From the NCBI GenBank assembly GCA_021789895.1, contig JAJYIU010000006.1, positions 62,001 through 126,000 of the forward strand: a DNA stretch of 64,000 nucleotides, read 5' to 3'. Source of the DNA: Acidobacteriota bacterium. Lineage in GTDB: Bacteria; Acidobacteriota; Terriglobia; Terriglobales; SCQP01. Of the stretch, positions 1-64,000 are shown one piece after another. Each line of letters begins with the position of its first letter. The first letter of the stretch is position 1. A program made the position numbers and the translations under genes. The notes below the pieces were generated by a model. That model did no database searches. It had not been told where the DNA came from and saw nothing but the letters and a program-made list of their open reading frames with translations.

Positions 1-1
1 C

Positions 2-118
2 GCCCCTGCCGCCATGACGCTTTCGGTGGGCGGAGCGATTAAATTGAGCACGGGCAGTGTGATAGCGTACTTTTACAATCAGGCAAGCTTGAACCAAATC
101 CGGCATATATTGCAGTAA
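2..118 (+). CDS. C-terminal end of an unidentified protein (partial)
   Basis: An open frame enters from the left edge and stops at TAA 116-118, giving the last 38 residues of a protein. The visible part has a mixed hydrophobic stretch (residues about 6-24 of the fragment) that could be a membrane segment, then a short polar tail ending in RHILQ. I do not recognise the family. It is read as coding because the frame is open to the edge and is followed by an AT-rich promoter-like region, but 38 residues is weak evidence. Confidence 0.4.
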   Translation, partial: APAAMTLSVGGAIKLSTGSVIAYFYNQASLNQIRHILQ

Positions 119-137
119 GTAACTGATTTAAAAATAC

Positions 138-172
138 TTGACAAACATTAGCCGAGTGTTAGCCTGACACTC
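138..172 (+). promoter_or_regulatory. Promoter-like TTGACA with an overlapping inverted repeat
   Basis: A perfect -35 hexamer TTGACA lies at 138-143. The region where a -10 box should be (about 159-166) is poor and is covered by a perfect 6-bp inverted repeat, GAGTGT (154-159) and ACACTC (167-172), with a 7-bp spacer. A repeat over the -10 region is the geometry of a repressor operator. The arm GAGTGTTAG resembles one half of the HrcA/CIRCE element (GAGTGCTAA), but the second CIRCE half and its 9-bp spacing are absent. It would control the histidine kinase gene starting near 202. Confidence 0.4.
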
Positions 173-201
173 AACCCCGGCTCGAGGTCGCCGGGAAATA
201 C

Positions 202-1683
202 ATGCGTCCGACGCGCCTGAATTTTTGGATTGAGCCGGCTCATTCCTACACCACGCCCTTGGGCGCCGGTGCTGCCTTGGGGAAAACCGGCCTCGACGGC
301 TGCATTCTGCCTGACGCTGCCGGTCTGCATCGCGTCCTCAGCTACCAGAATCTGGCCAGCCTGCTGGCGATTGCGGTCTTGCTGCTGGTGTTGCTGCTAT
401 TGCTGCTGCAGCGGCGCAGCCGGCGCCAGGCGCTGCAGGCGCGCAAACAACTGCGCCAGACCGCGCATGAATACCAGTTGCTGTTCCAACGCAGCCCCAT
501 GCCGAAGTGGGTGTACGATCTGGAAACCCTGCGCATCCTGGCGGTAAACCAGTCCGCGATCGAGAGTTATGGCTACACGCGCGAGCAATTCCTGGCCATG
601 ACCATTGCCGACATCCGGCCGGCGGAAGACCACTTGCGCCTTCAGACCATATTGGAAAGTTACACGGAGCGGCGCTCCGGAGGCACCGAATATTCCGGCA
701 TCTGGCGCCACCGCGCCGCCGGCGGGCGCGAAATCCTGGCGGAAATCTATTCCCACGAGCTGCGCTTTGCCGGCCGCGCCTGCCGCATGGTTTTGGCGCT
801 GGACGTGACCGCGCGCGAAGCGGCCTTGCAGCAAATCGCCGCCCTGAACCGGGGGCTGGAGGCGCGGGTGCAGGCGCGCACCGCGGAATTGGAAATCGCC
901 AACCGCGGACTCCGCGCCGCCAATCAGGAGATGGAGGCGTTCAGCTATTCGGTGGCGCACGATTTGCGCGCCCCGCTGCGCGCCCTCGACGGCTTCAGCC
1001 AGGCGCTCGTCGAGGACTGCGCCGGGCAGCTCGACGCCACCGGGCGCGGCTATCTGGCGCGCATCCGCTCCGCCGCCCAGCGCATGGCGGTGCTGATTGA
1101 CGATCTGCTGGAGCTTTCCCGCGTCACCCGCCGCGAGCTGAACTGGCAGCGGTTGAATCTGGCCGAGCTGGCGCGCGCGATTGCCGCCGAATACCGCCGC
1201 GCCGAGCCCGGGCGCGAGATCGAATTCCTCGCCCCGGCCGAGATCGAAATCGCCGGCGACCCGGCGCAGATGCGCATCCTGCTGGTCAACCTGTTGGGCA
1301 ACGCCTGGAAATTCACCGCCCGCCATCCCCGCGCCCGCATCGAGCTGGGGCGGGAACCGGCGCCGGAACCCGGCCGCCAGCTCTGCTTTGTGCGCGATGA
1401 CGGCGCCGGCTTCGACATGGCCTGGGCCGGCAAGCTGTTCCGTCCCTTCCAGCGCCTGCACAATGCCGGCGAGTTTCCCGGCACCGGCATCGGCCTGGCC
1501 ATCGTGCAGCGCATAGTGCAGCGGCATGGCGGCGAGGTGAGCATTGACGCCGCGCCCGAGCGCGGCGCCACCGTCTATTTCAGCCTGCCGGTCGAAATCC
1601 CGCAATCGCGGCCGGCGCCGGCGGCTAAACCCGAGGAGGTCTCGCATGCAACCACCGCGCTACGTGCTGTTGGTCGAGGATAA
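202..1683 (+). CDS. PAS-domain sensor histidine kinase
   Basis: A membrane-bound sensor kinase of 493 residues. One transmembrane helix of mostly Leu and Ala lies at about residues 52-69, followed by a PAS domain (about 88-205), a coiled-coil linker (208-245), a HisKA dimerisation domain with the phospho-acceptor in SVAHDLRAP (His253) and an HATPase_c domain with an N box (NLLGNAWKF), DDGAGF and GTGIGLA. The 3' end overlaps the next gene, a response regulator, by 38 bp, so the two are probably translationally coupled partners. The first 45 residues are not convincingly protein-like and the start codon is uncertain. The ATG at 202 has only a weak GGGA upstream, and the protein may have lost a larger sensor region. 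Confidence 0.85.
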   Translation: MRPTRLNFWIEPAHSYTTPLGAGAALGKTGLDGCILPDAAGLHRVLSYQNLASLLAIAVLLLVLLLLLLQRRSRRQALQARKQLRQTAHEYQLLFQRSPMPKWVYDLETLRILAVNQSAIESYGYTREQFLAMTIADIRPAEDHLRLQTILESYTERRSGGTEYSGIWRHRAAGGREILAEIYSHELRFAGRACRMVLALDVTAREAALQQIAALNRGLEARVQARTAELEIANRGLRAANQEMEAFSYSVAHDLRAPLRALDGFSQALVEDCAGQLDATGRGYLARIRSAAQRMAVLIDDLLELSRVTRRELNWQRLNLAELARAIAAEYRRAEPGREIEFLAPAEIEIAGDPAQMRILLVNLLGNAWKFTARHPRARIELGREPAPEPGRQLCFVRDDGAGFDMAWAGKLFRPFQRLHNAGEFPGTGIGLAIVQRIVQRHGGEVSIDAAPERGATVYFSLPVEIPQSRPAPAAKPEEVSHATTALRAVGRG

Positions 1684-2068
1684 TCCCGACGACGAAGCCC
1701 TGATTCTGCGCTCGCTGAAAAAAAGCGGCGTCATCAATGAAGTCGCGATCGAGCGCGATGGCGCCGCCGCGGTGGATTTCCTGCTGGGGCCGGAGTCCCG
1801 CCCGCTGCCCGCGGTGGTGCTGCTCGACTTGAAGCTGCCCAAGCTCGATGGCCTGGAGGTGCTGCGGCGCCTGCGCGACGATGAGCGCACGCGGCGGCTG
1901 CCGGTGGTGATTCTCACCTCCTCGCGCGAGGAGCAGGACATTGTGAACGGCTACGAAGTCGGCTGCAACAGTTACGTCCGCAAACCGGTCGAGTTTGAGG
2001 AATTCGTGCGCGCCATCGGCTCGTTGGGCCTGTACTGGGCATTGCTGAACGAGCCGCCGCGCGACTGA
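1646..2068 (+). CDS. Single-domain response regulator (Rcp1/CheY-like)
   Basis: A stand-alone receiver domain of 140 residues with no output domain. It has the acidic pair in VEDNPDDE, the phospho-acceptor Asp61 in LLDLKLPKLDG, the switch region VVILTSS and the conserved Lys in VRKPVEF. The pattern EDNPDDE followed by a flexible DGAAAVDFL is typical of Rcp1-type regulators that pair with PAS or phytochrome kinases. The ATG at 1646 sits inside the end of the kinase gene and follows a strong ribosome site (GAGGAGG near 1632). It likely takes phosphate from the upstream kinase and relays it to another protein. Confidence 0.92.
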   Translation: MQPPRYVLLVEDNPDDEALILRSLKKSGVINEVAIERDGAAAVDFLLGPESRPLPAVVLLDLKLPKLDGLEVLRRLRDDERTRRLPVVILTSSREEQDIVNGYEVGCNSYVRKPVEFEEFVRAIGSLGLYWALLNEPPRD

Positions 2069-2100
2069 GCCGCACCCGCACGTTACGGCGGGGAGGAGAG

Positions 2101-3660
2101 ATGGCCGAGCCATTGCGCGCCCTGATCGTCGAAGATTCCGAAGACGACTGCCAGTTGCTGCTGCGCGAGCTGCGCCGGGCCGGCTTCGAGCCGCTGGCCT
2201 GGAAGCGCACCGAGGATGCGGCCGGTTTCGCCGCCGCGTTGGAAGCCCAGAACGGCGCCGCCGGTCCCTGGCAGGTCATCCTTTCCGATTACAATCTGCC
2301 CGCCTTCAGCGTCGAGCATGCCCTCAACGAGCTCCGCCGCCGCGTCCTGGATATCCCCGTGCTCGTGGTGTCCGGCAGCGTCGGCGAATCGGTGGCGGTG
2401 GCGGCGATGAAGCTGGGCGTGCAGGATTACATCTTCAAAAACAACCTGGCGCGCCTGGGGCCGGCCATTCGCCGCGAGTTGGAAGAGGCCGGCCACCGCG
2501 AAGCCCGCCGCCAGGCGGAAATGGAAGGCGAGCGGCTGCTGCAATCGCTGCGCGAATCCGAGCAGCGCTATCGCCTGCTGTTCGAGCGCAATCTCGCCGG
2601 CGTGCTGCGAGTCAAATGGGACGGAGAAATTCTCGATTGCAACCCCGCCGCCGCGCGCATTCTCGGCTTCGATTCCCCGGCTCAGTTGCGCGGCGCCCAG
2701 GCGGCCAGCCTCTATCCCAACCCTGCCGACCGCAAGGCCTTTCTCGACCGCCTGGAGGAGCAAGGCCAGAGCAGCAACCTCGAACAGCAGTTGCGGCGCC
2801 GCGACGGCAGCATGATTACCGTGCTGGAGAACGCCACCCTGTTCGAATCCGGCCCCAACGGCCGGGTGATGGAAACCACGATTGTGGACATCACCGATTA
2901 CAAGCGCGTGGAACAGCATTTGCAGCAATCGCAAAAGCTGGAAACCGTCGGCCGCCTGGCCGGCGCCGTTGCCCATGACTTCAATAATTTACTGACCGTC
3001 ATACTGGGAAACTGCGATCTGCTGAAAGCGCGCGGTTCCGGGGACGTGAATGTGCTGCGCCACGTGGAAAATATCCGCGATGCCAGCCTGCGCGCGGCCT
3101 CGCTCACCCGCCAGTTGTTGACTTTCGGCCGCCGGCAGCCGATCGCGCTGCGGCCGCTGGAGCTCAGCCGCCAGGTGCAATTGGCGCTGCAATGGATGAA
3201 GCGCCTGGTGCCCGATTTCGTCCAGCTCGAGCTTGAACTGCGGCCCGACGCCGGCTGCATCGAGGCCGATCCGGCCATGCTCGACCAGGTGCTGCTGAAC
3301 CTGATCGTGAATGCCTGCGACGCCATGCCCGATGGCGGCACTCTGCGGCTGCGAACCGAACTTCTGGACCTGCGCGAAACCGTGACCGGGGCGCCCAACG
3401 ATCTGGCGCCCGGCGCCTACGCCTGTCTGCGCGTTTCCGATACCGGCCAGGGAATGAATGTCGCCACCCTGGCCCGCATCTTCGAGCCTTACTTTACGAC
3501 CAAGGCGCCGGAAAAAGGCACCGGCTTGGGCCTGGCCACGGTGTACGGCATCATGGCCCAGCATCGGGGCCAGATCCAGGTCGAGAGCCAGCCGGGACAG
3601 GGCGCCCGCTTTTCCATCCTTTTCCCGGCGGCAGGCAAGCCGAAAGCCGCCGCTTTTTAA
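2101..3660 (+). CDS. Hybrid receiver-PAS-histidine kinase
   Basis: A soluble kinase of 519 residues with an N-terminal receiver domain (about 5-120, phospho-acceptor Asp63 in ILSDYNLP), a PAS domain (about 155-275) and an NtrB/HisKA-type kinase core: His292 in VAHDFNNLLT, N box LLNLIVNACDAMPDGG, DTGQGM and GTGLGLATVYG. The HDFNNLL type is common in kinases that regulate through an N-terminal receiver. It has a strong ribosome site (GGGGAGGAGAG before the ATG) and lies 32 bp after the response regulator, so the three genes form one signalling operon. A simple reading is a relay in which the first kinase phosphorylates the small regulator and this receiver. No DNA-binding output is encoded nearby, so the targets are unknown. 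Confidence 0.9.
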   Translation: MAEPLRALIVEDSEDDCQLLLRELRRAGFEPLAWKRTEDAAGFAAALEAQNGAAGPWQVILSDYNLPAFSVEHALNELRRRVLDIPVLVVSGSVGESVAVAAMKLGVQDYIFKNNLARLGPAIRRELEEAGHREARRQAEMEGERLLQSLRESEQRYRLLFERNLAGVLRVKWDGEILDCNPAAARILGFDSPAQLRGAQAASLYPNPADRKAFLDRLEEQGQSSNLEQQLRRRDGSMITVLENATLFESGPNGRVMETTIVDITDYKRVEQHLQQSQKLETVGRLAGAVAHDFNNLLTVILGNCDLLKARGSGDVNVLRHVENIRDASLRAASLTRQLLTFGRRQPIALRPLELSRQVQLALQWMKRLVPDFVQLELELRPDAGCIEADPAMLDQVLLNLIVNACDAMPDGGTLRLRTELLDLRETVTGAPNDLAPGAYACLRVSDTGQGMNVATLARIFEPYFTTKAPEKGTGLGLATVYGIMAQHRGQIQVESQPGQGARFSILFPAAGKPKAAAF

Positions 3661-3672
3661 TCCGTTGCCGCT

Positions 3673-4848
3673 TTAATCGCGGAAAACGATTTCCTGATCG
3701 GCGGCTTGGCCGGAGCTGCCGGAGGGGGGCAGCGGCGGGTGGTTGAAATCCACCAGCGCCAGATAGGTCAGGGCAGTATCCAGATGCAGCTTGCCGGCCG
3801 CCAAGGGAAGTTGCAGCGGATGCGGCGGTTCGCCGCCCGGAGCCGCAAGCGCGGTGGGGAAGAAGGGAAAACGGCTGCCGGCGGGCAGCGGCAGGGTTAG
3901 ATTGCAGCCCATAAACTCGATGGCGGCTCCGCGCCGGGCGGCTTCCCAGAGCAGGGCGGCGCAATCGGAAATCAGCTTTTCCTGCCGCGCCGGCGTCAGG
4001 CGGGCGCTGTCGGCGGCAAAAACGATGCGGGTCCGCATTTGCTGTTCCCGGCTGAATTCCCGCACCCGCAATTCGCCCGTCTTGGCGCTGGCTTTCCAAT
4101 GCACCTGGCGGGCACTGTCGCCGGGCAAATGCTGCCGGATGCGGTATAGATCATGGCCGGGGCCGGGCACGTGTTGTTCCTGGCGCCCCTCCAGCGCCAG
4201 CCAGGCGACGGCTCCGGCGCGCCCGGATTCGATCTCGGGATAGGCCAGAATCGGCTGATCCAGGGCCTCGGCATGAAAACGCCGCCATTTGCGGATCAAG
4301 CCAAACGGAAACGAGGTGCTGAGCGACAGCCCGGCCACGTCGTAGAGGCCGCGGCGGGGAAAGTGGATCGAGACGATCACCCCCACCCGCCGGCGGGCCG
4401 GCAAATAAGGGAAGTAGGCAGGCGGCATCTCCAATTCCCCCTGCTCGCGCCGCGGCGGGCGGCGGCGCGCCAGCGCGCCCGCCGACTGTACGGTTAACGC
4501 GAAGCTGGGCATGAACCGCTTTTCGTTTTCCAGTTCCAGCCGGACGGGAATGTCGCGCCCGGCAAAAACCTGGATCGGAAGGCGGAAATGCAGGCTGATG
4601 TTGCTCAGCACCAGCGAAGAGACGAAGCCCGAAACCAGCAGCGCCGCCAGCATCGAGGCCGCCAGCAGGAAGAGCAAATTATTGCCGGTGTTCATGGCCG
4701 CCGCGATCAGCAGCAGCAGGCTGGAAAGATAGACCCATCCGCCGCGGGAGAAGCGGAAGCCGAGTCGCCGTCCGCGCCGCCGGATGGGGCGCGCGCGCGG
4801 CGCCGGGGCGTGCGCTGCGGCGGAGGAAGGGCTTGCCGGCGCGGCCAT
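3673..4848 (-). CDS. DUF58 domain membrane protein
   Basis: A 391-residue protein with an Arg/Pro-rich cytoplasmic N-terminus, two transmembrane helices at about residues 37-80, and a large soluble region ending in the DUF58 core. The family signature is at about 238-266 (HLPGDSARQVHW, then KASAKTGEL and REF). DUF58 proteins usually sit beside a MoxR AAA ATPase and VWA-domain proteins and have a poorly known role in complex assembly or cell-envelope processes. No moxR lies within the window, so the partner must be elsewhere or this copy stands alone. The gene converges on the hybrid kinase with only 12 bp between the stops. Confidence 0.88.
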   Translation of the reverse strand: MAAPASPSSAAAHAPAPRARPIRRRGRRLGFRFSRGGWVYLSSLLLLIAAAMNTGNNLLFLLAASMLAALLVSGFVSSLVLSNISLHFRLPIQVFAGRDIPVRLELENEKRFMPSFALTVQSAGALARRRPPRREQGELEMPPAYFPYLPARRRVGVIVSIHFPRRGLYDVAGLSLSTSFPFGLIRKWRRFHAEALDQPILAYPEIESGRAGAVAWLALEGRQEQHVPGPGHDLYRIRQHLPGDSARQVHWKASAKTGELRVREFSREQQMRTRIVFAADSARLTPARQEKLISDCAALLWEAARRGAAIEFMGCNLTLPLPAGSRFPFFPTALAAPGGEPPHPLQLPLAAGKLHLDTALTYLALVDFNHPPLPPSGSSGQAADQEIVFRD

Positions 4849-4875
4849 GCCTTATGCTAACGTCAATTGGCCGTC

Positions 4876-4903
4876 TTGCCGCGGCCGCCGCCTCTGCTAA
4901 ACT
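4876..4903 (+). promoter_or_regulatory. Candidate promoter of tRNA-Val
   Basis: TTGCCG (4876-4881) and TAAACT (4898-4903) are separated by 16 bp, each matching the sigma-70 consensus at four of six positions. The predicted transcript start is about 4-7 bp before the mature 5' end of the tRNA, as expected for a tRNA gene. Confidence 0.4.
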
Positions 4904-4913
4904 GAATATTTCC

Positions 4914-4990
4914 GGGCGCCTAGCTCAGTTGGTTAGAGCGCTGTCTTCACACGGCAGAGGTCATAGGTTCGAGTCCTATGGCGCCCACCA
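4914..4990 (+). tRNA. tRNA-Val (anticodon CAC)
   Basis: A complete cloverleaf of 77 bases with the CCA end encoded. The acceptor stem pairs GGGCGCC with GGCGCCC, the D stem pairs GCTC with GAGC, the anticodon stem CTGTC/GGCAG encloses the seven-base loop TTCACAC, and the T stem ATAGG/CCTAT encloses TTCGAGT. The anticodon CAC reads the valine codon GTG, which is heavily used in this GC-rich DNA. It stands alone, just upstream of the yceD-rpmF-plsX-fabD group, with which it may be co-transcribed. Confidence 0.96.
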
Positions 4991-5073
4991 TTCCGCGCTT
5001 GCGCCCGGCTTTGCGCCCGCCGTCGAGTTTGGCCGCGCCGGCCCGGCGCGGTGGAACGTAACAGGAAGGTAAT

Positions 5074-5556
5074 GTGTTTCTTGCCGTTCGCGATCTGGAG
5101 ATTCGGCCGCTTGCCATCGAGCAGACCTTCGCCCGGGGCGAGATCACGCTCGAGGATGTCAATCTCGAGTGGATCGGGCCGCTGCATCTCCAGGGCAAAG
5201 CGCAATGGACCGGCGCCGGCATCCGGCTGCAGGCGCATCTGGCCGGCCAGATCGCGCCGCTATGCGCCCGCTGCCTGGAGCCGGTGCCGATCGAGTTGGA
5301 TCGCGATCTGGACCTGCTGTACCGCCCCGCCGAAGCGATGCCATCGGAAGCCGAGGTTCCCCTGGGATCGGCCGAGGCCGAAGTTGCTTTTTTTCGCGGC
5401 GCCGGGTTGGATTTGGCCGATCTGATCCGCGAGCAGGTGCTGCTGGCGCTGCCCATGCGCACCTTGTGTTCGGACGATTGCCGCGGGCTTTGCCCCGGCT
5501 GCAGCGCCAATCTCAACCGGGAAGCCTGCCGCTGCCCCGGCCATACCCAAGTCTGA
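5074..5556 (+). CDS. YceD/DUF177 family protein
   Basis: A 160-residue protein of the DUF177 (YceD) family, whose gene almost always precedes rpmF, as here. YceD homologues have been linked to 23S rRNA processing or accumulation. The sequence has a Cys cluster of possible metal-binding character: CARC (Cys64, Cys67), then Cys132, 136, 140, 143 and CRC (152, 154). The start is GTG 5074, with a good ribosome site (AGGAAGG at 5062-5068). An ATG two bases earlier is in the wrong frame. Confidence 0.88.
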   Translation: MFLAVRDLEIRPLAIEQTFARGEITLEDVNLEWIGPLHLQGKAQWTGAGIRLQAHLAGQIAPLCARCLEPVPIELDRDLDLLYRPAEAMPSEAEVPLGSAEAEVAFFRGAGLDLADLIREQVLLALPMRTLCSDDCRGLCPGCSANLNREACRCPGHTQV

Positions 5557-5577
5557 AGCTGTCTGCCAGCAGAACCT

Positions 5578-5760
5578 ATGCCGAATCCCAAACGCCGCCA
5601 TTCCCACCAGCGTAAAAACACCCGCCGCGCCCACGATGCCCTCCACGCCGGCTCGCTCTCGGAGTGTCCCAACTGCCATGAGCGCAAACTGCCGCATCGG
5701 GTCTGTCCGCATTGCGGCTACTATCGCGAACGCGAAGTCATTGACGTGCCGCAGCGCTAG
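5578..5760 (+). CDS. rpmF: 50S ribosomal protein L32
   Basis: A 60-residue basic protein matching L32: a N-terminal MPNPKRRHS and four zinc-ligand cysteines in two CxxC pairs (Cys30, 33, 43, 46). This is the zinc-binding form of L32, not the Cys-less paralogue that some bacteria use under zinc limitation. It sits between yceD and plsX in the usual bacterial order, linking ribosome and fatty-acid/phospholipid synthesis genes in one transcript. Confidence 0.97.
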
Positions 5761-5780
5761 CCGCGCCGCGCCGCACCGCC

Positions 5781-6836
5781 ATGACGAATCCATCCCCACC
5801 CGCGGCCGTGGACGATCTTTCCGCGCTGACCATCGCCGTTGATGCCATGGGCAGCGATGGGGCGCCGCATCCGGAAATCACCGGCGCACTCCAAGCCGTC
5901 CGCCATTACGGCGTGCGGGTGCTGCTGACCGGCCCCGAGGAGGCGCTGCGCCGCGAACTTTCCGGCGTCGCCGCCGCCGAGCGCCGCGCGCTCGAGATCG
6001 TGCCCGCCGCCGAAATCATCGGCATGGATGAGCCGGCGGTGCGCGCCGTGCGCAGCAAGCGCAATTCCTCGCTCCACGTCGCCTGCCGCCTGGTGCGCGA
6101 AGGCCGCGCCGCCGGACTGGTCAGCGCCGGCAACACCGGCGCCGTCATGGCTTGCGCCAAGATGATTCTAGGCAGCCTTCCCGGGGTCCATCGCCCGGCG
6201 CTGGCCGCCGTCTTTCCCACCATCCGCGGCACGGCCTCGGTGCTGCTCGACGTCGGCGCCAACGTGGACTGCCGTCCGGACCACCTCGAACAATTCGCCA
6301 TCATGGGCGAGATCTACTACCGCGCCATCTTCGGCGCCGAATCGCCCCGCGTCGGCCTGCTCTCGATCGGCGAAGAAGAAGGCAAGGGCAACGAGTTGAC
6401 GCGCGAAGCCTACGCCCGCCTGCGCCAACTGCCGCTGCATTTTATCGGCAACGTCGAAGGCCGCGACCTCTACCAGGGCCAGGTCGAAGTGATCGTCTGC
6501 GACGGATTCGTCGGCAACGTGGCGTTGAAGATCAGCGAAGGCCTGGTCGAGACAGTGCGGACGCTGTTGAAAGAGTCCCTCGACCGCACCCTGGCCGGGA
6601 AGGTTGGCTATGTGCTCTCCCGCCGCGCCTATGCCGACTTCAAGCAACGGCTGGATTACAGCGAATATGGCGGCGCCCCGTTGCTGGGCGTGCGCGGCGG
6701 CGTCATCATCTCCCACGGCCGCTCGAACGCCAATGCCATTAAAAACGCCATCCGCGTCGCGCGCGAAAGCTATGCCGTCAACCGCGCCATCGAGCGCGAA
6801 CTGGCGCACGGCCGCGCCGCCGCCGGCGTGGAATAA
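5781..6836 (+). CDS. plsX: Phosphate acyltransferase PlsX
   Basis: A 351-residue peripheral membrane enzyme that converts acyl-ACP to acyl-phosphate, the first step of the PlsX/PlsY route to lysophosphatidic acid. The N-terminal [12 protein letters not shown] (from residue 18), [10 protein letters not shown] and [15 protein letters not shown] motifs are diagnostic. It follows rpmF by 20 bp and precedes fabD by 9 bp, so it belongs to a lipid synthesis operon. About 17 extra residues precede the conserved fold, so an internal start is possible, but no better ribosome site is visible. Confidence 0.96.
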
Positions 6837-6845
6837 GCCGCGGCC

Positions 6846-7778
6846 ATGCCTGAACTGATCTTCCTGTTTCCCGGCCAGGGTTCGCAGTACGTCGGCATGG
6901 GCCGCGATCTGGCGGCGGAATTTCCCGCCGCCGCCGCCGCCTTCGCCGAAGCCGACGCGGCGCTGGGCTTTCCACTGTCCCGCCTGTGCTTTGCCGGCCC
7001 AGAGGAGGATTTGCGGCTGACGGCCAATACCCAGCCCGCCATTTTGGCCCACTCGATCGCGGTGGCGCGCGTGCTCGAGACGCATGGCCTGGCCCCGGCC
7101 TGGGTCGCCGGGCATAGCCTGGGAGAATATTCCGCCCTGGTCGCCGCCGGCGGGCTGGCGTTCGCCGACGCGCTGCGCGCCGTTCGCCGCCGCGGCGAGT
7201 TGATGCAATCGGCCGTCCCGGTGGGCGAAGGCGCCATGGCCGCCCTCCTCGGCCTGGATGCGGCCGCCGTGGCCGCGCTCTGCCAGGATGCCGCCGAGGG
7301 GCAGGTTTGCGAGCCGGCTAACTTCAACGGCGCCGGCCAGATCGTCATCGCCGGCCATGCCGCCGCCGTCGCGCGCGCCGCCGCGCTCGCCGGCGAACGC
7401 GGCGGACGCGCCGTGCCGCTGCCGGTTAGCGCCCCCTTCCACTGCTCGCTCATGCAGCCCGCCCGCGAGGGCTTGGCGCCGGTTTTGGCCCAGGTGCAGT
7501 TTCAGCGCTTGCGCTGCCCGCTGCTAGCCAATGTGGACGCCGAGCCGGTGGTCGAGCCCGAAGACGCCCGCCAGCGCCTGGTGCGCCAGGTCACCGCGCC
7601 GGTGCAGTGGGAAAGCATTATGCGCAAGCTCTTGCAACGGCGCGATGCGCTGCTGTGTGAATTAGGCCCCGGCCGGGTGCTTTGCGGCCTAGCGCGCCGC
7701 GCCGACCGCTCCCGGCGCTGCCTCTCGCTCGACGGCGCGGAAAGCGTGCGCGCCGCGCTGGCCGAGTTGCGCGCCTGA
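6846..7778 (+). CDS. fabD: Malonyl-CoA:ACP transacylase
   Basis: A 310-residue enzyme that moves malonyl groups from CoA to acyl carrier protein to supply fatty acid elongation. It shows the oxyanion motif GQGSQ (residues 10-14), the nucleophile Ser91 in GHSLGE, and the active-site His in VSAPFHCSLM. Length and start fit FabD. The rest of the usual cluster (fabH, fabG, acpP, fabF) does not follow; the next gene is a VOC protein, so the operon is probably broken after fabD in this lineage. Confidence 0.96.
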   Translation: MPELIFLFPGQGSQYVGMGRDLAAEFPAAAAAFAEADAALGFPLSRLCFAGPEEDLRLTANTQPAILAHSIAVARVLETHGLAPAWVAGHSLGEYSALVAAGGLAFADALRAVRRRGELMQSAVPVGEGAMAALLGLDAAAVAALCQDAAEGQVCEPANFNGAGQIVIAGHAAAVARAAALAGERGGRAVPLPVSAPFHCSLMQPAREGLAPVLAQVQFQRLRCPLLANVDAEPVVEPEDARQRLVRQVTAPVQWESIMRKLLQRRDALLCELGPGRVLCGLARRADRSRRCLSLDGAESVRAALAELRA

Positions 7779-7844
7779 ACGCTTGCCACAGCGGCCGAGC
7801 CTGGCTCGCGCCGCGGCCTTTGCGCCCGTCATGAAAGGACGATC

Positions 7845-8261
7845 ATGCAAGGCATTCGGATCTTGTTTATTGCAGGCTTTGGGCCGATCGAACGAAACGT
7901 GGGCGAGAGCCGCAGGCTCTATACCGGCCTGGGCATACCCTTCAAAGAAAATGCAGGCGGCTATCTCTATACCGGCGAGCTGCCGGGGGCAAAGCATTTC
8001 GCGCTTTGGCCGCTCGCCCAGGCGGCGCAATCCTGTTTCGGCCACGATGCCTGGCCGGGCACGCTTCCGGCGCCGCAAGCCTGGCTGGAATTCGAAGTGG
8101 ATGACGTCGAGCAAGCCACCGCGGTGCTCGAAGCGCGCGGCATTCGCATGCTGATCAGCAATCAGACCGAGCCGTGGGGGCAAACCGTCAGCCGTTTTCT
8201 CTCGCCGGAAGGATTGCTGGTCGGGTTGACCTTCACTCCCTCCCTGCGCGAAAAATCCTAA
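7845..8261 (+). CDS. VOC/glyoxalase-superfamily protein
   Basis: A 138-residue single-domain protein with the vicinal-oxygen-chelate pattern: an N-terminal strand with GESRRLYTGLGIPF, a central linker, and a C-terminal half with AWLEFEVDDVEQA, VLEARGI and a final LSPEGLLVGL. The family includes glyoxalase I, dioxygenases and antibiotic-resistance proteins, and the substrate cannot be told from sequence. The start ATG has an AAGGA site 6 bases upstream. It may be an independent gene, because the 66-bp gap after fabD is enough for a promoter. Confidence 0.8.
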   Translation: MQGIRILFIAGFGPIERNVGESRRLYTGLGIPFKENAGGYLYTGELPGAKHFALWPLAQAAQSCFGHDAWPGTLPAPQAWLEFEVDDVEQATAVLEARGIRMLISNQTEPWGQTVSRFLSPEGLLVGLTFTPSLREKS

Positions 8262-8272
8262 GCCGCTGGAAC

Positions 8273-8848
8273 TTACCGGCCTTTCCGCCGCTTCAGCTCG
8301 CGTTCGGCCGCCCGGCGCGCCTGCTCGCCGATCATGCGGTTGCGGGTGAGTTTTTGTAAATCGGAGCTGGCAAGATGCTTGAGCAGCTCCAAGCTGACAT
8401 CCAGCGGGCAATGCGGGTTTTGCACCAGCAGCAGCGGCAGCCGCGCCGATAGACGGAACCGCCGCTCCGAGGCCAGCAGCCGCAATGCCTCTTCGCCGAT
8501 ATTGCCCATTGCGGCGAAGACTTCGGCGTCCCGATCGTTCGTCTGCGGCGATTGGATGACCGCCCGCAGCACCATCCGGTTCTGGTCACGAATCAGCAAC
8601 AGGCGCTCGTCCCGGCTCCCGGTCAGCGCCGCACGCACTCTTTCCGGAACGCTCATGCGGATCAGCCGCTGCAACAGGCTGCCACCCTCGGCCGGCGGGG
8701 AGGCCATTTCCTGCTTTTCCGCCTCACTCGGCTCGTTCAGGCGGAACGGCGCGGCATCCCCGGCGGTTTCCCCGGCTGGGGGTTGCTCCGCCGTAGGCAC
8801 GGCTGAATCTTCCGGCGAATGATTCTGCGGCCGGTTCAAGCCAGGCAT
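8273..8848 (-). CDS. Conserved hypothetical protein with HEAT-like helices
   Basis: A 191-residue protein with a low-complexity Pro/Glu/Ala N-terminus (1-55) and a helical C-terminal region with repeated motifs: LIRDQNRMVLRAVIQSP, then EEALRLLASERRF, then LLLVQNPHCPLDVSLELL. This repeating asparagine-proline spacing is like the DUF2336/HEAT-type repeat proteins found in Acidobacteria and Deltaproteobacteria. No enzymatic residues are evident. It is soluble, ends in a basic tail RRKGR, and converges with the VOC gene. Its function is unknown. It could be a scaffold or adaptor. Confidence 0.7.
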   Translation of the reverse strand: MPGLNRPQNHSPEDSAVPTAEQPPAGETAGDAAPFRLNEPSEAEKQEMASPPAEGGSLLQRLIRMSVPERVRAALTGSRDERLLLIRDQNRMVLRAVIQSPQTNDRDAEVFAAMGNIGEEALRLLASERRFRLSARLPLLLVQNPHCPLDVSLELLKHLASSDLQKLTRNRMIGEQARRAAERELKRRKGR

Positions 8849-8954
8849 GCTGGGGTTGTTCTCTCCACTAAAATTGAAGTTATTGTAGCAACCGGGAAGG
8901 GATGCTGCGGCACCATCCGGGGCGGCTGCGGCCCAGACGATTATCCGGAAGGAG

Positions 8955-9839
8955 CTAGCGCGCAGCTTGCGCAGGCGCCGGTTTTGCCGCGGGACCCGGC
9001 GGCTCGGCCTGGAAGGTCATGTTGGCAATATGACCGGCCGCGCCGGGCACCGGATGCAATTTCCCGTTCACGCGCACTCGGGTGTCGCCTGCGTTGCCGG
9101 TCAGCAATCGCAGCCGGTGCAGCGCGGCAAACTGGCGGCTCTGGCGGGGCTGCAGCAGGCCGCTGAATACCTCGCGGCCATCGGCATGAACCAGAATCCA
9201 GGCTGGCGCGGAGACTACCGAAACTTGTAATTTCAGTCCGCCGGCGCTGGCTTGCCGTATGCGAACGCCAGGCGGATGCGCGGCTGCAGGGCGCCGCGCC
9301 GCCGTTTGCCGGCCAACCGCCGCCTGCGAACCGGCCAATGCAGCCAGCCTGGCCGGCGGCGACGGGTTGCGGGAGGAGCTGGCGTTTTTGCCGCCAAAAA
9401 CACCCTGCCAGAACCCGCCAATTCGATGAAACATGGCCTGGCGCTGAACTTTCATCGGCAGCAGCCAAGCGCTGACGGCCAGCGCCGTCAGCAGGACTGC
9501 GGCTATGGCAAAGCGCCGGGATTTTGAATCGCGGGCTCGAGTATGCTTTCGCGGCCGGGGATGCAACTGCCGCGGATCGGGTAAATACATTTCGACTTCC
9601 GTTGCCCGCCCGCAGCCGAGACAGTATTCGTTCCAGACCTGGCTCGCATCCAGGTGCAGTTGGCGGGCATAAGCTTCGAGAAATTTCCGGCGAAATATGC
9701 CGCTGGGCAAGGCTTCCCAGCGCTCCTGCTCGATGGCTTCGAGCAGCGGCGCGCGAATTTTCGTGGCCGTTGCCAAGTCATCGAGAGCTAATTGCCGGCG
9801 CTCGCGTTCCTGCCGCAAGCGCTTGCCCAAGTCGCCCAT
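8955..9839 (-). CDS. RodZ-like HTH membrane protein (DUF4115)
   Basis: A 294-residue protein with a Cro/CI-type helix-turn-helix at residues 1-70 (LGKRLRQERERRQLALDDLA, then TKIRAPLLEAIEQERWEALPSG and YARQLHLD), a basic juxtamembrane stretch, one transmembrane helix at about 111-127 (RFAIAAVLLTALAVSAWLL) and a C-terminal periplasmic beta domain (VVSAPAWILVHADG, VFSGLLQPRQSRQF) like DUF4115. This is the architecture of RodZ, which links MreB to the cell-wall machinery. Acidobacterial genomes often have several such proteins, so the cell-shape role is inferred from architecture only. Confidence 0.85.
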   Translation of the reverse strand: MGDLGKRLRQERERRQLALDDLATATKIRAPLLEAIEQERWEALPSGIFRRKFLEAYARQLHLDASQVWNEYCLGCGRATEVEMYLPDPRQLHPRPRKHTRARDSKSRRFAIAAVLLTALAVSAWLLPMKVQRQAMFHRIGGFWQGVFGGKNASSSRNPSPPARLAALAGSQAAVGRQTAARRPAAAHPPGVRIRQASAGGLKLQVSVVSAPAWILVHADGREVFSGLLQPRQSRQFAALHRLRLLTGNAGDTRVRVNGKLHPVPGAAGHIANMTFQAEPPGPAAKPAPAQAAR

Positions 9840-10209
9840 AAGAAATGCCTGAACGGTAGACCTTAAATGCGCTCATTCTGCGGCACTTCCGGCCTTTCGT
9901 CAAGGCAGATTTACCATTTTCAATTTGACTGGCATGCTCCTCTCATTAACTTCACTCAATTACATTGCTTATGCAGTCAGAACTGGCTACCGCCCTCAAG
10001 CAACCAGCTTCGACTGCCGGTCCGCATTGATTGGCGGTGCAATTGCAGCATACTCCCGGGTGGTATCGCCGGCATAAACCCGGAATCCTGAACATTTTCC
10101 TGGATTATCGGCTTTAAACCGGTAATATCGGTCAAAAACAGGTGATCTTGGCAATGATGCGGCACTGGACACAATTGGAACCTTTTGTAACACCGCCCGG
10201 GAGCTACAC
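9840..10209. other. 370-bp divergent intergenic region
   Basis: This region separates the rodZ-like gene (minus) from the pilus operon (plus). It is AT-richer than its surroundings and holds no convincing gene. The right part has the pilus-operon promoter described separately and a short inverted repeat, ACCG and CGGT around the AATAT in 10119-10133. Confidence 0.6.
10148..10175 (+). promoter_or_regulatory. Candidate promoter of the pilus operon
   Basis: TTGGCA (10148-10153, five of six to consensus) and CACAAT (10170-10175, four of six) lie 16 bp apart. The predicted start is near 10182, giving a short leader before the HTH gene at 10210, whose ribosome site GGGAG is at 10199-10203. Confidence 0.4.
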
Positions 10210-10467
10210 ATGTCTGCAAAAATGACTCCAAGTGGCGCCGAAACGGCGTTTCCGGAAGTAATGAGCGTGCGCCATGCGGCCGCCTACCTGGGCATCTCGG
10301 TGGACACCCTGTACAAGTATCTGGCGGCGCGGCAGGTGCCGGGATTCCGGCTGGGCAATCGCTGGCGTTTCAAAAAAGCCTTATTGGACGAATGGATTGC
10401 CGGATTGATTATGCCGCCGCAGGCAGCGCCGGCGCCGGCGCGGGCGCGCAAACGCCAGCGAGCGTGA
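10210..10467 (+). CDS. Excisionase-family helix-turn-helix protein
   Basis: An 85-residue protein with a single winged HTH_17 (excisionase/MerR-like) domain: MSVRHAAAYLGISVDTLYKYL, then VPGFRLGNRWRFKKALLDEWI. A basic Pro/Ala-rich tail (RARKRQRA) follows. It is the first gene of the pilM-N-O-P-Q operon and its stop is 4 bp before the pilM ATG. Such small HTH proteins bind DNA and are best known from phages and plasmids, but a lone copy fixed in a chromosomal operon suggests a local regulator. No integrase or other mobile gene is nearby. Confidence 0.85.
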   Translation: MSAKMTPSGAETAFPEVMSVRHAAAYLGISVDTLYKYLAARQVPGFRLGNRWRFKKALLDEWIAGLIMPPQAAPAPARARKRQRA

Positions 10468-10471
10468 GCCT

Positions 10472-11521
10472 ATGGCATTTCTGAAACACAAATCGAAGGG
10501 CCTGCTCGGGCTGGATATCGGCACCAGTGCGGTGAAGGCGGTGGAGTTGGCCCGGCATGATCAGGAGATTCGCCTGAAGCGGGCGCAAATGGCAGCCATC
10601 AACCCGGAACTGGTGGCGGATGGGGCCATAGCCGACTCCGCCGGCTTGGCCGCAGCGTTGTCGGGGCTGTTGGGCGCCTCCGCGAAACGCCAGCGCACCG
10701 CCGCCGCGGTCAGCGGGCATTCGGTGTTCGTGCGCCCCATCGTGATGCCTGCCATGTCCGACGCCGAGCTGGCGACCGCCATCCAGACCGAGGCAGTGCA
10801 GCACGTTCCATTTCCCATCGAGGAAGTTCAACTCGATTACCAGGTGCTGGATTTTCGCGAAGGCGGGCAGATGGAAGTTCTGCTGGTCGCGGCCAAAAAA
10901 GAAAAAATCGCCAACACCACCGAGGCGCTGACCCGGGCCGGCTTGCAGCCGACGATCATGGATCACGATCCGCTCGCCCTGGCCAACTGCTACGAATACA
11001 ATTACCAGCCCACGCCGGAAACCGCCGCCGCGCTGCTGCACGTCGGCGCCAGCCAGACTCATTTCAACGTCATGCGCGGCGCCGTGCCCTGTTTCACCCG
11101 CGACATCAGCGCCGGCGGCAACCAATATACCGACGCGTTGCAGAAGGAATTCTCGCTCACCTTCGAAGAGGCCGAAGCGGTCAAGCTCGGGCGGTCGAGT
11201 TCGGTTTCGGAATCCAAGCGGCTGGAGGTGATGCAAACCATCACCGAAATGCTGCGCCGCGAACTGCGCAAAATGCTCGATTTTTTCCGCACCGAGAATG
11301 GGCGCATTGCGATCGGCCAGCTCTATCTTTCCGGCGGCGGCGCGCGGGTCGCGGGGCTGGAAGAAATGCTGCAGCAGGAAATGTCGGTGCCGGTGGAATG
11401 GCTGGATCCGTTCCGGCGCATTCGCGCCGAGGGCGAGCTGCCCGCCGGCAATTTACAGCAGATTGCCCCCCGCATGGCAGTCGCCGTCGGCCTGGCGCTG
11501 CGGGAGTTTGAAGACCTATGA
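10472..11521 (+). CDS. pilM: Type IV pilus assembly protein PilM
   Basis: A 349-residue actin-like cytoplasmic ATPase-fold protein that anchors PilN on the inner face of the membrane. It shows LGLDIGTSAVKAVEL (first phosphate-binding loop), QTEAVQHVPFPIEEVQLDYQ characteristic of PilM, AALLHVGASQTHFNVMR (second loop) and YLSGGGARVAGLEEML near the end. The ATG of pilN overlaps its stop (ATGA), so the products are made in step. Part of the alignment subcomplex of the type IV pilus. Confidence 0.95.
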   Translation: MAFLKHKSKGLLGLDIGTSAVKAVELARHDQEIRLKRAQMAAINPELVADGAIADSAGLAAALSGLLGASAKRQRTAAAVSGHSVFVRPIVMPAMSDAELATAIQTEAVQHVPFPIEEVQLDYQVLDFREGGQMEVLLVAAKKEKIANTTEALTRAGLQPTIMDHDPLALANCYEYNYQPTPETAAALLHVGASQTHFNVMRGAVPCFTRDISAGGNQYTDALQKEFSLTFEEAEAVKLGRSSSVSESKRLEVMQTITEMLRRELRKMLDFFRTENGRIAIGQLYLSGGGARVAGLEEMLQQEMSVPVEWLDPFRRIRAEGELPAGNLQQIAPRMAVAVGLALREFEDL

Positions 11522-12096
11522 TCCGGATCAACCTGCTTACAGGCGCTCAGCCGGGCGCCGAAGCGCCCGAAGCCGTCCAGCCGGCGCCAGGAACGCCGAA
11601 AGCGGCCCTTTATCTCCTGCTGGGGGCGGTGGTGGCGATCGGACTGCATTATTTTTACCTGCAACACCAGGCGTCCGATCTACAGCAGCAACTGGCGCAG
11701 CAGCAGGCTGAAGCCGCGCGGCTGCAGATCGTCAAGGCGCAATTTACGGCGTTGCTGGCCCAACAAAGCCGGCTCTCGGGCCGGATCGCGATTATTCGCC
11801 AACTCGACGGCCGCCGCACCGGGCCGTATGAGTTTCTGGTCCGCCTGGGCGGCAGCGTGGCGGGAACGCAGCAGATTTGGCTGACCGCCTGCGTCAAACA
11901 CGGAGACTCCATTGCGATGAGCGGGCGCGCCCTCAACCTTTATGCACTCGCCAATTTCATCATTCGCCTCCGCGCTTATGGGTTCCAGCATGTGCGCCTA
12001 AAGCAGGCGCAGCAGCACAGCTCGCAAGCGCATGTGCCGGAGTACCATTTCCAGCTCGAAGCGCTTTCGCTTCCCGCAACGACCAGGCGGAGTTGA
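11518..12096 (+). CDS. pilN: Type IV pilus assembly protein PilN
   Basis: A 192-residue bitopic inner-membrane protein. The conserved N-terminal MIRINLL motif binds PilM, a transmembrane helix follows at about residues 31-47, a Gln/Ala-rich coiled coil spans about 48-85, and a C-terminal ferredoxin-like domain pairs with PilO. The gene overlaps pilM by 4 bp and precedes pilO by 4 bp, the standard operon layout. Confidence 0.92.
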   Translation: MIRINLLTGAQPGAEAPEAVQPAPGTPKAALYLLLGAVVAIGLHYFYLQHQASDLQQQLAQQQAEAARLQIVKAQFTALLAQQSRLSGRIAIIRQLDGRRTGPYEFLVRLGGSVAGTQQIWLTACVKHGDSIAMSGRALNLYALANFIIRLRAYGFQHVRLKQAQQHSSQAHVPEYHFQLEALSLPATTRRS

Positions 12097-12100
12097 CCCG

Positions 12101-12697
12101 ATGCCATCGCTCGAAGCCTTATCTCCGCGCAAGCAGCTCGTGGTATTCGCCATCCTGGCAGTGATGCTGGTGGGGGTGGCCGAATACACCTGGCTCAGCG
12201 GCATCGGCCAGGCCAACGACGCGATCCTTGCCAAAGTGAATACGCTGCGGCTCAACAATGCCCAACTAGAGCCGCTGGAGACCCGGCTGCCCGCCATGCA
12301 GCACCAGGTAGCCGTGCTGCAGCAGCAACTGGTGGGCCTGGAACAGGTGGTGCCGCCGCGCACCCGCACCGGCCGCTTTCTACAAGAGATCGAAAGCACC
12401 GCCCGGGCCAGCGGCGTGTATATTCGCGAGGTTACGGCCCAGCCTCCCAACCACCACAGTTTTTACGTGGCCGTGCCCTACAGTCTGGCGCTGGACGGCA
12501 GTTACCGCCAGTTGGCCGATTTTTACGCCCGGCTGGCGAAAATGCGCCGCATTGTCAACGTCGAAAATATTGATTTAGAGCACTTGAATCGCGCCAGCGG
12601 ATTGGCCTACCAGGCCAGAGAGACGGTGAGCGCGGGCTGCCAGATCATCACTTTTTACAGCCGGCAGGGGGCCGCGCCGGTGTTGCGGAGACCGTGA
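12101..12697 (+). CDS. pilO: Type IV pilus assembly protein PilO
   Basis: A 198-residue bitopic inner-membrane protein with a short N-terminus, a transmembrane helix (about 15-33), a coiled coil rich in Leu/Gln (about 45-85), and a C-terminal domain with YSLALDGSYRQLADFYARLAKMRRIVNVENI, here cited in pieces as SLALDGSY and FYARLAKM, which is typical of PilO. The start is ATG 12101, 4 bp after pilN. A longer frame upstream runs through pilN and is not used. PilO forms a heterodimer with PilN. Confidence 0.9.
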   Translation: MPSLEALSPRKQLVVFAILAVMLVGVAEYTWLSGIGQANDAILAKVNTLRLNNAQLEPLETRLPAMQHQVAVLQQQLVGLEQVVPPRTRTGRFLQEIESTARASGVYIREVTAQPPNHHSFYVAVPYSLALDGSYRQLADFYARLAKMRRIVNVENIDLEHLNRASGLAYQARETVSAGCQIITFYSRQGAAPVLRRP

Positions 12698-13098
12698 TGG
12701 CGAAACTAAGCGCTTTATTGCTGTTCAGTCTTCTGTTGCCGGCAGCGACGCCGCCAGGCCAGCACCTGCGCCTCATCCGCGATCCTTTCCGGCCGCTGGT
12801 CAACGCCCCCAAGGGCGGCGCTCCCCGGGTGTCCGCAGCGCCGCTACCCGCCGGCAAGGCCGGCGTGCGCTGGCAGACACTGCAAATTCAGGGCATCGTG
12901 CTGGGCGGAGACCGGGCCGCAGTGGCCCTGGCGTCGGATGCCGGCGGCGTCAGCTTCCTGCTACGGCCCGGCGACCGATTGTATGACGCCCTCATCGTGC
13001 GCATTTCCTTGCGCGGCTTATGGCTGGAAAAACTGGTGCCGGCCGGCCCGCACGGCAAGCCCCGCGGCGGTTTGATGCTGCTGCCAATGCGCCCCTAG
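12697..13098 (+). CDS. pilP: PilP-like pilus assembly protein
   Basis: A 133-residue protein with a hydrophobic N-terminal signal sequence, a linker and a small beta domain (WQTLQIQGIVLGG, then FLLRPGDRLYDALIVRI) like the PilP/GspC homology region, which contacts the secretin. The ATG at 12697 shares its A with the pilO stop (TGATG); a GTG three bases earlier is possible. No lipobox Cys is seen in the signal region, unlike classic PilP, so membrane anchoring may differ. The identity is supported mostly by position between pilO and pilQ. Confidence 0.78.
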   Translation: MAKLSALLLFSLLLPAATPPGQHLRLIRDPFRPLVNAPKGGAPRVSAAPLPAGKAGVRWQTLQIQGIVLGGDRAAVALASDAGGVSFLLRPGDRLYDALIVRISLRGLWLEKLVPAGPHGKPRGGLMLLPMRP

Positions 13099-13109
13099 CG
13101 AGCAAACCT

Positions 13110-15125
13110 ATGCGTTTCTTATACCCACTTTTTCGCCTGCTGCGCCGCCTGGCGCCGGTTGCGCTATGGGCAGCGCTTGGCTGCACGAGCCTGCCGGCAC
13201 AGACCCCTCCCCGCCGGCAATCGCCCGCCGGCGCCGTTGCGCAGGTTTCCGCGCCCAGCCTGCTGCGGCAAGCGGGCCGGCTGCAAGGCATCCTGCTGCC
13301 CATCTTCGGTCCGATGCCGCAGGCTCGCAGTCATCGCCTGGGTTTTCCGCGCCGCTGGTACATTGATCTGACGCCGGCGATCAAAGATCGCGGCCGGGTT
13401 GAGTTTCCCGGCGGCGGCTGGTTCAAAGACATACGCCTGGCGCAGTTTCAGAACCAACCCGGCCGCCAGGTGGTCCGGCTGGTGCTGGATCTGCCGCCGA
13501 ATGGGCCGCGCCCGCGGCTGCTGATCCGGCAGCACGGATTTTTGATTCTTCCCGGCGCCGTCCCGGCGAGGAAAGCTTCCGCATTGCGGAAAGTGCGCCG
13601 CATCGCCTCGCGGCCGCCTGCGACGGCAACGCCACGCAGCAGCCATCGCGTCCGCCGGATTGCTTCTACCGCCCGCACCGCCGCGCCCACGACGGCGCGG
13701 CCGAGTCCGGCCGTAGCCAAGACGAGTCCTAAAGCGGCGGCGGCCATGCCGCCTCCCCCGCCCGCTCCCACACCGGCGACGCAGGCGGTGCATATTCCGC
13801 CCTCGCTGCTGCATCCCGGGCCGCTCAGCCAGGCATCGCCCGAAACGCCGCCGCAATACACCGGCGAGCGCATCACGCTGCGGCTGAAAAACGCCAGCCT
13901 GAAAGACTTTTTCCGCATCATCCATGAAGTCAGCGGGCTGAACGTCATCGTGGATTCCGACGTAAACGGCACGGTGACCATGATGATGAACGATGTGCCA
14001 TGGGATCAGGCTTTCGACCTGGTCGTTCAAAACAACGGCCTCGGGTACAGCCTCGAAGGGAATGTGCTGCGCATTTCCAAGCTCAGCACCTTGATCAACG
14101 AGCAAAAGCAGCGCCGGGCCTGGGCGCAAGCGGAAGCCGCGCGCTCGCCCCTCGATCTGCGGATGGTGCGGCTGAGCTACATCAGCGCCAGCGCCGTTTC
14201 CAAAACCCTCGACCACCCCTACATCCTCGGCCAGCGAGGGCAGTTGATTCCCAACAACGTCTCCAACCTGGCCGGCAGCCTGAGTGGCGGCTCCGGCGGA
14301 TCCGCAGGCTCGGTGGAGCCCAGCACCCTGCTGGTGCTGGCATCGAAACAGCGCATGCCTAAAATCCTGGCGCTGATCAAGCAACTCGACCAGCGCCGGC
14401 CGCAGATCGAGATTGAAGCCCGCGTCGTCGCCACCACTCGAACGTACGCCCGCGAATTGGGCGTGCAGTTGGCGTTTCTTACCAGCAATGCGGCCACGGT
14501 GGCCGCCGGCGACCCGCTCGTGGGCCTCTCGCCGGTTGGCAGCGGCATTCCGCTGAACACCAACCTGGGCGCGAACGCGCCCAATTCCGGCATCAGCATC
14601 ATCAATGCGAGCAAGTCCTATGAACTGGATGCGATTTTGACCGCGGCCGAATCCCACGGCCAAGGCCGCGTGCTTTCCTCGCCGCGGGTGGTTACGCAAG
14701 ACAACGAGCCGGCGATGGTGCAGCAAGGGGTCCGCATCCCGCTGCAAACCACCATCAACAACACCATCTCCGTGCAGCTATTCAACGTCACGCTGCGCCT
14801 GATGGTCACGCCCCGCGTGACCCCCGACGGGCATATTTACCTGACCGTGAATGTGCGCAATGAAAGCATTGACGCCGGCATTCCGCGCATCCAGGGCATG
14901 CCTGCGATTGACACACAGTCCGCCAATACCCGCGTGCTGGTGCAGAACGGCGGCACGGCGGTGATCGGCGGGGTGATTATACGCAATCACCAGAACAGCG
15001 TCTTCCAGGTACCGGTGTTGGGGGACGTGCCGGTCGTGGGCAATCTGTTCAAGCACACTTCGATCACGAGTTCCGATCAGGAACTGCTGTTCTTCATCAC
15101 CCCCAAAATCGTAAAGACGACCTGA
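13110..15125 (+). CDS. pilQ: Type IV pilus secretin PilQ
   Basis: A 671-residue outer-membrane secretin forming the pore through which the pilus passes. It has a signal peptide, one AMIN-like N-terminal domain (YIDLTPAIKDRGRVEFPG, then IRLAQFQNQPGRQVVRLVLDL), a long Ala/Pro/Thr-rich linker (about 170-240), an STN/N0 domain (LRLKNASLKDFFRIIHEVSG, NVIVDSDVNGTVTM), an N1 domain and the secretin channel ending in VPVLGDVPVVGNLFKH and ELLFFITPKIV. The start is set at ATG 13110, which begins a signal peptide; an in-frame ATG 30 codons upstream lies inside pilP and gives a non-signal leader. Confidence 0.94.
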   Translation: MRFLYPLFRLLRRLAPVALWAALGCTSLPAQTPPRRQSPAGAVAQVSAPSLLRQAGRLQGILLPIFGPMPQARSHRLGFPRRWYIDLTPAIKDRGRVEFPGGGWFKDIRLAQFQNQPGRQVVRLVLDLPPNGPRPRLLIRQHGFLILPGAVPARKASALRKVRRIASRPPATATPRSSHRVRRIASTARTAAPTTARPSPAVAKTSPKAAAAMPPPPPAPTPATQAVHIPPSLLHPGPLSQASPETPPQYTGERITLRLKNASLKDFFRIIHEVSGLNVIVDSDVNGTVTMMMNDVPWDQAFDLVVQNNGLGYSLEGNVLRISKLSTLINEQKQRRAWAQAEAARSPLDLRMVRLSYISASAVSKTLDHPYILGQRGQLIPNNVSNLAGSLSGGSGGSAGSVEPSTLLVLASKQRMPKILALIKQLDQRRPQIEIEARVVATTRTYARELGVQLAFLTSNAATVAAGDPLVGLSPVGSGIPLNTNLGANAPNSGISIINASKSYELDAILTAAESHGQGRVLSSPRVVTQDNEPAMVQQGVRIPLQTTINNTISVQLFNVTLRLMVTPRVTPDGHIYLTVNVRNESIDAGIPRIQGMPAIDTQSANTRVLVQNGGTAVIGGVIIRNHQNSVFQVPVLGDVPVVGNLFKHTSITSSDQELLFFITPKIVKTT

Positions 15126-15273
15126 GGATTGAAAAATTAACGCGCCGGCACGGCGAGATCCAGCTTCAATGTCCAAGCGGGCATCGACTGAGAAGGGCAT
15201 CATGGATTTTGCCTGCACGTCTTTTGGAAACCGGACGGCCGAACCCAGGGGTGCAAATGGCTGCCGTTCCACC

Positions 15274-15654
15274 TCACCGGCGCAAATAGGCATCCTGCTT
15301 GCCGATCCAGTCCTGGCGGGGCGGGGCGAAGATATCCAGATCGAGCGTGTCTTCCAGCGCTTCGGCGGCATGCGGCACGTGGGGCGGAATCACCAGCGTC
15401 TCGCCCGCGCGCACCACGATCTGCCGGCCTTCGATCTGAAAGCGCAGCGCGCCTTCCAGCACGTAGGTAATTTGCTCGTTGGCATGCCGATGTTCGGGCA
15501 CGAGGCAGCCGCGGCGCAGGCGGATGCGGGCGAGCATGCATTCGTCGCCATGCACATACTGGCGATCGAAGAGCGGGTTGACGGCCTCCCAGGGCAGATC
15601 GTCCCAGCGAGCGTACACGGCCGAAGGGGAAGGGGAGGAGGAGGAAGTGGGCAT
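15274..15654 (-). CDS. Cupin-domain protein
   Basis: A 126-residue single-domain cupin. Motif 1 is seen as EHRHANEQITYVLEGALRF and motif 2 as GETLVIPPHVPHAAEAL; the metal-binding residues His-x-His, Glu and a later His are present. It also shows a conserved C-terminal DIFAPPRQDW. Cupins of this type bind metal and may be sugar isomerases, dioxygenases or sensors; the substrate is unknown. It lies 40 bp downstream of nusB on the same strand and ends a small osmC-nusB-cupin operon. Confidence 0.85.
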   Translation of the reverse strand: MPTSSSSPSPSAVYARWDDLPWEAVNPLFDRQYVHGDECMLARIRLRRGCLVPEHRHANEQITYVLEGALRFQIEGRQIVVRAGETLVIPPHVPHAAEALEDTLDLDIFAPPRQDWIGKQDAYLRR

Positions 15655-15694
15655 GTGGTGGCTCCGGATCAGGATTCGATAGAAGCTTGCGGGC

Positions 15695-16132
15695 TCACCG
15701 CGCCGGGCGGAATTCGCGCAGCGCGCCGTCCAGCACGGCGTTGAGCAGGCGCTTCATTTCCGGGCGGGTATAGGCCTGGCACAGGCGCAGGATTTCATGC
15801 ACGACCACCGGGGCCGGGGTGTCCGGCTGGCCGAGCATTTCCGCCAGCCCCAACTTGAGCAGCGCCCGATCGATCGGGGTCATGCCCGCCAGCGGGTACT
15901 GCGGGCACAGGCGGGCGGAGACATCGGCGATGGCGGCGGCATGCTGTTCGACCCCGGCCAGCAGACGGCCGGCCAGGGAGCGGCTTTCGGCAGGGAGGTT
16001 GGGGTGCAGCGGCCAGTACCAGAGCTCCGCCTGGCGCGGGTTTTGACCGTTGAGTTCCATGGCGTACAGCATCTGCAGCGCGGCCTCGCGCCCTTCGCGC
16101 CGCCAGTCGGCGCTTTTGCCGCGCGGGCTCAT
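15695..16132 (-). CDS. nusB: Transcription antitermination factor NusB
   Basis: A 145-residue all-helical RNA-binding protein that, with NusE/S10, binds boxA of rRNA operons and suppresses early termination. It begins MSPRGKSADWRREGREAALQMLYAMEL, shown here by its parts RREGREAALQMLYAMEL and, later, MTPIDRALLKLGLAEML and NAVLDGALREF, which are NusB signatures. The start at 16132 is chosen because the longer open frame upstream is antisense-like, and because this ATG overlaps the stop of osmC (ATGA). It is usually with ribH or rpoE2 genes; here it is not. Confidence 0.9.
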   Translation of the reverse strand: MSPRGKSADWRREGREAALQMLYAMELNGQNPRQAELWYWPLHPNLPAESRSLAGRLLAGVEQHAAAIADVSARLCPQYPLAGMTPIDRALLKLGLAEMLGQPDTPAPVVVHEILRLCQAYTRPEMKRLLNAVLDGALREFRPAR

Positions 16133-16572
16133 GCCACCCCGGCGGCGGTGTTGGACGATTCCGCCGTGGCGGGCTTCAGCAATATTTCCCAGGTAATTGC
16201 CGCGGTGGCACGCAGCATGGCCGAAACGCCGCAATATTTTTCCTGCGACAGCGTGACCGCGCGCTCGACCGCCGCGCGCTCGACGTCGCCTTCCACCTCG
16301 TAGCGCAGGTGGATGCGGGTATAGACCGTCGGCGGTTCCGGCGCCCGTTCCGCTTCCGCCGTCACCCGCAGGCTGCGCGCCGGCTGGCGCTTTTTCCGCA
16401 GAATCATGACGACATCGGTAGCGGTGCAGCAGCACAGGCCCATCAGCACCAGTTCCATCGGGCCCGATCCGCTATTGACCTGGCGGTCGGCGTCCACCAC
16501 TTGAGCATGGCCGCTGGACGCCTGGGCGGCGAAACGTTCGCGATCGATCCATTGCGCGCTGGCAGTAATCAT
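16129..16572 (-). CDS. OsmC/Ohr-family redox protein
   Basis: A 147-residue protein of the OsmC superfamily, peroxide reductases acting on organic hydroperoxides. It has PMELVLMGLCCCTATDVV, with the reactive-cysteine region, and a second Cys in SQEKYCGVSAML, matching the two-Cys catalytic pair of the YhfA-like branch. The three consecutive cysteines (CCC) are usual for this subgroup. Translationally coupled to nusB by a 4-bp overlap. Confidence 0.88.
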   Translation of the reverse strand: MITASAQWIDRERFAAQASSGHAQVVDADRQVNSGSGPMELVLMGLCCCTATDVVMILRKKRQPARSLRVTAEAERAPEPPTVYTRIHLRYEVEGDVERAAVERAVTLSQEKYCGVSAMLRATAAITWEILLKPATAESSNTAAGVA

Positions 16573-16933
16573 GTTCTCAGTCTAAAGCAGATGTTCGGCG
16601 GACGGCCGGCATCGAGGCGTCTGCCAGGATTCAACGGCGATTTATCCGAAACCGGCCCGGCATGAGTCGCGACTTTCAGCAACTCCGGGAGCGCGTGTTT
16701 CGAAACCGCGCTTCCAACGCGTCCCGGGCCGGGTAATGCGGGCGTAGAAAGCGGCATCAATTTACAAGCACCGCATACAATATAGTCGCATAAGTAGAAG
16801 AATTAAAAGGGCTTATACATAACATGCGCAGGCGTGCATTTTAGTGGAACTTTATCGCCCCAGCCGGTGTCCATTAGAATGCCGGGCCGTCTGGAAATTG
16901 TTCGCGAGGCGTTGTATGTTGAGGCAGGACATT
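16573..16933. other. Intergenic region between osmC (-) and an ECF sigma gene (+)
   Basis: About 360 bp without a convincing gene. The part from 16750 to 16830 is AT-rich and may hold further promoter elements. The right part contains an ECF-type promoter annotated separately, so the transcribed leader of the sigma gene begins near 16880. Confidence 0.6.
16846..16872 (+). promoter_or_regulatory. ECF-type (sigma-E-like) promoter, probably autoregulatory
   Basis: GGAACTT (16846-16852) is a perfect ECF -35 element, and GTCC (16869-16872) lies 16 bp downstream, the spacing of ECF promoters. It is immediately upstream of an ECF sigma factor gene, which is how many ECF factors control their own operon. 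It implies a transcript start near 16880, so the GTG at 16844 that lies in frame cannot be the translation start in that transcript. Confidence 0.7.
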
Positions 16934-17587
16934 ATGGACGCGCGCGATACCATCTATGAGCTGATGCCGGCGGCAGCCGGCCAGATGGCAGAACAGGAAT
17001 TGGCGCAAGCCTTACGTGCCGGTTCGCAAGCGGCGTTCAATTATTTAATTGCGGTTTACCATCAACCGCTCTACCGCCTGCTCTACCACCTGCTGCAGGA
17101 TTCCGCCGAAGCCGCCGACGCGGTGCAGGACGCATACCTGAAGGTTTTTCGCTCCGCCGGCCAATTCGAGGGGCGCTGCAGCGTCAAGACCTGGCTGTAT
17201 CGAATTGCCGTGCACGAAGCCGCCAATCATCGCCGCTGGTGGCGGCGGCATAAACGGCGCGAGACCTCGCTCGACGAGCCGATCAGGGAAGGGATTGCCT
17301 GGGCGGAGCGGCTTTCATCTCCGCAGGAATCACCCCTGGCGCACGCCATGCGGGAAGAAACCCGGCTACGGGTAGAAAAGATTCTGAACGGCATCCCCGA
17401 GCCCTTCCGCACCACCGTCGTGCTGCGCGACCTGGAAGATCTGAGCTATGAGGAAATTGCCCAGGTCACCAGCGCACACCTGGGCACGGTCAAATCGCGC
17501 CTGGTGCGCGGGCGAGAGATGGTGCGGCGGCAACTGTTGCAAGGCGAAGCGCTGAAAACGGACTCGCCGGCGCGGGAGGCAATATGA
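16934..17587 (+). CDS. ECF-family RNA polymerase sigma factor
   Basis: A 217-residue ECF sigma factor. Region 2 (AAFNYLIAVYHQPLYRLLYHLL, in pieces YHQPLYRLLYHLL, AVQDAYLKVFRSAGQF and VKTWLYRIAVHEAANHRR) contacts the -10 element; region 4 (IPEPFRTTVVLRDLEDLSYE, EIAQVTSAHLGTVKSRLVRG) reads the -35. The start ATG 16934 has GAGGCAGGA just upstream; ATG 16916 and GTG 16844 are possible but the latter overlaps the ECF promoter. The downstream gene encodes a zf-HC2 protein whose ATG overlaps the stop (ATGA), the standard sigma/anti-sigma arrangement. Confidence 0.93.
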   Translation: MDARDTIYELMPAAAGQMAEQELAQALRAGSQAAFNYLIAVYHQPLYRLLYHLLQDSAEAADAVQDAYLKVFRSAGQFEGRCSVKTWLYRIAVHEAANHRRWWRRHKRRETSLDEPIREGIAWAERLSSPQESPLAHAMREETRLRVEKILNGIPEPFRTTVVLRDLEDLSYEEIAQVTSAHLGTVKSRLVRGREMVRRQLLQGEALKTDSPAREAI

Positions 17588-18216
17588 ACTGCGCCCGCGA
17601 ACGCTGCCATGCTTTTCTCGACGGCGAGCTGAAGATTGCCGAAAGCTGCGAATTGCTGCGCCATCTGGAAGTCTGCGCCGATTGCCGCCAGCACTTGGAA
17701 GAGCTGCGCCTTACCCGCCGCGCGCTGGCGCAGTTGCCCGCGCCGGCGGCGCCGGCCGGGCTGGCGTTGCGCATTCGCGTGGCAGCTTCCCGGCATACCG
17801 CGCCTTCAGGCCGGTTGGCGTATTGGCGCCTGCGCTGGCAAATGCTGCTGCACGCGATGGCGGTGCCGGCCGCCGCCGGCATGATGGGAGCGGTGATCGT
17901 TTGCGCGCTGCTGGTGGGCTCGGTGGGACGGGTCTGGATGGCCGCTGCGCCCAGCCCGCTCGTGGGCTATATCCCCGCCCAACTGGTTTCCGCGCCTTAT
18001 TACAATCCCGGTTCCAACCTGATGGTGGTGGCCGAAGTGGATGCCACCGGCCATGTCCAGGAATATCGCCTGCTCGACGGGCCGCGCAATCGCCGCGTGC
18101 TGCAGCGGCTGCGCCATGCGATGCATCAGACCGTCTTCCGTCCGGCGATGCTGCGCGGCAAACCGACCGCATCCCAAACCGTACTGGCCTATAACAGCAT
18201 TCGCGTACGGGGCTGA
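17584..18216 (+). CDS. zf-HC2 anti-sigma factor with TonB-like C-terminus
   Basis: A 210-residue membrane protein. The N-terminal zinc-binding anti-sigma domain has the H-x3-C-x2-C motif at His27, Cys31 and Cys34. One transmembrane helix spans about 91-115. The C-terminal 90 residues outside the membrane (LMVVAEVDATGHVQEYRLL, then VFRPAMLRGKP) resemble a TonB C-terminal or energy-transducer fold. That is unusual: it suggests the external part senses or binds something in the periplasm. Coupled to the ECF gene by ATGA; 2 bp before the Mo-hydroxylase small subunit. Confidence 0.82.
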   Translation: MNCARERCHAFLDGELKIAESCELLRHLEVCADCRQHLEELRLTRRALAQLPAPAAPAGLALRIRVAASRHTAPSGRLAYWRLRWQMLLHAMAVPAAAGMMGAVIVCALLVGSVGRVWMAAAPSPLVGYIPAQLVSAPYYNPGSNLMVVAEVDATGHVQEYRLLDGPRNRRVLQRLRHAMHQTVFRPAMLRGKPTASQTVLAYNSIRVRG

Positions 18217-18218
18217 AC

Positions 18219-18683
18219 ATGCGTTTGCTGGTCAACGGAAAGGCGCACGAACTGGAAGCCGCGCCCGACGAATTGCTGCTCTGGGTTCTGCGCGACAAAA
18301 TCGGCCTGACCGGCACGAAATTCGGCTGCGGCGAGGGAGAATGCGGCGCCTGCACGGTGCTGGTGAATGGCCGGCCGGTGCGTTCCTGCCAGGTGCCCGC
18401 CGCTGCGGCGGCCGGCAAGCCGATCACCACGATCGAGGGGCTGGAACGCAATGGACGGCTGCATCCGGTGCAGGCGGCCTTTCTGCGCCACGAAGCTTTC
18501 CAGTGCGCCTACTGCGCTTCCGGCATGATCATGAGCGCCGCCGGACTGCTGGCCCGCAATCCCAAGCCCAGCGAGCGCCAGATTCGCGCCGCCATGAACG
18601 GCAATCTTTGCCGCTGCGGAACCTATAGCCGCATTCTCAAGGCGGTACGCGCAGCCGCCCTGGCCAGCCGCAAGAGAGCTTGA
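18219..18683 (+). CDS. 2Fe-2S subunit of a molybdenum hydroxylase
   Basis: A 154-residue small subunit of the xanthine dehydrogenase/isoquinoline oxidoreductase family. The plant-type [2Fe-2S] site is CGEGECGAC (Cys37, 42, 45) with Cys57, and the second cluster has the CAYCASGM and LCRCG motifs. It passes electrons from the Mo site. There is no Tat signal, so this subunit would enter the periplasm only as a partner of the large subunit. It sits directly behind an anti-sigma gene and overlaps the frame of the next gene. Confidence 0.94.
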   Translation: MRLLVNGKAHELEAAPDELLLWVLRDKIGLTGTKFGCGEGECGACTVLVNGRPVRSCQVPAAAAAGKPITTIEGLERNGRLHPVQAAFLRHEAFQCAYCASGMIMSAAGLLARNPKPSERQIRAAMNGNLCRCGTYSRILKAVRAAALASRKRA

Positions 18684-18688
18684 TTCCC

Positions 18689-20842
18689 ATGCCGGATGCA
18701 GCCGAACCGGAGACCGCCGAGCTTCGCGAGAACCGCGAGCAGCAGGTTGAGCGCCTGGCGCACCGCTTCGCCTTCGAGCGCCGGACTTTCTTCCGCCTGC
18801 TGGGAAATGGCGTGCTCGTCGGCCTGGCCGCCGGCGGCGCTCCGGCGCAAGAATCGGGACGGCGGCGCTTTTTCGAGCGCCATCCGCTGCCGCGCGCCAT
18901 TTCCGCCTGGCTGCATATTGCCCCCACCGGCAGGGTTACGGTTTATACCGGCAAGGTGGAAGTGGGACAAAACATTCGCACCTCGCTAGCGCAACAAGTG
19001 GCGGAAGAGCTGCACGTCGAGATGGGCTCCATCCGCATGATCATGGGCGACACGCTGCTGACGCCCTTCGACATGGGGACCTTCGGCAGCCGCACTACGC
19101 CGACTATGGGCCCGCGGCTGCGCCGGGTGGCCGCCAGCGCGCGCGACATTCTTACCGGCCTGGCCGCACGACGCTGGAAGACGCCGAGAGCTGGACTGGT
19201 GGCCGAAAACGGCAAGATTCGCAATCCCCGCACCGGCGCCAGCCTGAGCTATGGCGAATTGACGGAAGGGCGGAAAATCGCCCGCACGATCGAAGACGAC
19301 CCGGCGCTGACACCCGCGGCTGAATGGCGCATCGCCGGCCACGCGGCACCCAAAGTGCATGGCCGCCGGTTCGTGACCGGAGAACACCGTTACACGCCCG
19401 ATCTGGCGCTGCCGGGCATGCTGACCGGCAAAGTCGTGCGGCCGTCCGCGTTTCATGCCCGCCTGGTCGAATGCGACGCCTCCCGCGCCCACGCGATGCC
19501 GGGGGTGAGGGTGGTACGCGACGGCGATTTCGTCGGCGTCGCCGCGCCCGACATGGCTACCGCCGCGCGCGCCGCCGCCGCGGTGCGCGCCCGCTGGCAG
19601 GCCCCGCGCCAGATTTCAAGCCGGGAGCTGTATGCCTGGCTGCGCCGCACCGCCCGCCACGAGGAGGGCCGTTTTGCCCATACTTCGGGAACGCCTCCGG
19701 CGGCGGATGCGCCGGGATTGAAGCGCTTGCAGGCCAGCTACGAGATTGCCTATATCGCGCACGCACCGCTCGAGCCGCGCGCCGCGCTGGCCGAGTGGAA
19801 AGGGCAGCGGCTGACCGTCTGGACCGGCACCCAGCGGCCTTTCGGCGTGCAGCAGGAACTGGCCGCGGCCTTTCACCTTCCGCTCGAGCACGTGCACGTC
19901 ATCATGCCGGATACCGGCGGCGCTTATGGCGGCAAGCACACCGGCGAGGCCGCGGTCGAAGCCGCCCGCCTGGCGCGGGCGGCGGGCAGGCCGGTGAAGC
20001 TGATCTGGACGAGGGAGGAAGAGTTCACCTGGGCCTACTTCCGTCCGGCGGGAGTGATTGACATCGCCGCCGCGGTAGATGCGCAGGGGCACATCGCCGC
20101 CTGGGAGTACGACAACTACAACTCCGGCCCGGCCGCCATCGGCAGCCCTTACCGCAGCCGCTATAGCCGGATCGAGTTCCATCCCTGCGATCCGCCGCTG
20201 CGCCAGGGCTCTTACCGTTCGCTTGCCGCCTGCGCCAACCATTTCGCGCGCGAAAGCCACATGCACGACCTAGCCGTATTGGCAGGCCAGGATCCGCTCG
20301 AATTCCGGCTGAAGAATATTCCCGACCCGCGGCTGCGCGCCGCTTTGCGCCGCGCCGCCGCGCGCTTCGGCTGGGCCGCCCGCCGCCGGCTTCCGGGCCG
20401 GCGCGGATTCGGACTGGCGGGCGGGTTTGAAAAAGGCGGCTACGTGGCCACCTGCGCCGAGGTTGAAATTTCCGGCCGGGAGCTGCGCGTCACCCGGGTG
20501 GTTGAAGCCTTCGACTGCGGCGCGGTGGTGAATCCGAACGGGTTGAGGAACCAGATCGAGGGCGCGATCGTGATGGGCCTAGGCGGCGCGCTGCGCGAGG
20601 ACATCGAGTTCGACAACGGCCGCATTCTCAATCCGCGCTTCAGCCAGTACAAAGTGCCGCGTTTCGCCGATCTTCCGGAAATCGAAGTGGCGCTGATCGA
20701 CCGTAAAAACGAGAGATCGTTTGGCGCGGGCGAGACGCCGATCGTCGGCATCGCTCCGGCCATCGCCAATGCCATTTGCGACGCCACCGGCCGGCGGCTG
20801 CGCTCGCTGCCGATGCTGCGGCTAGGCCGGCTGCCGGCGTAA
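18689..20842 (+). CDS. Molybdopterin-binding large subunit (IorB/CoxL-like)
   Basis: A 717-residue molybdopterin-dependent hydroxylase of the isoquinoline 1-oxidoreductase beta type. Near the N-terminus is a Tat-like or signal segment (RRTFFRLLGNGVLVGLAAG, residues about 32-50). Conserved motifs include GRVTVYTGKVEVGQN, GTFGSRTTP, PDTGGAYGGKHTGEA, LEFRLKNI and FGAGETPIVGIAPAIANAI. IorB-type enzymes oxidise aldehydes or N-heterocycles in the periplasm, passing electrons to a cytochrome or quinone. The start ATG 18689 is preferred; a TTG nine bases upstream overlaps the stop of the small subunit. The order small-large without a CoxM-type FAD subunit fits the IorAB class. No cofactor-insertion genes (XdhC) are near. 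Confidence 0.92.
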   Translation: MPDAAEPETAELRENREQQVERLAHRFAFERRTFFRLLGNGVLVGLAAGGAPAQESGRRRFFERHPLPRAISAWLHIAPTGRVTVYTGKVEVGQNIRTSLAQQVAEELHVEMGSIRMIMGDTLLTPFDMGTFGSRTTPTMGPRLRRVAASARDILTGLAARRWKTPRAGLVAENGKIRNPRTGASLSYGELTEGRKIARTIEDDPALTPAAEWRIAGHAAPKVHGRRFVTGEHRYTPDLALPGMLTGKVVRPSAFHARLVECDASRAHAMPGVRVVRDGDFVGVAAPDMATAARAAAAVRARWQAPRQISSRELYAWLRRTARHEEGRFAHTSGTPPAADAPGLKRLQASYEIAYIAHAPLEPRAALAEWKGQRLTVWTGTQRPFGVQQELAAAFHLPLEHVHVIMPDTGGAYGGKHTGEAAVEAARLARAAGRPVKLIWTREEEFTWAYFRPAGVIDIAAAVDAQGHIAAWEYDNYNSGPAAIGSPYRSRYSRIEFHPCDPPLRQGSYRSLAACANHFARESHMHDLAVLAGQDPLEFRLKNIPDPRLRAALRRAAARFGWAARRRLPGRRGFGLAGGFEKGGYVATCAEVEISGRELRVTRVVEAFDCGAVVNPNGLRNQIEGAIVMGLGGALREDIEFDNGRILNPRFSQYKVPRFADLPEIEVALIDRKNERSFGAGETPIVGIAPAIANAICDATGRRLRSLPMLRLGRLPA

Positions 20843-20915
20843 AAAAATACCCCAGGCGACTTGATCACAGCCAGCTCGTTTGCGCCGGCTGCGCGCGGCA
20901 CTCTAAACTGTCTGC

Positions 20916-21728
20916 ATGCCGGCGCGCGATTTTCAGACGCTCACGCTTCGCCACGATCCCGAGGTCAGCCTGATTACCTTGCAGCGCCCCGAGCGGCGCA
21001 ACGCCATCTCGTTCGAGATGATCGGCGAACTGCTGGCGGCGCTGGAGGACTGCGAGCACCGTTTCGAGCACGGGCAATTGCGGGTGCTGGCGCTGACCGG
21101 AGCCGGCCCGGCCTTCTGTTCCGGCATGGATCTGGAAACCCTGCAATCGCTGACCACGTCTTCGGAAGCACGCCAGCGGGAGGATTCCCGCCGGATGGCC
21201 GAGCTTTTTCTGCGCCTCTATCGTTTTCCCGCGCCCACCATCGCCGCGGTCAACGGGGCCGCGGTAGCGGGCGGCTGCGGGCTGGCCTCGGTCTGCGATT
21301 TCACCCTGGCCGTTCCCGGCGCGAAGTTCGGATACACGGAGGTCAAGGTCGGCTACATGCCGGCGCTGGTTACGGTTTATTTAGTCAGGCAAATCGGAGA
21401 AAAGCGGGCCCGCGACCTGCTGCTCACCGGACGCTTGATCGCGGCGGAGCAGGCGTTGGCATGGGGCATGATCAGTGAAATCGCACCGCCCGAAAACCTG
21501 CTGCCGCGCGCGCGCGCGCTGGCGCAAGAGCTGGCGCGCAACAGTCCCGCCAGCCTGGCCAACACCAAACGACTGATGGAACGCCTGCCGCTCGAGGGCG
21601 CCCTGGAAAAGGCGCTGGAGCGGGCGGCCGAAGACAATGCCGCGATGCGGCGCACTTCCGACTTCCGCGAGGGCATCGCCGCGTTTTTGGAAAAGCGCCC
21701 GCCGGCATGGCAAAAAGAGACACGATGA
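20916..21728 (+). CDS. Enoyl-CoA hydratase/isomerase family protein
   Basis: A 270-residue crotonase-fold enzyme. It has the two oxyanion-hole regions: ALTGAGPAFCSGMDLETLQ and INGA-type AAVNGAAVAGGCGLASVCDF, and the following GYTEVKVGYMPALVTVYL with a conserved Glu. The family adds water to or isomerises enoyl-CoAs in beta-oxidation or branched-chain acid breakdown (e.g. methylglutaconyl-CoA hydratase). The specific substrate cannot be set. No ribosome site is strong. It has no other beta-oxidation gene next to it. Confidence 0.88.
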   Translation: MPARDFQTLTLRHDPEVSLITLQRPERRNAISFEMIGELLAALEDCEHRFEHGQLRVLALTGAGPAFCSGMDLETLQSLTTSSEARQREDSRRMAELFLRLYRFPAPTIAAVNGAAVAGGCGLASVCDFTLAVPGAKFGYTEVKVGYMPALVTVYLVRQIGEKRARDLLLTGRLIAAEQALAWGMISEIAPPENLLPRARALAQELARNSPASLANTKRLMERLPLEGALEKALERAAEDNAAMRRTSDFREGIAAFLEKRPPAWQKETR

Positions 21729-21911
21729 GACACACAAGCAGATAGAAAAGAGCAGATAAATCTATATAAACATTGCAGTTACGCCGCCAGGGCGATTTGA
21801 AAAAGACAAAAACGTTGCGGTAGAAAAAAAAGAGGGTAGCAATTTTTTTTGTAAAACGGCACCCGAGGCCAAAATTTCAATCTAAACGCAATCATTTCAG
21901 CTATTTAAGCT

Positions 21912-21940
21912 GGTGCCGTTTTCGTTTTTAAAACGGCACC
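21912..21940. repeat. Perfect 11-bp inverted repeat (hairpin)
   Basis: GGTGCCGTTTT (21912-21922) and AAAACGGCACC (21930-21940) are exact reverse complements around a 7-bp loop CGTTTTT. The right arm is the first copy of the tandem repeat that follows, so several alternative hairpins with other copies are possible. No U-tract follows on either strand, so a simple intrinsic terminator is unlikely. Confidence 0.8.
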
Positions 21941-21974
21941 CAAACGGCACCCAAACGGCACCCAAACGGCACCG
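21931..21974. repeat. Four tandem copies of AAACGGCACCC
   Basis: Four directly repeated 11-bp units (21931-21941, 21942-21952, 21953-21963, 21964-21974), the last ending in G. A fifth copy (AAAACGGCACCC) is at 21853-21864 and one inverted copy is in the hairpin at 21912-21922. The array is in AT-rich DNA between an enoyl-CoA hydratase and the 3' end of an unknown membrane protein gene on the minus strand. The function is not known; protein-binding iterons or a slippage-prone variable repeat are both plausible. Confidence 0.85.
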
Positions 21975-21991
21975 GGGGAAATGTCGCAATA

Positions 21992-23017
21992 TCACCTGGC
22001 GGCTGCCTGGCCGGTGGCTTTTTCCATCTCCTGACGGCGTTGCGCGACGGCCGCAGCCAATGTATTGAAGCTGGTTTTTGCCGTGGTTTTGAGTTGGTCG
22101 CTGTAGCCGAAAACCGCCCAGGGCACGCGGCCATGGAGAATTTGCAAGAGCGCTTCGACTTTCTTTTTACGGGCTTGAATCTCAACCGAGCGTCCGTAGC
22201 GGTCCAGCAGCCTGGCGGCATAGCTTTTCGAAATGGGAATGATGCCGTTTAATTTTTGGGTGGTCACTTTTTTATAGATCCAGACCAGGTCGGGAATTCT
22301 CGCCGCTTCAAACCCGAACAGGCCGGGGCGCAACACCCAATTGCGAGTAAGGCGCGCGCCGCCGAATTTCTCCATTCCTTCCTGGCTTTCCTGCTCGATG
22401 GCATGCGCCACGTCCTCGAGGCCGCCATAGCGCGCCAGACGCCGGGCGAGGGGGTGGGTTTCAGGATGCGCCTGGCGGGCAACCGCTTTTTTCAAGTTCC
22501 AGAGGCATAGCAGCGCCAACGGAAGGCAGAACAGCAGGGCGATGATGGCGCTTTCGCGAAACGAGGCGGTGGCGTCGAGCATCAGCGGGAGGAAAAGAGC
22601 GGCAATCCGGGGGGATTTTTGGCGGAGGGGATCGAGAATACTGAATTCCACGTTATCGGGGATGGAAACCAGCGTTCCCGTATAGGACAGCCGGGAAAGA
22701 TCCAAATCCTTGGCCTTCACCAGCAACAAGCGCGAGCCGATTTTCAAAGCCAGAAAATGCCCGGTGGTCGCGCCGCTGCCGCGGTCATAGGAATAGCCGG
22801 AATCGTACGCTTTCTCGCCAGAGACGCGCGCGAAGGAATGCAAGTGGGGCGCGGCGAGTTGGGCGGCGTTCATTGAGTATGGGCCGCGCAGGCAAGCGCT
22901 CAGGTAACTGCGGTTCGCATACGCCAGCCCTGCCAAGCCGGCCAGCACGAGCAGATTCACGATGAGCAGGTTGCGGTTACAGCGGCCGATTTGCCGACTA
23001 ATGAAGTTTTCGCCCAT
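21992..23017 (-). CDS. Membrane protein of unknown function
   Basis: A 341-residue protein. It has a transmembrane helix near the N-terminus (about 17-35), an extracytoplasmic segment of about 120 residues with YDRGSGATTGHFLALKIGSR and a predicted beta-rich fold, a second membrane region (about 136-175), and a cytoplasmic tail of about 165 residues with charged helices (KKVEALLQILHGR). I cannot assign a family with confidence; it resembles membrane proteins annotated as domains of unknown function. Its 3' end is 17 bp from the AAACGGCACC tandem array. Confidence 0.65.
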   Translation of the reverse strand: MGENFISRQIGRCNRNLLIVNLLVLAGLAGLAYANRSYLSACLRGPYSMNAAQLAAPHLHSFARVSGEKAYDSGYSYDRGSGATTGHFLALKIGSRLLLVKAKDLDLSRLSYTGTLVSIPDNVEFSILDPLRQKSPRIAALFLPLMLDATASFRESAIIALLFCLPLALLCLWNLKKAVARQAHPETHPLARRLARYGGLEDVAHAIEQESQEGMEKFGGARLTRNWVLRPGLFGFEAARIPDLVWIYKKVTTQKLNGIIPISKSYAARLLDRYGRSVEIQARKKKVEALLQILHGRVPWAVFGYSDQLKTTAKTSFNTLAAAVAQRRQEMEKATGQAAAR

Positions 23018-23187
23018 CGTTCGGCTCCAGATGAAACGGCGCCAGTATATAGCAGTTCAAACAGGCGGCGCTATGGCAAAGACCGGCGGCGGGATCAGCA
23101 TCGCCGGCCACCGTCCGCTATGAGCCGGCGGCCATCGAAGGTAAACTGATAAAGCCGGGCCGGTTCCAGACCGGTTTTTTTGCCTCT

Positions 23188-23616
23188 ATGACCACGTCCA
23201 CCGCTCCCGCCGCCGTTGTCGAAGCCCGGGTGCGGGTCCGCTATGCCGAAACCGACCAGATGGGGGTGGTTTATTACGCCAACTACTTCGTCTGGTTCGA
23301 AGTCGGCCGGGTGGAATATTTTCGCGCTCACGGCTTTTCGTACAGCCTGATGGAGCGCCATGACGACTGTCATCTGCCGGTCGTCGAAGCGAAGTGCCGC
23401 TACAAATCGCCGGCGCGTTACGACGATGCGCTGGTGATCCGCACGCGTTTGACGCGGCGCCGCGGACCGATCTTGCATTTCGCCTACGAAATAGTGCGCG
23501 AGGCCGATGCCGAGCTGCTGGCCACGGGCGAAACCGTTCACGTGCTGGTGGACGCCAAATTCCAGGCGCGCGAACTTCCCGACCGCTATTTAGGATTGCC
23601 GATCGCCGAGGCCTGA
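23188..23616 (+). CDS. Acyl-CoA thioesterase (YbgC/4HBT hotdog family)
   Basis: A 142-residue hotdog-fold thioesterase of the YbgC/4-hydroxybenzoyl-CoA thioesterase class. The signature is RVRYAETDQMGVVYYANYFVWFE, here read as YAETDQMGVVYYANYF with the catalytic Asp. YbgC proteins hydrolyse short acyl-CoAs or acyl-ACPs and often sit with the Tol-Pal genes. Here it lies 1 bp before hutH, which suggests a transcriptional unit with amino-acid degradation rather than Tol-Pal. Confidence 0.9.
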   Translation: MTTSTAPAAVVEARVRVRYAETDQMGVVYYANYFVWFEVGRVEYFRAHGFSYSLMERHDDCHLPVVEAKCRYKSPARYDDALVIRTRLTRRRGPILHFAYEIVREADAELLATGETVHVLVDAKFQARELPDRYLGLPIAEA

Positions 23617-23617
23617 G

Positions 23618-25126
23618 ATGCCCGCTGCACTGCTGCTCGACGGAGACAGCCTGACGCTGGAAGCGCTGGAGCAGGTGGCCGCAGGCGGGGCGCGAGTGGA
23701 ATTGTCTCCGGCGGCGCGGCCGAAAATCGAGCGCGCGCGCCGCGCGGTGGAAGCCGCGGCGCGACAGGAACTGCCGGTTTATGGCGTCAACACCGGGCTG
23801 GGACGGCTGAGCGACATACGCATACCGGCCGATCACATACTCGAGCTGCAGCTCAACCTGATTCGCAGCCATGCCATCGGGGCGGGCGAGCCGCTGGCCG
23901 AAGCGGCGGTGCGCGCCATGCTGTTGCTGCGGGCCAATTCGCTGGCCAAGGGCTATTCCGGAGTGCGGCCGGAGGTGATTGAAGCCTTGTGCGCCTTGCT
24001 GAACGCGCGGCTGCACCCGATCATTCCCGCGCGGGGGTCGGTCGGGGCGAGCGGGGACCTGGCGCCGCTGGCGCATATGGCGCTGGTGTTGGTTGGCGAA
24101 GGCGAGGCCTGGCACCAGGGCCGGCGGCTGGCGGGCAGGGAAGCGCTGGACGCCGCCGGGCTGACGCCGCTGCGGCTGGAAGCGAAGGAAGGGCTGTCGC
24201 TGCTGAACGGCACCCAGGCCATGCTGGCGCTGGGCTGCCTGGCGCAAGCCAACGCCGAACGCCTGATCGAGGCGGCCGACCGCATCGCCGCGCTCAGCCT
24301 CGACGCGCTGCGCGGCACGCCCGCGGCTTTTGACGAGCGCATACAAGCGGCGCGCGGCTTCGCCGGGCAGGCGGCCTCGGCGGCGCGGGTGCGGGCGGCG
24401 CTCGCCGGCAGCCAGATCCGCGAATCGCATCGCGGCTGCGGCCGGGTGCAAGACGCCTACAGCCTGCGCTGCATTCCCCAGGTGCACGGCGCCGTGCGCG
24501 ATACCCTCGCCTTCACGCGCCAGGTCTTCAGCACCGAAATGAACGCCGCAGTGGATAATCCGCTGGTGTTTTTTTCCGGCGCGGATGAAATGCAGTTGAT
24601 CAGCGGCGGCAATTTCCACGGCCAGCCGCTGGCCTTCGCGCTCGATTACATGGCGATTGCGCTCACCGCGCTGGCCGGGATCGCCGAACGGCGCATCGAG
24701 CGGCTGGTGAATCCGGCGCTGAACGAAGGCCTGCCAGCGTTTCTCGCGCGCGAGCCCGGGCTGGAATCGGGGCTGATGATGGCGCAGGTGACGGCGGCGG
24801 CGCTGGCGGCGGAATGCCGCGGGCTGGCGCATCCCGCCTCGGTCGAGAGCATCCCCACTTCGGGCAACAAGGAAGACTTCGTTTCGATGGGGATGAATGC
24901 CGGCCTGAAACTGCAGCAGGTGACGCAGAATGCCGCCCAGGTGCTTGGCCTCGAGGCGGCATGCGCCTGCCAGGCGCTCGACTTCCTGCTGCCGCTGCAC
25001 ACCGGAAGCGAAGGGGAAAAGCTGCGCGCCTGGATTCGCGAACGCGTGCCGGCACTGGCCGGCGACCGCTCGCTCGCGGCCGAGTTGAAAACGCTGGCGG
25101 AGGATTTGCTGGCCCGATCGTTCTGA
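23618..25126 (+). CDS. hutH: Histidine ammonia-lyase
   Basis: A 502-residue aromatic amino acid ammonia-lyase. The MIO cofactor tripeptide Ala-Ser-Gly is at 144-146 in GSVGASGDLAPLAHMAL. YGVNTGLG, the LLNGTQ motif and the C-terminal TSGNKEDFVSMG are present. It removes ammonia from histidine to give urocanate. The other hut genes (hutU, hutI, hutG) are not in the window. A phenylalanine or tyrosine ammonia-lyase role is possible from sequence alone, but the YGVNTGLG and FVSMG motifs fit the histidine class. Linked to YbgC by a 1-bp gap. Confidence 0.88.
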   Translation: MPAALLLDGDSLTLEALEQVAAGGARVELSPAARPKIERARRAVEAAARQELPVYGVNTGLGRLSDIRIPADHILELQLNLIRSHAIGAGEPLAEAAVRAMLLLRANSLAKGYSGVRPEVIEALCALLNARLHPIIPARGSVGASGDLAPLAHMALVLVGEGEAWHQGRRLAGREALDAAGLTPLRLEAKEGLSLLNGTQAMLALGCLAQANAERLIEAADRIAALSLDALRGTPAAFDERIQAARGFAGQAASAARVRAALAGSQIRESHRGCGRVQDAYSLRCIPQVHGAVRDTLAFTRQVFSTEMNAAVDNPLVFFSGADEMQLISGGNFHGQPLAFALDYMAIALTALAGIAERRIERLVNPALNEGLPAFLAREPGLESGLMMAQVTAAALAAECRGLAHPASVESIPTSGNKEDFVSMGMNAGLKLQQVTQNAAQVLGLEAACACQALDFLLPLHTGSEGEKLRAWIRERVPALAGDRSLAAELKTLAEDLLARSF

Positions 25127-25235
25127 GGCGTTCCATTGCGACAACGGACGACGGCGTGACCTGCACGAGCGCGAAAAACCGTCAAATCGAACGACCACCG
25201 GCCAGGCGGGGGAAACGGCAAGTTAAAATTTTCTT

Positions 25236-25736
25236 ATGCTTGCGCTGCCGACCGCGCTGGCCGATTTCGACTCCGACTCGCCCGAGGCCACGCTGGCCTA
25301 CGGGCGGCGGCTGGCGCGGGCGCTGCCGCGCCGGTGCCTGATCCTGCTGTGCGGCGATTTAGGAGCGGGCAAGACGATGCTGGCCAAGGGCCTGGCGGAA
25401 GGGCTGGGCGTGGCCGCCGCGGCGGAAGTGGGCAGCCCGACCTATACCTTGATCCACGAATACGCCAGCGGCGAGCAGGATTTCTATCACATCGATCTTT
25501 ACCGCCTGGCGACGCCGCGCGATCTGGCATCGCTGGGGTTGGAAGACCTGCTGCGGCCGCGCGCCCGGCCGGCGATGGTGGCGGTGGAATGGGGCGAGAA
25601 GCTGCTCGAGCTGGGCGCGGCGCCCGGGCTCGAGATTTTCACGGTCGAGTTGCAGGCGGCGGGCGGCGACCGGCGGACGATTCGCGCCCGGGCCCTGCCG
25701 GGGGTGGAATCGGCTGAAAACCAAGGCGGCGGTTGA
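25236..25736 (+). CDS. tsaE: tRNA threonylcarbamoyladenosine ATPase TsaE
   Basis: A 166-residue P-loop ATPase needed to make t6A37 in ANN-decoding tRNAs, working with TsaB and TsaD. It has the Walker A motif in CGDLGAGKTMLAKG (Gly40-Thr47), the conserved SPTYTLIHEY, HIDLYRL and the late VEWGEK motif that places an essential Trp. The ATG at 25236 gives the normal length. Confidence 0.95.
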   Translation: MLALPTALADFDSDSPEATLAYGRRLARALPRRCLILLCGDLGAGKTMLAKGLAEGLGVAAAAEVGSPTYTLIHEYASGEQDFYHIDLYRLATPRDLASLGLEDLLRPRARPAMVAVEWGEKLLELGAAPGLEIFTVELQAAGGDRRTIRARALPGVESAENQGGG

Positions 25737-25738
25737 TC

Positions 25739-26059
25739 TCACGCCACCTTGGACAACACTTTCGCGGCCAGACCCAGAGTGCGTCCGATCGTTTCGCTCG
25801 TCTTCCACATGGCTTTTCCACCCGCGGCGCTGGAGACGGCAATCGTACGGACCGACACCCTGGCGGCTGCCGGCGCCGATTTCAACGCCATCCAAGCAGT
25901 GCGAGGATGCAAGAGCGTAAATGTTCCCGGAGCGATGGCGGCAATCGTCCAGCCCAGCTTGCGATGCCCGCTGGCGACGAGGGCAATGCCCGCGCCCAAA
26001 CTGCTGCCAATGATGAGATTTTCCCAAGTGCGTTGCATGCGTTTTGCTCGTTTTGACAT
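25739..26059 (-). CDS. Small hypothetical protein, possible membrane-associated
   Basis: A 106-residue protein, if begun at MSKRAKRMQ (ATG 26059-26057). It has a basic start, a hydrophobic segment (about 15-32, LIIGSSLGAGIALVASG), a second (about 37-52) and a helical C-terminus with repeated Ala and Lys. The family is not recognised. A longer frame of 125 residues beginning at 26116 has a non-protein-like leader. The gene runs toward tsaE and its stop is 2 bp from the tsaE stop, so the two converge. Conservation in related genomes would settle whether it is a gene. Confidence 0.5.
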   Translation of the reverse strand: MSKRAKRMQRTWENLIIGSSLGAGIALVASGHRKLGWTIAAIAPGTFTLLHPRTAWMALKSAPAAARVSVRTIAVSSAAGGKAMWKTSETIGRTLGLAAKVLSKVA

Positions 26060-26288
26060 GTTGGCCGAACCGCCCTCCAACCCTGCCGGTCTGACGGAAA
26101 CACCGGACCAGCGCATCGCTTCCGGCCGCGCAGCGCCCGGCCCTCCCGCCTATTTTCTGGAACCGGATTCGGACAGTTGACTCTCTGCTCAGATGAATTT
26201 CCAAGCTGATGCCGATGCCTGTAAAAGTTGCATTGCGTGCCGCGGGGGTGGACAGAAGCGCCAGGAAAAGTGGAGAATCGAATCCACC

Positions 26289-27113
26289 ATGGTGAAATCG
26301 CGGTTGCGCGCGGCCGGGCCAGCCCTGGCCCTGCTGTGCATCATTTTTTTGACGGCGCCCGGCATGCACGCAGCGCCTGCCGCGGTCCCTGCCGGCAAGC
26401 TCAAGCTCAACGGCTACGTCAACGACTTTGCCGGCGTGCTCACGCCCGCGCGGCGGGCATCGCTGGCGGAAGCCGCCGGCGAGCTGGACCGCGGCATGGG
26501 CGTGCAGGTGGCGCTGGTCACCGTCGCCACCACGGGCGAGGATAGCGCGTTCGATTACGCCTTTCGGGTGGCGCAAAACAACGGCGTCGGCTACAAGGGC
26601 CGCGATACGGGGCTGCTGATCCTGCTGGCGACCCAGGACCATAAATTTTCCGCGCAAGTCGGCTATGGGCTGGAGCCGTATATCACCGACGCCGACATCA
26701 TGTCGTGGCTGCGGGCGCAGCGCACCGCGCTGCGCGCCGGCCATTACGGCGCGGCGCTGGCGGCCGTGCTGGACAACGCCAGCCAGACACTGGCGGCGCG
26801 GATGCACGGCGCCAAGCCGGGCCGCCTGAACCGGGGCGCGGCGGCCCGCCATGCCGGCGGGAGCCCGTACGCGGGGCTGGGGATACTGGGGTTTATCGTT
26901 TTGATGATTTTGTTGTCGCTGCTTTTCGGCAGCGGCCCGTTCGGCTGGCTGTTTTTCCTGCTGAGCTTCTGGGGCGGCGGCTTTGGCGGCGGCGGCGGGT
27001 TTGGCGGATTCGGCGGGGGCTTCGGCGGCGGCGGGGGTGGATTCGGCGGCGGGGGATTTGGCGGCTTTGGCGGCGGCAGCTTCGGCGGCGGCGGCGGCAG
27101 CGGAAGCTGGTGA
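26289..27113 (+). CDS. TPM-domain membrane protein (YgcG-like)
   Basis: A 274-residue protein with a signal peptide (about 5-30), a TPM_phosphatase domain (LNGYVNDFAGVLTPARRASL, VQVALVTVATTGED, LLILLATQDHKFSAQVGYG), a membrane helix (about 195-215), and a glycine-rich C-terminal tail that ends in GGSGSW. The TPM domain is predicted to face the periplasm. YgcG-like proteins often sit with LemA, as here (LemA at 27924). The ATG at 26289 begins the signal peptide; an upstream in-frame ATG (26193) yields a non-signal leader. Confidence 0.88.
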   Translation: MVKSRLRAAGPALALLCIIFLTAPGMHAAPAAVPAGKLKLNGYVNDFAGVLTPARRASLAEAAGELDRGMGVQVALVTVATTGEDSAFDYAFRVAQNNGVGYKGRDTGLLILLATQDHKFSAQVGYGLEPYITDADIMSWLRAQRTALRAGHYGAALAAVLDNASQTLAARMHGAKPGRLNRGAAARHAGGSPYAGLGILGFIVLMILLSLLFGSGPFGWLFFLLSFWGGGFGGGGGFGGFGGGFGGGGGGFGGGGFGGFGGGSFGGGGGSGSW

Positions 27114-27137
27114 GCGCCGGCAATACGAGGAGAGCAG

Positions 27138-27869
27138 ATGGGGAAAAAAGACAAACAGGAAGACATCGCGCGCGTCACCGCCATGGTGCAGTCGGCGCTG
27201 GGCGCGCATTTGGAATCGTTGATCCTTTACGGCTCGGTGGTGCAGGGAATCACCGATGGCCAATTCAGCGATGTCAACCTGCTCTGCGTAGTGGACGAGA
27301 TCAGCGCGGAGCGCCTCGAAACCCTCGCGCCGGCCCTGGCCTGGTGGGCGCGGCAGAAATATCCGCCCATGGTTTTGCTTAGCCGGGATGAACAGCGCGA
27401 TTCCAGCGATGTCTTTCCGCTGGAGTACCTGGACATCATGCATCAGCGGCGGGTACTGGCCGGCCGGGACTGCTTTGCCGACGTACCCAGGCACCCCCAA
27501 CTGCACCGCCTGCAGGTCGAACACGACCTGCGGACGCAGTTGATTCGACTGCGCGGCGCCTATGCCCTGGCGCAGGACGATGCGGGCAAGCTGGAACAAT
27601 TGCTGCTGCAATCCCTGGTCACGTTTCTGGTGCTCTTCCGCCATGCGTTGCTGGTGGTGGGCGAGCCGCTGGTGCTGCAGCTCGAACCGATCATCGCGGC
27701 CGCGGCCGCCAGGTTCAACTTCGATCCGGGGCCCTGGCGCCGGCTGCTCGACGCCCGCATGAATTCGCAGCGGCTGCCGAAGGACGAAGTCAAGCGCATG
27801 TTTTTCAGTTACCTGCACGACATACAGGCGGTCGAACGGGCACTGGAGCGGCATGGCAAGCAGAGCTAG
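27138..27869 (+). CDS. Nucleotidyltransferase-like protein with a degenerate site
   Basis: A 243-residue protein with an N-terminal nucleotidyltransferase fold: LYGSVVQG (Gly32, Ser33) and SDVNLL (Asp45, Asn47), where active members usually have Asp-x-Asp. The rest is helical (HDLRTQLIRLRGAYALAQDD; LLLQSLVTFLVLFRHALLV) with a substrate-domain look. The replacement of the second carboxylate by Asn suggests an inactive or altered enzyme. It lies between a TPM protein (24 bp) and LemA (54 bp) on the same strand. I know no function for this arrangement. Confidence 0.75.
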   Translation: MGKKDKQEDIARVTAMVQSALGAHLESLILYGSVVQGITDGQFSDVNLLCVVDEISAERLETLAPALAWWARQKYPPMVLLSRDEQRDSSDVFPLEYLDIMHQRRVLAGRDCFADVPRHPQLHRLQVEHDLRTQLIRLRGAYALAQDDAGKLEQLLLQSLVTFLVLFRHALLVVGEPLVLQLEPIIAAAAARFNFDPGPWRRLLDARMNSQRLPKDEVKRMFFSYLHDIQAVERALERHGKQS

Positions 27870-27923
27870 CCGGGCGAATGGGAGCGTGCCAGGGAACGGT
27901 TTCGGCCGGCAAGGGGCAAGGGT

Positions 27924-28568
27924 ATGATGAAAGCTATGTCCACACTCATGAATCCGCAGCGTCCGCACCTTCGCCGCCAGGCCGGCGCGGTGCGCGGCTG
28001 GGTCATCGCGTTGATCGTAGTTGGCGTCCTGATTCTGATCCTGATCAGTTCCTACACCAGCGGCTACAACCGCATAGTGGCGCTGCACGAGCGGGTGAAG
28101 CAGCAGTGGGCGCAGGTGGACGTGGTGATACAGCGCCGCGCCGACCTGATTCCCAACCTGGTGGCGACGGTGCGCGGCTTTGCGGCGCACGAGACCAAGG
28201 TGATTGGGGAAATCACCTCCGCCCGCGCCGCCCTGGCCGGAGCGCAAAACCGGTCCCAAACCATCGCCGCCAACAATCAATTGGATGGCGCCCTCAGCCG
28301 CCTGTTGGTGGTGGTGGAAAATTACCCTAACTTAAAGAGCAACAGCAACTTCCTGGCGCTGCAAGACGAGCTGACCGGCACCGAAAACCGGATTGCGGTC
28401 GAGCGCCATCGCTACAATACCGACATACAGGCCTACAACACCTACATCACGCAATTTCCCAACAACATCATCGCAGGCATGTCCGGCTTCCATTACGATT
28501 CCAATTACTTCAATGCCAGCCCGGCGGAGCGCGCCGCCCCGCCCAAGGTCAAATTCGGCAATCCATAA
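27924..28568 (+). CDS. LemA family protein
   Basis: A 214-residue protein with a short cytoplasmic N-terminus, a transmembrane helix (about 25-45) and the LemA helical domain: YNRIVALHERVKQQWAQVDV, IQRRADLIPNLVATVRGFA, LKSNSNFLALQDELTGTENR, IAVERHRYNTDIQAYNTYI. LemA proteins are membrane-anchored coiled helices of poorly known function, common beside TPM proteins. The ATG at 27924 has a strong AAGGGGCAAGGG upstream; ATGs at 27927 and 27936 are alternatives. Confidence 0.94.
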   Translation: MMKAMSTLMNPQRPHLRRQAGAVRGWVIALIVVGVLILILISSYTSGYNRIVALHERVKQQWAQVDVVIQRRADLIPNLVATVRGFAAHETKVIGEITSARAALAGAQNRSQTIAANNQLDGALSRLLVVVENYPNLKSNSNFLALQDELTGTENRIAVERHRYNTDIQAYNTYITQFPNNIIAGMSGFHYDSNYFNASPAERAAPPKVKFGNP

Positions 28569-28625
28569 CGCATCGCCGCAACTTTTTGGCGGGCCAGGGG
28601 TTTAAGGACTGGTGCGAGGGGTCCC

Positions 28626-29249
28626 GTGGTGATCGAGGATCGGCTAACGGGAAGGCTGAAGCTGTCTGCGGACGTCCTGGATGCGGACGCGGAGCAGATG
28701 CTGCGTTTCCAGGCGGGCGACGAAACCGCCTTCGAAATCCTGGTGCAGCGTTATCGCCGCCCCTTGTCCGGCTATATGGACCGCATGCTGCAAAACAGCC
28801 CGGTAAGCGATGAACTGACGCAGGAAGCCTTCCTGCGCGTCTATTTGTCGCGGCGGCGCTATCGCCCCACGGCGCGGTTTTCCACCTGGCTGTACCGCAT
28901 CGCCACCCGGCTGGCGCTGAATTACCTGCGCGATCACCGCCATGAGCGCCGCCAGCTTTCGCTCGATCAGCCCAGCCCGGTGACTGAGCGCCCGCCGGAA
29001 GCCGCCAGCCCGGCCCCGGGGCAGGAGGGCGAGATGCTGGCCGACGAGCGCTGCCGCCGCATACGCCGTTCGGTGGCCGCCCTGCCCGAGCGCCAGCGGA
29101 CGGCGGTCATCCTGCACAAGTACCAGGAAATGGATTACCGCGCAATCGGCGAGACATTACAGATTTCAGTGAATGCGACCAAGTCGCTGCTGTTCCGCGC
29201 CTACGAAACGTTACGGCGGGAATTGCGCGATCTGGAGGAAGCGAGATAG
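28626..29249 (+). CDS. ECF-family RNA polymerase sigma factor
   Basis: A 207-residue ECF sigma factor. Region 2: FEILVQRYRRPLSGYMDRML, LTQEAFLRVYLSRRRY and FSTWLYRIATRLALNYLRDH; region 4: LPERQRTAVILHKYQEMDYR, AIGETLQISVNATKSLLFRA. The start is GTG 28626 with GAGGGG upstream. The GCAACTT at 28578-28584 looks like an ECF -35, but no matching -10 is seen. A zf-HC2 anti-sigma gene follows 4 bp after the stop, so the pair is a second sigma/anti-sigma module, transcribed after LemA. Confidence 0.93.
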   Translation: MVIEDRLTGRLKLSADVLDADAEQMLRFQAGDETAFEILVQRYRRPLSGYMDRMLQNSPVSDELTQEAFLRVYLSRRRYRPTARFSTWLYRIATRLALNYLRDHRHERRQLSLDQPSPVTERPPEAASPAPGQEGEMLADERCRRIRRSVAALPERQRTAVILHKYQEMDYRAIGETLQISVNATKSLLFRAYETLRRELRDLEEAR

Positions 29250-29253
29250 TCTT

Positions 29254-29730
29254 ATGCGCTGCCAGCAAGTCCGACGCGCATGGCTGGAGCCGGAACTCTC
29301 CGCCAAAGCACGGCGGCATATGCAGGCTTGTCCGGCGTGCCAGCGGGAATGGGAATTGAACCGGCGGCTGAACGAAGCGTTCAGCGGCTGGGAAGTAGAG
29401 CGGCCGCTGCCGGCGGAATGGGACCGCAGGCTGCAGCAACGGATTGCCACTGCCCGCACCGGTTGGCGCGGCTGGCTGGAAAGCTGGCGCTGGCGGCCCC
29501 ATCCGCAGCCGCTGCGGCTGGCCGCCGGCGCGCTGCTTTTATTGCTGGTGGCCGGCGCGGGGCTGTATGTGCGCCCGCGCTGGTTTTCACCCCGCGCAGT
29601 CAAACCCGCTTCCACCGGCATCGTGCGCGATCTGCAAGCCTTGAACCAGAACCAGGAAATTCTGCAATGCCCGTTATTCGCCGGCCACGGGGCGGGCGAT
29701 CTCGCGAATGGCGCGGAGAACATGAACTGA
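29254..29730 (+). CDS. zf-HC2 anti-sigma factor
   Basis: A 158-residue protein. The N-terminal zinc motif is H-x3-C-x2-C (His22, Cys26, Cys29 in RRHMQACPAC). One transmembrane helix lies at about 88-107, with a short periplasmic tail that has no recognised domain. It is the cognate anti-sigma factor of the preceding ECF gene by position. The ATG at 29254 is preferred to an upstream in-frame ATG at 29173 that lies inside the sigma gene. The next gene begins at the last base of its stop codon (TGATG). Confidence 0.85.
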   Translation: MRCQQVRRAWLEPELSAKARRHMQACPACQREWELNRRLNEAFSGWEVERPLPAEWDRRLQQRIATARTGWRGWLESWRWRPHPQPLRLAAGALLLLLVAGAGLYVRPRWFSPRAVKPASTGIVRDLQALNQNQEILQCPLFAGHGAGDLANGAENMN

Positions 29731-30404
29731 TGCGGATCAAAGCCCAACCGGCTGCTCCCGCGCGCCGATGGCGCCCGCCCCTGGCGGCCCTGGGACGCCG
29801 AACCGGTTTCGTGCTCGTCTTGCTTGCCGGGGCAGGGATGATACCGGCGAGCGGAACGGTGCGAGCGGCGGCGTGGGGATTCCAGCGGGCGCGCTTCGGG
29901 CAGCGGATACCGCCGCCGCCGCGGATGCGGCCGGCGCCGCGGCCCTGGCGCCAGCCGCGGATGCAGCCGCCGCGGGCCGGCCGCGCGGGAGTATGGGGCA
30001 ATGCGCTGGCCCGGCTGATGCAGTATCCGCCGCAGGAGCGGATTCGCCGGCTGCGCCGCAACCCGGCTTTCCGGCGCCTGCCGGCGCGGCGCCGGCGCCA
30101 GATGATCCAGCGGCTGCGCCGCTTCAACGCCCTGCCGCCGGCGCAGCAGCGCCGCATGCTGCAGCGGTTGCGCTGGCTGGGCCGGTTGACGCCGGCGCAG
30201 CGGAATAAGGCGCTGCAACTGGCGCGGCAGTTCCAGCAACTGCCGCCGCAGCGGCGGCGGTTGCTGGCGGGCGCCTACCAGCGCCTGCTGCGCATGCCGC
30301 CGGGGCAGCGCCGGCAGGTGTTTCAGAAGCCCTGGTTCCAGTGCCGTTTCACGCCACAGGAGCGCAAACTGCTGCGGCAACGGCTGGCGCTTCCAAACGA
30401 ATAA
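29730..30404 (+). CDS. DUF3106-like secreted Arg/Pro-rich protein
   Basis: A 224-residue very basic protein with an N-terminal hydrophobic segment (about 23-45) that reads as a signal peptide, a Pro/Arg-rich region (54-85) and a chain of short helical repeats with the pattern LP-P-R-R-x-L-x-R-L (e.g. FNALPPAQQRRMLQRLRWLG, LTPAQRNKALQLARQFQQL). This is the repeat style of DUF3106. It is translationally coupled to the anti-sigma gene (TGATG). Such proteins are found after ECF/anti-sigma genes in Acidobacteria and may be the sensor or target of the system. The function is unknown. Confidence 0.75.
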   Translation: MRIKAQPAAPARRWRPPLAALGRRTGFVLVLLAGAGMIPASGTVRAAAWGFQRARFGQRIPPPPRMRPAPRPWRQPRMQPPRAGRAGVWGNALARLMQYPPQERIRRLRRNPAFRRLPARRRRQMIQRLRRFNALPPAQQRRMLQRLRWLGRLTPAQRNKALQLARQFQQLPPQRRRLLAGAYQRLLRMPPGQRRQVFQKPWFQCRFTPQERKLLRQRLALPNE

Positions 30405-30918
30405 GCGTTCGCCGTTCCGCCGCGGCGCGCGGCGCAAAGGCCGAGGGCAGCCGGCGCCAGCGCACGAATTGGGCATAATCGGCATCGGGCGCGGCGCGGA
30501 AGATGCGGCAATCGCAGGCGGCTTCGCGCCCGGCCGGCGCCGCCAGCGGCAGGCGGTCGGCCAGGGACGAGATCAATCCCGCCGCTTCCAGGCTGTCCAG
30601 CACCGCCGGCAGCAGGCTTTCGCGCAACACGCATTCGATTTGCGCCACCGCAAAGTGCCGCAAGCGGCCGTCGGCATAAAGGCGGGTAATGCCGGCGCGG
30701 GAATGCAATTGCGGCGGGGCGGCAATTGGAAATCGCGCCAGCAGGCGAATCGCCGCCTGCGCCTGGAAAGGCTCGACCACCAGGGCCAGGCAAATCATTC
30801 TGGGCACCGGTTGAGGCTCAGGCGGGGGCGCGGAACCGGACTGGATTTGCGAACCGCGGGCAGATTCCAGTTGCAAAAGAGGGCGACAGCCGGGGAGGGC
30901 TGAGGTGGGTTGCGGCAT
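30349..30918 (-). CDS. Hypothetical protein overlapping the DUF3106 gene
   Basis: A 189-residue protein of unrecognised family. The start at ATG 30918 has a good GGAGAAGAAG site upstream; a longer frame to 30963 is possible. The N-terminus is Pro-rich; the middle (MICLALVVEPFQAQAAIRLL; ITRLYADGRLRHFAVAQIEC) looks like a folded alpha/beta domain. Its 3' end overlaps the last 56 bp of the DUF3106 gene tail to tail, which is unusual for this otherwise well-spaced region. Coding status is moderately supported by the ribosome site and composition. Confidence 0.6.
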   Translation of the reverse strand: MPQPTSALPGCRPLLQLESARGSQIQSGSAPPPEPQPVPRMICLALVVEPFQAQAAIRLLARFPIAAPPQLHSRAGITRLYADGRLRHFAVAQIECVLRESLLPAVLDSLEAAGLISSLADRLPLAAPAGREAACDCRIFRAAPDADYAQFVRWRRLPSAFAPRAAAERRTLIRLEAPAVAAAVCAPVA

Positions 30919-31241
30919 GTTCTTCTTCTCCTTCCGCGCCGGGCGCGGCGAAAGCTCCGTCATCGTGCCGCGGGCGGAAGGAAAAATCCGCGCACGGCGA
31001 ACGCGAACAGAGATTTCTGCCGCGATCCTGGGCCGACGGCGGGGTAAAAAATAAAACCCGCCGAAGGCGGGTTAGGAGGGAAGAAAGCCTGTCCGCCTTT
31101 AGCACTTTTTTTAACGTGGTTGCAAGTAGCGACCCCGCCGGGCGGGGAACTAAATCAGTCCACGAAAGCGGATTTGCCGCTTCAAGAGCACTCTAGCGAA
31201 AAACACGGCCGGGGGCAAGGGAAAAATAATTGCCAACGTTA
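30919..31241. other. 323-bp region with a terminator
   Basis: The region lies between the start of the hypothetical gene at 30918 (minus) and the 3' end of the FtsX-type permease gene (minus). It has an intrinsic terminator at 31045-31073, described separately. Nothing else of note is seen; the segment 31100-31220 is not coding and may hold the long 3' leader of the permease operon. Confidence 0.6.
31045..31073 (-). terminator. Intrinsic terminator of the lnt-prfB-iron permease operon
   Basis: On the minus strand an AACCCGCC/GGCGGGTT stem with a TTC loop is followed by a T-rich run (TTATTTTTTA). It lies 169 bp after the stop of the second FtsX-type permease and ends that operon. Confidence 0.85.
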
Positions 31242-32423
31242 TCACTCGCCGCGGAGAATGCCGGCGGGATGGGTTTTTACGATGGCGCCGAAGGGGACGA
31301 CCGCGGCCAGGGCGGAAAGCGATAGGCTGGCGGCGAGGCTGAGCAGCAAAGTGACCGCGCCGGGCCAGAGGGCGACGTGGAAGACGGCTTCGGCGATGGC
31401 CAGCGCAATCAGCGAGCCGAGCAGATAGCCGGCCAGGCCGCCGGCCGCGCCCAGCCAGAGATGCTCGTAGAGGAAGACCAGCAGGATTTCGCGATTGCCG
31501 GCGCCGAGCGCCTTGAAGACGCCGATTTCACGCCGCCGTTCCAGCGCCTGGCCGGCCAGGGCCGCGGCCACGCACAGCGCCAGGGTGAGCAGGATGAAAA
31601 CGATCGAGGCGAACAGCATGCCGCGGGTGCGGAGCACGATACGGCCTTCGTTGACTGCAATCTGGCGCACGTAATGCAGCTCGGCCCGGGGCAGGGCGCC
31701 GGCAAGGCGAGCGCGCGCCTGCCGGATTTGCACTTGCGAAGCGGGCGCCTGGGCCAGCAGGGTGGTGAAGCCGCCGAGGCCGGTCAGGACGCGCGCCGCA
31801 TCCAGCGGCAGAAACGCCTGATTATCGGCCGAATCGCCCGAATGGACGATGGCGGCGATTTGAAACCCGGCGTGCCGCCGGCCATATTCCAGGCGCAGGC
31901 GAGCGCCCAGCTTGAGGCCGAGCTGCCGGGCGGCCTGGCTGCCCAGCCAGGCGGGATTCGCGGGCGGGGCGGCGCCGGACGGCAGACGATCCACGCGCCA
32001 GTAGGCGTTCATACGGCGGAGGGCGGAGAGCCGCGCGCCCGCGATCACGATGGCATGGCTTTGGCCGCGGACATCGCGTGCGCTGCCGATGGCGTAGAGC
32101 ACTCCGGCCAGGCGCACCGAAGCGCCGACGGCGGCGCGCGCGGCCGCGAGCTGGGCGTCGGCGAAGCCGGCGCCGGCGGCGGGAGTGGCGATCAGGTTGG
32201 CGCCATAGATGCGGAATTCGCGGCGGATGTCGCGCTGCACGCCGCGGTACAAGCCCGCCAGGGCGGCCACCAGCATGGCGGCGGTGGTCAGCGCCAGCAG
32301 CGAATTCAGCAGGCGCAGCTTGCGCCGCCAAAGCGACGACCAGGAAATGCGCGGCAGATTGAAGACGCCGGCGGCGGCGGCATGCGGGCGGGAAGGCGCG
32401 GAGGCTGGCGGGGCCGCGGTCAC
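31242..32423 (-). CDS. FtsX-type ABC permease (second of the iron operon)
   Basis: A 393-residue MacB/FtsX-family permease with an N-terminal membrane helix (about 37-60), a large extracytoplasmic MacB-core region (about 65-260) and three further helices in the C-terminal part, ending in GAIVKTHPAGILRGE. The IGVFKALGAGNREILL motif is the coupling helix that normally docks an ABC ATPase. The gene overlaps the first permease by 4 bp (ATGA). In Campylobacter, an FTR1/P19/DUF2318 iron system is followed by two such permeases, an ABC ATPase and thioredoxin-like proteins; here the ATPase is not next. Confidence 0.85.
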   Translation of the reverse strand: MTAAPPASAPSRPHAAAAGVFNLPRISWSSLWRRKLRLLNSLLALTTAAMLVAALAGLYRGVQRDIRREFRIYGANLIATPAAGAGFADAQLAAARAAVGASVRLAGVLYAIGSARDVRGQSHAIVIAGARLSALRRMNAYWRVDRLPSGAAPPANPAWLGSQAARQLGLKLGARLRLEYGRRHAGFQIAAIVHSGDSADNQAFLPLDAARVLTGLGGFTTLLAQAPASQVQIRQARARLAGALPRAELHYVRQIAVNEGRIVLRTRGMLFASIVFILLTLALCVAAALAGQALERRREIGVFKALGAGNREILLVFLYEHLWLGAAGGLAGYLLGSLIALAIAEAVFHVALWPGAVTLLLSLAASLSLSALAAVVPFGAIVKTHPAGILRGE

Positions 32424-33703
32424 GGGTGCTGGGCTTCATCCCGCAGGACGAACGCCGGCTCCAGGCGCGCCGCCTGGCGCAGGGCGTGGGCGCAGCCGGC
32501 CAGGGAGATGCCGATCGCCAGCAGCAGCATCAGCGGCGCCAGCACCGGTTTCCAATGCGCGGCATAGCCCAATACATGCGCCGAAACCGCGCCGGCAAGC
32601 TCCTCGCCCAGCACGAACCCCAGCGCGCCGCCGCCGAGGCCGAGCATCGCGGCTTCGAAGAAATAGAGCCGTCCGATGGCGCCGTCGGAAGCGCCCAGCG
32701 CCTTCATCAGCGCGATTTCGGCGCGGCTTTCCGCCACCGCCGTGGTCATCACCCCGCCCACCGCCAGCGCGCCCGCGGCCAGCGCCGCAAGCGTGATCAG
32801 CAGCATCAGCAGGCCCAGCTTGCTCATCACCTGGCCTTCGCCGGCCTCGACCCGGCGCACGATGCGAACCTTCGCTCCCGGCCAGGCCTGCTCGATCTGA
32901 TAGGCGATAGAGCGCGCATAGGGCGAGCACATCCAGCGCTCCTGCTCGGCCGGAGTCATGCTCTTCGGGTTTTGCCGGCCGAAGGCGTCTTCCGGCTTGG
33001 TCAGCGCCGAAACCAGCACCTCGCGGCTTTTTCCCGGCAGCCCGGAAAGTTGCTGGGCATAATCCAGCCCCAGCAGCAGCACTCCGGCCTGCGCCGGGCC
33101 GCCGTGCAGGATGCCGGTCAGGCGCACGCGCAGCGGAGCGCCCGCCGCGCCTTTCAACTCGACGGTCATTCCCGGGCGCCAGTGCATGCGGCGCGCCAGG
33201 CTGTCGCCGGCCAGCGCTTCCGGGGCCGAATCGCCGGGCCAGCGGCCGTCAATCATCCAGGCGGGAGCGAGCGATTTCAGCCCGGTCACAAACGGCTGCG
33301 CCTGGCTTTCCAAATGCATCGGCCGGGCCAACCAGGCGCCTTCGACCGGGACCGGCTGGCCGCCGGCCACCGCCCGGGTGAACAGCACCGGCGAAAAAGC
33401 GAGAATATTATGCGCCCAGAAGATTTTCTTCAGCACCGGCAGGCGCGAGTCCTCGAGATGAGCGCCGGCGCGGGCCGGGCGCAAATCCACGCCGTTCAAA
33501 TCCACCGGCAGCGAATCGGCGGCGGGGACGACGACCAGATTGGCGCCGTAGCGATGGAGTTCGCGGTTGAGATCGTCGCCGGCGTTGATGCGGATGGTCA
33601 GCATGGCGGTGGCCACCGCCATGCCCGCGGCCACGGCCAGCAAGGCCAGCGATTTTCTGCCGCTGCGGCGGAAGAGCGCTTGCTTGAGGATGCGGAAAAA
33701 CAT
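32420..33703 (-). CDS. FtsX-type ABC permease (first of the iron operon)
   Basis: A 427-residue MacB/FtsX-type permease: N-terminal helix (about 16-33), a large extracytoplasmic domain (35-290), then three membrane helices with the coupling motif IALMKALGASDGAIGRL. It is the third gene of the chain that starts with prfB, and ends with a 4-bp overlap of the next permease gene. Together with FTR1-DUF2318 it resembles the UPEC FetMP-associated and Campylobacter iron systems. An ABC ATPase is needed for function if it works as a transporter. Confidence 0.86.
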   Translation of the reverse strand: MFFRILKQALFRRSGRKSLALLAVAAGMAVATAMLTIRINAGDDLNRELHRYGANLVVVPAADSLPVDLNGVDLRPARAGAHLEDSRLPVLKKIFWAHNILAFSPVLFTRAVAGGQPVPVEGAWLARPMHLESQAQPFVTGLKSLAPAWMIDGRWPGDSAPEALAGDSLARRMHWRPGMTVELKGAAGAPLRVRLTGILHGGPAQAGVLLLGLDYAQQLSGLPGKSREVLVSALTKPEDAFGRQNPKSMTPAEQERWMCSPYARSIAYQIEQAWPGAKVRIVRRVEAGEGQVMSKLGLLMLLITLAALAAGALAVGGVMTTAVAESRAEIALMKALGASDGAIGRLYFFEAAMLGLGGGALGFVLGEELAGAVSAHVLGYAAHWKPVLAPLMLLLAIGISLAGCAHALRQAARLEPAFVLRDEAQHP

Positions 33704-33739
33704 GGAAACCCGGAGATTATGCGGGCCGCGCGACGGCCA

Positions 33740-35017
33740 TCATTTTTTCGCGAACAGGGGCGCCTGGGCGGCCAGGTAGCCCACCTTGATCACCACCTGC
33801 TTGTCCAGCACCTGGTACTGCAGCGGAATCGGGTTGCAGCCGCCCCAAACGCCGACGGTGGAGACGTTGATGGGGGCATCGCAGTTGCGGCAGAACAGGA
33901 TTTGGCCGCGCTGGTAATAGCCCTTGCCGCCGCAGATCTGGCAGGCGTCGAGCGCCAGCGCCAAGTGCCCATTGGGCTTGCGCATGGCAAAGAAGCGCAC
34001 CGCGCCCTGCGCGGTGACGACCTGGTAGCGATGCAGATCGCCGTTCATGATCTGGCTGACCGGCACGGTGACGATGCCGGAATGGGCTTTCAAGACGGTG
34101 GCGGGCGAAAGGGCGCTCAGCGAACGCGCGTACACGTAATCGCCGGCGATCAGGACGAGGAAGACAAACGCGGCGCTGTAGGCCAGGCTCGACCAAATCT
34201 GGTCGCGGCGGGCGGCGGCGCGGGCGGCGCGGCGCTGCGCTCCGCTGGCGGCCGCAGCGCTTTCCGCCGCCGCGGCGGCGGCGGCGGCGCGGACGCGGCG
34301 GCGGTCGCGCAGGATCAGGATGCCGGCCAGACCCAGCACCACCACGAAGAAGAAAACGTCGTTGCGCACGATCGGGCCGACCAGCGCCATTTCCTTTTGC
34401 GAGGAGGGCAGCACGCCGGCCTCGGAAAGCTCATGCAGGCCAGTCACCAGCAACTGCACCGCGATAAACCAGAGGATGACGGTGGTGATGCGGAAGAAAC
34501 GGCGCAGGTCCACGCGGATGCTGCCCTTGACGAAGGCCACGCCGAAGACGACGGCCAGCACCAGGCCGATCACCGATCCCAGCCAGGCGAGCAGTTCCGA
34601 GGTATTGAGCGAGACCGCGGTGAGCATCATCACCGTCTCGACGCCTTCGCGCAGCACCATGAAGAAGACGAAGAGAAACAGTCCGGTGGCGGAGGCTTGC
34701 TGGCGGGTCAACTGCCCCAGCCGCTGCTCGATATCGGCACGCAGATGGCGGGCGGCCTTGCCCATCCAATACACCATGGTCAGGACGAAGACGCCGGCGA
34801 TGAGCAGCATGTAGCCTTCAAAGCGATCTTCGTTCCATTGCAGCCGGGCCATCAGGATGGCGCCCGCCAGGCTGAGGCCGAAGGCCGACAGCAGCGCGGC
34901 GTAAACCACGCGGTAGAGGTCGGTGCGGCCGATGCGGCGCAGGTAGGCGACGGCGATGGCCACCATCAAGGCCGCCTCGACGCCCTCGCGCAGGGTGATG
35001 ACCAGTTGTTCGATCAT
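33740..35017 (-). CDS. FTR1 iron permease fused to DUF2318 domain
   Basis: A 425-residue membrane protein. Residues 1-240 are the FTR1 high-affinity iron permease with two REGVE ferric-binding motifs (Arg10-Glu14 and Arg123-Glu127) and about seven transmembrane helices. A basic Ala/Arg linker (241-272) and one more helix join a C-terminal DUF2318 domain on the outside with two CxxC pairs (Cys359/362, Cys376/379) and Cys394, a likely Fe-S or metal site. In many bacteria FTR1 and DUF2318 are separate proteins. Start ATGA overlaps the prfB stop. The gene is followed by two FtsX-like permeases. Import of ferrous or ferric iron is the inferred role. Confidence 0.9.
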   Translation of the reverse strand: MIEQLVITLREGVEAALMVAIAVAYLRRIGRTDLYRVVYAALLSAFGLSLAGAILMARLQWNEDRFEGYMLLIAGVFVLTMVYWMGKAARHLRADIEQRLGQLTRQQASATGLFLFVFFMVLREGVETVMMLTAVSLNTSELLAWLGSVIGLVLAVVFGVAFVKGSIRVDLRRFFRITTVILWFIAVQLLVTGLHELSEAGVLPSSQKEMALVGPIVRNDVFFFVVVLGLAGILILRDRRRVRAAAAAAAAESAAAASGAQRRAARAAARRDQIWSSLAYSAAFVFLVLIAGDYVYARSLSALSPATVLKAHSGIVTVPVSQIMNGDLHRYQVVTAQGAVRFFAMRKPNGHLALALDACQICGGKGYYQRGQILFCRNCDAPINVSTVGVWGGCNPIPLQYQVLDKQVVIKVGYLAAQAPLFAKK

Positions 35018-36166
35018 GAGCCGGTTTCCTGGGACTGCGCCCGCGCCGATTCCGCCGCCAGCCGCTGGCGGCGGTGCCGGTCCACCAGCCAGGCGTGGAG
35101 CAGCGGATCCAGATCGCCATCGAGCACCCGCCCGACGTCGCCGATCTCCAGCTTGGTGCGCAGGTCCTTAACCATCTGATAGGGCTGGAGCACGTAAGAG
35201 CGGATCTGGCTGCCGAAATCAATATCCAGCTTGGAATCTTCGATCTTGCGGGCTTCGGCGCGGCGCTTGGCCAATTCATGCTCGTAGAGGCGCGAGCGGA
35301 GAATCTTCATGGCCACGGCGCGGTTCTTGTGCTGCGAGCGCTCGTTCTGGCATTGCACCACGATGTTGGTGGGCAGATGCACGATGCGCACCGCCGAGTC
35401 GGTCATGTTGACGTGCTGGCCGCCGCGGCCGCCGGCGCGGAAGGTGTCAATCCGCAAGTCCTCTTCCCGGATATTGACCTCGATGCGGTCATCAATTTCC
35501 GGGCTGACGAAGACGCTGGCGAAGGAGGTGTGGCGGCGCTTGGCCTGATCGAAGGGCGAGATGCGCACCAGGCGATGGACGCCGGTTTCCGACTGCAGCA
35601 GCCCATAGGCGTAATCGCCGGCGACGGTGATGGTGGCGGATTTGATGCCGGCTTCCTCGCCTTCCTGGCGGTCGTTGATGCTGGTGCTGAAACCGCGGCG
35701 CTCGGCCCAGCGCAGGTACATGCGCAGCAGCATGTCGGCCCAATCCTGGCTTTCGGTGCCGCCGGCGCCGGGATGGATGGTCAGGATGGCGTTGAGCGAG
35801 TCGTTTTCCTGGCCCAGCAGGGTTTCCAGCTCGATCCGCTCCAGGTCGGTGCGAAGCTGCGCCAGCTCGCGCCGCAGCTCGGCGCTGAACTCGGCATCGT
35901 CATTTTCCTGCAAGAGTTGCAGGTAGGCGGCCAGGTCATCCACCCGGCGGGCGAGGCCGCTTTCCGCGCCCAGCAGCGATTCCACCCGCTTGCGCTCGCG
36001 CGAGACCTGCAGCGAACGCTCGCTGTCGTTCCAAAAGCCGGGGCGGGAAATTTCCTGGTCGAGGCGGGTTAACTGCGCTTGCAGGCGGGGGGCGTCAAAG
36101 ATACACCCGTACGTCATGGGCTTTGGCCTGCAAGGCTTGAAAATCGCGTTCTAATTCTTCCGTCAT
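35014..36166 (-). CDS. prfB: Peptide chain release factor 2, with programmed +1 frameshift
   Basis: RF2 decodes UAA and UGA stops. It has the SPF recognition motif (VRISPFDQAKRRHTSF) and the GGQ hydrolysis motif (RAGGRGGQHVN). Translation starts at ATG 36166 and runs 23 codons (MTEELERDFQ to VRVYL) to CTT TGA C, then shifts +1 to read GAC GCC CCC and continues to 35014, giving 383 residues. The start overlaps the lnt stop (ATGA), and the prfB stop overlaps the ATG of the iron permease. An open frame from 36117 (MTYGC...) uses the shifted frame only and is not the real start. The upstream GGGTG lacks a full AGGGGG stimulator. Confidence 0.95.
36094..36100 (-). promoter_or_regulatory. Programmed +1 frameshift site CTTTGAC
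   Basis: On the minus strand the slippery CTT (36100-36098) is followed by in-frame TGA (36097-36095) and C. Slipping by one base reads GAC. This is the autoregulatory switch of prfB: when RF2 is scarce, TGA is read slowly and the ribosome shifts to make more RF2. A stimulatory G-rich stretch CGGGTG sits 3-4 bases before CTT, weaker than the AGGGGG of E. coli. Confidence 0.93.
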
Positions 36167-37821
36167 GAGCGCGCCCGGCGACGGCGGAGAACAAGCGCTA
36201 CCGCGGCCGCCAACATTACTATTATCGCACACAGCCAAGCCGGCCAATCGCCGCGGCGGGTATAGAACGTCAGCCGGGAACGCGGAGAAAACGCCGCCGA
36301 CAGCGCCAGCCGGCGCCAGCGCGGCAGCCGCGCCACGACGCGGCCGTAGGGGTCAATCACCGCCGTAATTCCGTCGTTGGTCGCGCGCAGCAACCAGCGC
36401 CGGTTTTCCATGGCGCGCAGCCGCGCACCCACCAGGCTTTGGCGGGCGGCGGCGGAATTGCCGTACCAGCCGTCGTCGGAAAGGTTCACCAGCCAGTTGG
36501 CCCCTGCATCCGTCATCCGCCGCGCCAGTTGAGGAAAATCCGATTCGTAGCAGATCAGCACGCCGAAGCGGTAGCGGCCCCGGGACAATAAGGTCAACCG
36601 CCGTCCGGGGACGAAATTTCCCGCCTGCATCGTCCAGCGCTTGATGACCGGGATGCGCCGCAGCCAGCCCGGCAGCGGCAGATCTTCGCCAAACGGCACC
36701 AGGTGCACTTTGTCGTAGCGCTTCCCCGGGCGGCCATTAGAAAAAATCTCCAGCGCCGAGTTATGCGGCTGATCCAGCCGGGGCAATCCGGAGGGATAGC
36801 GGCTGTAGCCGACTTCTTCCAGCACGATGACGGATTGCAAGCCCGACGCCAGCGCCGACAGCCGGGTCTGCAACTGCGGCTGGAGTTGATATTCCAGCGG
36901 CGCCGGCTGCTCCGGCCAGATCACCAGCCCGGGCGGCGGACCGGAGGCGGTGGAGCAACTGCGGGTGAGGCGGTCCATGCGATCGAGAAAAGCGGCATAG
37001 ACGGCGTCGTTCCAGGTGGTATTGAAGCTGGTGACCGGCTGCACCAGGCAGCCGGCCAGCTTGACCGGATCGGCCATCGGCGCCGGGTCGTAGGGGAAGG
37101 TGGCGAACCCCACCACACAAAATAAAATACCGGCCTCGGCCAGCACCATTTTCCGCCCGCGCGCCGGCCAGCAGCGCACGGTATCCGGCTTCCGTAAGAG
37201 CCAGCCGCGCAGCAGCAGCGACGCCATGAGAACGTTGCCCAGGGCCACCAGGAAGCTGGCGCCGTAAATGCCGCCCACCGGCAGCGCCAGCATAAAACCC
37301 GCATGATCCACCTGCGAGGCGCCCAGCAGGTTCCAGGGAAAGCCGCCGAAGGGGACATGCGTGCGCAGCAGTTCGATCGCGGTCCAGAGCGCGGCCAGGT
37401 TCAAGGGGGCGAAGCGGGGCTGGCGCCGTCCCAGCCAATTGCCCAGGCACGCGAACAGCGCCCAGAAAAAGCCCATCAGCAGCAAAAACAGCCCAAACGC
37501 CAGCGCCGAGATGGCCGGGCTGAGATCGCCATAACGGTGCAGCGTGGTGTAAACCCAGGGGCAACTGCCGGCAAAAAAAACGGCGCCGGCGGCGTATCCC
37601 GCCCAGAAAGCCCGCAGCGCGCGCGGGGAGCGCAGCATGGCCACCAGTAACGGGATCAGGGCCACCCAGGCCAGCCAGCTCAGGGAAAATTTCGGGAACG
37701 AAAGGAAACTTAACAGCCCGGTGAAGGCGCCGGCCAGCAGCATCTTCCAGACCGCCGGCGCGGCGTCACTGACAGCGCCGCGGGGCGGGGAAGAAGTGGC
37801 ATTTTGAGCAAGGCCGGACAT
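36163..37821 (-). CDS. lnt: Apolipoprotein N-acyltransferase
   Basis: A 552-residue inner-membrane enzyme adding the third acyl chain to lipoproteins. N-terminal membrane helices (about 25-230) are followed by a nitrilase-like periplasmic domain with the catalytic triad region: Glu in VIWPEQPAPLEY, Lys in RYDKVHLVPFGE and Cys in GVLICYESDFPQLA. The ATG at 37821 (MSGLAQ) is chosen; the longer frame adds 52 residues with no membrane character. The stop overlaps the prfB start. It is the first gene of the operon that carries prfB and the iron transporter. Confidence 0.93.
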   Translation of the reverse strand: MSGLAQNATSSPPRGAVSDAAPAVWKMLLAGAFTGLLSFLSFPKFSLSWLAWVALIPLLVAMLRSPRALRAFWAGYAAGAVFFAGSCPWVYTTLHRYGDLSPAISALAFGLFLLLMGFFWALFACLGNWLGRRQPRFAPLNLAALWTAIELLRTHVPFGGFPWNLLGASQVDHAGFMLALPVGGIYGASFLVALGNVLMASLLLRGWLLRKPDTVRCWPARGRKMVLAEAGILFCVVGFATFPYDPAPMADPVKLAGCLVQPVTSFNTTWNDAVYAAFLDRMDRLTRSCSTASGPPPGLVIWPEQPAPLEYQLQPQLQTRLSALASGLQSVIVLEEVGYSRYPSGLPRLDQPHNSALEIFSNGRPGKRYDKVHLVPFGEDLPLPGWLRRIPVIKRWTMQAGNFVPGRRLTLLSRGRYRFGVLICYESDFPQLARRMTDAGANWLVNLSDDGWYGNSAAARQSLVGARLRAMENRRWLLRATNDGITAVIDPYGRVVARLPRWRRLALSAAFSPRSRLTFYTRRGDWPAWLCAIIVMLAAAVALVLRRRRARS

Positions 37822-37903
37822 GCCGCGATTTATTGTAGCGAACTGCAGCCAAACGGCGAATTCGAGCCAGGCTTTTGGCCAAGGGGCGATTGCGCCCTCC
37901 CGG

Positions 37904-39817
37904 CTATTTTCGATCTCTGCCTTCCAACCATTGCCGGCGAATTTGCCGTTCGGCGGCGGTGGCTCCGGGCGAGTCAACCAGCGAGCATGAGTCCGCCCGG
38001 GGCGGCGACGGCAGCAGCGTCAGGGTATAGACCTGCCCATGCGATTGGACTTGAAGCCAGGTTTTGCGGCCGGCGGGCAGGGCGCCAAGCGCCGATAAGA
38101 CTTCGTCCGAATTCACCGGCTGGCCGTGAATGGAAACGATGACGTCGTCCACGCCAAAACCGGCGCTCGCGGCCGGGCTGCGGGGCGCCACCATCAGGAC
38201 GCGATTGCCGGCAAGCGCCAGCCCGAGATAGTTATTTCGTCCCGGCGCCGGCTTGCAATCCAACTGCATCCCGATGGCGGAAAAGCACCGATTGTAGGGC
38301 AGGGCCTGCGTGCCAGCGGCGTAATGCGCGAAAAAGCGCCGGTACGAGCGGCCGTCCACCGCCTTGAGCGCGCGCCGCAAATCGCGCTGGCGGTAGCCGC
38401 GGCCGGGCAGGTAATAAGACGCCCGCGGTCCTTTATAGACGTGATTCCAAAGATAGCGGAGGGCATCATCGAGCGAACGGCGGCCGCCGGTGCGCCGGCG
38501 TATATCCAGATCGAGCAGCACGCCCAGCAGATCGCCTTTCTGGTAATAGGAAATGGTGGTGGCGCGCTGGTTCGTTTCCTGCCAAAGCGGCGTGCGGTCG
38601 TGAAACCAGGCGGTCAGCGAGGAATCGGCGGCGCTCATCAGATGCCGGCCCGGCTGGGTTTTGAAGTTGGAAATATTGGCCGCCAATTGCCGCAGGTAGG
38701 CCGGGGCGGAAAGCAGCCCGGCGCGCTCGAGCGTGATCTCGCCGTAATACTGGGTCAGCCCTTCGGCAATCCAGAGACAGCGCGTGGGGTCGGGACGCGA
38801 GTAACGGAAGGGCCCCAGCGCCGCCGGACGCAGCCGCTTGACGTTCCATTGATGGAAGAACTCATGCGCGGCATCGGCTTCGGCTGCGAGCAAGCCGCCG
38901 CGGCTGGCAAGGGTGGCGGGAATGATGATCTGGGTGCCGAACAGGTGCTCCATGCCGTCGCCCGGGCTGGCGGCATCGAAATGGAAGAAAAAGGTATAAG
39001 TACGCAGACCGGCGGGCGGCCCGAATACGCGATTTTCCACATGCACGATTTTTTTTAGCGCTTCGACGAGCCGCGGCGCATTACCGCCATCGGGGCCGTA
39101 GGCGTGAATCATCACCCGATAGAGCCGGCCGGAGTCGCGAAACCGATGCAGTTGAATCTGCGGGGCCGCTTCGAGCGGCGAGTCAATGAAGATGTCGTAG
39201 TTGGGAAATCGCAAACGGATCTGATTCAGGCGTCCGATTTCGTCGAGCACCTGCCAGCCGGAGGGCGCCAGCACGGTCAGAGCGACCGGATCGGGCTTAT
39301 GCCCGGGGAGATAGACAAAAACCGGGCCGCCATTGATGTTGGCATGGGTGCGATCCAGTTGGGCAAACGAGCCGGTCAGGGTGTTGGCGTAGATCCGGTA
39401 CTGAATCCGCGGGACCGGGCAGCCCAGAGTGCGCACGCTCCAGCTCGAAGGCCCGGTGCGCAGCACCGGCAGCGGCGGCCGGGCGCCGGCCCGGCAGATT
39501 GCCTGGAAATTTTGCAGATTGGCCGCGAAGTTGTAAACGCTGTAGCGGCCGGGATACCAGACCGGCAGGCGCACCCGCAGCAGCCGTCCGGCAAAGCCGC
39601 CCACATCCAGCCGCACGGCGATCAAATGATTGGCCGGATGGGTCAGATCAAGGGTGTAATGCAGGCGGTAAGCGCCGCGTCGAGGCAAAAAAGCCAGCCG
39701 CTCGACCGGCTGCCCCGCGCCGGCCTGCCCCCAACCCGCCAGGGATGCGGCCAACAGCAGCATCGCTCCCAGCGCGGCTGGCCGGCAGCTTCGGTCAAAG
39801 ATGGTTTTTGCAGGCAT
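37904..39817 (-). CDS. M61-family metallopeptidase with PDZ domain
   Basis: A 637-residue secreted protein: signal peptide (about 15-35), a beta-rich N-domain (about 50-260), the M61 gluzincin core with HEFFHQWNVKRL and the third ligand Glu in WIAEGLTQYYGE, and a PDZ domain (about 540-620, RVLMVAPRSPAASAGFGVDD). M61 peptidases (glycyl aminopeptidase) cleave N-terminal Gly or Ala. It begins at ATG 39817; the 21 codons upstream that remain open are rejected as not signal-like. It lies 82 bp upstream of lnt on the same strand and may share its transcript. Confidence 0.9.
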   Translation of the reverse strand: MPAKTIFDRSCRPAALGAMLLLAASLAGWGQAGAGQPVERLAFLPRRGAYRLHYTLDLTHPANHLIAVRLDVGGFAGRLLRVRLPVWYPGRYSVYNFAANLQNFQAICRAGARPPLPVLRTGPSSWSVRTLGCPVPRIQYRIYANTLTGSFAQLDRTHANINGGPVFVYLPGHKPDPVALTVLAPSGWQVLDEIGRLNQIRLRFPNYDIFIDSPLEAAPQIQLHRFRDSGRLYRVMIHAYGPDGGNAPRLVEALKKIVHVENRVFGPPAGLRTYTFFFHFDAASPGDGMEHLFGTQIIIPATLASRGGLLAAEADAAHEFFHQWNVKRLRPAALGPFRYSRPDPTRCLWIAEGLTQYYGEITLERAGLLSAPAYLRQLAANISNFKTQPGRHLMSAADSSLTAWFHDRTPLWQETNQRATTISYYQKGDLLGVLLDLDIRRRTGGRRSLDDALRYLWNHVYKGPRASYYLPGRGYRQRDLRRALKAVDGRSYRRFFAHYAAGTQALPYNRCFSAIGMQLDCKPAPGRNNYLGLALAGNRVLMVAPRSPAASAGFGVDDVIVSIHGQPVNSDEVLSALGALPAGRKTWLQVQSHGQVYTLTLLPSPPRADSCSLVDSPGATAAERQIRRQWLEGRDRK

Positions 39818-39973
39818 ATCGCGTATGTATCGGCATGCGAGCCGCGTGCGTTCGGCAAGGCAGCGGGCGCAGCGCAACAACCGAGTATAGGGGAGCCGGC
39901 TTAGATTCGCCTACGGCAAAAGCCTTACCCCGGTCATGGCCGTTCCTGAACCAATTTCGTCTGCGCGATCAGT

Positions 39974-40007
39974 AGTTTTCCGTAAGGCGAACCCTTACCG
40001 TAAAACT
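39974..40007 (+). promoter_or_regulatory. Imperfect inverted repeat upstream of the GH-A gene
   Basis: AGTTTTCCGTAAGG (39974-39987) and CCTTACCGTAAAACT (39993-40007) form a dyad with six- and five-base perfect arms around a 5-bp centre. It ends only 4 bp before the ATG at 40012 where a ribosome site is expected but missing. It could be a DNA operator or an RNA hairpin masking the start. A CCTTACC copy also occurs near 39924. Confidence 0.5.
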
Positions 40008-40011
40008 CCTG

Positions 40012-42273
40012 ATGAACTCCGCAGTTGCTCGATCACTGACATGCTTTCAACCTCTTCGCTGGCGCCGGCTGGCGGCGGCGCTCGGCCTGGCCGCCGCCTT
40101 CGCAGTTTGGGGACAAGCGCAAAGCCTGCAGTTTGGCGCCTCCTACGATCACCTCAGCGTTCAAGGCCAGGGCGGCGAAAAACTAGCGCTGACACTGACC
40201 GATTGCGGCAGCTCGCTCTGCCAGTTGAGGGGCAGCGCTTACGGCACCGGCGCGCTGCAATCCTCCGGCAGCTACACCATCGTGGCGGGCACCAGCAACT
40301 CGATCATTCTCACCAGCTCCGGCAGCGGCGCCTTTAGCGTCAGCCAGCCGTCGGGCTGGTGGCTGGTGTATCAATCGAGCGCCGGCTCGCTCTCGGGCGA
40401 AGTGCAGTTGCAGCAGGTGCAAGATAATCCCAGCAGCGGGCAGGCGACGGCCACCGGCACGCTCAGCGGCCTGGCCGGCAGCCTGGCCCCGGCTCTGAAT
40501 GCGTCCGCCGTCTCGATCACTTTGAATTTTTACGATGGCAGCGGGCTACAGGCGCTGCTGGGCAATAGCGGCAGCCTGAATACCAGCCTTGCGCCCGGAT
40601 CCTCCACCGGCGGCGCGGTCAGCACTTCATCAAGCACCAGCTCCACTACCACCACCACGACCACCACCACCGCCGTAGCCGCTTCCGCCACCCCGCCGGC
40701 GCTCGACAGCTATGGCGGCCTGGCCAATGTCTCGCTGCCGGTCACGGCGACGGGATACTTTCAAGTCAAAAAAATCGGCGCGCGCTGGGTGTTTGTGGAT
40801 CCGAGCGGGCACCCGTTCTGGATGCTTGGAGTTTTCGCGGTGGATCTCAACACCGATACCAGCACCGGCCAAAGTTACGTCTTGAACAAATATGGCGGGC
40901 TGGCAAGCTGGGGCCTGCAGGCGGTCCGCCGGCTGCAAAAATGGGGATTCAACAGCACTGCCGAATACTCGTCGGCCTATGTCGTTCCGCTCAATCACGA
41001 CGGCAGCTACGAAACCAGCGACCCCATGCCCTGGGTGGATATTCTGCGCCCGGCGCATTACAGCCTCTACAATTACGGCAACTACGCGCCGGGGCCGGTG
41101 AAGGATCTGGTCAACGGGCTGGATGCGATCTATCAGAACTATCGCGGCGATACGCTGCCCGACGTCTTCGATCCGAACTTTCAAACCTTTGCCGATAATT
41201 TTGCCAAGGCGATGACCTCGCCGGCGGAGGCGACTTCTCCCTGGCTGATCGGCACCGCCACCGACGACCTGGACGATCTCTGGGGATTCGGGCCGGGGCC
41301 CGACCTGCCGGCGGCGCGCAATTCTTCCAACATCGGCTGGCTGGTGCTCTGCACCGACTTCCAGCAAAGCACCAATGCCCGCTTCAGCCAGAGCTATAGC
41401 GATACCAAGGTGTACAGCAAATACGCGCTGGCCAGTTGGCTGCAAGCCAAATATGGCACCATCGCCGCGCTCAACAACGCCTGGGGCTCGAACTACACCA
41501 GCTTCGGCGACAGCGGCGGCTACGGCACCGGCACCGGACTGCTCGACGAAGACGGCCGCGATGCCTGGGTGGGCAACGACGATGCCGGACTGAGCACGGC
41601 GAACGCCCAGGTCAAGGCCGATCTGAACGCCTTTCTCGCGGTGTACGCGCAAAAGTATTTTTCCATCGTCAGCGCCGCCATCCGCGCCGCCCGCCCGAAT
41701 CAATTGGTTTTCGGTCCCTGCACTCTGAACGCCTGGAATGGCATCAGCCGGCAGCCGATTCTGGCCGCGGCGGGGCAATATACGGATGTGATCCAGGCCA
41801 GCATGGGCACCCAGCAGGTTTACGATCTCAGCCTGCAATACGCCGGCGACCATCCCTTCGTCACCTGGACGGGCATGCCGGCCAATCCGGATTCCGACCT
41901 GTCGGCCTATCCCAATCCCGAATCCCCCGACGTTTATTCGACCCAAGCGGCGCGCGGGCAGGAATATGCCACCCAAGTGCTCACCGACGCGCAATACACC
42001 GGCTCCAGCGCCGCCGGCGCGCTGCAGGGCAGCCAGAACATCGTCGGCAGCAAGTTCTGGGCCTGGACCGATTCCTGGGGAGAGAAAACCAACTGGGGCC
42101 TGGTATCGTTTCTCGATAATGCCTACGACGGCGTCGCCGACGTCATCGCCACCGGCACCGATCAGTGGGGCTACGCCACCGGCGGCGAGGCCGGCAACTA
42201 CGGCAATTTCATCACCCCGGCGCAGCAGGCCAACTTTACCGTGTTGAACCAGCTCGTATCATCGCTGCCGTAG
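40012..42273 (+). CDS. Secreted clan GH-A glycoside hydrolase-like protein
   Basis: A 753-residue secreted protein. A signal peptide spans about residues 15-37, then comes an unrecognised beta-rich Ser/Gly region to about 200, a Ser/Thr linker (about 203-222, with nine Thr in a row), and a C-terminal barrel that starts GYFQVKKIGARWVFVDPSGH and continues with WMLGVFAVD, WLQAKYGTIAALNNAWGSNY and SKFWAWTDSWGEKT. This region resembles GH42/GH50 beta-galactosidases and agarases. Which Glu residues act is not clear from sequence. Substrate unknown. It converges with the GH9 gene, from which it is separated by a terminator. Confidence 0.72.
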   Translation: MNSAVARSLTCFQPLRWRRLAAALGLAAAFAVWGQAQSLQFGASYDHLSVQGQGGEKLALTLTDCGSSLCQLRGSAYGTGALQSSGSYTIVAGTSNSIILTSSGSGAFSVSQPSGWWLVYQSSAGSLSGEVQLQQVQDNPSSGQATATGTLSGLAGSLAPALNASAVSITLNFYDGSGLQALLGNSGSLNTSLAPGSSTGGAVSTSSSTSSTTTTTTTTTAVAASATPPALDSYGGLANVSLPVTATGYFQVKKIGARWVFVDPSGHPFWMLGVFAVDLNTDTSTGQSYVLNKYGGLASWGLQAVRRLQKWGFNSTAEYSSAYVVPLNHDGSYETSDPMPWVDILRPAHYSLYNYGNYAPGPVKDLVNGLDAIYQNYRGDTLPDVFDPNFQTFADNFAKAMTSPAEATSPWLIGTATDDLDDLWGFGPGPDLPAARNSSNIGWLVLCTDFQQSTNARFSQSYSDTKVYSKYALASWLQAKYGTIAALNNAWGSNYTSFGDSGGYGTGTGLLDEDGRDAWVGNDDAGLSTANAQVKADLNAFLAVYAQKYFSIVSAAIRAARPNQLVFGPCTLNAWNGISRQPILAAAGQYTDVIQASMGTQQVYDLSLQYAGDHPFVTWTGMPANPDSDLSAYPNPESPDVYSTQAARGQEYATQVLTDAQYTGSSAAGALQGSQNIVGSKFWAWTDSWGEKTNWGLVSFLDNAYDGVADVIATGTDQWGYATGGEAGNYGNFITPAQQANFTVLNQLVSSLP

Positions 42274-42308
42274 CTGCAGCCCCGTGAAGTTCCTGAAGCA
42301 TTGCATAG

Positions 42309-42338
42309 GCCGCCGGCTGCATTCCCGCAGCCGGCGGC
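42309..42338. terminator. Bidirectional terminator between two hydrolase genes
   Basis: GCCGCCGGCTGC (42309-42320) and GCAGCCGGCGGC (42327-42338) form a perfect 12-bp stem with a six-base loop ATTCCC. A TTT follows on the plus strand. Position between convergent stops at 42273 and 42352 supports a terminator for both. Confidence 0.8.
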
Positions 42339-42351
42339 TTTGGGCTTACGT

Positions 42352-44928
42352 TTACCGGCGCCCGCCGGGGCGTGATGGCCGCCGGGCGCTGCTTTGCCGC
42401 ACCAGCGCCTCGGCTGCATTGGCTTCTACGATCCAACTGCTGGCGGCGGAAATAGTGTTTTCGTCTTCGAACCAGAGGAAACCGAAGTTGGCGATACATT
42501 CCGGAAAATCCGGCTTGATCACAATATAGCCGGGGATCATGCCGCCGGGGACGAAGGTATTGTCGGCGCGATTGCTGCCGTACGACTTCAACTTGGAAAC
42601 TTTGCCGATGCCGGAGATGTACGAAATGCTGTCCACCGGGTGCGTGCCAAGCAGGTAGTTGGCGGCGCGGAGGGTGTATTGCGGGCCGACCAGATCGGGG
42701 AAGGCCTGGTGCAGGAAATACATCTGCACGCCGAATTCCGCCACCATGCCGGAGCCGCCCCAATCGCCCATCGTGGGCGGAACGCCAAAGGGGGTGGCGG
42801 CAAGCCGGCGATTAAGCTGCGGCAGCCAGGCCTGCACCGCCGCCCGGAGGCGGGCGCGGTAGGCGGGGCCGAGATAGGGCAGGGCGCGGACGGCGGTCCA
42901 GCCGCCAAAGCCCAGGCGTTGCAGCATGACGGGAAATAGCGTTTCCACGCGCCGCTTATAGGGCTCCGCGCCGCGGGTGGCGATCATCAACTCCAGGGCG
43001 GCGCTCCAATCGGGCGCGCCGAAACGGCCGATGGCCTGGAAGCGGCTGGCGACGGGATGCGCTTTCTGCTCGTTCCACAGGCGGATCGCGGCCTGTAGGC
43101 ATTGTTTCGCCAGCGGGTCGTTCCAACCGCGCAGCACGCGGGAGGCCGAGGCCAGCGCCGCCGCCGCCGCGTACTCCATGGCGGAGTTGTAGTTTGTCCA
43201 GGCCCAGCGGTCGTCGGGCCGGCCGGAAAAGTTGCCGCGCACCTGGTTGGGGCCGAGCTTGGGATCGTAAATCCGGCCGTCGGTCTGGGAGGCGCCGTCG
43301 CCGATAAAGGTGTATCCCCGCAGCGTGGCCGACTGCAGGCCCATGAAGGTGTGGCCGACCGCATGGATCTGCGCCAGGGTTTGCAGAATGCCGTGCTCCA
43401 CCTGCTCGACCAGGTCGGGCACGCCGTCGGGACGGTGCATTTCGACCTTGCGGGCGCGCTCGTCCACCGTCAGCTCGTCCCATTTGTGATGGAAGGTCTC
43501 GTACGCCAGGGCCAGGTTCTGTATGGTCAGGTACTGGCTGAAGGCGTCGTTATCAAAGTCCCCTGCGTCGAACCAGCCGCCGGTATTCAAGCCGGGAATG
43601 TGCTGGCCGGGCCGGTAGGGCGAGTAAGTGTGCTTGCCCATCCAATAACCGTCGAAGTGTATCAGGTCGGGCGGCGCCTGCCGGGCGTCGTCCATGTACG
43701 CCAGGCCATGCCACAGGCGGTAGGCATCGCGCACTGAAACGTGATCCATCTGCACCGCCAGAAAGCCGTCGAGCGTGGTCTGCCAGGTGTGGTCGTAAAC
43801 GTCGCTGGCGATGGGAAAGACGCCGGAGCGAACGCCGGCGTACTCGATCACATAAAAGCCGGGCCGGCGCACCGGGGAAAAATCGAATTGGGCGTAGTCG
43901 TAACGCAGCCAGCGCCGGAGCGGGGAAATGGGCCCGGTAAATACCTGGCGGTAGGAGCCGTCTTCCATCAGCCGCAGCACCTGGGCGGCGCCCGGCGCCT
44001 GGAAGCGCGGATCGAGTTCGAGCACGGCGATTTTCGGAAAATCGGGAGCGTACCCGGCCTGGCTGTGGGCGATGGAGGGCGGCCGGGTCCAGCGGGGGAT
44101 GTAGTTCGGCCGGATGTGCCACACCACCGCGCCGCGGGTCTTGCCGGCGGGAATCAGCGTGCGCAGCACGAACCAGCCGTTTTGCGCCAGGTTGCGGCCG
44201 TCATAGAGCAGCAGCGGCCCGCGGGCGGAGGTGATGGTGATGCGATCGAGCGGGGCTTCCGGCGCCAGCGTGATCGTATGGCCGGCGGCGAAAGGCAGCG
44301 GCTGCGTATAACCCTCGGCGCGGTGCAGGTCCGCCGTGTAGTACATTTCGCCCTTGAGGTGGCGGCCGGGGACCTGGGTCATGCGTTCTTCGGGGCTGCG
44401 CGGGAAGACGCCGAAGCGGCGATGGTCCACGATGTAGTCTTTGTCCATGTAAATCGAGGGCAGAAACTCCAGATTAAAACCGGCTTGCCCCACCAGGCGG
44501 CGGGGCAGGGGCTGCGCCAGGTTGACACTGACGCGCACGCCACCCGGCTCGGCGCTAACTACCACGCGGTAGCGCAGCCGGTAGGCGGGATAGGCCAGTT
44601 CGGCTACCAGCCGGCCGCGCCGGGGCTCGGCCCGGCGCCGCCGCAGCAGCGGGATCGGGTCCCATTGTTCCGGGGTGGACAGCAGGCGCACCGAGCCGTT
44701 GGTGGCGATGCGCCGGTCGTAGAGGATGATTTGCATCGCCGCGTTCTTCTGGTCGAAGAAGACCGGGCTGTAGGTGCTGTTGTAAAGCATCACGTTAAAA
44801 CCCGGCGCGCGCAGATAGCCGCTGGCGGTCACCCGTGGCGCGGGCAAGGGCGGGCCAGCGGCGAAGGCGGCGGCGGCGAGCGAGGCGAGCAGGGGCAGCA
44901 GTTGGAGCAGGGAGGAGCGAGAGCGCAT
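42352..44928 (-). CDS. GH9-family secreted cellulase-like enzyme
   Basis: An 858-residue secreted protein. After a signal peptide (about 1-25), a beta-rich N-terminal region (about 30-290) of unknown family precedes a CelD_N Ig-like domain (SQAGYAPDFPKIAVLELDPR; VIEYAGVRSGVFPI) and the GH9 (alpha/alpha)6 barrel. Its nucleophilic water-activating aspartates are in GGWFDAGDFDNDAFSQY, and the C-terminal acid region shows FEDENTISAASSWIVEANA. GH9 enzymes are endoglucanases or cellobiohydrolases; xyloglucan is another possible target. ATG 44928 is preceded by a GAAAGG site; the frame open further upstream codes no signal peptide. Confidence 0.88.
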   Translation of the reverse strand: MRSRSSLLQLLPLLASLAAAAFAAGPPLPAPRVTASGYLRAPGFNVMLYNSTYSPVFFDQKNAAMQIILYDRRIATNGSVRLLSTPEQWDPIPLLRRRRAEPRRGRLVAELAYPAYRLRYRVVVSAEPGGVRVSVNLAQPLPRRLVGQAGFNLEFLPSIYMDKDYIVDHRRFGVFPRSPEERMTQVPGRHLKGEMYYTADLHRAEGYTQPLPFAAGHTITLAPEAPLDRITITSARGPLLLYDGRNLAQNGWFVLRTLIPAGKTRGAVVWHIRPNYIPRWTRPPSIAHSQAGYAPDFPKIAVLELDPRFQAPGAAQVLRLMEDGSYRQVFTGPISPLRRWLRYDYAQFDFSPVRRPGFYVIEYAGVRSGVFPIASDVYDHTWQTTLDGFLAVQMDHVSVRDAYRLWHGLAYMDDARQAPPDLIHFDGYWMGKHTYSPYRPGQHIPGLNTGGWFDAGDFDNDAFSQYLTIQNLALAYETFHHKWDELTVDERARKVEMHRPDGVPDLVEQVEHGILQTLAQIHAVGHTFMGLQSATLRGYTFIGDGASQTDGRIYDPKLGPNQVRGNFSGRPDDRWAWTNYNSAMEYAAAAALASASRVLRGWNDPLAKQCLQAAIRLWNEQKAHPVASRFQAIGRFGAPDWSAALELMIATRGAEPYKRRVETLFPVMLQRLGFGGWTAVRALPYLGPAYRARLRAAVQAWLPQLNRRLAATPFGVPPTMGDWGGSGMVAEFGVQMYFLHQAFPDLVGPQYTLRAANYLLGTHPVDSISYISGIGKVSKLKSYGSNRADNTFVPGGMIPGYIVIKPDFPECIANFGFLWFEDENTISAASSWIVEANAAEALVRQSSARRPSRPGGRR

Positions 44929-45276
44929 GCGCAGCCTTTCCCGGAAGAGTGGACAGCAGAAATCGTAGCCTGATTTCCGGCGCCGCGGTTGGAGCAAGAA
45001 GGAGGAGCGGCGCCGCGGGCGCGAATTGGCGGGCCGCCCTGTGACGCCGCTTACGCCTGAGACTGACCGAAGAAGTGAGCCGGTCACGCCGCCGGCGTGT
45101 CCGTGGCCGGGTTCGCTGGAATGCCGCGCAAGGCCGCGCCGACAAGATAATGATTGCATACACATTCGCAAGTGATTTAGGTCACAAACAACAACGCGCA
45201 CGGTCACTGCCGGGGCGCAGTCCCGCTGCCTAGACTCAGACTTTATGTATGTCCGCTATCACCAGATGAGGTGCTT
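44929..45276. other. Divergent promoter region, GH9 (-) and cytochrome-porin (+)
   Basis: About 348 bp, with no gene. It contains a CRP/FNR-like dyad (separate entry) and a TAGACT -10-like box at 45231-45236. The left part is GC-rich and carries no clear promoter for the minus gene. Confidence 0.6.
45171..45186 (+). promoter_or_regulatory. CRP/FNR-family binding site
   Basis: AGTGA-TTTAGG-TCACA matches the CRP consensus TGTGA-N6-TCACA at nine of ten fixed positions. Its centre is about 64 bp before the predicted transcript start near 45243 that would follow a TAGACT -10 box (45231-45236), which is a usual class I activator distance. It can serve the cytochrome-porin gene at 45277 and possibly the divergent GH9 gene. 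Confidence 0.6.
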
Positions 45277-46611
45277 ATGATTACTCACGCGATGCGTAGC
45301 GCGGGCCGGCTGCTGGCGGCGCTGCTGTTGGCCTCCCTGGCCGCCTGGGCGGTGCCCAGCTTTTCGCGCCAGACCGGCTTTCCCTGCTCCACCTGCCATA
45401 CCACCCCGCCCGAGCTGACCGCCTTCGGGCGCCAGTTCAAGCTCAACGGCTACACCATGACCAACATGAAAACGGTCTCGGCGCCGGCGCAAAAGAATCA
45501 GTCCGGCCTGCAGCTCGACAGCTTCCTGCCGCTGTCGGTGATGTTTCAGGTCTCCGATAGCGTCACCCGCAAAGCGCAGCCCGGCACCGACAACGCCAAC
45601 GCCGAGTTTCCCCAGCAGTTGAGCCTGTTCCTCGCCGGCGCCTGGTCGGCGCATGCCGGCAGCTTCATGCAGGTCACCTACGATACCCAGGGCGATCACT
45701 TCAGCATGGACAACACCGATATACGCTTCGCCAAGCAGGCCACGCTGGGCGGCAAGACCCTGGTGTACGGCCTGGATATGAACAACAACCCCACCGTCGA
45801 GGATCTGTGGAATTCGACCCCCGCCTGGGGTTTTCCCTACATCTCCTCCAATTCGGCCCCCGGGCCGATTGCCGGCGCGCTGCTTGACGGCGGGCTGGCG
45901 CAGGACGTGGGCGGCGTGGGGGTGTACGGGATGTACGACGACCATCTCTATCTTGACGTGACCGCGTACCGCTCGATGCATATTGGCGGGCCGCAGCCGC
46001 CCGACGGCCAGAACTTCGGCATTAACATCCACGGCGTCGCGCCCTATGGCCGCATCGCCTGGCAGCAGCAGATGGGCGACACCCTGTTCGAGATTGGCGC
46101 TTATGGCTTGTACCTGCGCAGCTATCCCAACGCGATCACCGGGCCGCGCGACACCTACCGCGACGTGGCGGCGGATTTCACCTTCGACCAGCAGTTGGGG
46201 GCCAACCAGTTGTCCATCTACGGCACGTACATCTACGAGCACGCGAATCTGGACGCGAGCCTGCTCGCCGGCTCGGTCGGCCAGAGCCTGCACAAGCTGA
46301 ACACCGCGCGCGCCAACGCCACTTATCACTGGGGCGACCGCTACGCCGCCACCGGCGGCCTCTTCGGCATCTCCGGGACGACCGACATCACGCTGTTCGC
46401 GCCCGGCGCGGTCGGCGGCAGCGCCAGCGGCAGCCCGCAAACCGACGGCTACATCCTGCAGTTCGCCTACTGGCCCTGGCAGAACATCAACCTCACCGCG
46501 CAGTACACCGGTTACTGGAAATTCAACGGCGGCTCGACCAACTACGACGGCAGCGGCCGCAATGCCGGCGACAACAACACCCTCTATCTGGCCGGCTGGT
46601 TCATCTTCTAA
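45277..46611 (+). CDS. Cytochrome c-porin fusion (Cyc2-like)
   Basis: A 444-residue protein with a signal peptide (about 6-26), one c-type haem motif CSTCH (Cys37, Cys40, His41) directly after it, the segment PPELTAFGRQFKLNGYTMT, and about 370 residues of amphipathic beta strands with a final aromatic residue (Phe), typical of an outer-membrane barrel. This layout (one haem inside a small barrel) is that of Cyc2, the Fe(II) oxidase of iron-oxidising bacteria, and of a wider family of unknown function. ATG 45277 follows a GATGAGG ribosome site; GTG 45271 is less likely. The CRP/FNR-like site upstream suggests redox or energy-state control. Confidence 0.8.
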   Translation: MITHAMRSAGRLLAALLLASLAAWAVPSFSRQTGFPCSTCHTTPPELTAFGRQFKLNGYTMTNMKTVSAPAQKNQSGLQLDSFLPLSVMFQVSDSVTRKAQPGTDNANAEFPQQLSLFLAGAWSAHAGSFMQVTYDTQGDHFSMDNTDIRFAKQATLGGKTLVYGLDMNNNPTVEDLWNSTPAWGFPYISSNSAPGPIAGALLDGGLAQDVGGVGVYGMYDDHLYLDVTAYRSMHIGGPQPPDGQNFGINIHGVAPYGRIAWQQQMGDTLFEIGAYGLYLRSYPNAITGPRDTYRDVAADFTFDQQLGANQLSIYGTYIYEHANLDASLLAGSVGQSLHKLNTARANATYHWGDRYAATGGLFGISGTTDITLFAPGAVGGSASGSPQTDGYILQFAYWPWQNINLTAQYTGYWKFNGGSTNYDGSGRNAGDNNTLYLAGWFIF

Positions 46612-46651
46612 ACTGAACACTAAACTGAAAGTTTAAATTACAGGCAGTCAA

Positions 46652-46681
46652 CAGCGGGCCTGGCTGCGGTCAGGCCCGCTG
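46652..46681. terminator. Bidirectional hairpin terminator
   Basis: CAGCGGGCCTG (46652-46662) and CAGGCCCGCTG (46671-46681) form a perfect 11-bp stem with an eight-base loop. It lies between the convergent stops of the cytochrome-porin (46611) and kgd (46714). The T-tract on either side is weak. Confidence 0.75.
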
Positions 46682-46713
46682 GCTTTATAAGGCCATCCAA
46701 TCCCGCGGAGCGC

Positions 46714-49700
46714 CTAAGCGCCGGCCGATTCCAGCCGGGCAAAGGCGCGGGCGAGCAGCGCTTTCTGCTCGCGCTGGTGACGGCGCAGCGAGCCGGTGGC
46801 GGGGCTGGCGGATGCTTCCCGCCCGACGTAGCTCCAGCGCCGGCCGGAATTGAGCGCGGCGAGCCGCGGGGCGAGCGCGTTCCAGGCGCCCATGTTGGCC
46901 GGCTCCTCCTGCACCCAGACGAATTCTTTCGCCCGGCGGCAGGCGGCCAGCGCCGTTTCCAGCTCGCGCGCGGGCAGGGGATAGAGCTGTTCCAGGCGGA
47001 GAATCGCCGTGGCGGCGGCTTCGCCCCCCAGTTCGCGCCGGGTGGCGGCCAGCTCGTAATAAATTTTTCCGCTCGCGAGCAGCACCCGGTGGGCGGATTC
47101 CGGCGGCAGCGCGGGATCCGGCAGCACGGGATGGAATTTGCCGCCCGCCAGCGCTTCCAGCGGGGAAGCGACTTCGGGATGGCGCAGCAGGCTCTTGGGG
47201 GTGAGCAGCACCAGCGGCCGCCGGGCTTCAGGCGCGGCGGCGCCGCGCAGTCCCTGCCGCCGCAGCAGGTGAAAATATTGCGCCGCGGTGGTGCAGTTGG
47301 CGACCTGCAGATTGTCTTCCGCCGCAAGCTGGAGGAAGCGCTCCAGGCGGGCGCTGGAATGCTCCGGTCCCTGGCCCTCGTAGCCGTGCGGCAGAAACAG
47401 CGTCAGGCCGCTGCTGCGTCCCCACTTGGCGCGGGCGGGAGCGATGAACTGGTCAATGATCACCTCGGCGCCGTTGGCGAAATCGCCGAACTGCGCTTCC
47501 CAGATGACCAGCGCGCGCGGATGCTCCATCGAATAGCCGAACTCGAAGCCCAGCGCCGCTTCTTCCGACAGCAGGCTGTCGTGCAGCATAAACGGCGCCT
47601 GCGCCGTGGGCAGGTGGGTCAGCGGGATGTAGGGCGCGCCGCTTTCGTAATCATAGAGAATGGCGTGCCGCTGGCTGAAGGTGCCGCGGCCGGTATCCTG
47701 GCCGGAAATGCGGATCGGGACGCCGTCTTCGAGCAGGGTGGCGAAGGCCAGCGCCTCCGCCAGCGACCAATCTGCGCCCGGCGGCGAATCGAGCATCCGG
47801 GCGCGGCGCTCCAGCCAGGTCTTCAATTTGGGATGGAGATGGAAACCGGCCGGCAAGCGCGCCAGCGCCGGCGCGATTTTTTTCAGCCGCGGGGCGGGCA
47901 CGGCGGTTTCCACCGCCGGCGGGCGCGGCGTGCGGGCAGCGGGTTCGGCTGCGGCCGCGGCGGCGTGCGGCTCCGGCATGCGCTCGCGGTATTGCCGCAG
48001 CAGGCGTTCCTCTTCGTCTTCCGCCAGCAATCCGGCGCGCGCCAGTTGTTGGGCATACAGCGCGCGGGTGCCGGGGTGGCGCTCGATGCGGCGGTACAGT
48101 TCGGGATGGGTCAGGCTGGGGTCGTCGGCTTCGTTATGGCCGTGGCGGCGATAGCAGACCAGGTCCACCACCACGTCGCTTTGAAACTCGCTACGGAAGC
48201 CGAACCCGAGTTCGACCGCGCGCAACACCGCCTCGGGATCGTCTCCGTTGACGTGAAAAATCGGCGCCTGCACCATGCGCGCCACGTCGGTGCAATAGAG
48301 GCTGGAACGCGCTTCGGCGGGCGAGGTGGTGAAGCCGATGCGGTTGTTGACCACCAAGTGGATGGTGCCGCCGACTTCATATCCGGCCAACTGCGACAGG
48401 TTCAGGGTTTCGGCGACGACGCCCTGCCCGGCAAAAGCGGCGTCGCCATGGATCAACACCGGCAGCACCAGCCGTCCCTGGCGGTCGTCGAGCAGTTCCT
48501 GGCGGGCCCGGGCGCTGCCTTCCAGCACCGGGTCCACCGCTTCCAGATGGCTGGGATTAGGCGAAACGGTGATCCGCAGCGCATGGCCTCCGAAGGTGAC
48601 CACGCGGCCCTCGGCGCCGATGTGGTACTTGACGTCGCCGGAGCCCTCGACGCTTTCCGGATCCATGTCTTCGAACTTGGAAACGATCTCGGCCATGGTC
48701 TTGCCGACAATATTGACCAGCAAGTTCAGGCGGCCACGGTGGGCCATGCCGATTGCAATCTCGCGCGCGCCGACGCCGCCGGCCAGGCTGAGCAGGTGAT
48801 CGAGCGCGGGGATCAGGCTTTCGGCGCCTTCCAGCGAAAACCGCTTGTGGCCGATATAGCGCGCGTGCAACAGGCGCTCGAACACCTCGGCCGCGGTCAG
48901 GCGATCGAGAATGCGGCGGCGCAGCGGCTCCGGCAGCGGCCAATGCGCACGCGTAGGCTCCAGCCGCTCCTGCAGCCAGCGCCGGCGCTCCAGTTGCTGG
49001 ATATGCATGTACTCGCAGGCCAGCGTGCCGCAATAGGCCGCCCGCGCCAGATCCAGAATCTCGCGCAGCGTGTGCAACTGGTGCAGCTCGGTTTCGCCCT
49101 GGGAGTGGAACAGCGGCGAAAGGAAGCGGCGGTCCAGGTCCCAGAGCGTCAGCCCGTAATGCGCGGCGTCGAGTTCGGGATGCTCGGCGTTTTGCGGCCC
49201 GAGCGGGTCGAGCTGGGCCAGCAGGTGGCCGCGCACGCGGTAGGCGTGCGCGAGTTGAAAAACGGCCGCCTGTTTTCGCGCCGGCTCGGCTTCCGCCGCC
49301 GTTCCGGCCAGCGACAGCCCGGGGGCGGCATCGCGGGTCCAGGTGGCGGGCTTATAGGGCACCTGGGCTTCGCGAAAAATGCGTTCGTAAAAATCGTATT
49401 CGCCCAGCAGCAGCGCGTGAATATAGGCCAGGAAGATTCCCGACTCCGCTCCCTGGATGATGCGGTGATCGTAGGTGCAGGTCAGGGTCATGGTTTTGCC
49501 CACGCCCAGCGCGTGCAGGGTATCTTCCGGGATGCCTTCGAAGCCGCTGGGATAATCCAGCGCCCCGGCGGCGAGAATCGCGCCCTGGCCGTTCATCAGG
49601 CGCGGCGCCGAGGCGCGCGTGCCCAGCGTGCCGGGATTGGTCAAGCTGAAGCTGGCGCCCTGCAAATCGTCGGGCGCGAGCTGGCCGGCGCGAGCGCCCC

Positions 49701-50373
49701 GAATCAGCCGGTCGGCGGCGTCCAGGAAGTCGGGAAAAGCGAAGCGCTCGGCCTGTTTCAACACCGGCACCAGCAGGCTGCGGCCGTTGCGCGTTTCCAC
49801 GTCCACGGCCAGGCCCAGATGGATGTGGGCATGTTCCAGGCGCGCCGGCCGGCCGTCCTGCTGCAGGTAGGCGCGGTTCAGCGCGGGATTGGCTTCGAGC
49901 GCCCGCACCAGCGCCCAGGCCAGCATATGGGTGAGCGATACCTTGCGCCCGCGCTCCGCCAGTTGCGCGTTCAGAAAGCGGCGGTTTTCCTCCGCCAGCC
50001 GCATGGGAATCGAGCGTTGCGAGCTGGCGATGGGAACCGCCAGGCTGGCCTGCATGTTGAGGGCGATGCGTCCGGCGGCGCCTTGTAACGGCTGCACCCG
50101 GTCTTCCGCCGCGAGCGCGGGTGGGGCAGCGGCAGGCGGCGGCAGGGCCACGCCGGCCGCGGACGCCGGCGCCGGGGGAGGGGAAGCGGCGGCGGCGCGA
50201 TATCCATTGCCGCCCTGCAATACCGACTGGAAAATATCGCGCCAGGTAGCCGAAACCGCCTGCGGATTACTCAAATAGGCCTGGTAAAGTTCTTCCGCAT
50301 AGCCTTCGTTGGGGCCCAGGGAAGCAAGAAAATCGCGCACCCGCTGATCGCTTTCGCGACTCGTTTCCGCCAT
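46714..50373 (-). CDS. kgd: Multifunctional 2-oxoglutarate decarboxylase/dehydrogenase E1 (kgd type)
   Basis: A 1219-residue enzyme of the type found in Mycobacterium (Kgd/OdhA): a short E1o N-terminus (FLASLGPNEGYAEELYQAYL), a Pro/Ala linker (60-90), an E2o-like catalytic domain with TYDHRIIQGAESGIF (about 305-320), and the ThDP-dependent E1o domain (MAHRGRLNLLVNI, VLIHGDAAFAGQGV, RRHGHNEADDPS, SGQDTGRGTFSQRH). No lipoyl domain is present. It decarboxylates 2-oxoglutarate, linking the TCA cycle and probably working with a separate lipoylated E2. Single gene on the minus strand; a terminator follows. Confidence 0.94.
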   Translation of the reverse strand: MAETSRESDQRVRDFLASLGPNEGYAEELYQAYLSNPQAVSATWRDIFQSVLQGGNGYRAAAASPPPAPASAAGVALPPPAAAPPALAAEDRVQPLQGAAGRIALNMQASLAVPIASSQRSIPMRLAEENRRFLNAQLAERGRKVSLTHMLAWALVRALEANPALNRAYLQQDGRPARLEHAHIHLGLAVDVETRNGRSLLVPVLKQAERFAFPDFLDAADRLIRGARAGQLAPDDLQGASFSLTNPGTLGTRASAPRLMNGQGAILAAGALDYPSGFEGIPEDTLHALGVGKTMTLTCTYDHRIIQGAESGIFLAYIHALLLGEYDFYERIFREAQVPYKPATWTRDAAPGLSLAGTAAEAEPARKQAAVFQLAHAYRVRGHLLAQLDPLGPQNAEHPELDAAHYGLTLWDLDRRFLSPLFHSQGETELHQLHTLREILDLARAAYCGTLACEYMHIQQLERRRWLQERLEPTRAHWPLPEPLRRRILDRLTAAEVFERLLHARYIGHKRFSLEGAESLIPALDHLLSLAGGVGAREIAIGMAHRGRLNLLVNIVGKTMAEIVSKFEDMDPESVEGSGDVKYHIGAEGRVVTFGGHALRITVSPNPSHLEAVDPVLEGSARARQELLDDRQGRLVLPVLIHGDAAFAGQGVVAETLNLSQLAGYEVGGTIHLVVNNRIGFTTSPAEARSSLYCTDVARMVQAPIFHVNGDDPEAVLRAVELGFGFRSEFQSDVVVDLVCYRRHGHNEADDPSLTHPELYRRIERHPGTRALYAQQLARAGLLAEDEEERLLRQYRERMPEPHAAAAAAEPAARTPRPPAVETAVPAPRLKKIAPALARLPAGFHLHPKLKTWLERRARMLDSPPGADWSLAEALAFATLLEDGVPIRISGQDTGRGTFSQRHAILYDYESGAPYIPLTHLPTAQAPFMLHDSLLSEEAALGFEFGYSMEHPRALVIWEAQFGDFANGAEVIIDQFIAPARAKWGRSSGLTLFLPHGYEGQGPEHSSARLERFLQLAAEDNLQVANCTTAAQYFHLLRRQGLRGAAAPEARRPLVLLTPKSLLRHPEVASPLEALAGGKFHPVLPDPALPPESAHRVLLASGKIYYELAATRRELGGEAAATAILRLEQLYPLPARELETALAACRRAKEFVWVQEEPANMGAWNALAPRLAALNSGRRWSYVGREASASPATGSLRRHQREQKALLARAFARLESAGA

Positions 50374-50459
50374 ATAGTTTCAGTATATCCAATGCCCGGA
50401 ACCCGCCGCGGTCAGGCCCGGCGGGACTGCAATGAAGATCGCGATAGGATGGAGAAAGC

Positions 50460-51107
50460 ATGGCCAGCGCGCAAACTTTCACTGCCGGACGCCGCATCGT
50501 GCTGGCGCTGACCGGCGCCAGCGGCATCGAGCTGGGCGCGGTGGCGCTGCGCCTGCTAGCCGCCGATGCGCGCGTCGAGCGCATCTACCTGCTGGTCACC
50601 GAGCATGCGCTGCGGGTGATGCAAGATGAACTGGGCTGGCGTCCGGGAGCGCGTTCGGAACTGCCCGCGCGTCTGCTCGACGGCGGGCCGGGCAGGGAAA
50701 AAATTGAAGCGCCTTCCAATCAGGACATCGGCCATGCCCTCGCCAGCGGCTCTTTTCCGCATGACGGCATGCTGGTGCTGCCCTGCAGCATGGGCACCCT
50801 GGGCGCCATCGCCCACGGCCTCTCCGACAATCTGGTGGAACGCGCCGCCGACGTCTGCTTGAAGGAGCGGCGGCGGCTGATCCTGGCCCCGCGCGAAACG
50901 CCGCTGAACCTGATCCATCTGCGCAACCTGCTGGCGGCCGCCGAAGCCGGCGCGGTGATCTTTCCGCTGATGCCGGCGTTTTACGACCGCGCGAAAACCC
51001 CGGAGGCCATCATGCGCCAGTTTGCCGCCCGCGTGCTGGCGCAACTGGAATTGCCGCAAAAAGAGGCATTCGTCTGGGGCGAGCAGGCGGCCCGCGCGGA
51101 TAACTAA
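50460..51107 (+). CDS. ubiX: Flavin prenyltransferase UbiX
   Basis: A 215-residue enzyme that prenylates FMN to make the cofactor of UbiD decarboxylases. It shows LALTGASGIELGAVALRLL, the flavin-binding PCSMGTLGAIAHGLSDNLVERAADVCLKE (cited in parts), RRRLILAPRETPLNLIHLRNL and FPLMPAFYD. No ubiD lies in the window. The divergent position to kgd gives it its own promoter. It most likely supports quinone synthesis together with ubiE/menG at 53858. Confidence 0.94.
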   Translation: MASAQTFTAGRRIVLALTGASGIELGAVALRLLAADARVERIYLLVTEHALRVMQDELGWRPGARSELPARLLDGGPGREKIEAPSNQDIGHALASGSFPHDGMLVLPCSMGTLGAIAHGLSDNLVERAADVCLKERRRLILAPRETPLNLIHLRNLLAAAEAGAVIFPLMPAFYDRAKTPEAIMRQFAARVLAQLELPQKEAFVWGEQAARADN

Positions 51108-51205
51108 TTCCCGCCGATAGCGGGGGCCCCCATGCGTTTGTGCAGGGCGCTGCAATGGCGGGTAGCTGTTGGCTTGCGGTCTGGAATCGGTCCCAGGCCG
51201 GATCT

Positions 51206-52156
51206 TCAGGGAACCAGCACCAGCTTGCCGAAATTCTGCCGCGCCTGAATGTGCTTATGCGCCGCCGCCGCGTCGGCGAGGGGGTACTCACGCTCGATCA
51301 CCGGCTGCAGCTTGCGGCGGCGTATGTATTCGCGCAATTCGTCCAACGCCATGCGGGCGCGGTCGGCATCGGCGAGCATGCCGCCCAGGTAAAGTCCGTG
51401 CACGCTGATGTTGTTGCCGATCAACAGTCCGGGATCGATGCTGCCGGGCGTGCCGCTGAGCGAGCCATAAACGATCATGCGGCCGAGCGGGCGCAGCAAC
51501 TCGAGGTCGCGTTCCAGGCTGGCGCCGGAGAGGCTTTCCAGGATGATATCCACGCCCTCGCCGCCGGTCTGCTCGCGCAGCATGGCGCCGACATTGTAGT
51601 TTTTCTCCACCAGCACGTGCTCGGCGCCCATCTGCTTCAGCCGCTCTTCTTTTTCCGGGCTGCCGATGACGGCAAAAATTTCCGCGCCCATTTCCCGACC
51701 CAACTGAATCGCCGCGGTGCCGACGCCGCCGGCCGCCGCCTGAATCAGCAGGCGCTCGTCCGGCTTGAGATCGGCCATCCATAGCGCGAAGTAGGCGGTC
51801 ATGTAGGTCAGCAGAAAGCCGGCGCCTTGGGCGGTGGTAAATTCCGCCGGCAGGGGAAAGATCAAATGATCGGCGGCGACGGCGTATTCGGCATAGCCGC
51901 CGCCCCAACTGAACGCCATCACCCGCTCGCCTTTGCGGCTGCCTTCGACCACGGTGCCGGCGACTTCCAGCCCGGGAATGAAGCCGGGCTCCGGCCCGCC
52001 CGGATAGTCTCCGCGGCACATCATCAAATCGGCGTAGTTCACACCGGCTGCTTCCACCTTGATCAAGCTGGATCCCGGCGCTGCCGCCGGTGTTTCAACT
52101 TCGCTATACTGAAGCACTTCAGGACCGCCATAACTGGCAACTGTGATCGCCTTCAT
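51206..52156 (-). CDS. NADPH:quinone oxidoreductase (MDR family)
   Basis: A 316-residue medium-chain dehydrogenase of the zeta-crystallin (quinone oxidoreductase) type, without zinc ligands. It has the N-terminal GroES-like fold (MKAITVASYGGPEVLQ, VNYADLMMCRGDYPG) and the NADPH Rossmann motif AAAGGVGTAAIQLGREMG. The ATG at 52156 has AGGAAAGG upstream; a longer open frame adds a 42-residue leader that is not protein-like. The promoter region contains a perfect dyad (52187-52205), suggesting repressor control by a redox sensor. Confidence 0.92.
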   Translation of the reverse strand: MKAITVASYGGPEVLQYSEVETPAAAPGSSLIKVEAAGVNYADLMMCRGDYPGGPEPGFIPGLEVAGTVVEGSRKGERVMAFSWGGGYAEYAVAADHLIFPLPAEFTTAQGAGFLLTYMTAYFALWMADLKPDERLLIQAAAGGVGTAAIQLGREMGAEIFAVIGSPEKEERLKQMGAEHVLVEKNYNVGAMLREQTGGEGVDIILESLSGASLERDLELLRPLGRMIVYGSLSGTPGSIDPGLLIGNNISVHGLYLGGMLADADRARMALDELREYIRRRKLQPVIEREYPLADAAAAHKHIQARQNFGKLVLVP

Positions 52157-52186
52157 GTGCCGCCTTTCCTGAACTGGAAAAGTTCC

Positions 52187-52205
52187 ACTACAGTTGAATT
52201 GTAGT
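52187..52205. promoter_or_regulatory. Perfect dyad ACTACA-N7-TGTAGT (operator candidate)
   Basis: A 6-bp perfect inverted repeat (52187-52192 and 52200-52205) lies 31 bp upstream of the quinone oxidoreductase ATG, where a MarR, HxlR or TetR-type repressor would bind. Its position also covers the region upstream of the plus-strand DMT transporter gene at 52312. No regulator gene is adjacent. Confidence 0.5.
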
Positions 52206-52311
52206 CTGGAGGCTGCGGACACGGCAAAGGAAAGGTGGAAAGATGGTCCAAAATCATCATGCCGGCCCGCCATTCCCCTCATCCGAGCCGCCGTCCGCTC
52301 GTCTTCGTTGT

Positions 52312-52725
52312 ATGCCGGCCGAGAAAAAAACTATGGTTTTACTCCTGATTCTGGTCGCCGTGTCGCTGGAGGCTTCGGCGCAATTGCTCTACAAATCCGG
52401 GGTGGACCGCATGCCGCCCGCCTCCGCCCCCCTCTGGCATCTCCCCGCGCTCTGGGCCTTTACCTGGCACGCGGTCACCAACTGGCGCCTGCTGCTCGGC
52501 ATCGGGCTTTACGTACCGGAAGTATTGATCTGGTGGATCATATTAACAAAGGCCCCGGTGAGCTATGCTTTTCCGCTCACCAGCCTGAGCTATGTGCTGC
52601 TGCTGATCATGGCGCGCGCCTTCCTGCATGAACGGGTGCCGCTGGATCGCTGGTTGGGCGCCCTGGCGGTGGTGGCCGGCGTTTATTTGATCACGCGCTC
52701 CGCCGGCATCGCGCCGCATCATTGA
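52312..52725 (+). CDS. Small multidrug-resistance/EamA-type transporter
   Basis: A 137-residue four-helix membrane protein of the DMT/SMR superfamily, half the usual EamA length: LLLILVAVSLEASAQLLYKSG, then WRLLLGIGLYVPEVLIWWII, APVSYAFPLTSLSYVLLLIMA and LGALAVVAGVYLITRS. The conserved Glu in VSLEASAQ and the final GVYLITRS are like SMR or ArnE/EamA half-size transporters acting as dimers. Two starts are possible: ATG 52312 or 52333. A longer frame from 52243 is not supported by the hydropathy pattern. Confidence 0.8.
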   Translation: MPAEKKTMVLLLILVAVSLEASAQLLYKSGVDRMPPASAPLWHLPALWAFTWHAVTNWRLLLGIGLYVPEVLIWWIILTKAPVSYAFPLTSLSYVLLLIMARAFLHERVPLDRWLGALAVVAGVYLITRSAGIAPHH

Positions 52726-52768
52726 GCGCGGCCGCGGCGGCCGCTGCCGGGTCCGGAAAGTCGAATCC

Positions 52769-53857
52769 ATGAAACCCTGCACACTCAAATCCTGGATGGC
52801 CGGCGCGCTCGCGGCCGGCGCGCTGGCCACGGTTGCGACGCTGGCGGCGCAGGCGCCGCGCCAAGGCGCCCCGCCGGTGCGGATCCACGGCGGCATCAAC
52901 CTGGTGGACATCCCGGTGCTGGTTTTGGATCGCCGGGGCCACCCCGTTCTCGGGCTGCGGCGAAGCGATTTCGCAATTTGGGATAACCAGTTCCGGCAGC
53001 GCCTGACGGCATTCGATAACCAGCCGATGCCGGTGAGCGTGGCCCTGGTGGTGGATACCACCGATCCCGCCGCGGTCGAGCAGGCCCACCGCAGCGCGCG
53101 GCTGATCGCTTCCATGATCGTCGGCGATGCCGGCCGCGGCTCGGTCTTTACCGCCGGCTACCACACCCGCCAGGTGCTGCCCTTTACCGGCAACCGCGAA
53201 ACCATCGTAAAAACCCTGCGCCAGTTGAAACTCGGCCCCCACGGCAATGACATTACCGAGGCCCTCAACCTGGCCATCCTGCGCCTCAACCATCAACCCC
53301 CCCGCCGCACCCGCGCCGTGGTAGTCATCACCCACCAGGATGCGAATGGCGGCGAATTCGCGCGCGCCATCGTGCAGGCTTCCATGTCGGACGCCACCCC
53401 GATCTTCCGCGTAGTTCCCAATCTGAATGGGCCGCAGCCGCGCAATCCCATCTCGCCCGAGGAAAACGGCTCCGGCCCCGGCTCCAACCGCGTGCAGCAT
53501 CCGGCGCAGCCCGTCGGCCGCGCCGGCAATCCGCTGCCCTGCGAGGGCTGCACCGCCAACCTGGGCGCGCCGCTCGCCGCCGTTCTCGGCTCCCTGGTTC
53601 ATCTGATCACCCGCAACCACTGGAATTATGTCCGCGCCACCGGCGGGCTCGATTTGCACGCCGGCAACAATCGCGATTTCGACCGCCGCCTGGATTTGAT
53701 CGGCAACGCCTTGCGCAGCTTCTACCACCTCTATTACCAGCCCAGCGATCTGAGCTCCTATCCCGCGGCGCATGCCGTGCAACTGCGCGTGTTGGCCCGG
53801 CCTGCGCCCGGCAAAATCGCCTATCGCCACACCTACGTCGGCGCGCGCCAGCAATAA
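52769..53857 (+). CDS. VWFA-related acidobacterial domain protein
   Basis: A 362-residue secreted protein of the VWFA-related acidobacterial family (GINLVDIPVLVLDRRGHPVL, LRRSDFAIWDNQFRQRLTAF, VSVALVVDTTDPAAV). An N-terminal signal segment is at about residues 8-30. The metal-adhesion motif is altered (DTTDP in place of DxSxS), so metal binding is doubtful. The family is widely expanded in Acidobacteria and has no known function, so this gene is the best taxonomic marker of the window. The next gene begins at the base after its stop. Confidence 0.92.
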   Translation: MKPCTLKSWMAGALAAGALATVATLAAQAPRQGAPPVRIHGGINLVDIPVLVLDRRGHPVLGLRRSDFAIWDNQFRQRLTAFDNQPMPVSVALVVDTTDPAAVEQAHRSARLIASMIVGDAGRGSVFTAGYHTRQVLPFTGNRETIVKTLRQLKLGPHGNDITEALNLAILRLNHQPPRRTRAVVVITHQDANGGEFARAIVQASMSDATPIFRVVPNLNGPQPRNPISPEENGSGPGSNRVQHPAQPVGRAGNPLPCEGCTANLGAPLAAVLGSLVHLITRNHWNYVRATGGLDLHAGNNRDFDRRLDLIGNALRSFYHLYYQPSDLSSYPAAHAVQLRVLARPAPGKIAYRHTYVGARQQ

Positions 53858-54622
53858 ATGCCCGCCCTGCCTCCAAGCGCCGATCCCGGCACCCGCCCCG
53901 AAGGCGTGGCCGCCGGCGAAGCTGCCCGGCACGTGCGGGAGATGTTCAACGCCGTGGCGCCGCGTTACGACCGCGCCAACCATCTGCTCTCGCTGGCCAC
54001 CGATATGTACTGGCGGCGCGAAACCGCCGAGCGAATCCGGCGCGAGCTGCCCGATCCGGCCGAGCTGCTGGATATCTGCTGCGGCACCGGCGATCTCAGC
54101 TTCGCCCTGGCCGCGCGCCTGCGCCCTTCGCAACGCGTCTGGAGCGCCGATTTCAGCCATGCCATGCTGCTCGAAGCCGGAAAAAAATCCGCTTCGCGCC
54201 CGGCCCCGCGCGCCTGGCTGGAAGCCGACGCTCTGCGCCTGCCCTTCGCCGATTCCAGCTTGCATGCCGTCGCTACCAGCTTTGGCTTTCGCAATCTGGG
54301 TGATTACCTTGCCGGCCTGCGTGAATTCGCGCGCGTGCTGCGCCCCGGCGGCCGGCTTTATATCCTCGAATTCTTCCAGCCATCGGCGCCGATTTTCGGC
54401 CGCCTCTATCACTGGTATTTCACCCGCATCCTGCCCCGGCTGGGGCATTGGCTCACCGGCCGCCTGGCTCCCTATCAATATCTGCCGCGCTCGGTAGCCC
54501 ACTTTGCCACCCCGCAAGAGCTGGCCGCCTGGATGCGCGCGGCAGGCTTCGAGCCGGTCACCTGGCGGCGGCTGAGCGGCGGCATTTGCGCCCTGCATTG
54601 CGGCCAGAAGCCGCACCCTTAA
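53858..54622 (+). CDS. ubiE: Demethylmenaquinone/ubiquinone methyltransferase
   Basis: A 254-residue SAM-dependent methyltransferase of the UbiE/MenG family, which makes the last ring methylation in menaquinone or ubiquinone synthesis. The SAM site is in LLDICCGTGDLSFALA; then FSHAMLLEAG, ATSFGFRNLGDY and RVLRPGGRLYILEFFQPS. UbiE motifs FNAVAPRYDRANHLLSLATD are at the N-terminus. ATG 53858 abuts the stop of the VWFA gene with no gap. Acidobacteria mostly use menaquinone, so menG is an equally good name. Confidence 0.93.
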   Translation: MPALPPSADPGTRPEGVAAGEAARHVREMFNAVAPRYDRANHLLSLATDMYWRRETAERIRRELPDPAELLDICCGTGDLSFALAARLRPSQRVWSADFSHAMLLEAGKKSASRPAPRAWLEADALRLPFADSSLHAVATSFGFRNLGDYLAGLREFARVLRPGGRLYILEFFQPSAPIFGRLYHWYFTRILPRLGHWLTGRLAPYQYLPRSVAHFATPQELAAWMRAAGFEPVTWRRLSGGICALHCGQKPHP

Positions 54623-54710
54623 CCGGCAGTCGGCTTATCCATAAATTGGCAAGCCGGCCGGCGGCGGCCCGCAGCCTTCTTACGATCGTCTTCCGGGCGG
54701 AGGGGGGATT

Positions 54711-55820
54711 TTATTCCGTTCCGTGCTCGTGGGAGAACTCTATGATTTCCTGCCAGGTTTCGCGCACTGTGGCTTCGGGCACCCCGCGCACGACTTCCAC
54801 CTGGCCAATTTCTCGCGGCAGCACGAACGACAACACTCCGCCGCGGGATTTTTTATCGCTGCCGGCATTCTGCCAAATCTTTTCGGCATCGACGGCGATG
54901 CGGGGCAGCGGCTGGGTCAGGGCGAGAATGTTTTCGCTGATGGCTCGGGCGACCTCGCCGCTGAGGCGGCGCAGGCGGGCGGCGAGGCGGCAGGCGGCGA
55001 TCATGCCCCAGGCAACGGCTTCGCCGTGCAGGAAACGCCGGTATTCGGTGGCCGATTCGAGCGCATGGCCGAAGGTGTGGCCGAAGTTGAGGATGCGGCG
55101 CAGGTCGGATTCGCGTTCGTCGGCGGCCACCACTTCGGCCTTCATCCGCACGCATTCGGCAATCATGGTTTCCAGGCAGCCGGGATCGCGGCGGCGCACC
55201 TCCTGGCGGCGGCGCTCCAGCATGGCGTAGAGCTCGCGGCTGCGGATGATGCCATATTTGATGGCTTCGCTCAGGCCGGAACGGTATTCGCGTTCGGGCA
55301 GGGAATTGAGCGCCAGCGGATCAATCAGCACCGCGCGCGGCTGGTGGAAAACACCCACCAGGTTCTTGCCGGCCTTGAGATTAACGCCGGTTTTGCCGCC
55401 GATGGCGCTGTCAATCATAGCCATCAGCGTGGTCGGCAACTGCAGCACGTCCAGCCCGCGCATATACACCGCGGCCGCAAAGCCGGTGACGTCGCCGACG
55501 ACGCCGCCCCCGAGCGCCACCATCACGGTGGAGCGGTCGCTGCCCAGCCCCACCAGGCGTTCGGCCAGGTCTTCGACCGTGGCCATGGTTTTGTAGCGCT
55601 CGCCGTCGCGCATTTCCAGCACCTGGTGGCGCACGCCGGCCTGGCGCAGGCTGTTCTCCACCGGATTGCCCCAATGCCGGCGCACGGTCGCGGTGGTCAC
55701 CATTACCGCCATGCCGTCTTCAGGCACGTATTTGCGCACCAGCGAGCCGGCGTGTGCCAGTGCGCCGCACTCGATCAGGCAGGTATAAGGATTGCGCAAC
55801 TCAACCGTTATTTTTTTCAA
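54711..55820 (-). CDS. aroB: 3-dehydroquinate synthase
   Basis: A 369-residue enzyme of the shikimate pathway converting DAHP to 3-dehydroquinate, NAD- and metal-dependent. It shows DGERYKTMATVEDLAERLV, ALGGGVVGDVTGFAAAVYMRG, PTTLMAMIDSAIGGKTGVNL and NFGHTFGHALE with the Zn-ligand His, and KYGIIRS. The start is best set at TTG 55820 (LKKITVELRNPY) after a GAGGCG ribosome site; in-frame ATGs lie 105 codons upstream in non-coding-like sequence. Neighbours are not shikimate genes. Confidence 0.93.
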   Translation of the reverse strand: MKKITVELRNPYTCLIECGALAHAGSLVRKYVPEDGMAVMVTTATVRRHWGNPVENSLRQAGVRHQVLEMRDGERYKTMATVEDLAERLVGLGSDRSTVMVALGGGVVGDVTGFAAAVYMRGLDVLQLPTTLMAMIDSAIGGKTGVNLKAGKNLVGVFHQPRAVLIDPLALNSLPEREYRSGLSEAIKYGIIRSRELYAMLERRRQEVRRRDPGCLETMIAECVRMKAEVVAADERESDLRRILNFGHTFGHALESATEYRRFLHGEAVAWGMIAACRLAARLRRLSGEVARAISENILALTQPLPRIAVDAEKIWQNAGSDKKSRGGVLSFVLPREIGQVEVVRGVPEATVRETWQEIIEFSHEHGTE

Positions 55821-55930
55821 AACGCCTCGGGAATATTCGGTTCCGCCGACCCCAGGTGCCTCATCATAGCAAAGGTAAAGTCTGGCGTGGGCTGCCGGAG
55901 ATGGCGGCCGCCGGGCGAAAAAGGCGGCAA

Positions 55931-57877
55931 TTATTCCCCGGCCCGGGCCGGATATCGCTCGGCTATTTCTTGGCCGCTGAAAGACTGCCAGCCGCGGCGC
56001 GACAGGTCCCACCAGATCACGGCGCCCGCGCCGGCGGCCAGGAGCAACAACAGCGCACCCGCAAGCCAGTCTTCCATCACCAGCTTGCCCAGCCCGAACA
56101 GGCAGCCGTATACCAGCGCGCAGCCCAACACCCAATCGAGAGAATTCGCGCCGGCGTCACGCACCGGCGGCAGCTCCGGCGCCTGAGCGGCGATGCGCCG
56201 CCAGCCGTAAATTGAAGGATGCACGCGGCGGTAGAAGCTCAGCAGCACCGCATCCGCTTCCGGCCGGGTCAAGGCGGTGACCGCCAGCCAGACGATGCTG
56301 GCGCCGGCGGTGGTCAGCAGCGCGGTTTCGGCGAACGGCACGGTGCCGCTGCCGGCGATGTGCAAGCCGTAGCGCAGCGTGAGCGAGACGGCCAGCGCCG
56401 CCAGCATCGCGGAAATTTCGCTCCAGGCATTGATCCGCCACCAGTACCAGCGCAGCAGGTACACCGCACCGGTGCCGGCGCCGATGGAGAGCAGCAGGTC
56501 CCAGGCGGATTGGATCGAACTGATATGCGCCGCCACCACCCCGCTGACGATCACCAGCAGCACGATCGCCAGCTTGCTGATCAGCACGTAATGGCGCTCC
56601 TGCGCCCGCTTGACCAGGAAGCGGCGATAGAAGTCGTTGACGATGTACGACGCGCCCCAGTTCAATTGGGTGCCGATGGTGGACATGAAGGCCGCAAGAA
56701 ATGCGGCCACCATCAGCCCGCGCAGCGCCGGCGGCAGGAAATCGCGCAGCACCATGACATAGCCTTTTTCCGGCTGCCGGGCGAACATCAGGCTGGGGTG
56801 CAGGCCGCCGTGCGGCGAATAGACGGCGATCGCCACCAGCGCGGTGACGATCCAGGGCCAGGGCCGCAGCGCGTAATGCGCGATGTTGAACCAGAGCGTG
56901 GCGCCGAGGGAATTTTTCTCGTCTTTGGCGCTGAACATGCGCTGCGCGACATAGCCGCCGCCGCCCGGCTCCGCCCCCGGATACCAGCTCGACCACCACT
57001 GCACCCCCAGGTAAAGCACGAAGGTGATCAGCGGCAGCGTCCAGAGATGGTTGGCGAAAAATTGCTGGCGCAGGGAGGGCAAAAACGCGAGCACGTTGCG
57101 AGGGGGATGCCCGGCAGCGCGCAGGCCGTCGCCGACCAGGGCCAGCCGGAGCTTGAGCGCATGCATGCCGCCGATTTTCTCCACCGCGACCCAGGCCAGC
57201 ACGATGATCATCGCCATTTTCAGCACGAACTGGAACAGATCGGTGACCAGCACGCCCCAGAGGCCGCCGATGGTGGTGTAGATGCCGGTGAAGGGAATCA
57301 GCACCAGGATGCAGATCAGCAGCGCGGTGTGCGCGGGCGGCCCGAGGGTATAGTGGATCAGCGTGTGCCGGCCCAGGCTCAATTGCAGCACCCGCCCGGC
57401 GGCGATCGCGGGGCCGAGCAGCACGGTGATGATATCCACCATCGCCTTGGTGACCCAGCCAAGGATGAGGCAGTTCATCAGCACGCCGAGATACAAGGCG
57501 CGAAAGCCGCGCAGGAAGGCCGCCGGGCGCCCGCCATAACGCAACTCGATCAGCTCGACATCGGTCAGGATCTCGGCCCGCCGCCAATAGCGGGCGAAGA
57601 AGAAGACCGTCATCATGCCGCTCAGGCAGAGCGACCACCACAGCCAGTTGCCGGCTATGCCGTTGGTCGCCACCAGCCCGGTGACCAGCAGCGGCGTGTC
57701 GGCGGCAAACGTGGTGGCGACCATGGACGTGCCCGCTAGCCACCAGGAGACGTCGCGCCCGGAGATGAAAAATTCTTCCGTGTTGCCCGACGCCCGGCGG
57801 CGGTAATAGATGCCGATGGTCAGGTTGATCAGCAGATAGCCGGCGATGACCAGCCAATCGACGCTTGTCAGGGGCAT
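55931..57877 (-). CDS. Sodium:solute symporter (SSS family)
   Basis: A 648-residue membrane protein with about 13-14 helices. It begins MPLTSVDWLVIAGYLLINL and has the SSS pattern FFISGRDVSWWLAGTSMVATTFAADTP (in parts), the conserved Ser/Thr in the first helices, GGLWGVLVTDLFQF, and QLNWGASYIVNDFYRRF, which is typical of SSS transporters of sugars, nucleosides or proline-like solutes. The substrate cannot be set. It has an unusually long C-terminal cytoplasmic tail with HPSIYGWRRIA and two late helices. ATG 57877 chosen; the longer frame has no membrane character. It lies 110 bp upstream of aroB on the same strand. Confidence 0.9.
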   Translation of the reverse strand: MPLTSVDWLVIAGYLLINLTIGIYYRRRASGNTEEFFISGRDVSWWLAGTSMVATTFAADTPLLVTGLVATNGIAGNWLWWSLCLSGMMTVFFFARYWRRAEILTDVELIELRYGGRPAAFLRGFRALYLGVLMNCLILGWVTKAMVDIITVLLGPAIAAGRVLQLSLGRHTLIHYTLGPPAHTALLICILVLIPFTGIYTTIGGLWGVLVTDLFQFVLKMAMIIVLAWVAVEKIGGMHALKLRLALVGDGLRAAGHPPRNVLAFLPSLRQQFFANHLWTLPLITFVLYLGVQWWSSWYPGAEPGGGGYVAQRMFSAKDEKNSLGATLWFNIAHYALRPWPWIVTALVAIAVYSPHGGLHPSLMFARQPEKGYVMVLRDFLPPALRGLMVAAFLAAFMSTIGTQLNWGASYIVNDFYRRFLVKRAQERHYVLISKLAIVLLVIVSGVVAAHISSIQSAWDLLLSIGAGTGAVYLLRWYWWRINAWSEISAMLAALAVSLTLRYGLHIAGSGTVPFAETALLTTAGASIVWLAVTALTRPEADAVLLSFYRRVHPSIYGWRRIAAQAPELPPVRDAGANSLDWVLGCALVYGCLFGLGKLVMEDWLAGALLLLLAAGAGAVIWWDLSRRGWQSFSGQEIAERYPARAGE

Positions 57878-58067
57878 AAGGCAATCCCAGGGCGAGACCG
57901 GACGGCTGCGCGCCGCTCGCATGACGTCCGGCAAGACGGCGCCGCCGGCCGCGGCTCCGCGAGCCGATTCCAACTATACTAGCGGTTTCCGGGCGTCCGC
58001 CCCTCCTGCATGCGCGTGAAGCGGCCGAGACATCGGGCGCGCCGGGGGTGCGGCGGCGGCCGGAGCG

Positions 58068-59891
58068 ATGGAAGGTATCCGCGTGCCCACTTTCTCTGCC
58101 ATCCAAACCCAGCCGGCCTCGTATAACCGCCTGTTGCTGCTGACGGCTGGCCTGGGAGGCTTGCTCTACGGCATTGACGTAGGCATCATCGCCGGCGCCT
58201 TGCCTTACCTGGAAGCGACTTCGGGGCTGACCGCGGGCCAGATTTCCTTCGTCGTGGCGGCGGTGCTGCTCGGCACCGTGATTTCCACCTTGTTTGCCGG
58301 CCTGCTCGCCGACCAGTTGGGCCGCAAGTGGCTGATGATTTTAAGCGGGCTGCTGTTCGCCGCCAGCATTCCCGTCATCGCGTTGTCGCATGGATTCGGC
58401 ATGCTGGTGCTGGGCCGGCTTTGCCAGGGCATCAGCGCCGGTTTGATCGGCGTCGTGGTGCCGCTCTATCTGGCCGAATGCCTACTGCCGGATAAACGCG
58501 GACGCGGCACCGCGATGTTCCAGTTCTTCCTCACCGTCGGCATCGTGGCCGCCGCCGCCGTAGGCATGTACTTCAGCTTGCGCGTCGAGGAAGTCGCCCG
58601 GCAGGGCAACGCGCAACTGCTTTTCGCTTTTCAGGACCGCGCCTGGCGGGGCATCTTCTGGGTCTCGCTGCCGCCCGGCCTGCTCTTCATTCTCGGCAGC
58701 TTCATGCTGGCGGAATCGCCGCGCTGGCATTTCCGGCGCGGGCATCCGCAACGCGCTCTGGCGTCGCTGCTGCGCTCGCGCGCCCCCGAGCAGGCCCGCA
58801 TGGAACTGGAGGAAATGCAGCAGAACGCCACCGCCGAGCGCCAGCGCCTGCCCCGGCGCCGCGTTGCGGAAAGCCTGCTGCAGCGAAAATACGTCATCCC
58901 CTTCCTGCTCGCCTGCGCCATTCTCGGGCTGAACCAGACCACCGGCATCAACTCAATCATCGGCTACAACACCGCCATCCTGATTCAAAGCGGCCTGAGC
59001 GACGTGCAGGCGCACTGGGGCTACATCCTTTTCACCGCCATCAACGCCCTGGCCACGGTCGTCGGCATGCTGCTGGTGGACCGCAAGGGACGCAAATTCC
59101 TGCTTTCCATCGGCACTGCCGGCATCGTCGTCTCACTGCTGTTCACCGCCTGGCTGTTCACCCGCACCGAGCGCCGCCGGGTGGATGTGCGCGCCCAGGT
59201 GCAGGCGCTGGCGGGCAACAGCGGCCGCCTGCAATTCCGCTTTACACCCGCGCTGCAGCAGCAATGGCTGGAGCGCACCGGGCATCCCCGCCTGGCCGCG
59301 CAACCGGCGGCGCTGACCGTCATCTATGCCTACGGCGGCTTCAGCGCCTCCACCCCGGTGGTGCGCTCCAACCATCCCCAAAGCGCGCTGGTCACGCTGC
59401 AACGTTCCAGTTGCGTGCCCCCAAACGGAGTGCTGGCGGATTTTTCCAATCCCTTCGCCAGCCTGCAGCGCGCGCGCACGGCGCCGCTGCGCATCCAGCA
59501 CGCCCTCGTCACCCCGCTGCCCAGCCCCCGCATCGGCTGGTTGGTCGCGCTCAGCCTTTACCTGTTTGTCGCCTTCTATGCCGCCGGCCCCGGCATCTGC
59601 GTCTGGCTGGCGCTTTCCGAACTCATGCCGACCCGCATACGCTCCAACGGCATGAGCATCGCGCTGCTGATCAACGAGGCCATTTCCACCTTCATTGCCG
59701 CCATTTTCCTGCCCACCGTCGGGCATTACGGCTACGCATTCATGTTTTTTGCCTTTGCCGGTTTCACCGTGCTGTACTTCATCACCGTGACTTTCTTTTT
59801 CCCCGAAACCAAAGGGAAAACCCTGGAAGAAATCGAAGCCTTTTTTTCCGTCCGCAACACTCCGGCGGCCGGCCAGGGCGCGGGCAGCTAG
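58068..59891 (+). CDS. MFS sugar porter with an extended extracytoplasmic loop
   Basis: A 607-residue sugar porter of the MFS: YGIDVGIIAGALPYLE, LADQLGRKWLM, LVDRKGRKFLLSIG, PETKGKTLEEIEAFF, and NQTTGINSIIGYNTAIL. Between helices 9 and 10 there is an extra segment of about 120 residues (codons 365-487, 59160-59530) that includes Cys in SSCVPPNG and shows no homology I know; such a loop is typical of proton myo-inositol transporters. ATG 58068 with GGAG upstream. It is followed 8 bp later by a GH28 gene, suggesting a pectin-derived sugar as cargo. Confidence 0.88.
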   Translation: MEGIRVPTFSAIQTQPASYNRLLLLTAGLGGLLYGIDVGIIAGALPYLEATSGLTAGQISFVVAAVLLGTVISTLFAGLLADQLGRKWLMILSGLLFAASIPVIALSHGFGMLVLGRLCQGISAGLIGVVVPLYLAECLLPDKRGRGTAMFQFFLTVGIVAAAAVGMYFSLRVEEVARQGNAQLLFAFQDRAWRGIFWVSLPPGLLFILGSFMLAESPRWHFRRGHPQRALASLLRSRAPEQARMELEEMQQNATAERQRLPRRRVAESLLQRKYVIPFLLACAILGLNQTTGINSIIGYNTAILIQSGLSDVQAHWGYILFTAINALATVVGMLLVDRKGRKFLLSIGTAGIVVSLLFTAWLFTRTERRRVDVRAQVQALAGNSGRLQFRFTPALQQQWLERTGHPRLAAQPAALTVIYAYGGFSASTPVVRSNHPQSALVTLQRSSCVPPNGVLADFSNPFASLQRARTAPLRIQHALVTPLPSPRIGWLVALSLYLFVAFYAAGPGICVWLALSELMPTRIRSNGMSIALLINEAISTFIAAIFLPTVGHYGYAFMFFAFAGFTVLYFITVTFFFPETKGKTLEEIEAFFSVRNTPAAGQGAGS

Positions 59892-59899
59892 CCCTCGTT

Positions 59900-61276
59900 A
59901 TGTCCAATCTTGCAGGCAACGATCGGCGCGAATTTTTAAGCCAGCTTTCGGCCATGGCGCTGGCCATGCCGGCGTGGGCCCGCCAGGCGCCGGCGGCGGA
60001 TTTGCCCGGCAGCGCCGCCATCGCCGCGCGCGCGCGGCCGCCGGCCATTCCGGCACGCGATTTCAAGCTCGCCGATTACGGCGCGCGCGGCAACGGACGC
60101 ACCGACTGCACCGCGGCGCTGGCGCGGGCGATCGCCGCCTGCCATGCCGCCGGCGGCGGCCGCGTCATCGTCTCCCGCGGCGACTTCCTGACCGGCCGCA
60201 TACGCCTGCTGAGCCGCGTCAACCTGCATCTGGAGACCGGCGCCCGGCTGCTTTTTTCCACTGCTCCGCAGGCGTATCTTCCCCTCGTGCGCACCCGCTG
60301 GGAAGGCATCGAGTGCATGAATTATTCGCCCCTGATCTACGCCTACCGCCAGCATGACATTGCCATCACTGGCGATGGCCTGCTCGACGGCCAGGCCGGG
60401 GAAGAGAACTGGTGGCGCTGGAAGAATCTTTGCGGCCCGGACCGGCGGCGGCTGCAGGACGATGGCCGGCGCCAGACGCCGCTGGCGCGCCGCATCTTCG
60501 GCCCGGGGCATTATTTGCGGCCCTTTTTCATCGAACCCTTCGCCTGCCGCAACGTGCTGATCGAGGGCGTGCGCATTCGCCGCTCGCCGATGTGGGAAAT
60601 CCATCCGGTGTACTGCCGCAACGTCATCGTGCGCCGGGTACAGATCGTCAGCCGCGGGCCCAACAACGATGGCTGCGATCCGGATTCCTGCCGCCAGGTG
60701 CTGATCGAACACTGCGAATTCACCACCGGCGACGACTGCATCTCGGTGAAATCGGGCCGCGATCGCGACGGACGCCGCATCGCCCGCCCCTGCCGCGACG
60801 TCCTGATCCGGCACTCGGTCATGCACGCCGGCCACGGCGGCCTGGCGCTGGGCAGCGAAATGTCGGGAGGGATCGAAAACATCTGGCTCGAAGATTGCGC
60901 CATGCCCGGCCCGGGGCTGAACTGGGCGCTACGCCTGAAGAGCAATCCGCAGCGGGGCGGCTATATCCGCGACATCCACGTCCGCCGCATCCGCGCCGGC
61001 ACAATCGCGCGCGAGGGCGTGCAGGCGACGCTCCACTATGGCCGCGAAGCCCGCGGCCATCATCTGCCGCGCCTCGAGCGGGTCTGGATCTCCGATCTGC
61101 GCTGCACGGAAGCGCGCCAGGCGCTGCAGTTGACCGGCCTGGTGAACGATCCGCTGCGCCAGTTCCATCTGGAACGCTGCCGCTTCGAGCATTCCCGCCT
61201 GCCGGCCGAGATCCGCTATACCAGCGGGCTTGAGTTGCGCGACGTCACCGTCAATGGCCGGCGATTGAAAGCCTGA
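59900..61276 (+). CDS. GH28 polygalacturonase-family protein
   Basis: A 458-residue right-handed beta-helix enzyme of GH28. Active-site motifs: NNDGCDPDS, TTGDDCISVKSGRD and GHGGLALGSEMSGGIENI. The N-terminus DRREFLSQLSAMALAMPAW resembles a Tat signal (RREFL at residues 8-12). ATG 59900 is 8 bp after the sugar porter; a much longer open frame upstream runs antisense-like through that gene. It may cleave homogalacturonan or a related glycan outside the cell, feeding the sugar porter. Confidence 0.92.
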   Translation: MSNLAGNDRREFLSQLSAMALAMPAWARQAPAADLPGSAAIAARARPPAIPARDFKLADYGARGNGRTDCTAALARAIAACHAAGGGRVIVSRGDFLTGRIRLLSRVNLHLETGARLLFSTAPQAYLPLVRTRWEGIECMNYSPLIYAYRQHDIAITGDGLLDGQAGEENWWRWKNLCGPDRRRLQDDGRRQTPLARRIFGPGHYLRPFFIEPFACRNVLIEGVRIRRSPMWEIHPVYCRNVIVRRVQIVSRGPNNDGCDPDSCRQVLIEHCEFTTGDDCISVKSGRDRDGRRIARPCRDVLIRHSVMHAGHGGLALGSEMSGGIENIWLEDCAMPGPGLNWALRLKSNPQRGGYIRDIHVRRIRAGTIAREGVQATLHYGREARGHHLPRLERVWISDLRCTEARQALQLTGLVNDPLRQFHLERCRFEHSRLPAEIRYTSGLELRDVTVNGRRLKA

Positions 61277-61430
61277 AGCCGGCCAGCGCCCTTGCGCGGA
61301 GCGACAAGTGAAACCCCACCTGGGGGGCGCCGCCGTGCCGGCCAACGCCACCGCCGCCGCGCCCCCCGCGCAGGCATCGGCGAGACCGGCCGCGTCCCGC
61401 GCCGCGTCCGTGCGCCGCGCGCAATCCCGC

Positions 61431-61458
61431 TTGACACCGGGCAATTCATTCATATATT
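61431..61458 (+). promoter_or_regulatory. Sigma-70 promoter of the small secreted protein
   Basis: A perfect TTGACA (61431-61436) and TATATT (61453-61458, five of six) lie 16 bp apart. The start is expected near 61465, giving a short leader to the ATG at 61501. This promoter is the clearest sigma-70 sequence in the window. Confidence 0.7.
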
Positions 61459-61500
61459 GAAAGGAATTTGGGCCTATGGAAACGAGACATCGCCAGAATT

Positions 61501-62043
61501 ATGAAAATCATTCGCGCATCCTTTCTTCCGGTCTGGTTGGGGGTGCTTTGCCTGTTAGCCGCCGCCCAATCGGCCGGTGGCTGGATTTATTTCGAGCCGC
61601 CCGGCTCCCAGTTTTCGGTGTACTTTCCGCCCGCTTGCTCACCCCAATTTGTCGTCGATAAGCATCCGAAGCCGACGGAACAGACCTATTTGTGGCGTTG
61701 TACAATTCCCGGCACGGCCGTTTATCTGATCGGCTACACCAGGTACCAGCACATTGATTCCGCCTCGGGGGAGATGGCGGCCGATCGCGACAATTTCGTT
61801 AAGGGCACGAATACGGTGCTTCTGGATCAGCACGCGATTTCGACCGACGGCATCACCGGCCTTGAATTTAATTCCCGCAGCGACAAGATGATCTTTCGCG
61901 GCCGCGTTTGGGTGCGGGACCATCGCGCCTTTGCCGCCTTTGCGGGCGGGACCGGCGCCCAACTGCCGGCGGCGGCCGCTGGCTTCATGAATTCCATACA
62001 CTTCAAGCCGGCGGGAAGCGACGGCAACAATAAATCTAAATAG
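61501..62043 (+). CDS. Small secreted protein of unknown function
   Basis: A 180-residue protein with a signal peptide (about 5-25) and one beta-rich domain: WIYFEPPGSQFSVYFPPACS, QTYLWRCTIPGTAVYLIGYT, FRGRVWVRDHRAFAAFAG. Two Cys may form a disulfide. The family is not known, though it resembles small secreted proteins common in Acidobacteria. The ATG at 61501 lies under the strong promoter at 61431; the TTG at 61468 would fall at the transcript start and is less likely. Confidence 0.75.
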   Translation: MKIIRASFLPVWLGVLCLLAAAQSAGGWIYFEPPGSQFSVYFPPACSPQFVVDKHPKPTEQTYLWRCTIPGTAVYLIGYTRYQHIDSASGEMAADRDNFVKGTNTVLLDQHAISTDGITGLEFNSRSDKMIFRGRVWVRDHRAFAAFAGGTGAQLPAAAAGFMNSIHFKPAGSDGNNKSK

Positions 62044-62165
62044 AAGCCGGGAGCCCGGACTCCAGCAATGACGATCTCTCGCCCGTTTTTTCGCCGGCCG
62101 CCGCTGGAAGAGCCGTTGGTTCCGGAAACCGTTTGTAATCGGGCTGCCGGTCCCTTCACGGCGGC

Positions 62166-62828
62166 TTACGCCACCTTTTTCCGCTCAGGCGATTTGCCCT
62201 TCTCCAAGTCCTTGGGAGCGGGCAGCGTCGAGCCGGAAATGTACCGTTCGGTGGCGCGCGTCGCCGGATCCACGCCCTCGGCCTCGCCGGTGCGCGGGTT
62301 GACCAGGAAGAGCAGGTCGGACATTTCTTCCGCGTGTTGTTCTTCTTCTTGCAACAGCTCTTCCAGCAGCTCGCGCGTGGTGTTGTCGTGGAAGCCGAAG
62401 TAGCGGATCATTTCGCCGTAAACCTCGATCACCACCCGCTCCGCCACCAGGTCTTCGCGGATCATATCCGCCAGCGATTCGCCTTCGGCATACTGGGAAA
62501 CGCTGCGGGTCTGCAGCCCCTCCGGATTCAGGTTGGGCGCGCCCCCCAATTGCTTGATGCGCACTGCCAGACGGTCGGCATGCCGCTGCTCGTCGTTGGC
62601 GTGCTCGAGAAACTCCTTCGCGGCGCTTTCGCCATGCAGCCCGCTGGCCATGTAATAGTGATGGCGATAACGCAGGACGCAGACGATTTCCGAGGCCAGC
62701 GCCGTGTTCAACAGATCACACGCCTGGTGCGGATCGCCTTGGTATTGTTCGATCACCGCGCCTTGTTCGATGTGCTTGCGGGCGCGCTCCCGGATTGCTT
62801 CGACGTCGGAAAGAAATTCGCCTGCCAT
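62166..62828 (-). CDS. Ferritin-like diiron protein (bacterioferritin type)
   Basis: A 220-residue four-helix bundle protein with the ferroxidase residues: first Glu in [39 protein letters not shown] with Exx[16 protein letters not shown] and [16 protein letters not shown] with the second ExxH. It is likely an iron storage or iron-detoxifying protein; the C-terminal 40 residues are charged and not part of the bundle. ATG 62828 has GGGGGAGA upstream. The longer frame (62864) is less likely. Confidence 0.88.
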
Positions 62829-63011
62829 GGGTCTCCCCCGATCTGGGTTTGGGAATGCATGCATTTAGAAAACCCGGCCGGGTCTGCAGTTGCCCGAAAG
62901 CGGCGCCCGCCGCCCCGCCAAATTTCACCGGCCGGGGAAAATTGGAAAATCTGTGTTAAAGTAAGAATTTACCTGGCTCCCTCGTGGAGCCGAGAGGGAG
63001 TGTCGCGCACG

Positions 63012-63281
63012 ATGGCGCTGACCAGGGAAAACAAGCAAAATCTGATCCGTACGTTCGCCGTGCATGCCAGCGACAGTGGGTCCCCCGAGGTCCAGGTCGC
63101 GATCCTGACCGAGCGTATCGGCTACTTGACCGATCACTTTAAGACGCATCGCAAAGATCATCATTCCCGGCGCGGCTTGCTGCTGCTGGTGGGCAAGCGC
63201 CGCCGCCTGTTGGATTACCTGAAGCGGCACGATCCTTCCCGGTACGGCGCCGTCATTCAGAAGTTGGGCTTACGTAAATAG
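63012..63281 (+). CDS. rpsO: 30S ribosomal protein S15
   Basis: An 89-residue protein, the standard S15 length, binding 16S rRNA helix 22. It starts [20 protein letters not shown] and has [28 protein letters not shown] and [11 protein letters not shown]. The gene precedes pnp, the usual order in bacteria, and S15 also represses its own messenger in E. coli. A longer upstream open frame runs antisense to the ferritin gene. Confidence 0.97.
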
Positions 63282-63303
63282 CGCTGCCGGACCGGTTGGC
63301 GCT
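63280..63303 (+). terminator. Weak hairpin after rpsO
   Basis: The stop codon of rpsO lies in a dyad AGCGC-TG-CCG-GAC-CGG-TTG-GCGCT followed by TT. It could attenuate between rpsO and pnp, as in other bacteria, or take part in autoregulation. The T-tract is short. Confidence 0.35.
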
Positions 63304-63441
63304 TTGACCCGAACGTGACGGGCAATGGCTACATCTTCATCCAGGCGCATCTCCGTCCCGCCTGCCTGAAAAGCTTACCCCCTACGTTCTCATTGCCCCG
63401 CACCCTTCCGCCATCCCGCGGGCGGGGCGGGCGGCTGGTTG

Positions 63442-63455
63442 GGCGCAGGTGCGCC
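63442..63455 (+). other. Leader hairpin before pnp
   Basis: GGCGC-AGGT-GCGCC is a stable stem 32 bases upstream of the pnp ATG. In E. coli a pnp leader stem is cut by RNase III for autoregulation. A similar role here is an inference. Confidence 0.35.
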
Positions 63456-63486
63456 GCCGGCTTTAAGAAAGCGAGATTGTTTAGCC

Positions 63487-64000
63487 ATGTCTGAATCTGT
63501 CCAGATTGAATTGAGCGGAGGGAAAACCCTCACCTTGGAAACCGGGCGCATGGCGCGCCAGGCCGGCGGCGCGGTCACGGTCCGCCTGGGCGACACCGTC
63601 GTGCTGGTCACCGCCACCGCCGCCGATACCCCGCGCGAAGGCATCGATTTCTTTCCTCTCACCGTGGATTACCGCGAGTACACCTACGCCGCCGGCCGTT
63701 TTCCCGGCGGCTACATCAAGCGCGAAGGCCGCCCGACGGAGAAGGAAATCCTCACCAGCCGGCTGAACGACCGGCCCATCCGCCCCTTGTTCGCCGACGG
63801 CTTCCGCAACGAGACCCAGGTCATCGCGCTGGTGCTCTCGGCCGATCAGGAAAACGACCCCGACGTGGTCAGCCTGGTGGGCAACGGCGCCGCCCTGCAC
63901 CTGTCTCCGATTCCGTTCCCGCGGCCGATCTCCGGCGTGCGGGTGGGGTATGTGGAGGAAAAGTTCGTCGTCAATCCCACCTACGATGAAATGCGCGCCA
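63487..64000 (+). CDS. pnp: Polyribonucleotide nucleotidyltransferase (partial)
   Basis: The first 171 codons of PNPase run off the right edge. It starts [20 protein letters not shown], then [44 protein letters not shown] and [24 protein letters not shown], which match the first RNase PH domain. It degrades RNA by phosphorolysis. The ATG at 63487 is preceded by the ribosome-site region AAGAAAGCGAG. Confidence 0.96.

Follow-up and report, generated by a model that had tools for sequence, protein, structure and literature searches.

An acidobacterial Cyc2-family haem porin with a probable link to quinone-linked complex III and a Crp/Fnr-type promoter box

The 64,000-nucleotide stretch of DNA that we analysed (the window) encodes a Cyc2-family cytochrome-porin, and our analysis suggests that this outer-membrane haem porin serves as a conduit for electrons between iron and a quinone-linked complex III under Crp/Fnr-type, low-oxygen control, a reading to which we assign a probability of roughly 0.68. 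What is new here is that cyc2 is linked in operons to complex III genes in Acidobacteriota and shares a promoter box with them. Cyc2 homologues are known in many phyla and Cyc572 of Leptospirillum has been linked to acidobacterial homologues (PMC10654088), and in the open-access papers that we searched neither the acidobacterial operons of cyc2 with complex III nor the common promoter box had been reported. The features of the locus are collected in Table 1.

Table 1 Features of the cyc2 locus in the window.
Feature	Position	Strand	Details and basis
Cyc2-family cytochrome-porin gene (Cyc2A)	45277..46611	+	444 aa; ORF, family alignment, tree
Crp/Fnr-like palindrome AGTGATTTAGGTCACA	45171..45186	+	9/10 consensus bases, 91 bp before ATG of cyc2
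Signal peptide, residues 1-25	45277..45351	+	Predicted, Sec-type, cut between AWA and VP; sequence inspection, helix 2-22 in AlphaFold model
Cyc2 motif AVPSFSRQT, residues 25-33	45349..45375	+	Consensus AXPXFAR[QK][TY], A->S at one position (PMC8406198)
Haem-binding CSTCH, residues 37-41	45385..45399	+	Predicted; sequence and family alignment
PxL motif PEL, residues 45-47	45409..45417	+	4 residues past CxxCH; definition of PMC8406198
16-stranded beta-barrel, residues 86-443 (358 residues)	45532..46605	+	AlphaFold2
Long loop, residues 170-210 (41 residues)	45784..45906	+	Between strands 5 and 6, position of porin constriction loop L3; model and alignment
Strong hairpin between convergent genes	46652..46681	.	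Possible terminator; fold
Divergent neighbour, glycoside hydrolase family 9 (GH9)	42355..44928	-	Unrelated; Pfam
Convergent neighbour, 2-oxoglutarate dehydrogenase E1/E2 fusion (OGDH)	46714..50373	-	Unrelated; Pfam

An earlier note on this DNA had described the open frame as a Cyc2-like cytochrome-porin, and both its coordinates and its description were right. The gene starts with ATG, its codon-position GC (0.57/0.48/0.90) is as expected for a real gene at 65% GC, and relatives are encoded in 82 of 297 acidobacterial genomes, the close full-length type in only a handful. Neither a sigma-70 promoter nor a T-run terminator was called at its ends by our scan; the hairpin downstream is without a canonical T run, and the terminator scan made no call there. 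No complex III gene adjoins window cyc2, which is flanked by the GH9 and OGDH genes according to Pfam. An iron permease and a ferritin-like gene had also been pointed out in the window, at a distance from cyc2. The permease was identified by Pfam as FTR1 with an FtrD-like domain in one ORF (33743-35164, minus strand), while the ferritin-like ORF (62166-62864, minus strand) was recognised by eye only. Neither adjoins cyc2, and FTR1 lies 10 kb off and unlinked. These genes were dropped as support for the role of Cyc2, on which they carry no information.

Cyc2 has been defined by AXPXFAR[Q/K][T/Y] before CxxCH, PXL after it, a 16-strand porin and a total length of at least 365 aa (Keffer et al. 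2021, PMC8406198). The 444-residue window protein has a single CxxCH near its signal peptide, for which cleavage is predicted by inspection between MITHAMRSAGRLLAALLLASLAAWA and VPSF, and it carries a near match to the Cyc2 motif in which all positions but one fit, together with PEL. The single CxxCH had been noted from the outset, and CxxCH is invariant across the 46-sequence family alignment, as are P45 and L47 (46/46). The segment near the haem that the earlier note had called characteristic is PPELTAFGRQFKLNGYTMT at residues 44-62, and the segment VPSFSRQTGFPCSTCHTTPPELTAFGRQFKLNGY forms the conserved part. Among the Met and His residues only H41 is invariant in the 46 sequences, and no other is conserved well enough to serve as sixth haem ligand. 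Met89 was dismissed as a ligand common to the family, since only 83% of the sequences keep it and W, L, Q, F or I takes its place in 8/46 relatives. Neither Pfam nor NCBIfam has a matching model for the window protein or for its paralogue in the same genome, and the sequence search of the PDB returned no solved relative of the window protein.

The AlphaFold2 model built from the 46-sequence alignment (mean pLDDT 91.1, pTM 0.86) has exactly 16 barrel strands, the number for which a structure prediction had been proposed as a check, and its 358-residue barrel agrees with the earlier estimate of some 370 residues. All PDB fold matches named for the model, OmpU, Omp32, OprP and OprO, are 16-strand porins. 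Within the long loop N170, P172, D176, W178 and P187 are invariant, and D296, D300, E321 and R150 are likewise invariant and face the pore by hydrophobicity estimate.

Relatives are encoded on 563 stretches of GTDB contigs, of which the closest 80 loci were compared further. The top tier of these (50-71%) is almost entirely acidobacterial and includes the isolate Acidipila rosea (L060), and the next tier (43-49%) comes from Bacteroidota, Gemmatimonadota and Pseudomonadota. A second Cyc2, 62% identical to the window protein, is encoded in the same genome (G000:C26, L002:1501-2844, minus strand) and carries AVPSFARQT, an exact Cyc2 motif; its gene sits behind a cupredoxin/CarboxypepD_reg gene. 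Both paralogue types also occur in MAG ZJ1.bin67 (L051, L054). The Cluster 2 reference was chosen by synteny, not by name (genome G562, Cyc2 at L174:12463-13848, minus strand): this cyc2 lies upstream of confirmed genes for COX1, CtaA, a rusticyanin-family cupredoxin and Sco, a layout that matches the published rus operon, whose Cyc2 belongs to Cluster 2, and it was therefore taken as Cluster 2. The window protein aligns with it over the full length (37.8% identity, 447 columns), whereas probable Cluster 1 sequences of the CHFQxFP type align over only ~110 residues of the N-terminal part. In a maximum-likelihood tree of 102 rows, the window protein, its paralogue and the rus-operon Cyc2 form one clade (100/99), within which same-type Acidobacteriota form one subclade (100/99). 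The protein thus does not fall away from all Cyc2 clades, an outcome that had been raised as a possible objection. The CHFQ and FARKY types, which we infer to be Clusters 1 and 3, fall outside this clade. The window protein therefore appears closest to Cluster 2, by an assignment that runs through the synteny-chosen reference and not through a named one. Taken together, motif, 16-strand barrel, full-length homology to the rus-operon protein and phylogeny support the membership in the Cyc2 family well, and the architecture first proposed from the letters of the DNA is upheld.

The wider clade extends to plasmids. Plasmid pACRY03 of Acidiphilium cryptum JF-5 (L035, NC_009469.1, 1381-2748) encodes a Cyc2-type protein annotated 'hypothetical protein', and the gene adjoins c-type cytochrome and transposase genes. 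The plasmid deposited as Acidithiobacillus ferrooxidans YQ-N3 (L034) has the same gene layout as pACRY03 and was therefore not taken as an At. ferrooxidans reference. Cyc2-type genes were also observed on large plasmids of Caballeronia, Paraburkholderia, Polymorphobacter, Methylocystis and Ideonella (L033, L036-L039), with c-type cytochrome genes nearby in each and a HiPIP in Caballeronia. In gemmatimonadal loci (L092, L100, L122-L129), several Cyc2 open frames reach far 5' of the motif, beside which no clear signal peptide is seen; this may reflect alternative starts or an extra N-terminal part.

Complex III genes accompany cyc2 at many acidobacterial loci. Rieske and cytochrome b genes lie on the same strand within 8 kb of cyc2 in 29 of 47 acidobacterial loci, and in A. 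rosea cyc2 is followed by the Rieske gene and then by a cytochrome b gene with four fused cytochrome c domains. A Qrc/ACIII-type complex stands beside cyc2 in 3/47 loci, and one further locus ends after the first gene of the complex; two of these four (L054, L055) carry the cyc2 genes closest to that of the window (76%). A cupredoxin/CarboxypepD_reg-type protein is encoded near cyc2 in 16/47. The cyc2-linked acidobacterial operons contain complex III and no cytochrome c oxidase, and complex III genes are rare beside cyc2 in 39 loci of other phyla. The genome that carries the window has a counterpart Qrc/ACIII operon (C46), whose molybdopterin subunit is 69% identical. It also has an operon of the bc type (C70) and two more sets of ACIII genes, and aa3-type-like oxidase genes lie beside a second ACIII. 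Its Qrc/ACIII copy scores 73, 172 and 223 bits for QrcA, QrcB and QrcC against NCBI equivalog cut-offs of 180, 440 and 400, so that by these scores the cyc2-linked complex appears to be related to Qrc and not a member of it. A search of the same genome found no RuBisCO and no rusticyanin, and the iron-oxidation layout of the rus operon (cyc2, cyc1, coxBACD, rusticyanin) is not present at the window gene.

The promoter box provides a second line of evidence. By chance, 0.4 boxes with at most one mismatch are expected in the window, and its single copy is not significant; only the family-wide and genome-wide enrichment is surprising. In 18 of 47 acidobacterial loci the 350 bp upstream of cyc2 contain GTGA-N6-TCAC, with a density of 1.22 per kb in these upstream regions compared with 0.031 per kb in the remaining DNA of the loci (~40-fold), and TGTGA-N6-TCACA with at most one mismatch is found at 16 loci against 0.33 in shuffles, in counts for which the related loci are not independent and the sites spread over several subclades. 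Several of the remaining hits precede the first gene of the cyc2 operon. The canonical Fnr site TTGATN4ATCAA was tried and set aside, with only 2 copies in all 47 loci, and the box is therefore of the TGTGA-N6-TCACA type. In the window's own genome, GTGAYN4RTCAC occurs at 18 sites in 3.75 Mb, compared with 2 for the reversed pattern. Intergenic boxes precede cyc2, the Qrc/ACIII operon, the bc operon and cydA, as well as genes for a 5-haem protein, 7-haem and 9-haem cytochromes and malic enzyme, and most other sites fall inside genes; no box precedes the cyc2 paralogue at L002:1501-2844. A. rosea has six perfect sites in 4.2 Mb (control 1); of these, one precedes the cyc2 operon, a second lies 27 bp ahead of cydA and a third just downstream of cydB. 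A Crp/Fnr-family regulator gene in the window's genome (L220:5326-6069) is a candidate reader of the box. The five-haem membrane protein with the box is followed by an ASPIC/UnbV protein, with a Crp/Fnr regulator a few kb off (L205/L220, G000:C77). The nine-haem cytochrome that carries the box is DmsE/MtrA-like, below the cut-off (L218:8253-9341, minus strand), and an eleven-CxxCH cytochrome is encoded on the same contig (L218:2255-3484, plus strand, G000:C39).

From these data we propose the following mechanism. The 16-strand barrel would sit in the outer membrane, with the single-haem segment at its N-terminus plugging the periplasmic mouth. Dissolved iron would enter the pore, whose wall bears conserved acidic residues, and swap one electron with the haem, as family precedent suggests. 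Periplasmic c-type cytochromes and, in relatives, cupredoxins would carry the electron to a quinone-linked, complex III-type enzyme, either of the bc type (Rieske, cytochrome b, fused c haems) or of the Qrc/ACIII type. Complex III is proposed as the inner partner because its genes are linked to cyc2 in relatives, and the shared box and the nearest relatives suggest the same link in the window's genome. There the scattered genes would be controlled together with cytochrome bd through the common Crp/Fnr-type box and, because the cyc2 system and cytochrome bd have it in common, would probably be switched on at low oxygen. One protein could run both ways.

Two directions of flow are compatible with this mechanism. 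We lean slightly, and with considerable reserve, to the one in which quinol electrons at low oxygen would exit by way of bc or Qrc/ACIII, then Cyc2, and reach soluble Fe(III), because the co-regulated oxidase draws on quinol and not on cytochrome c, the host seems heterotrophic, RuBisCO is absent and acidobacterial heterotrophs reduce Fe(III) under oxygen limitation, in micro-aerobic conditions (PMC8790237). Operons with complex III and without cytochrome c oxidase, and a box common to cyc2, cydA and multihaem cytochromes, point the same way. In addition, a role as terminal ferric reductase has been proposed for Cyc2 when At. ferrooxidans grows anaerobically (PMC8790237), and JF-5, which carries a Cyc2 of the wider clade, is a known Fe(III) reducer. 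On the other side, Fe(III) reduction is not known as the job of any Cyc2, the reader of the box and its signal are only putative, and related Qrc enzymes reduce menaquinone.

A dedicated Fe(II) oxidase, the role suggested in the earlier note, is a somewhat less probable version of the same mechanism. Electrons would pass from Fe(II) through the haem and periplasmic carriers to cytochrome c oxidase, and complex III would run in reverse and reduce quinone. All three Cyc2 proteins tested oxidise Fe(II) (PMC8406198), the closest functional relative by synteny is the rus-operon Cyc2, a part in reverse electron transport has been suggested for bc1 and ACIII of Fe(II) oxidisers (PMC7029218), and the genome does hold the aa3-type-like oxidase genes beside its second ACIII. 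However, the lack of RuBisCO leaves little need for reverse electron flow, rusticyanin is missing, the oxidase that shares the box is bd, a quinol oxidase, and we found no reports of Fe(II) oxidation in Acidobacteriaceae. Thus the Cyc2 assignment behind that suggestion holds, and Fe(II) oxidation as its default meaning is weakened by the complex III linkage, the cyd box, the missing RuBisCO and the JF-5 relative. These results suggest that Fe(III) reduction is no less plausible than Fe(II) oxidation.

An improbable alternative is a Cyc2-like conduit for a non-iron substrate, such as humic substances, other metals or solid donors, or a porin with another role for its haem. Family members on plasmids of Caballeronia, Polymorphobacter and Methylocystis, organisms not known to cycle iron, would fit it, and Keffer et al. 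allow other functions (PMC8406198), but the acidic pore residues are conserved and the protein is homologous to iron oxidases. That it is an ordinary porin with a chance CxxCH, as its barrel fold like that of general porins might suggest, is refuted by conservation: in 46 relatives CxxCH and PxL do not vary, nor do key positions of the motif around them.

The presence of cyc2 is commonly taken to mark iron oxidation. If Cyc2 in an acidobacterial branch is coupled to complex III, and its gene shares a promoter box with that of a low-oxygen quinol oxidase, the marker does not indicate Fe(II) oxidation by default, and a concrete candidate emerges for the mechanism by which heterotrophic acidophiles reduce Fe(III). 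More speculatively, and we would sooner bet against this than on it, acidobacterial Cyc2 could be one end of an envelope-spanning quinol:iron oxidoreductase, together with bc with fused c haems or Qrc/ACIII, that is co-controlled with cytochrome bd by a Crp/Fnr-type regulator and acts mainly as a ferric reductase at low oxygen, a Cyc2 used backwards. Since the cultured type strain A. rosea DSM 103428 carries cyc2-Rieske-cytochrome b, the question of direction is directly testable.

Among known systems, the rus-operon Cyc2 (Cluster 2, Acidithiobacillus ferrooxidans type) resembles the window protein in signal peptide, motif and predicted single haem and is homologous to it along the whole barrel, with the L3 loop and a C-terminal NYDGxGRNASDNNT stretch conserved; the window protein is ~38% identical to it, is encoded outside a rus operon in a genome without rusticyanin, and has relatives linked to complex III, not to an aa3 oxidase. 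Cyc2PV-1 of Mariprofundus ferrooxydans (Cluster 1) shares the fused one-haem cytochrome and 16-strand porin with an OprP/OprO-like fold, although likely Cluster 1 sequences, not identified by name, align only N-terminally (~110 residues). Cyt572 of Leptospirillum (Cluster 3) is alike in its Cyc2-like cytochrome-porin architecture, by description (PMC8406198). Next to cyc2, the nearest relatives encode a complex with subunits of the pentahaem c, molybdopterin-like, FeS and NrfD kinds, plus ActD in L053, as in QrcABCD/alternative complex III, whereas the copy in the window's genome scores below the Qrc cut-offs. In MtrAB/MtoAB/PioAB, electrons likewise cross the outer membrane through a porin, but there a 26-strand barrel is paired with a separate decahaem cytochrome, whereas the window protein has one haem, predicted from its CxxCH, fused to a 16-strand barrel.
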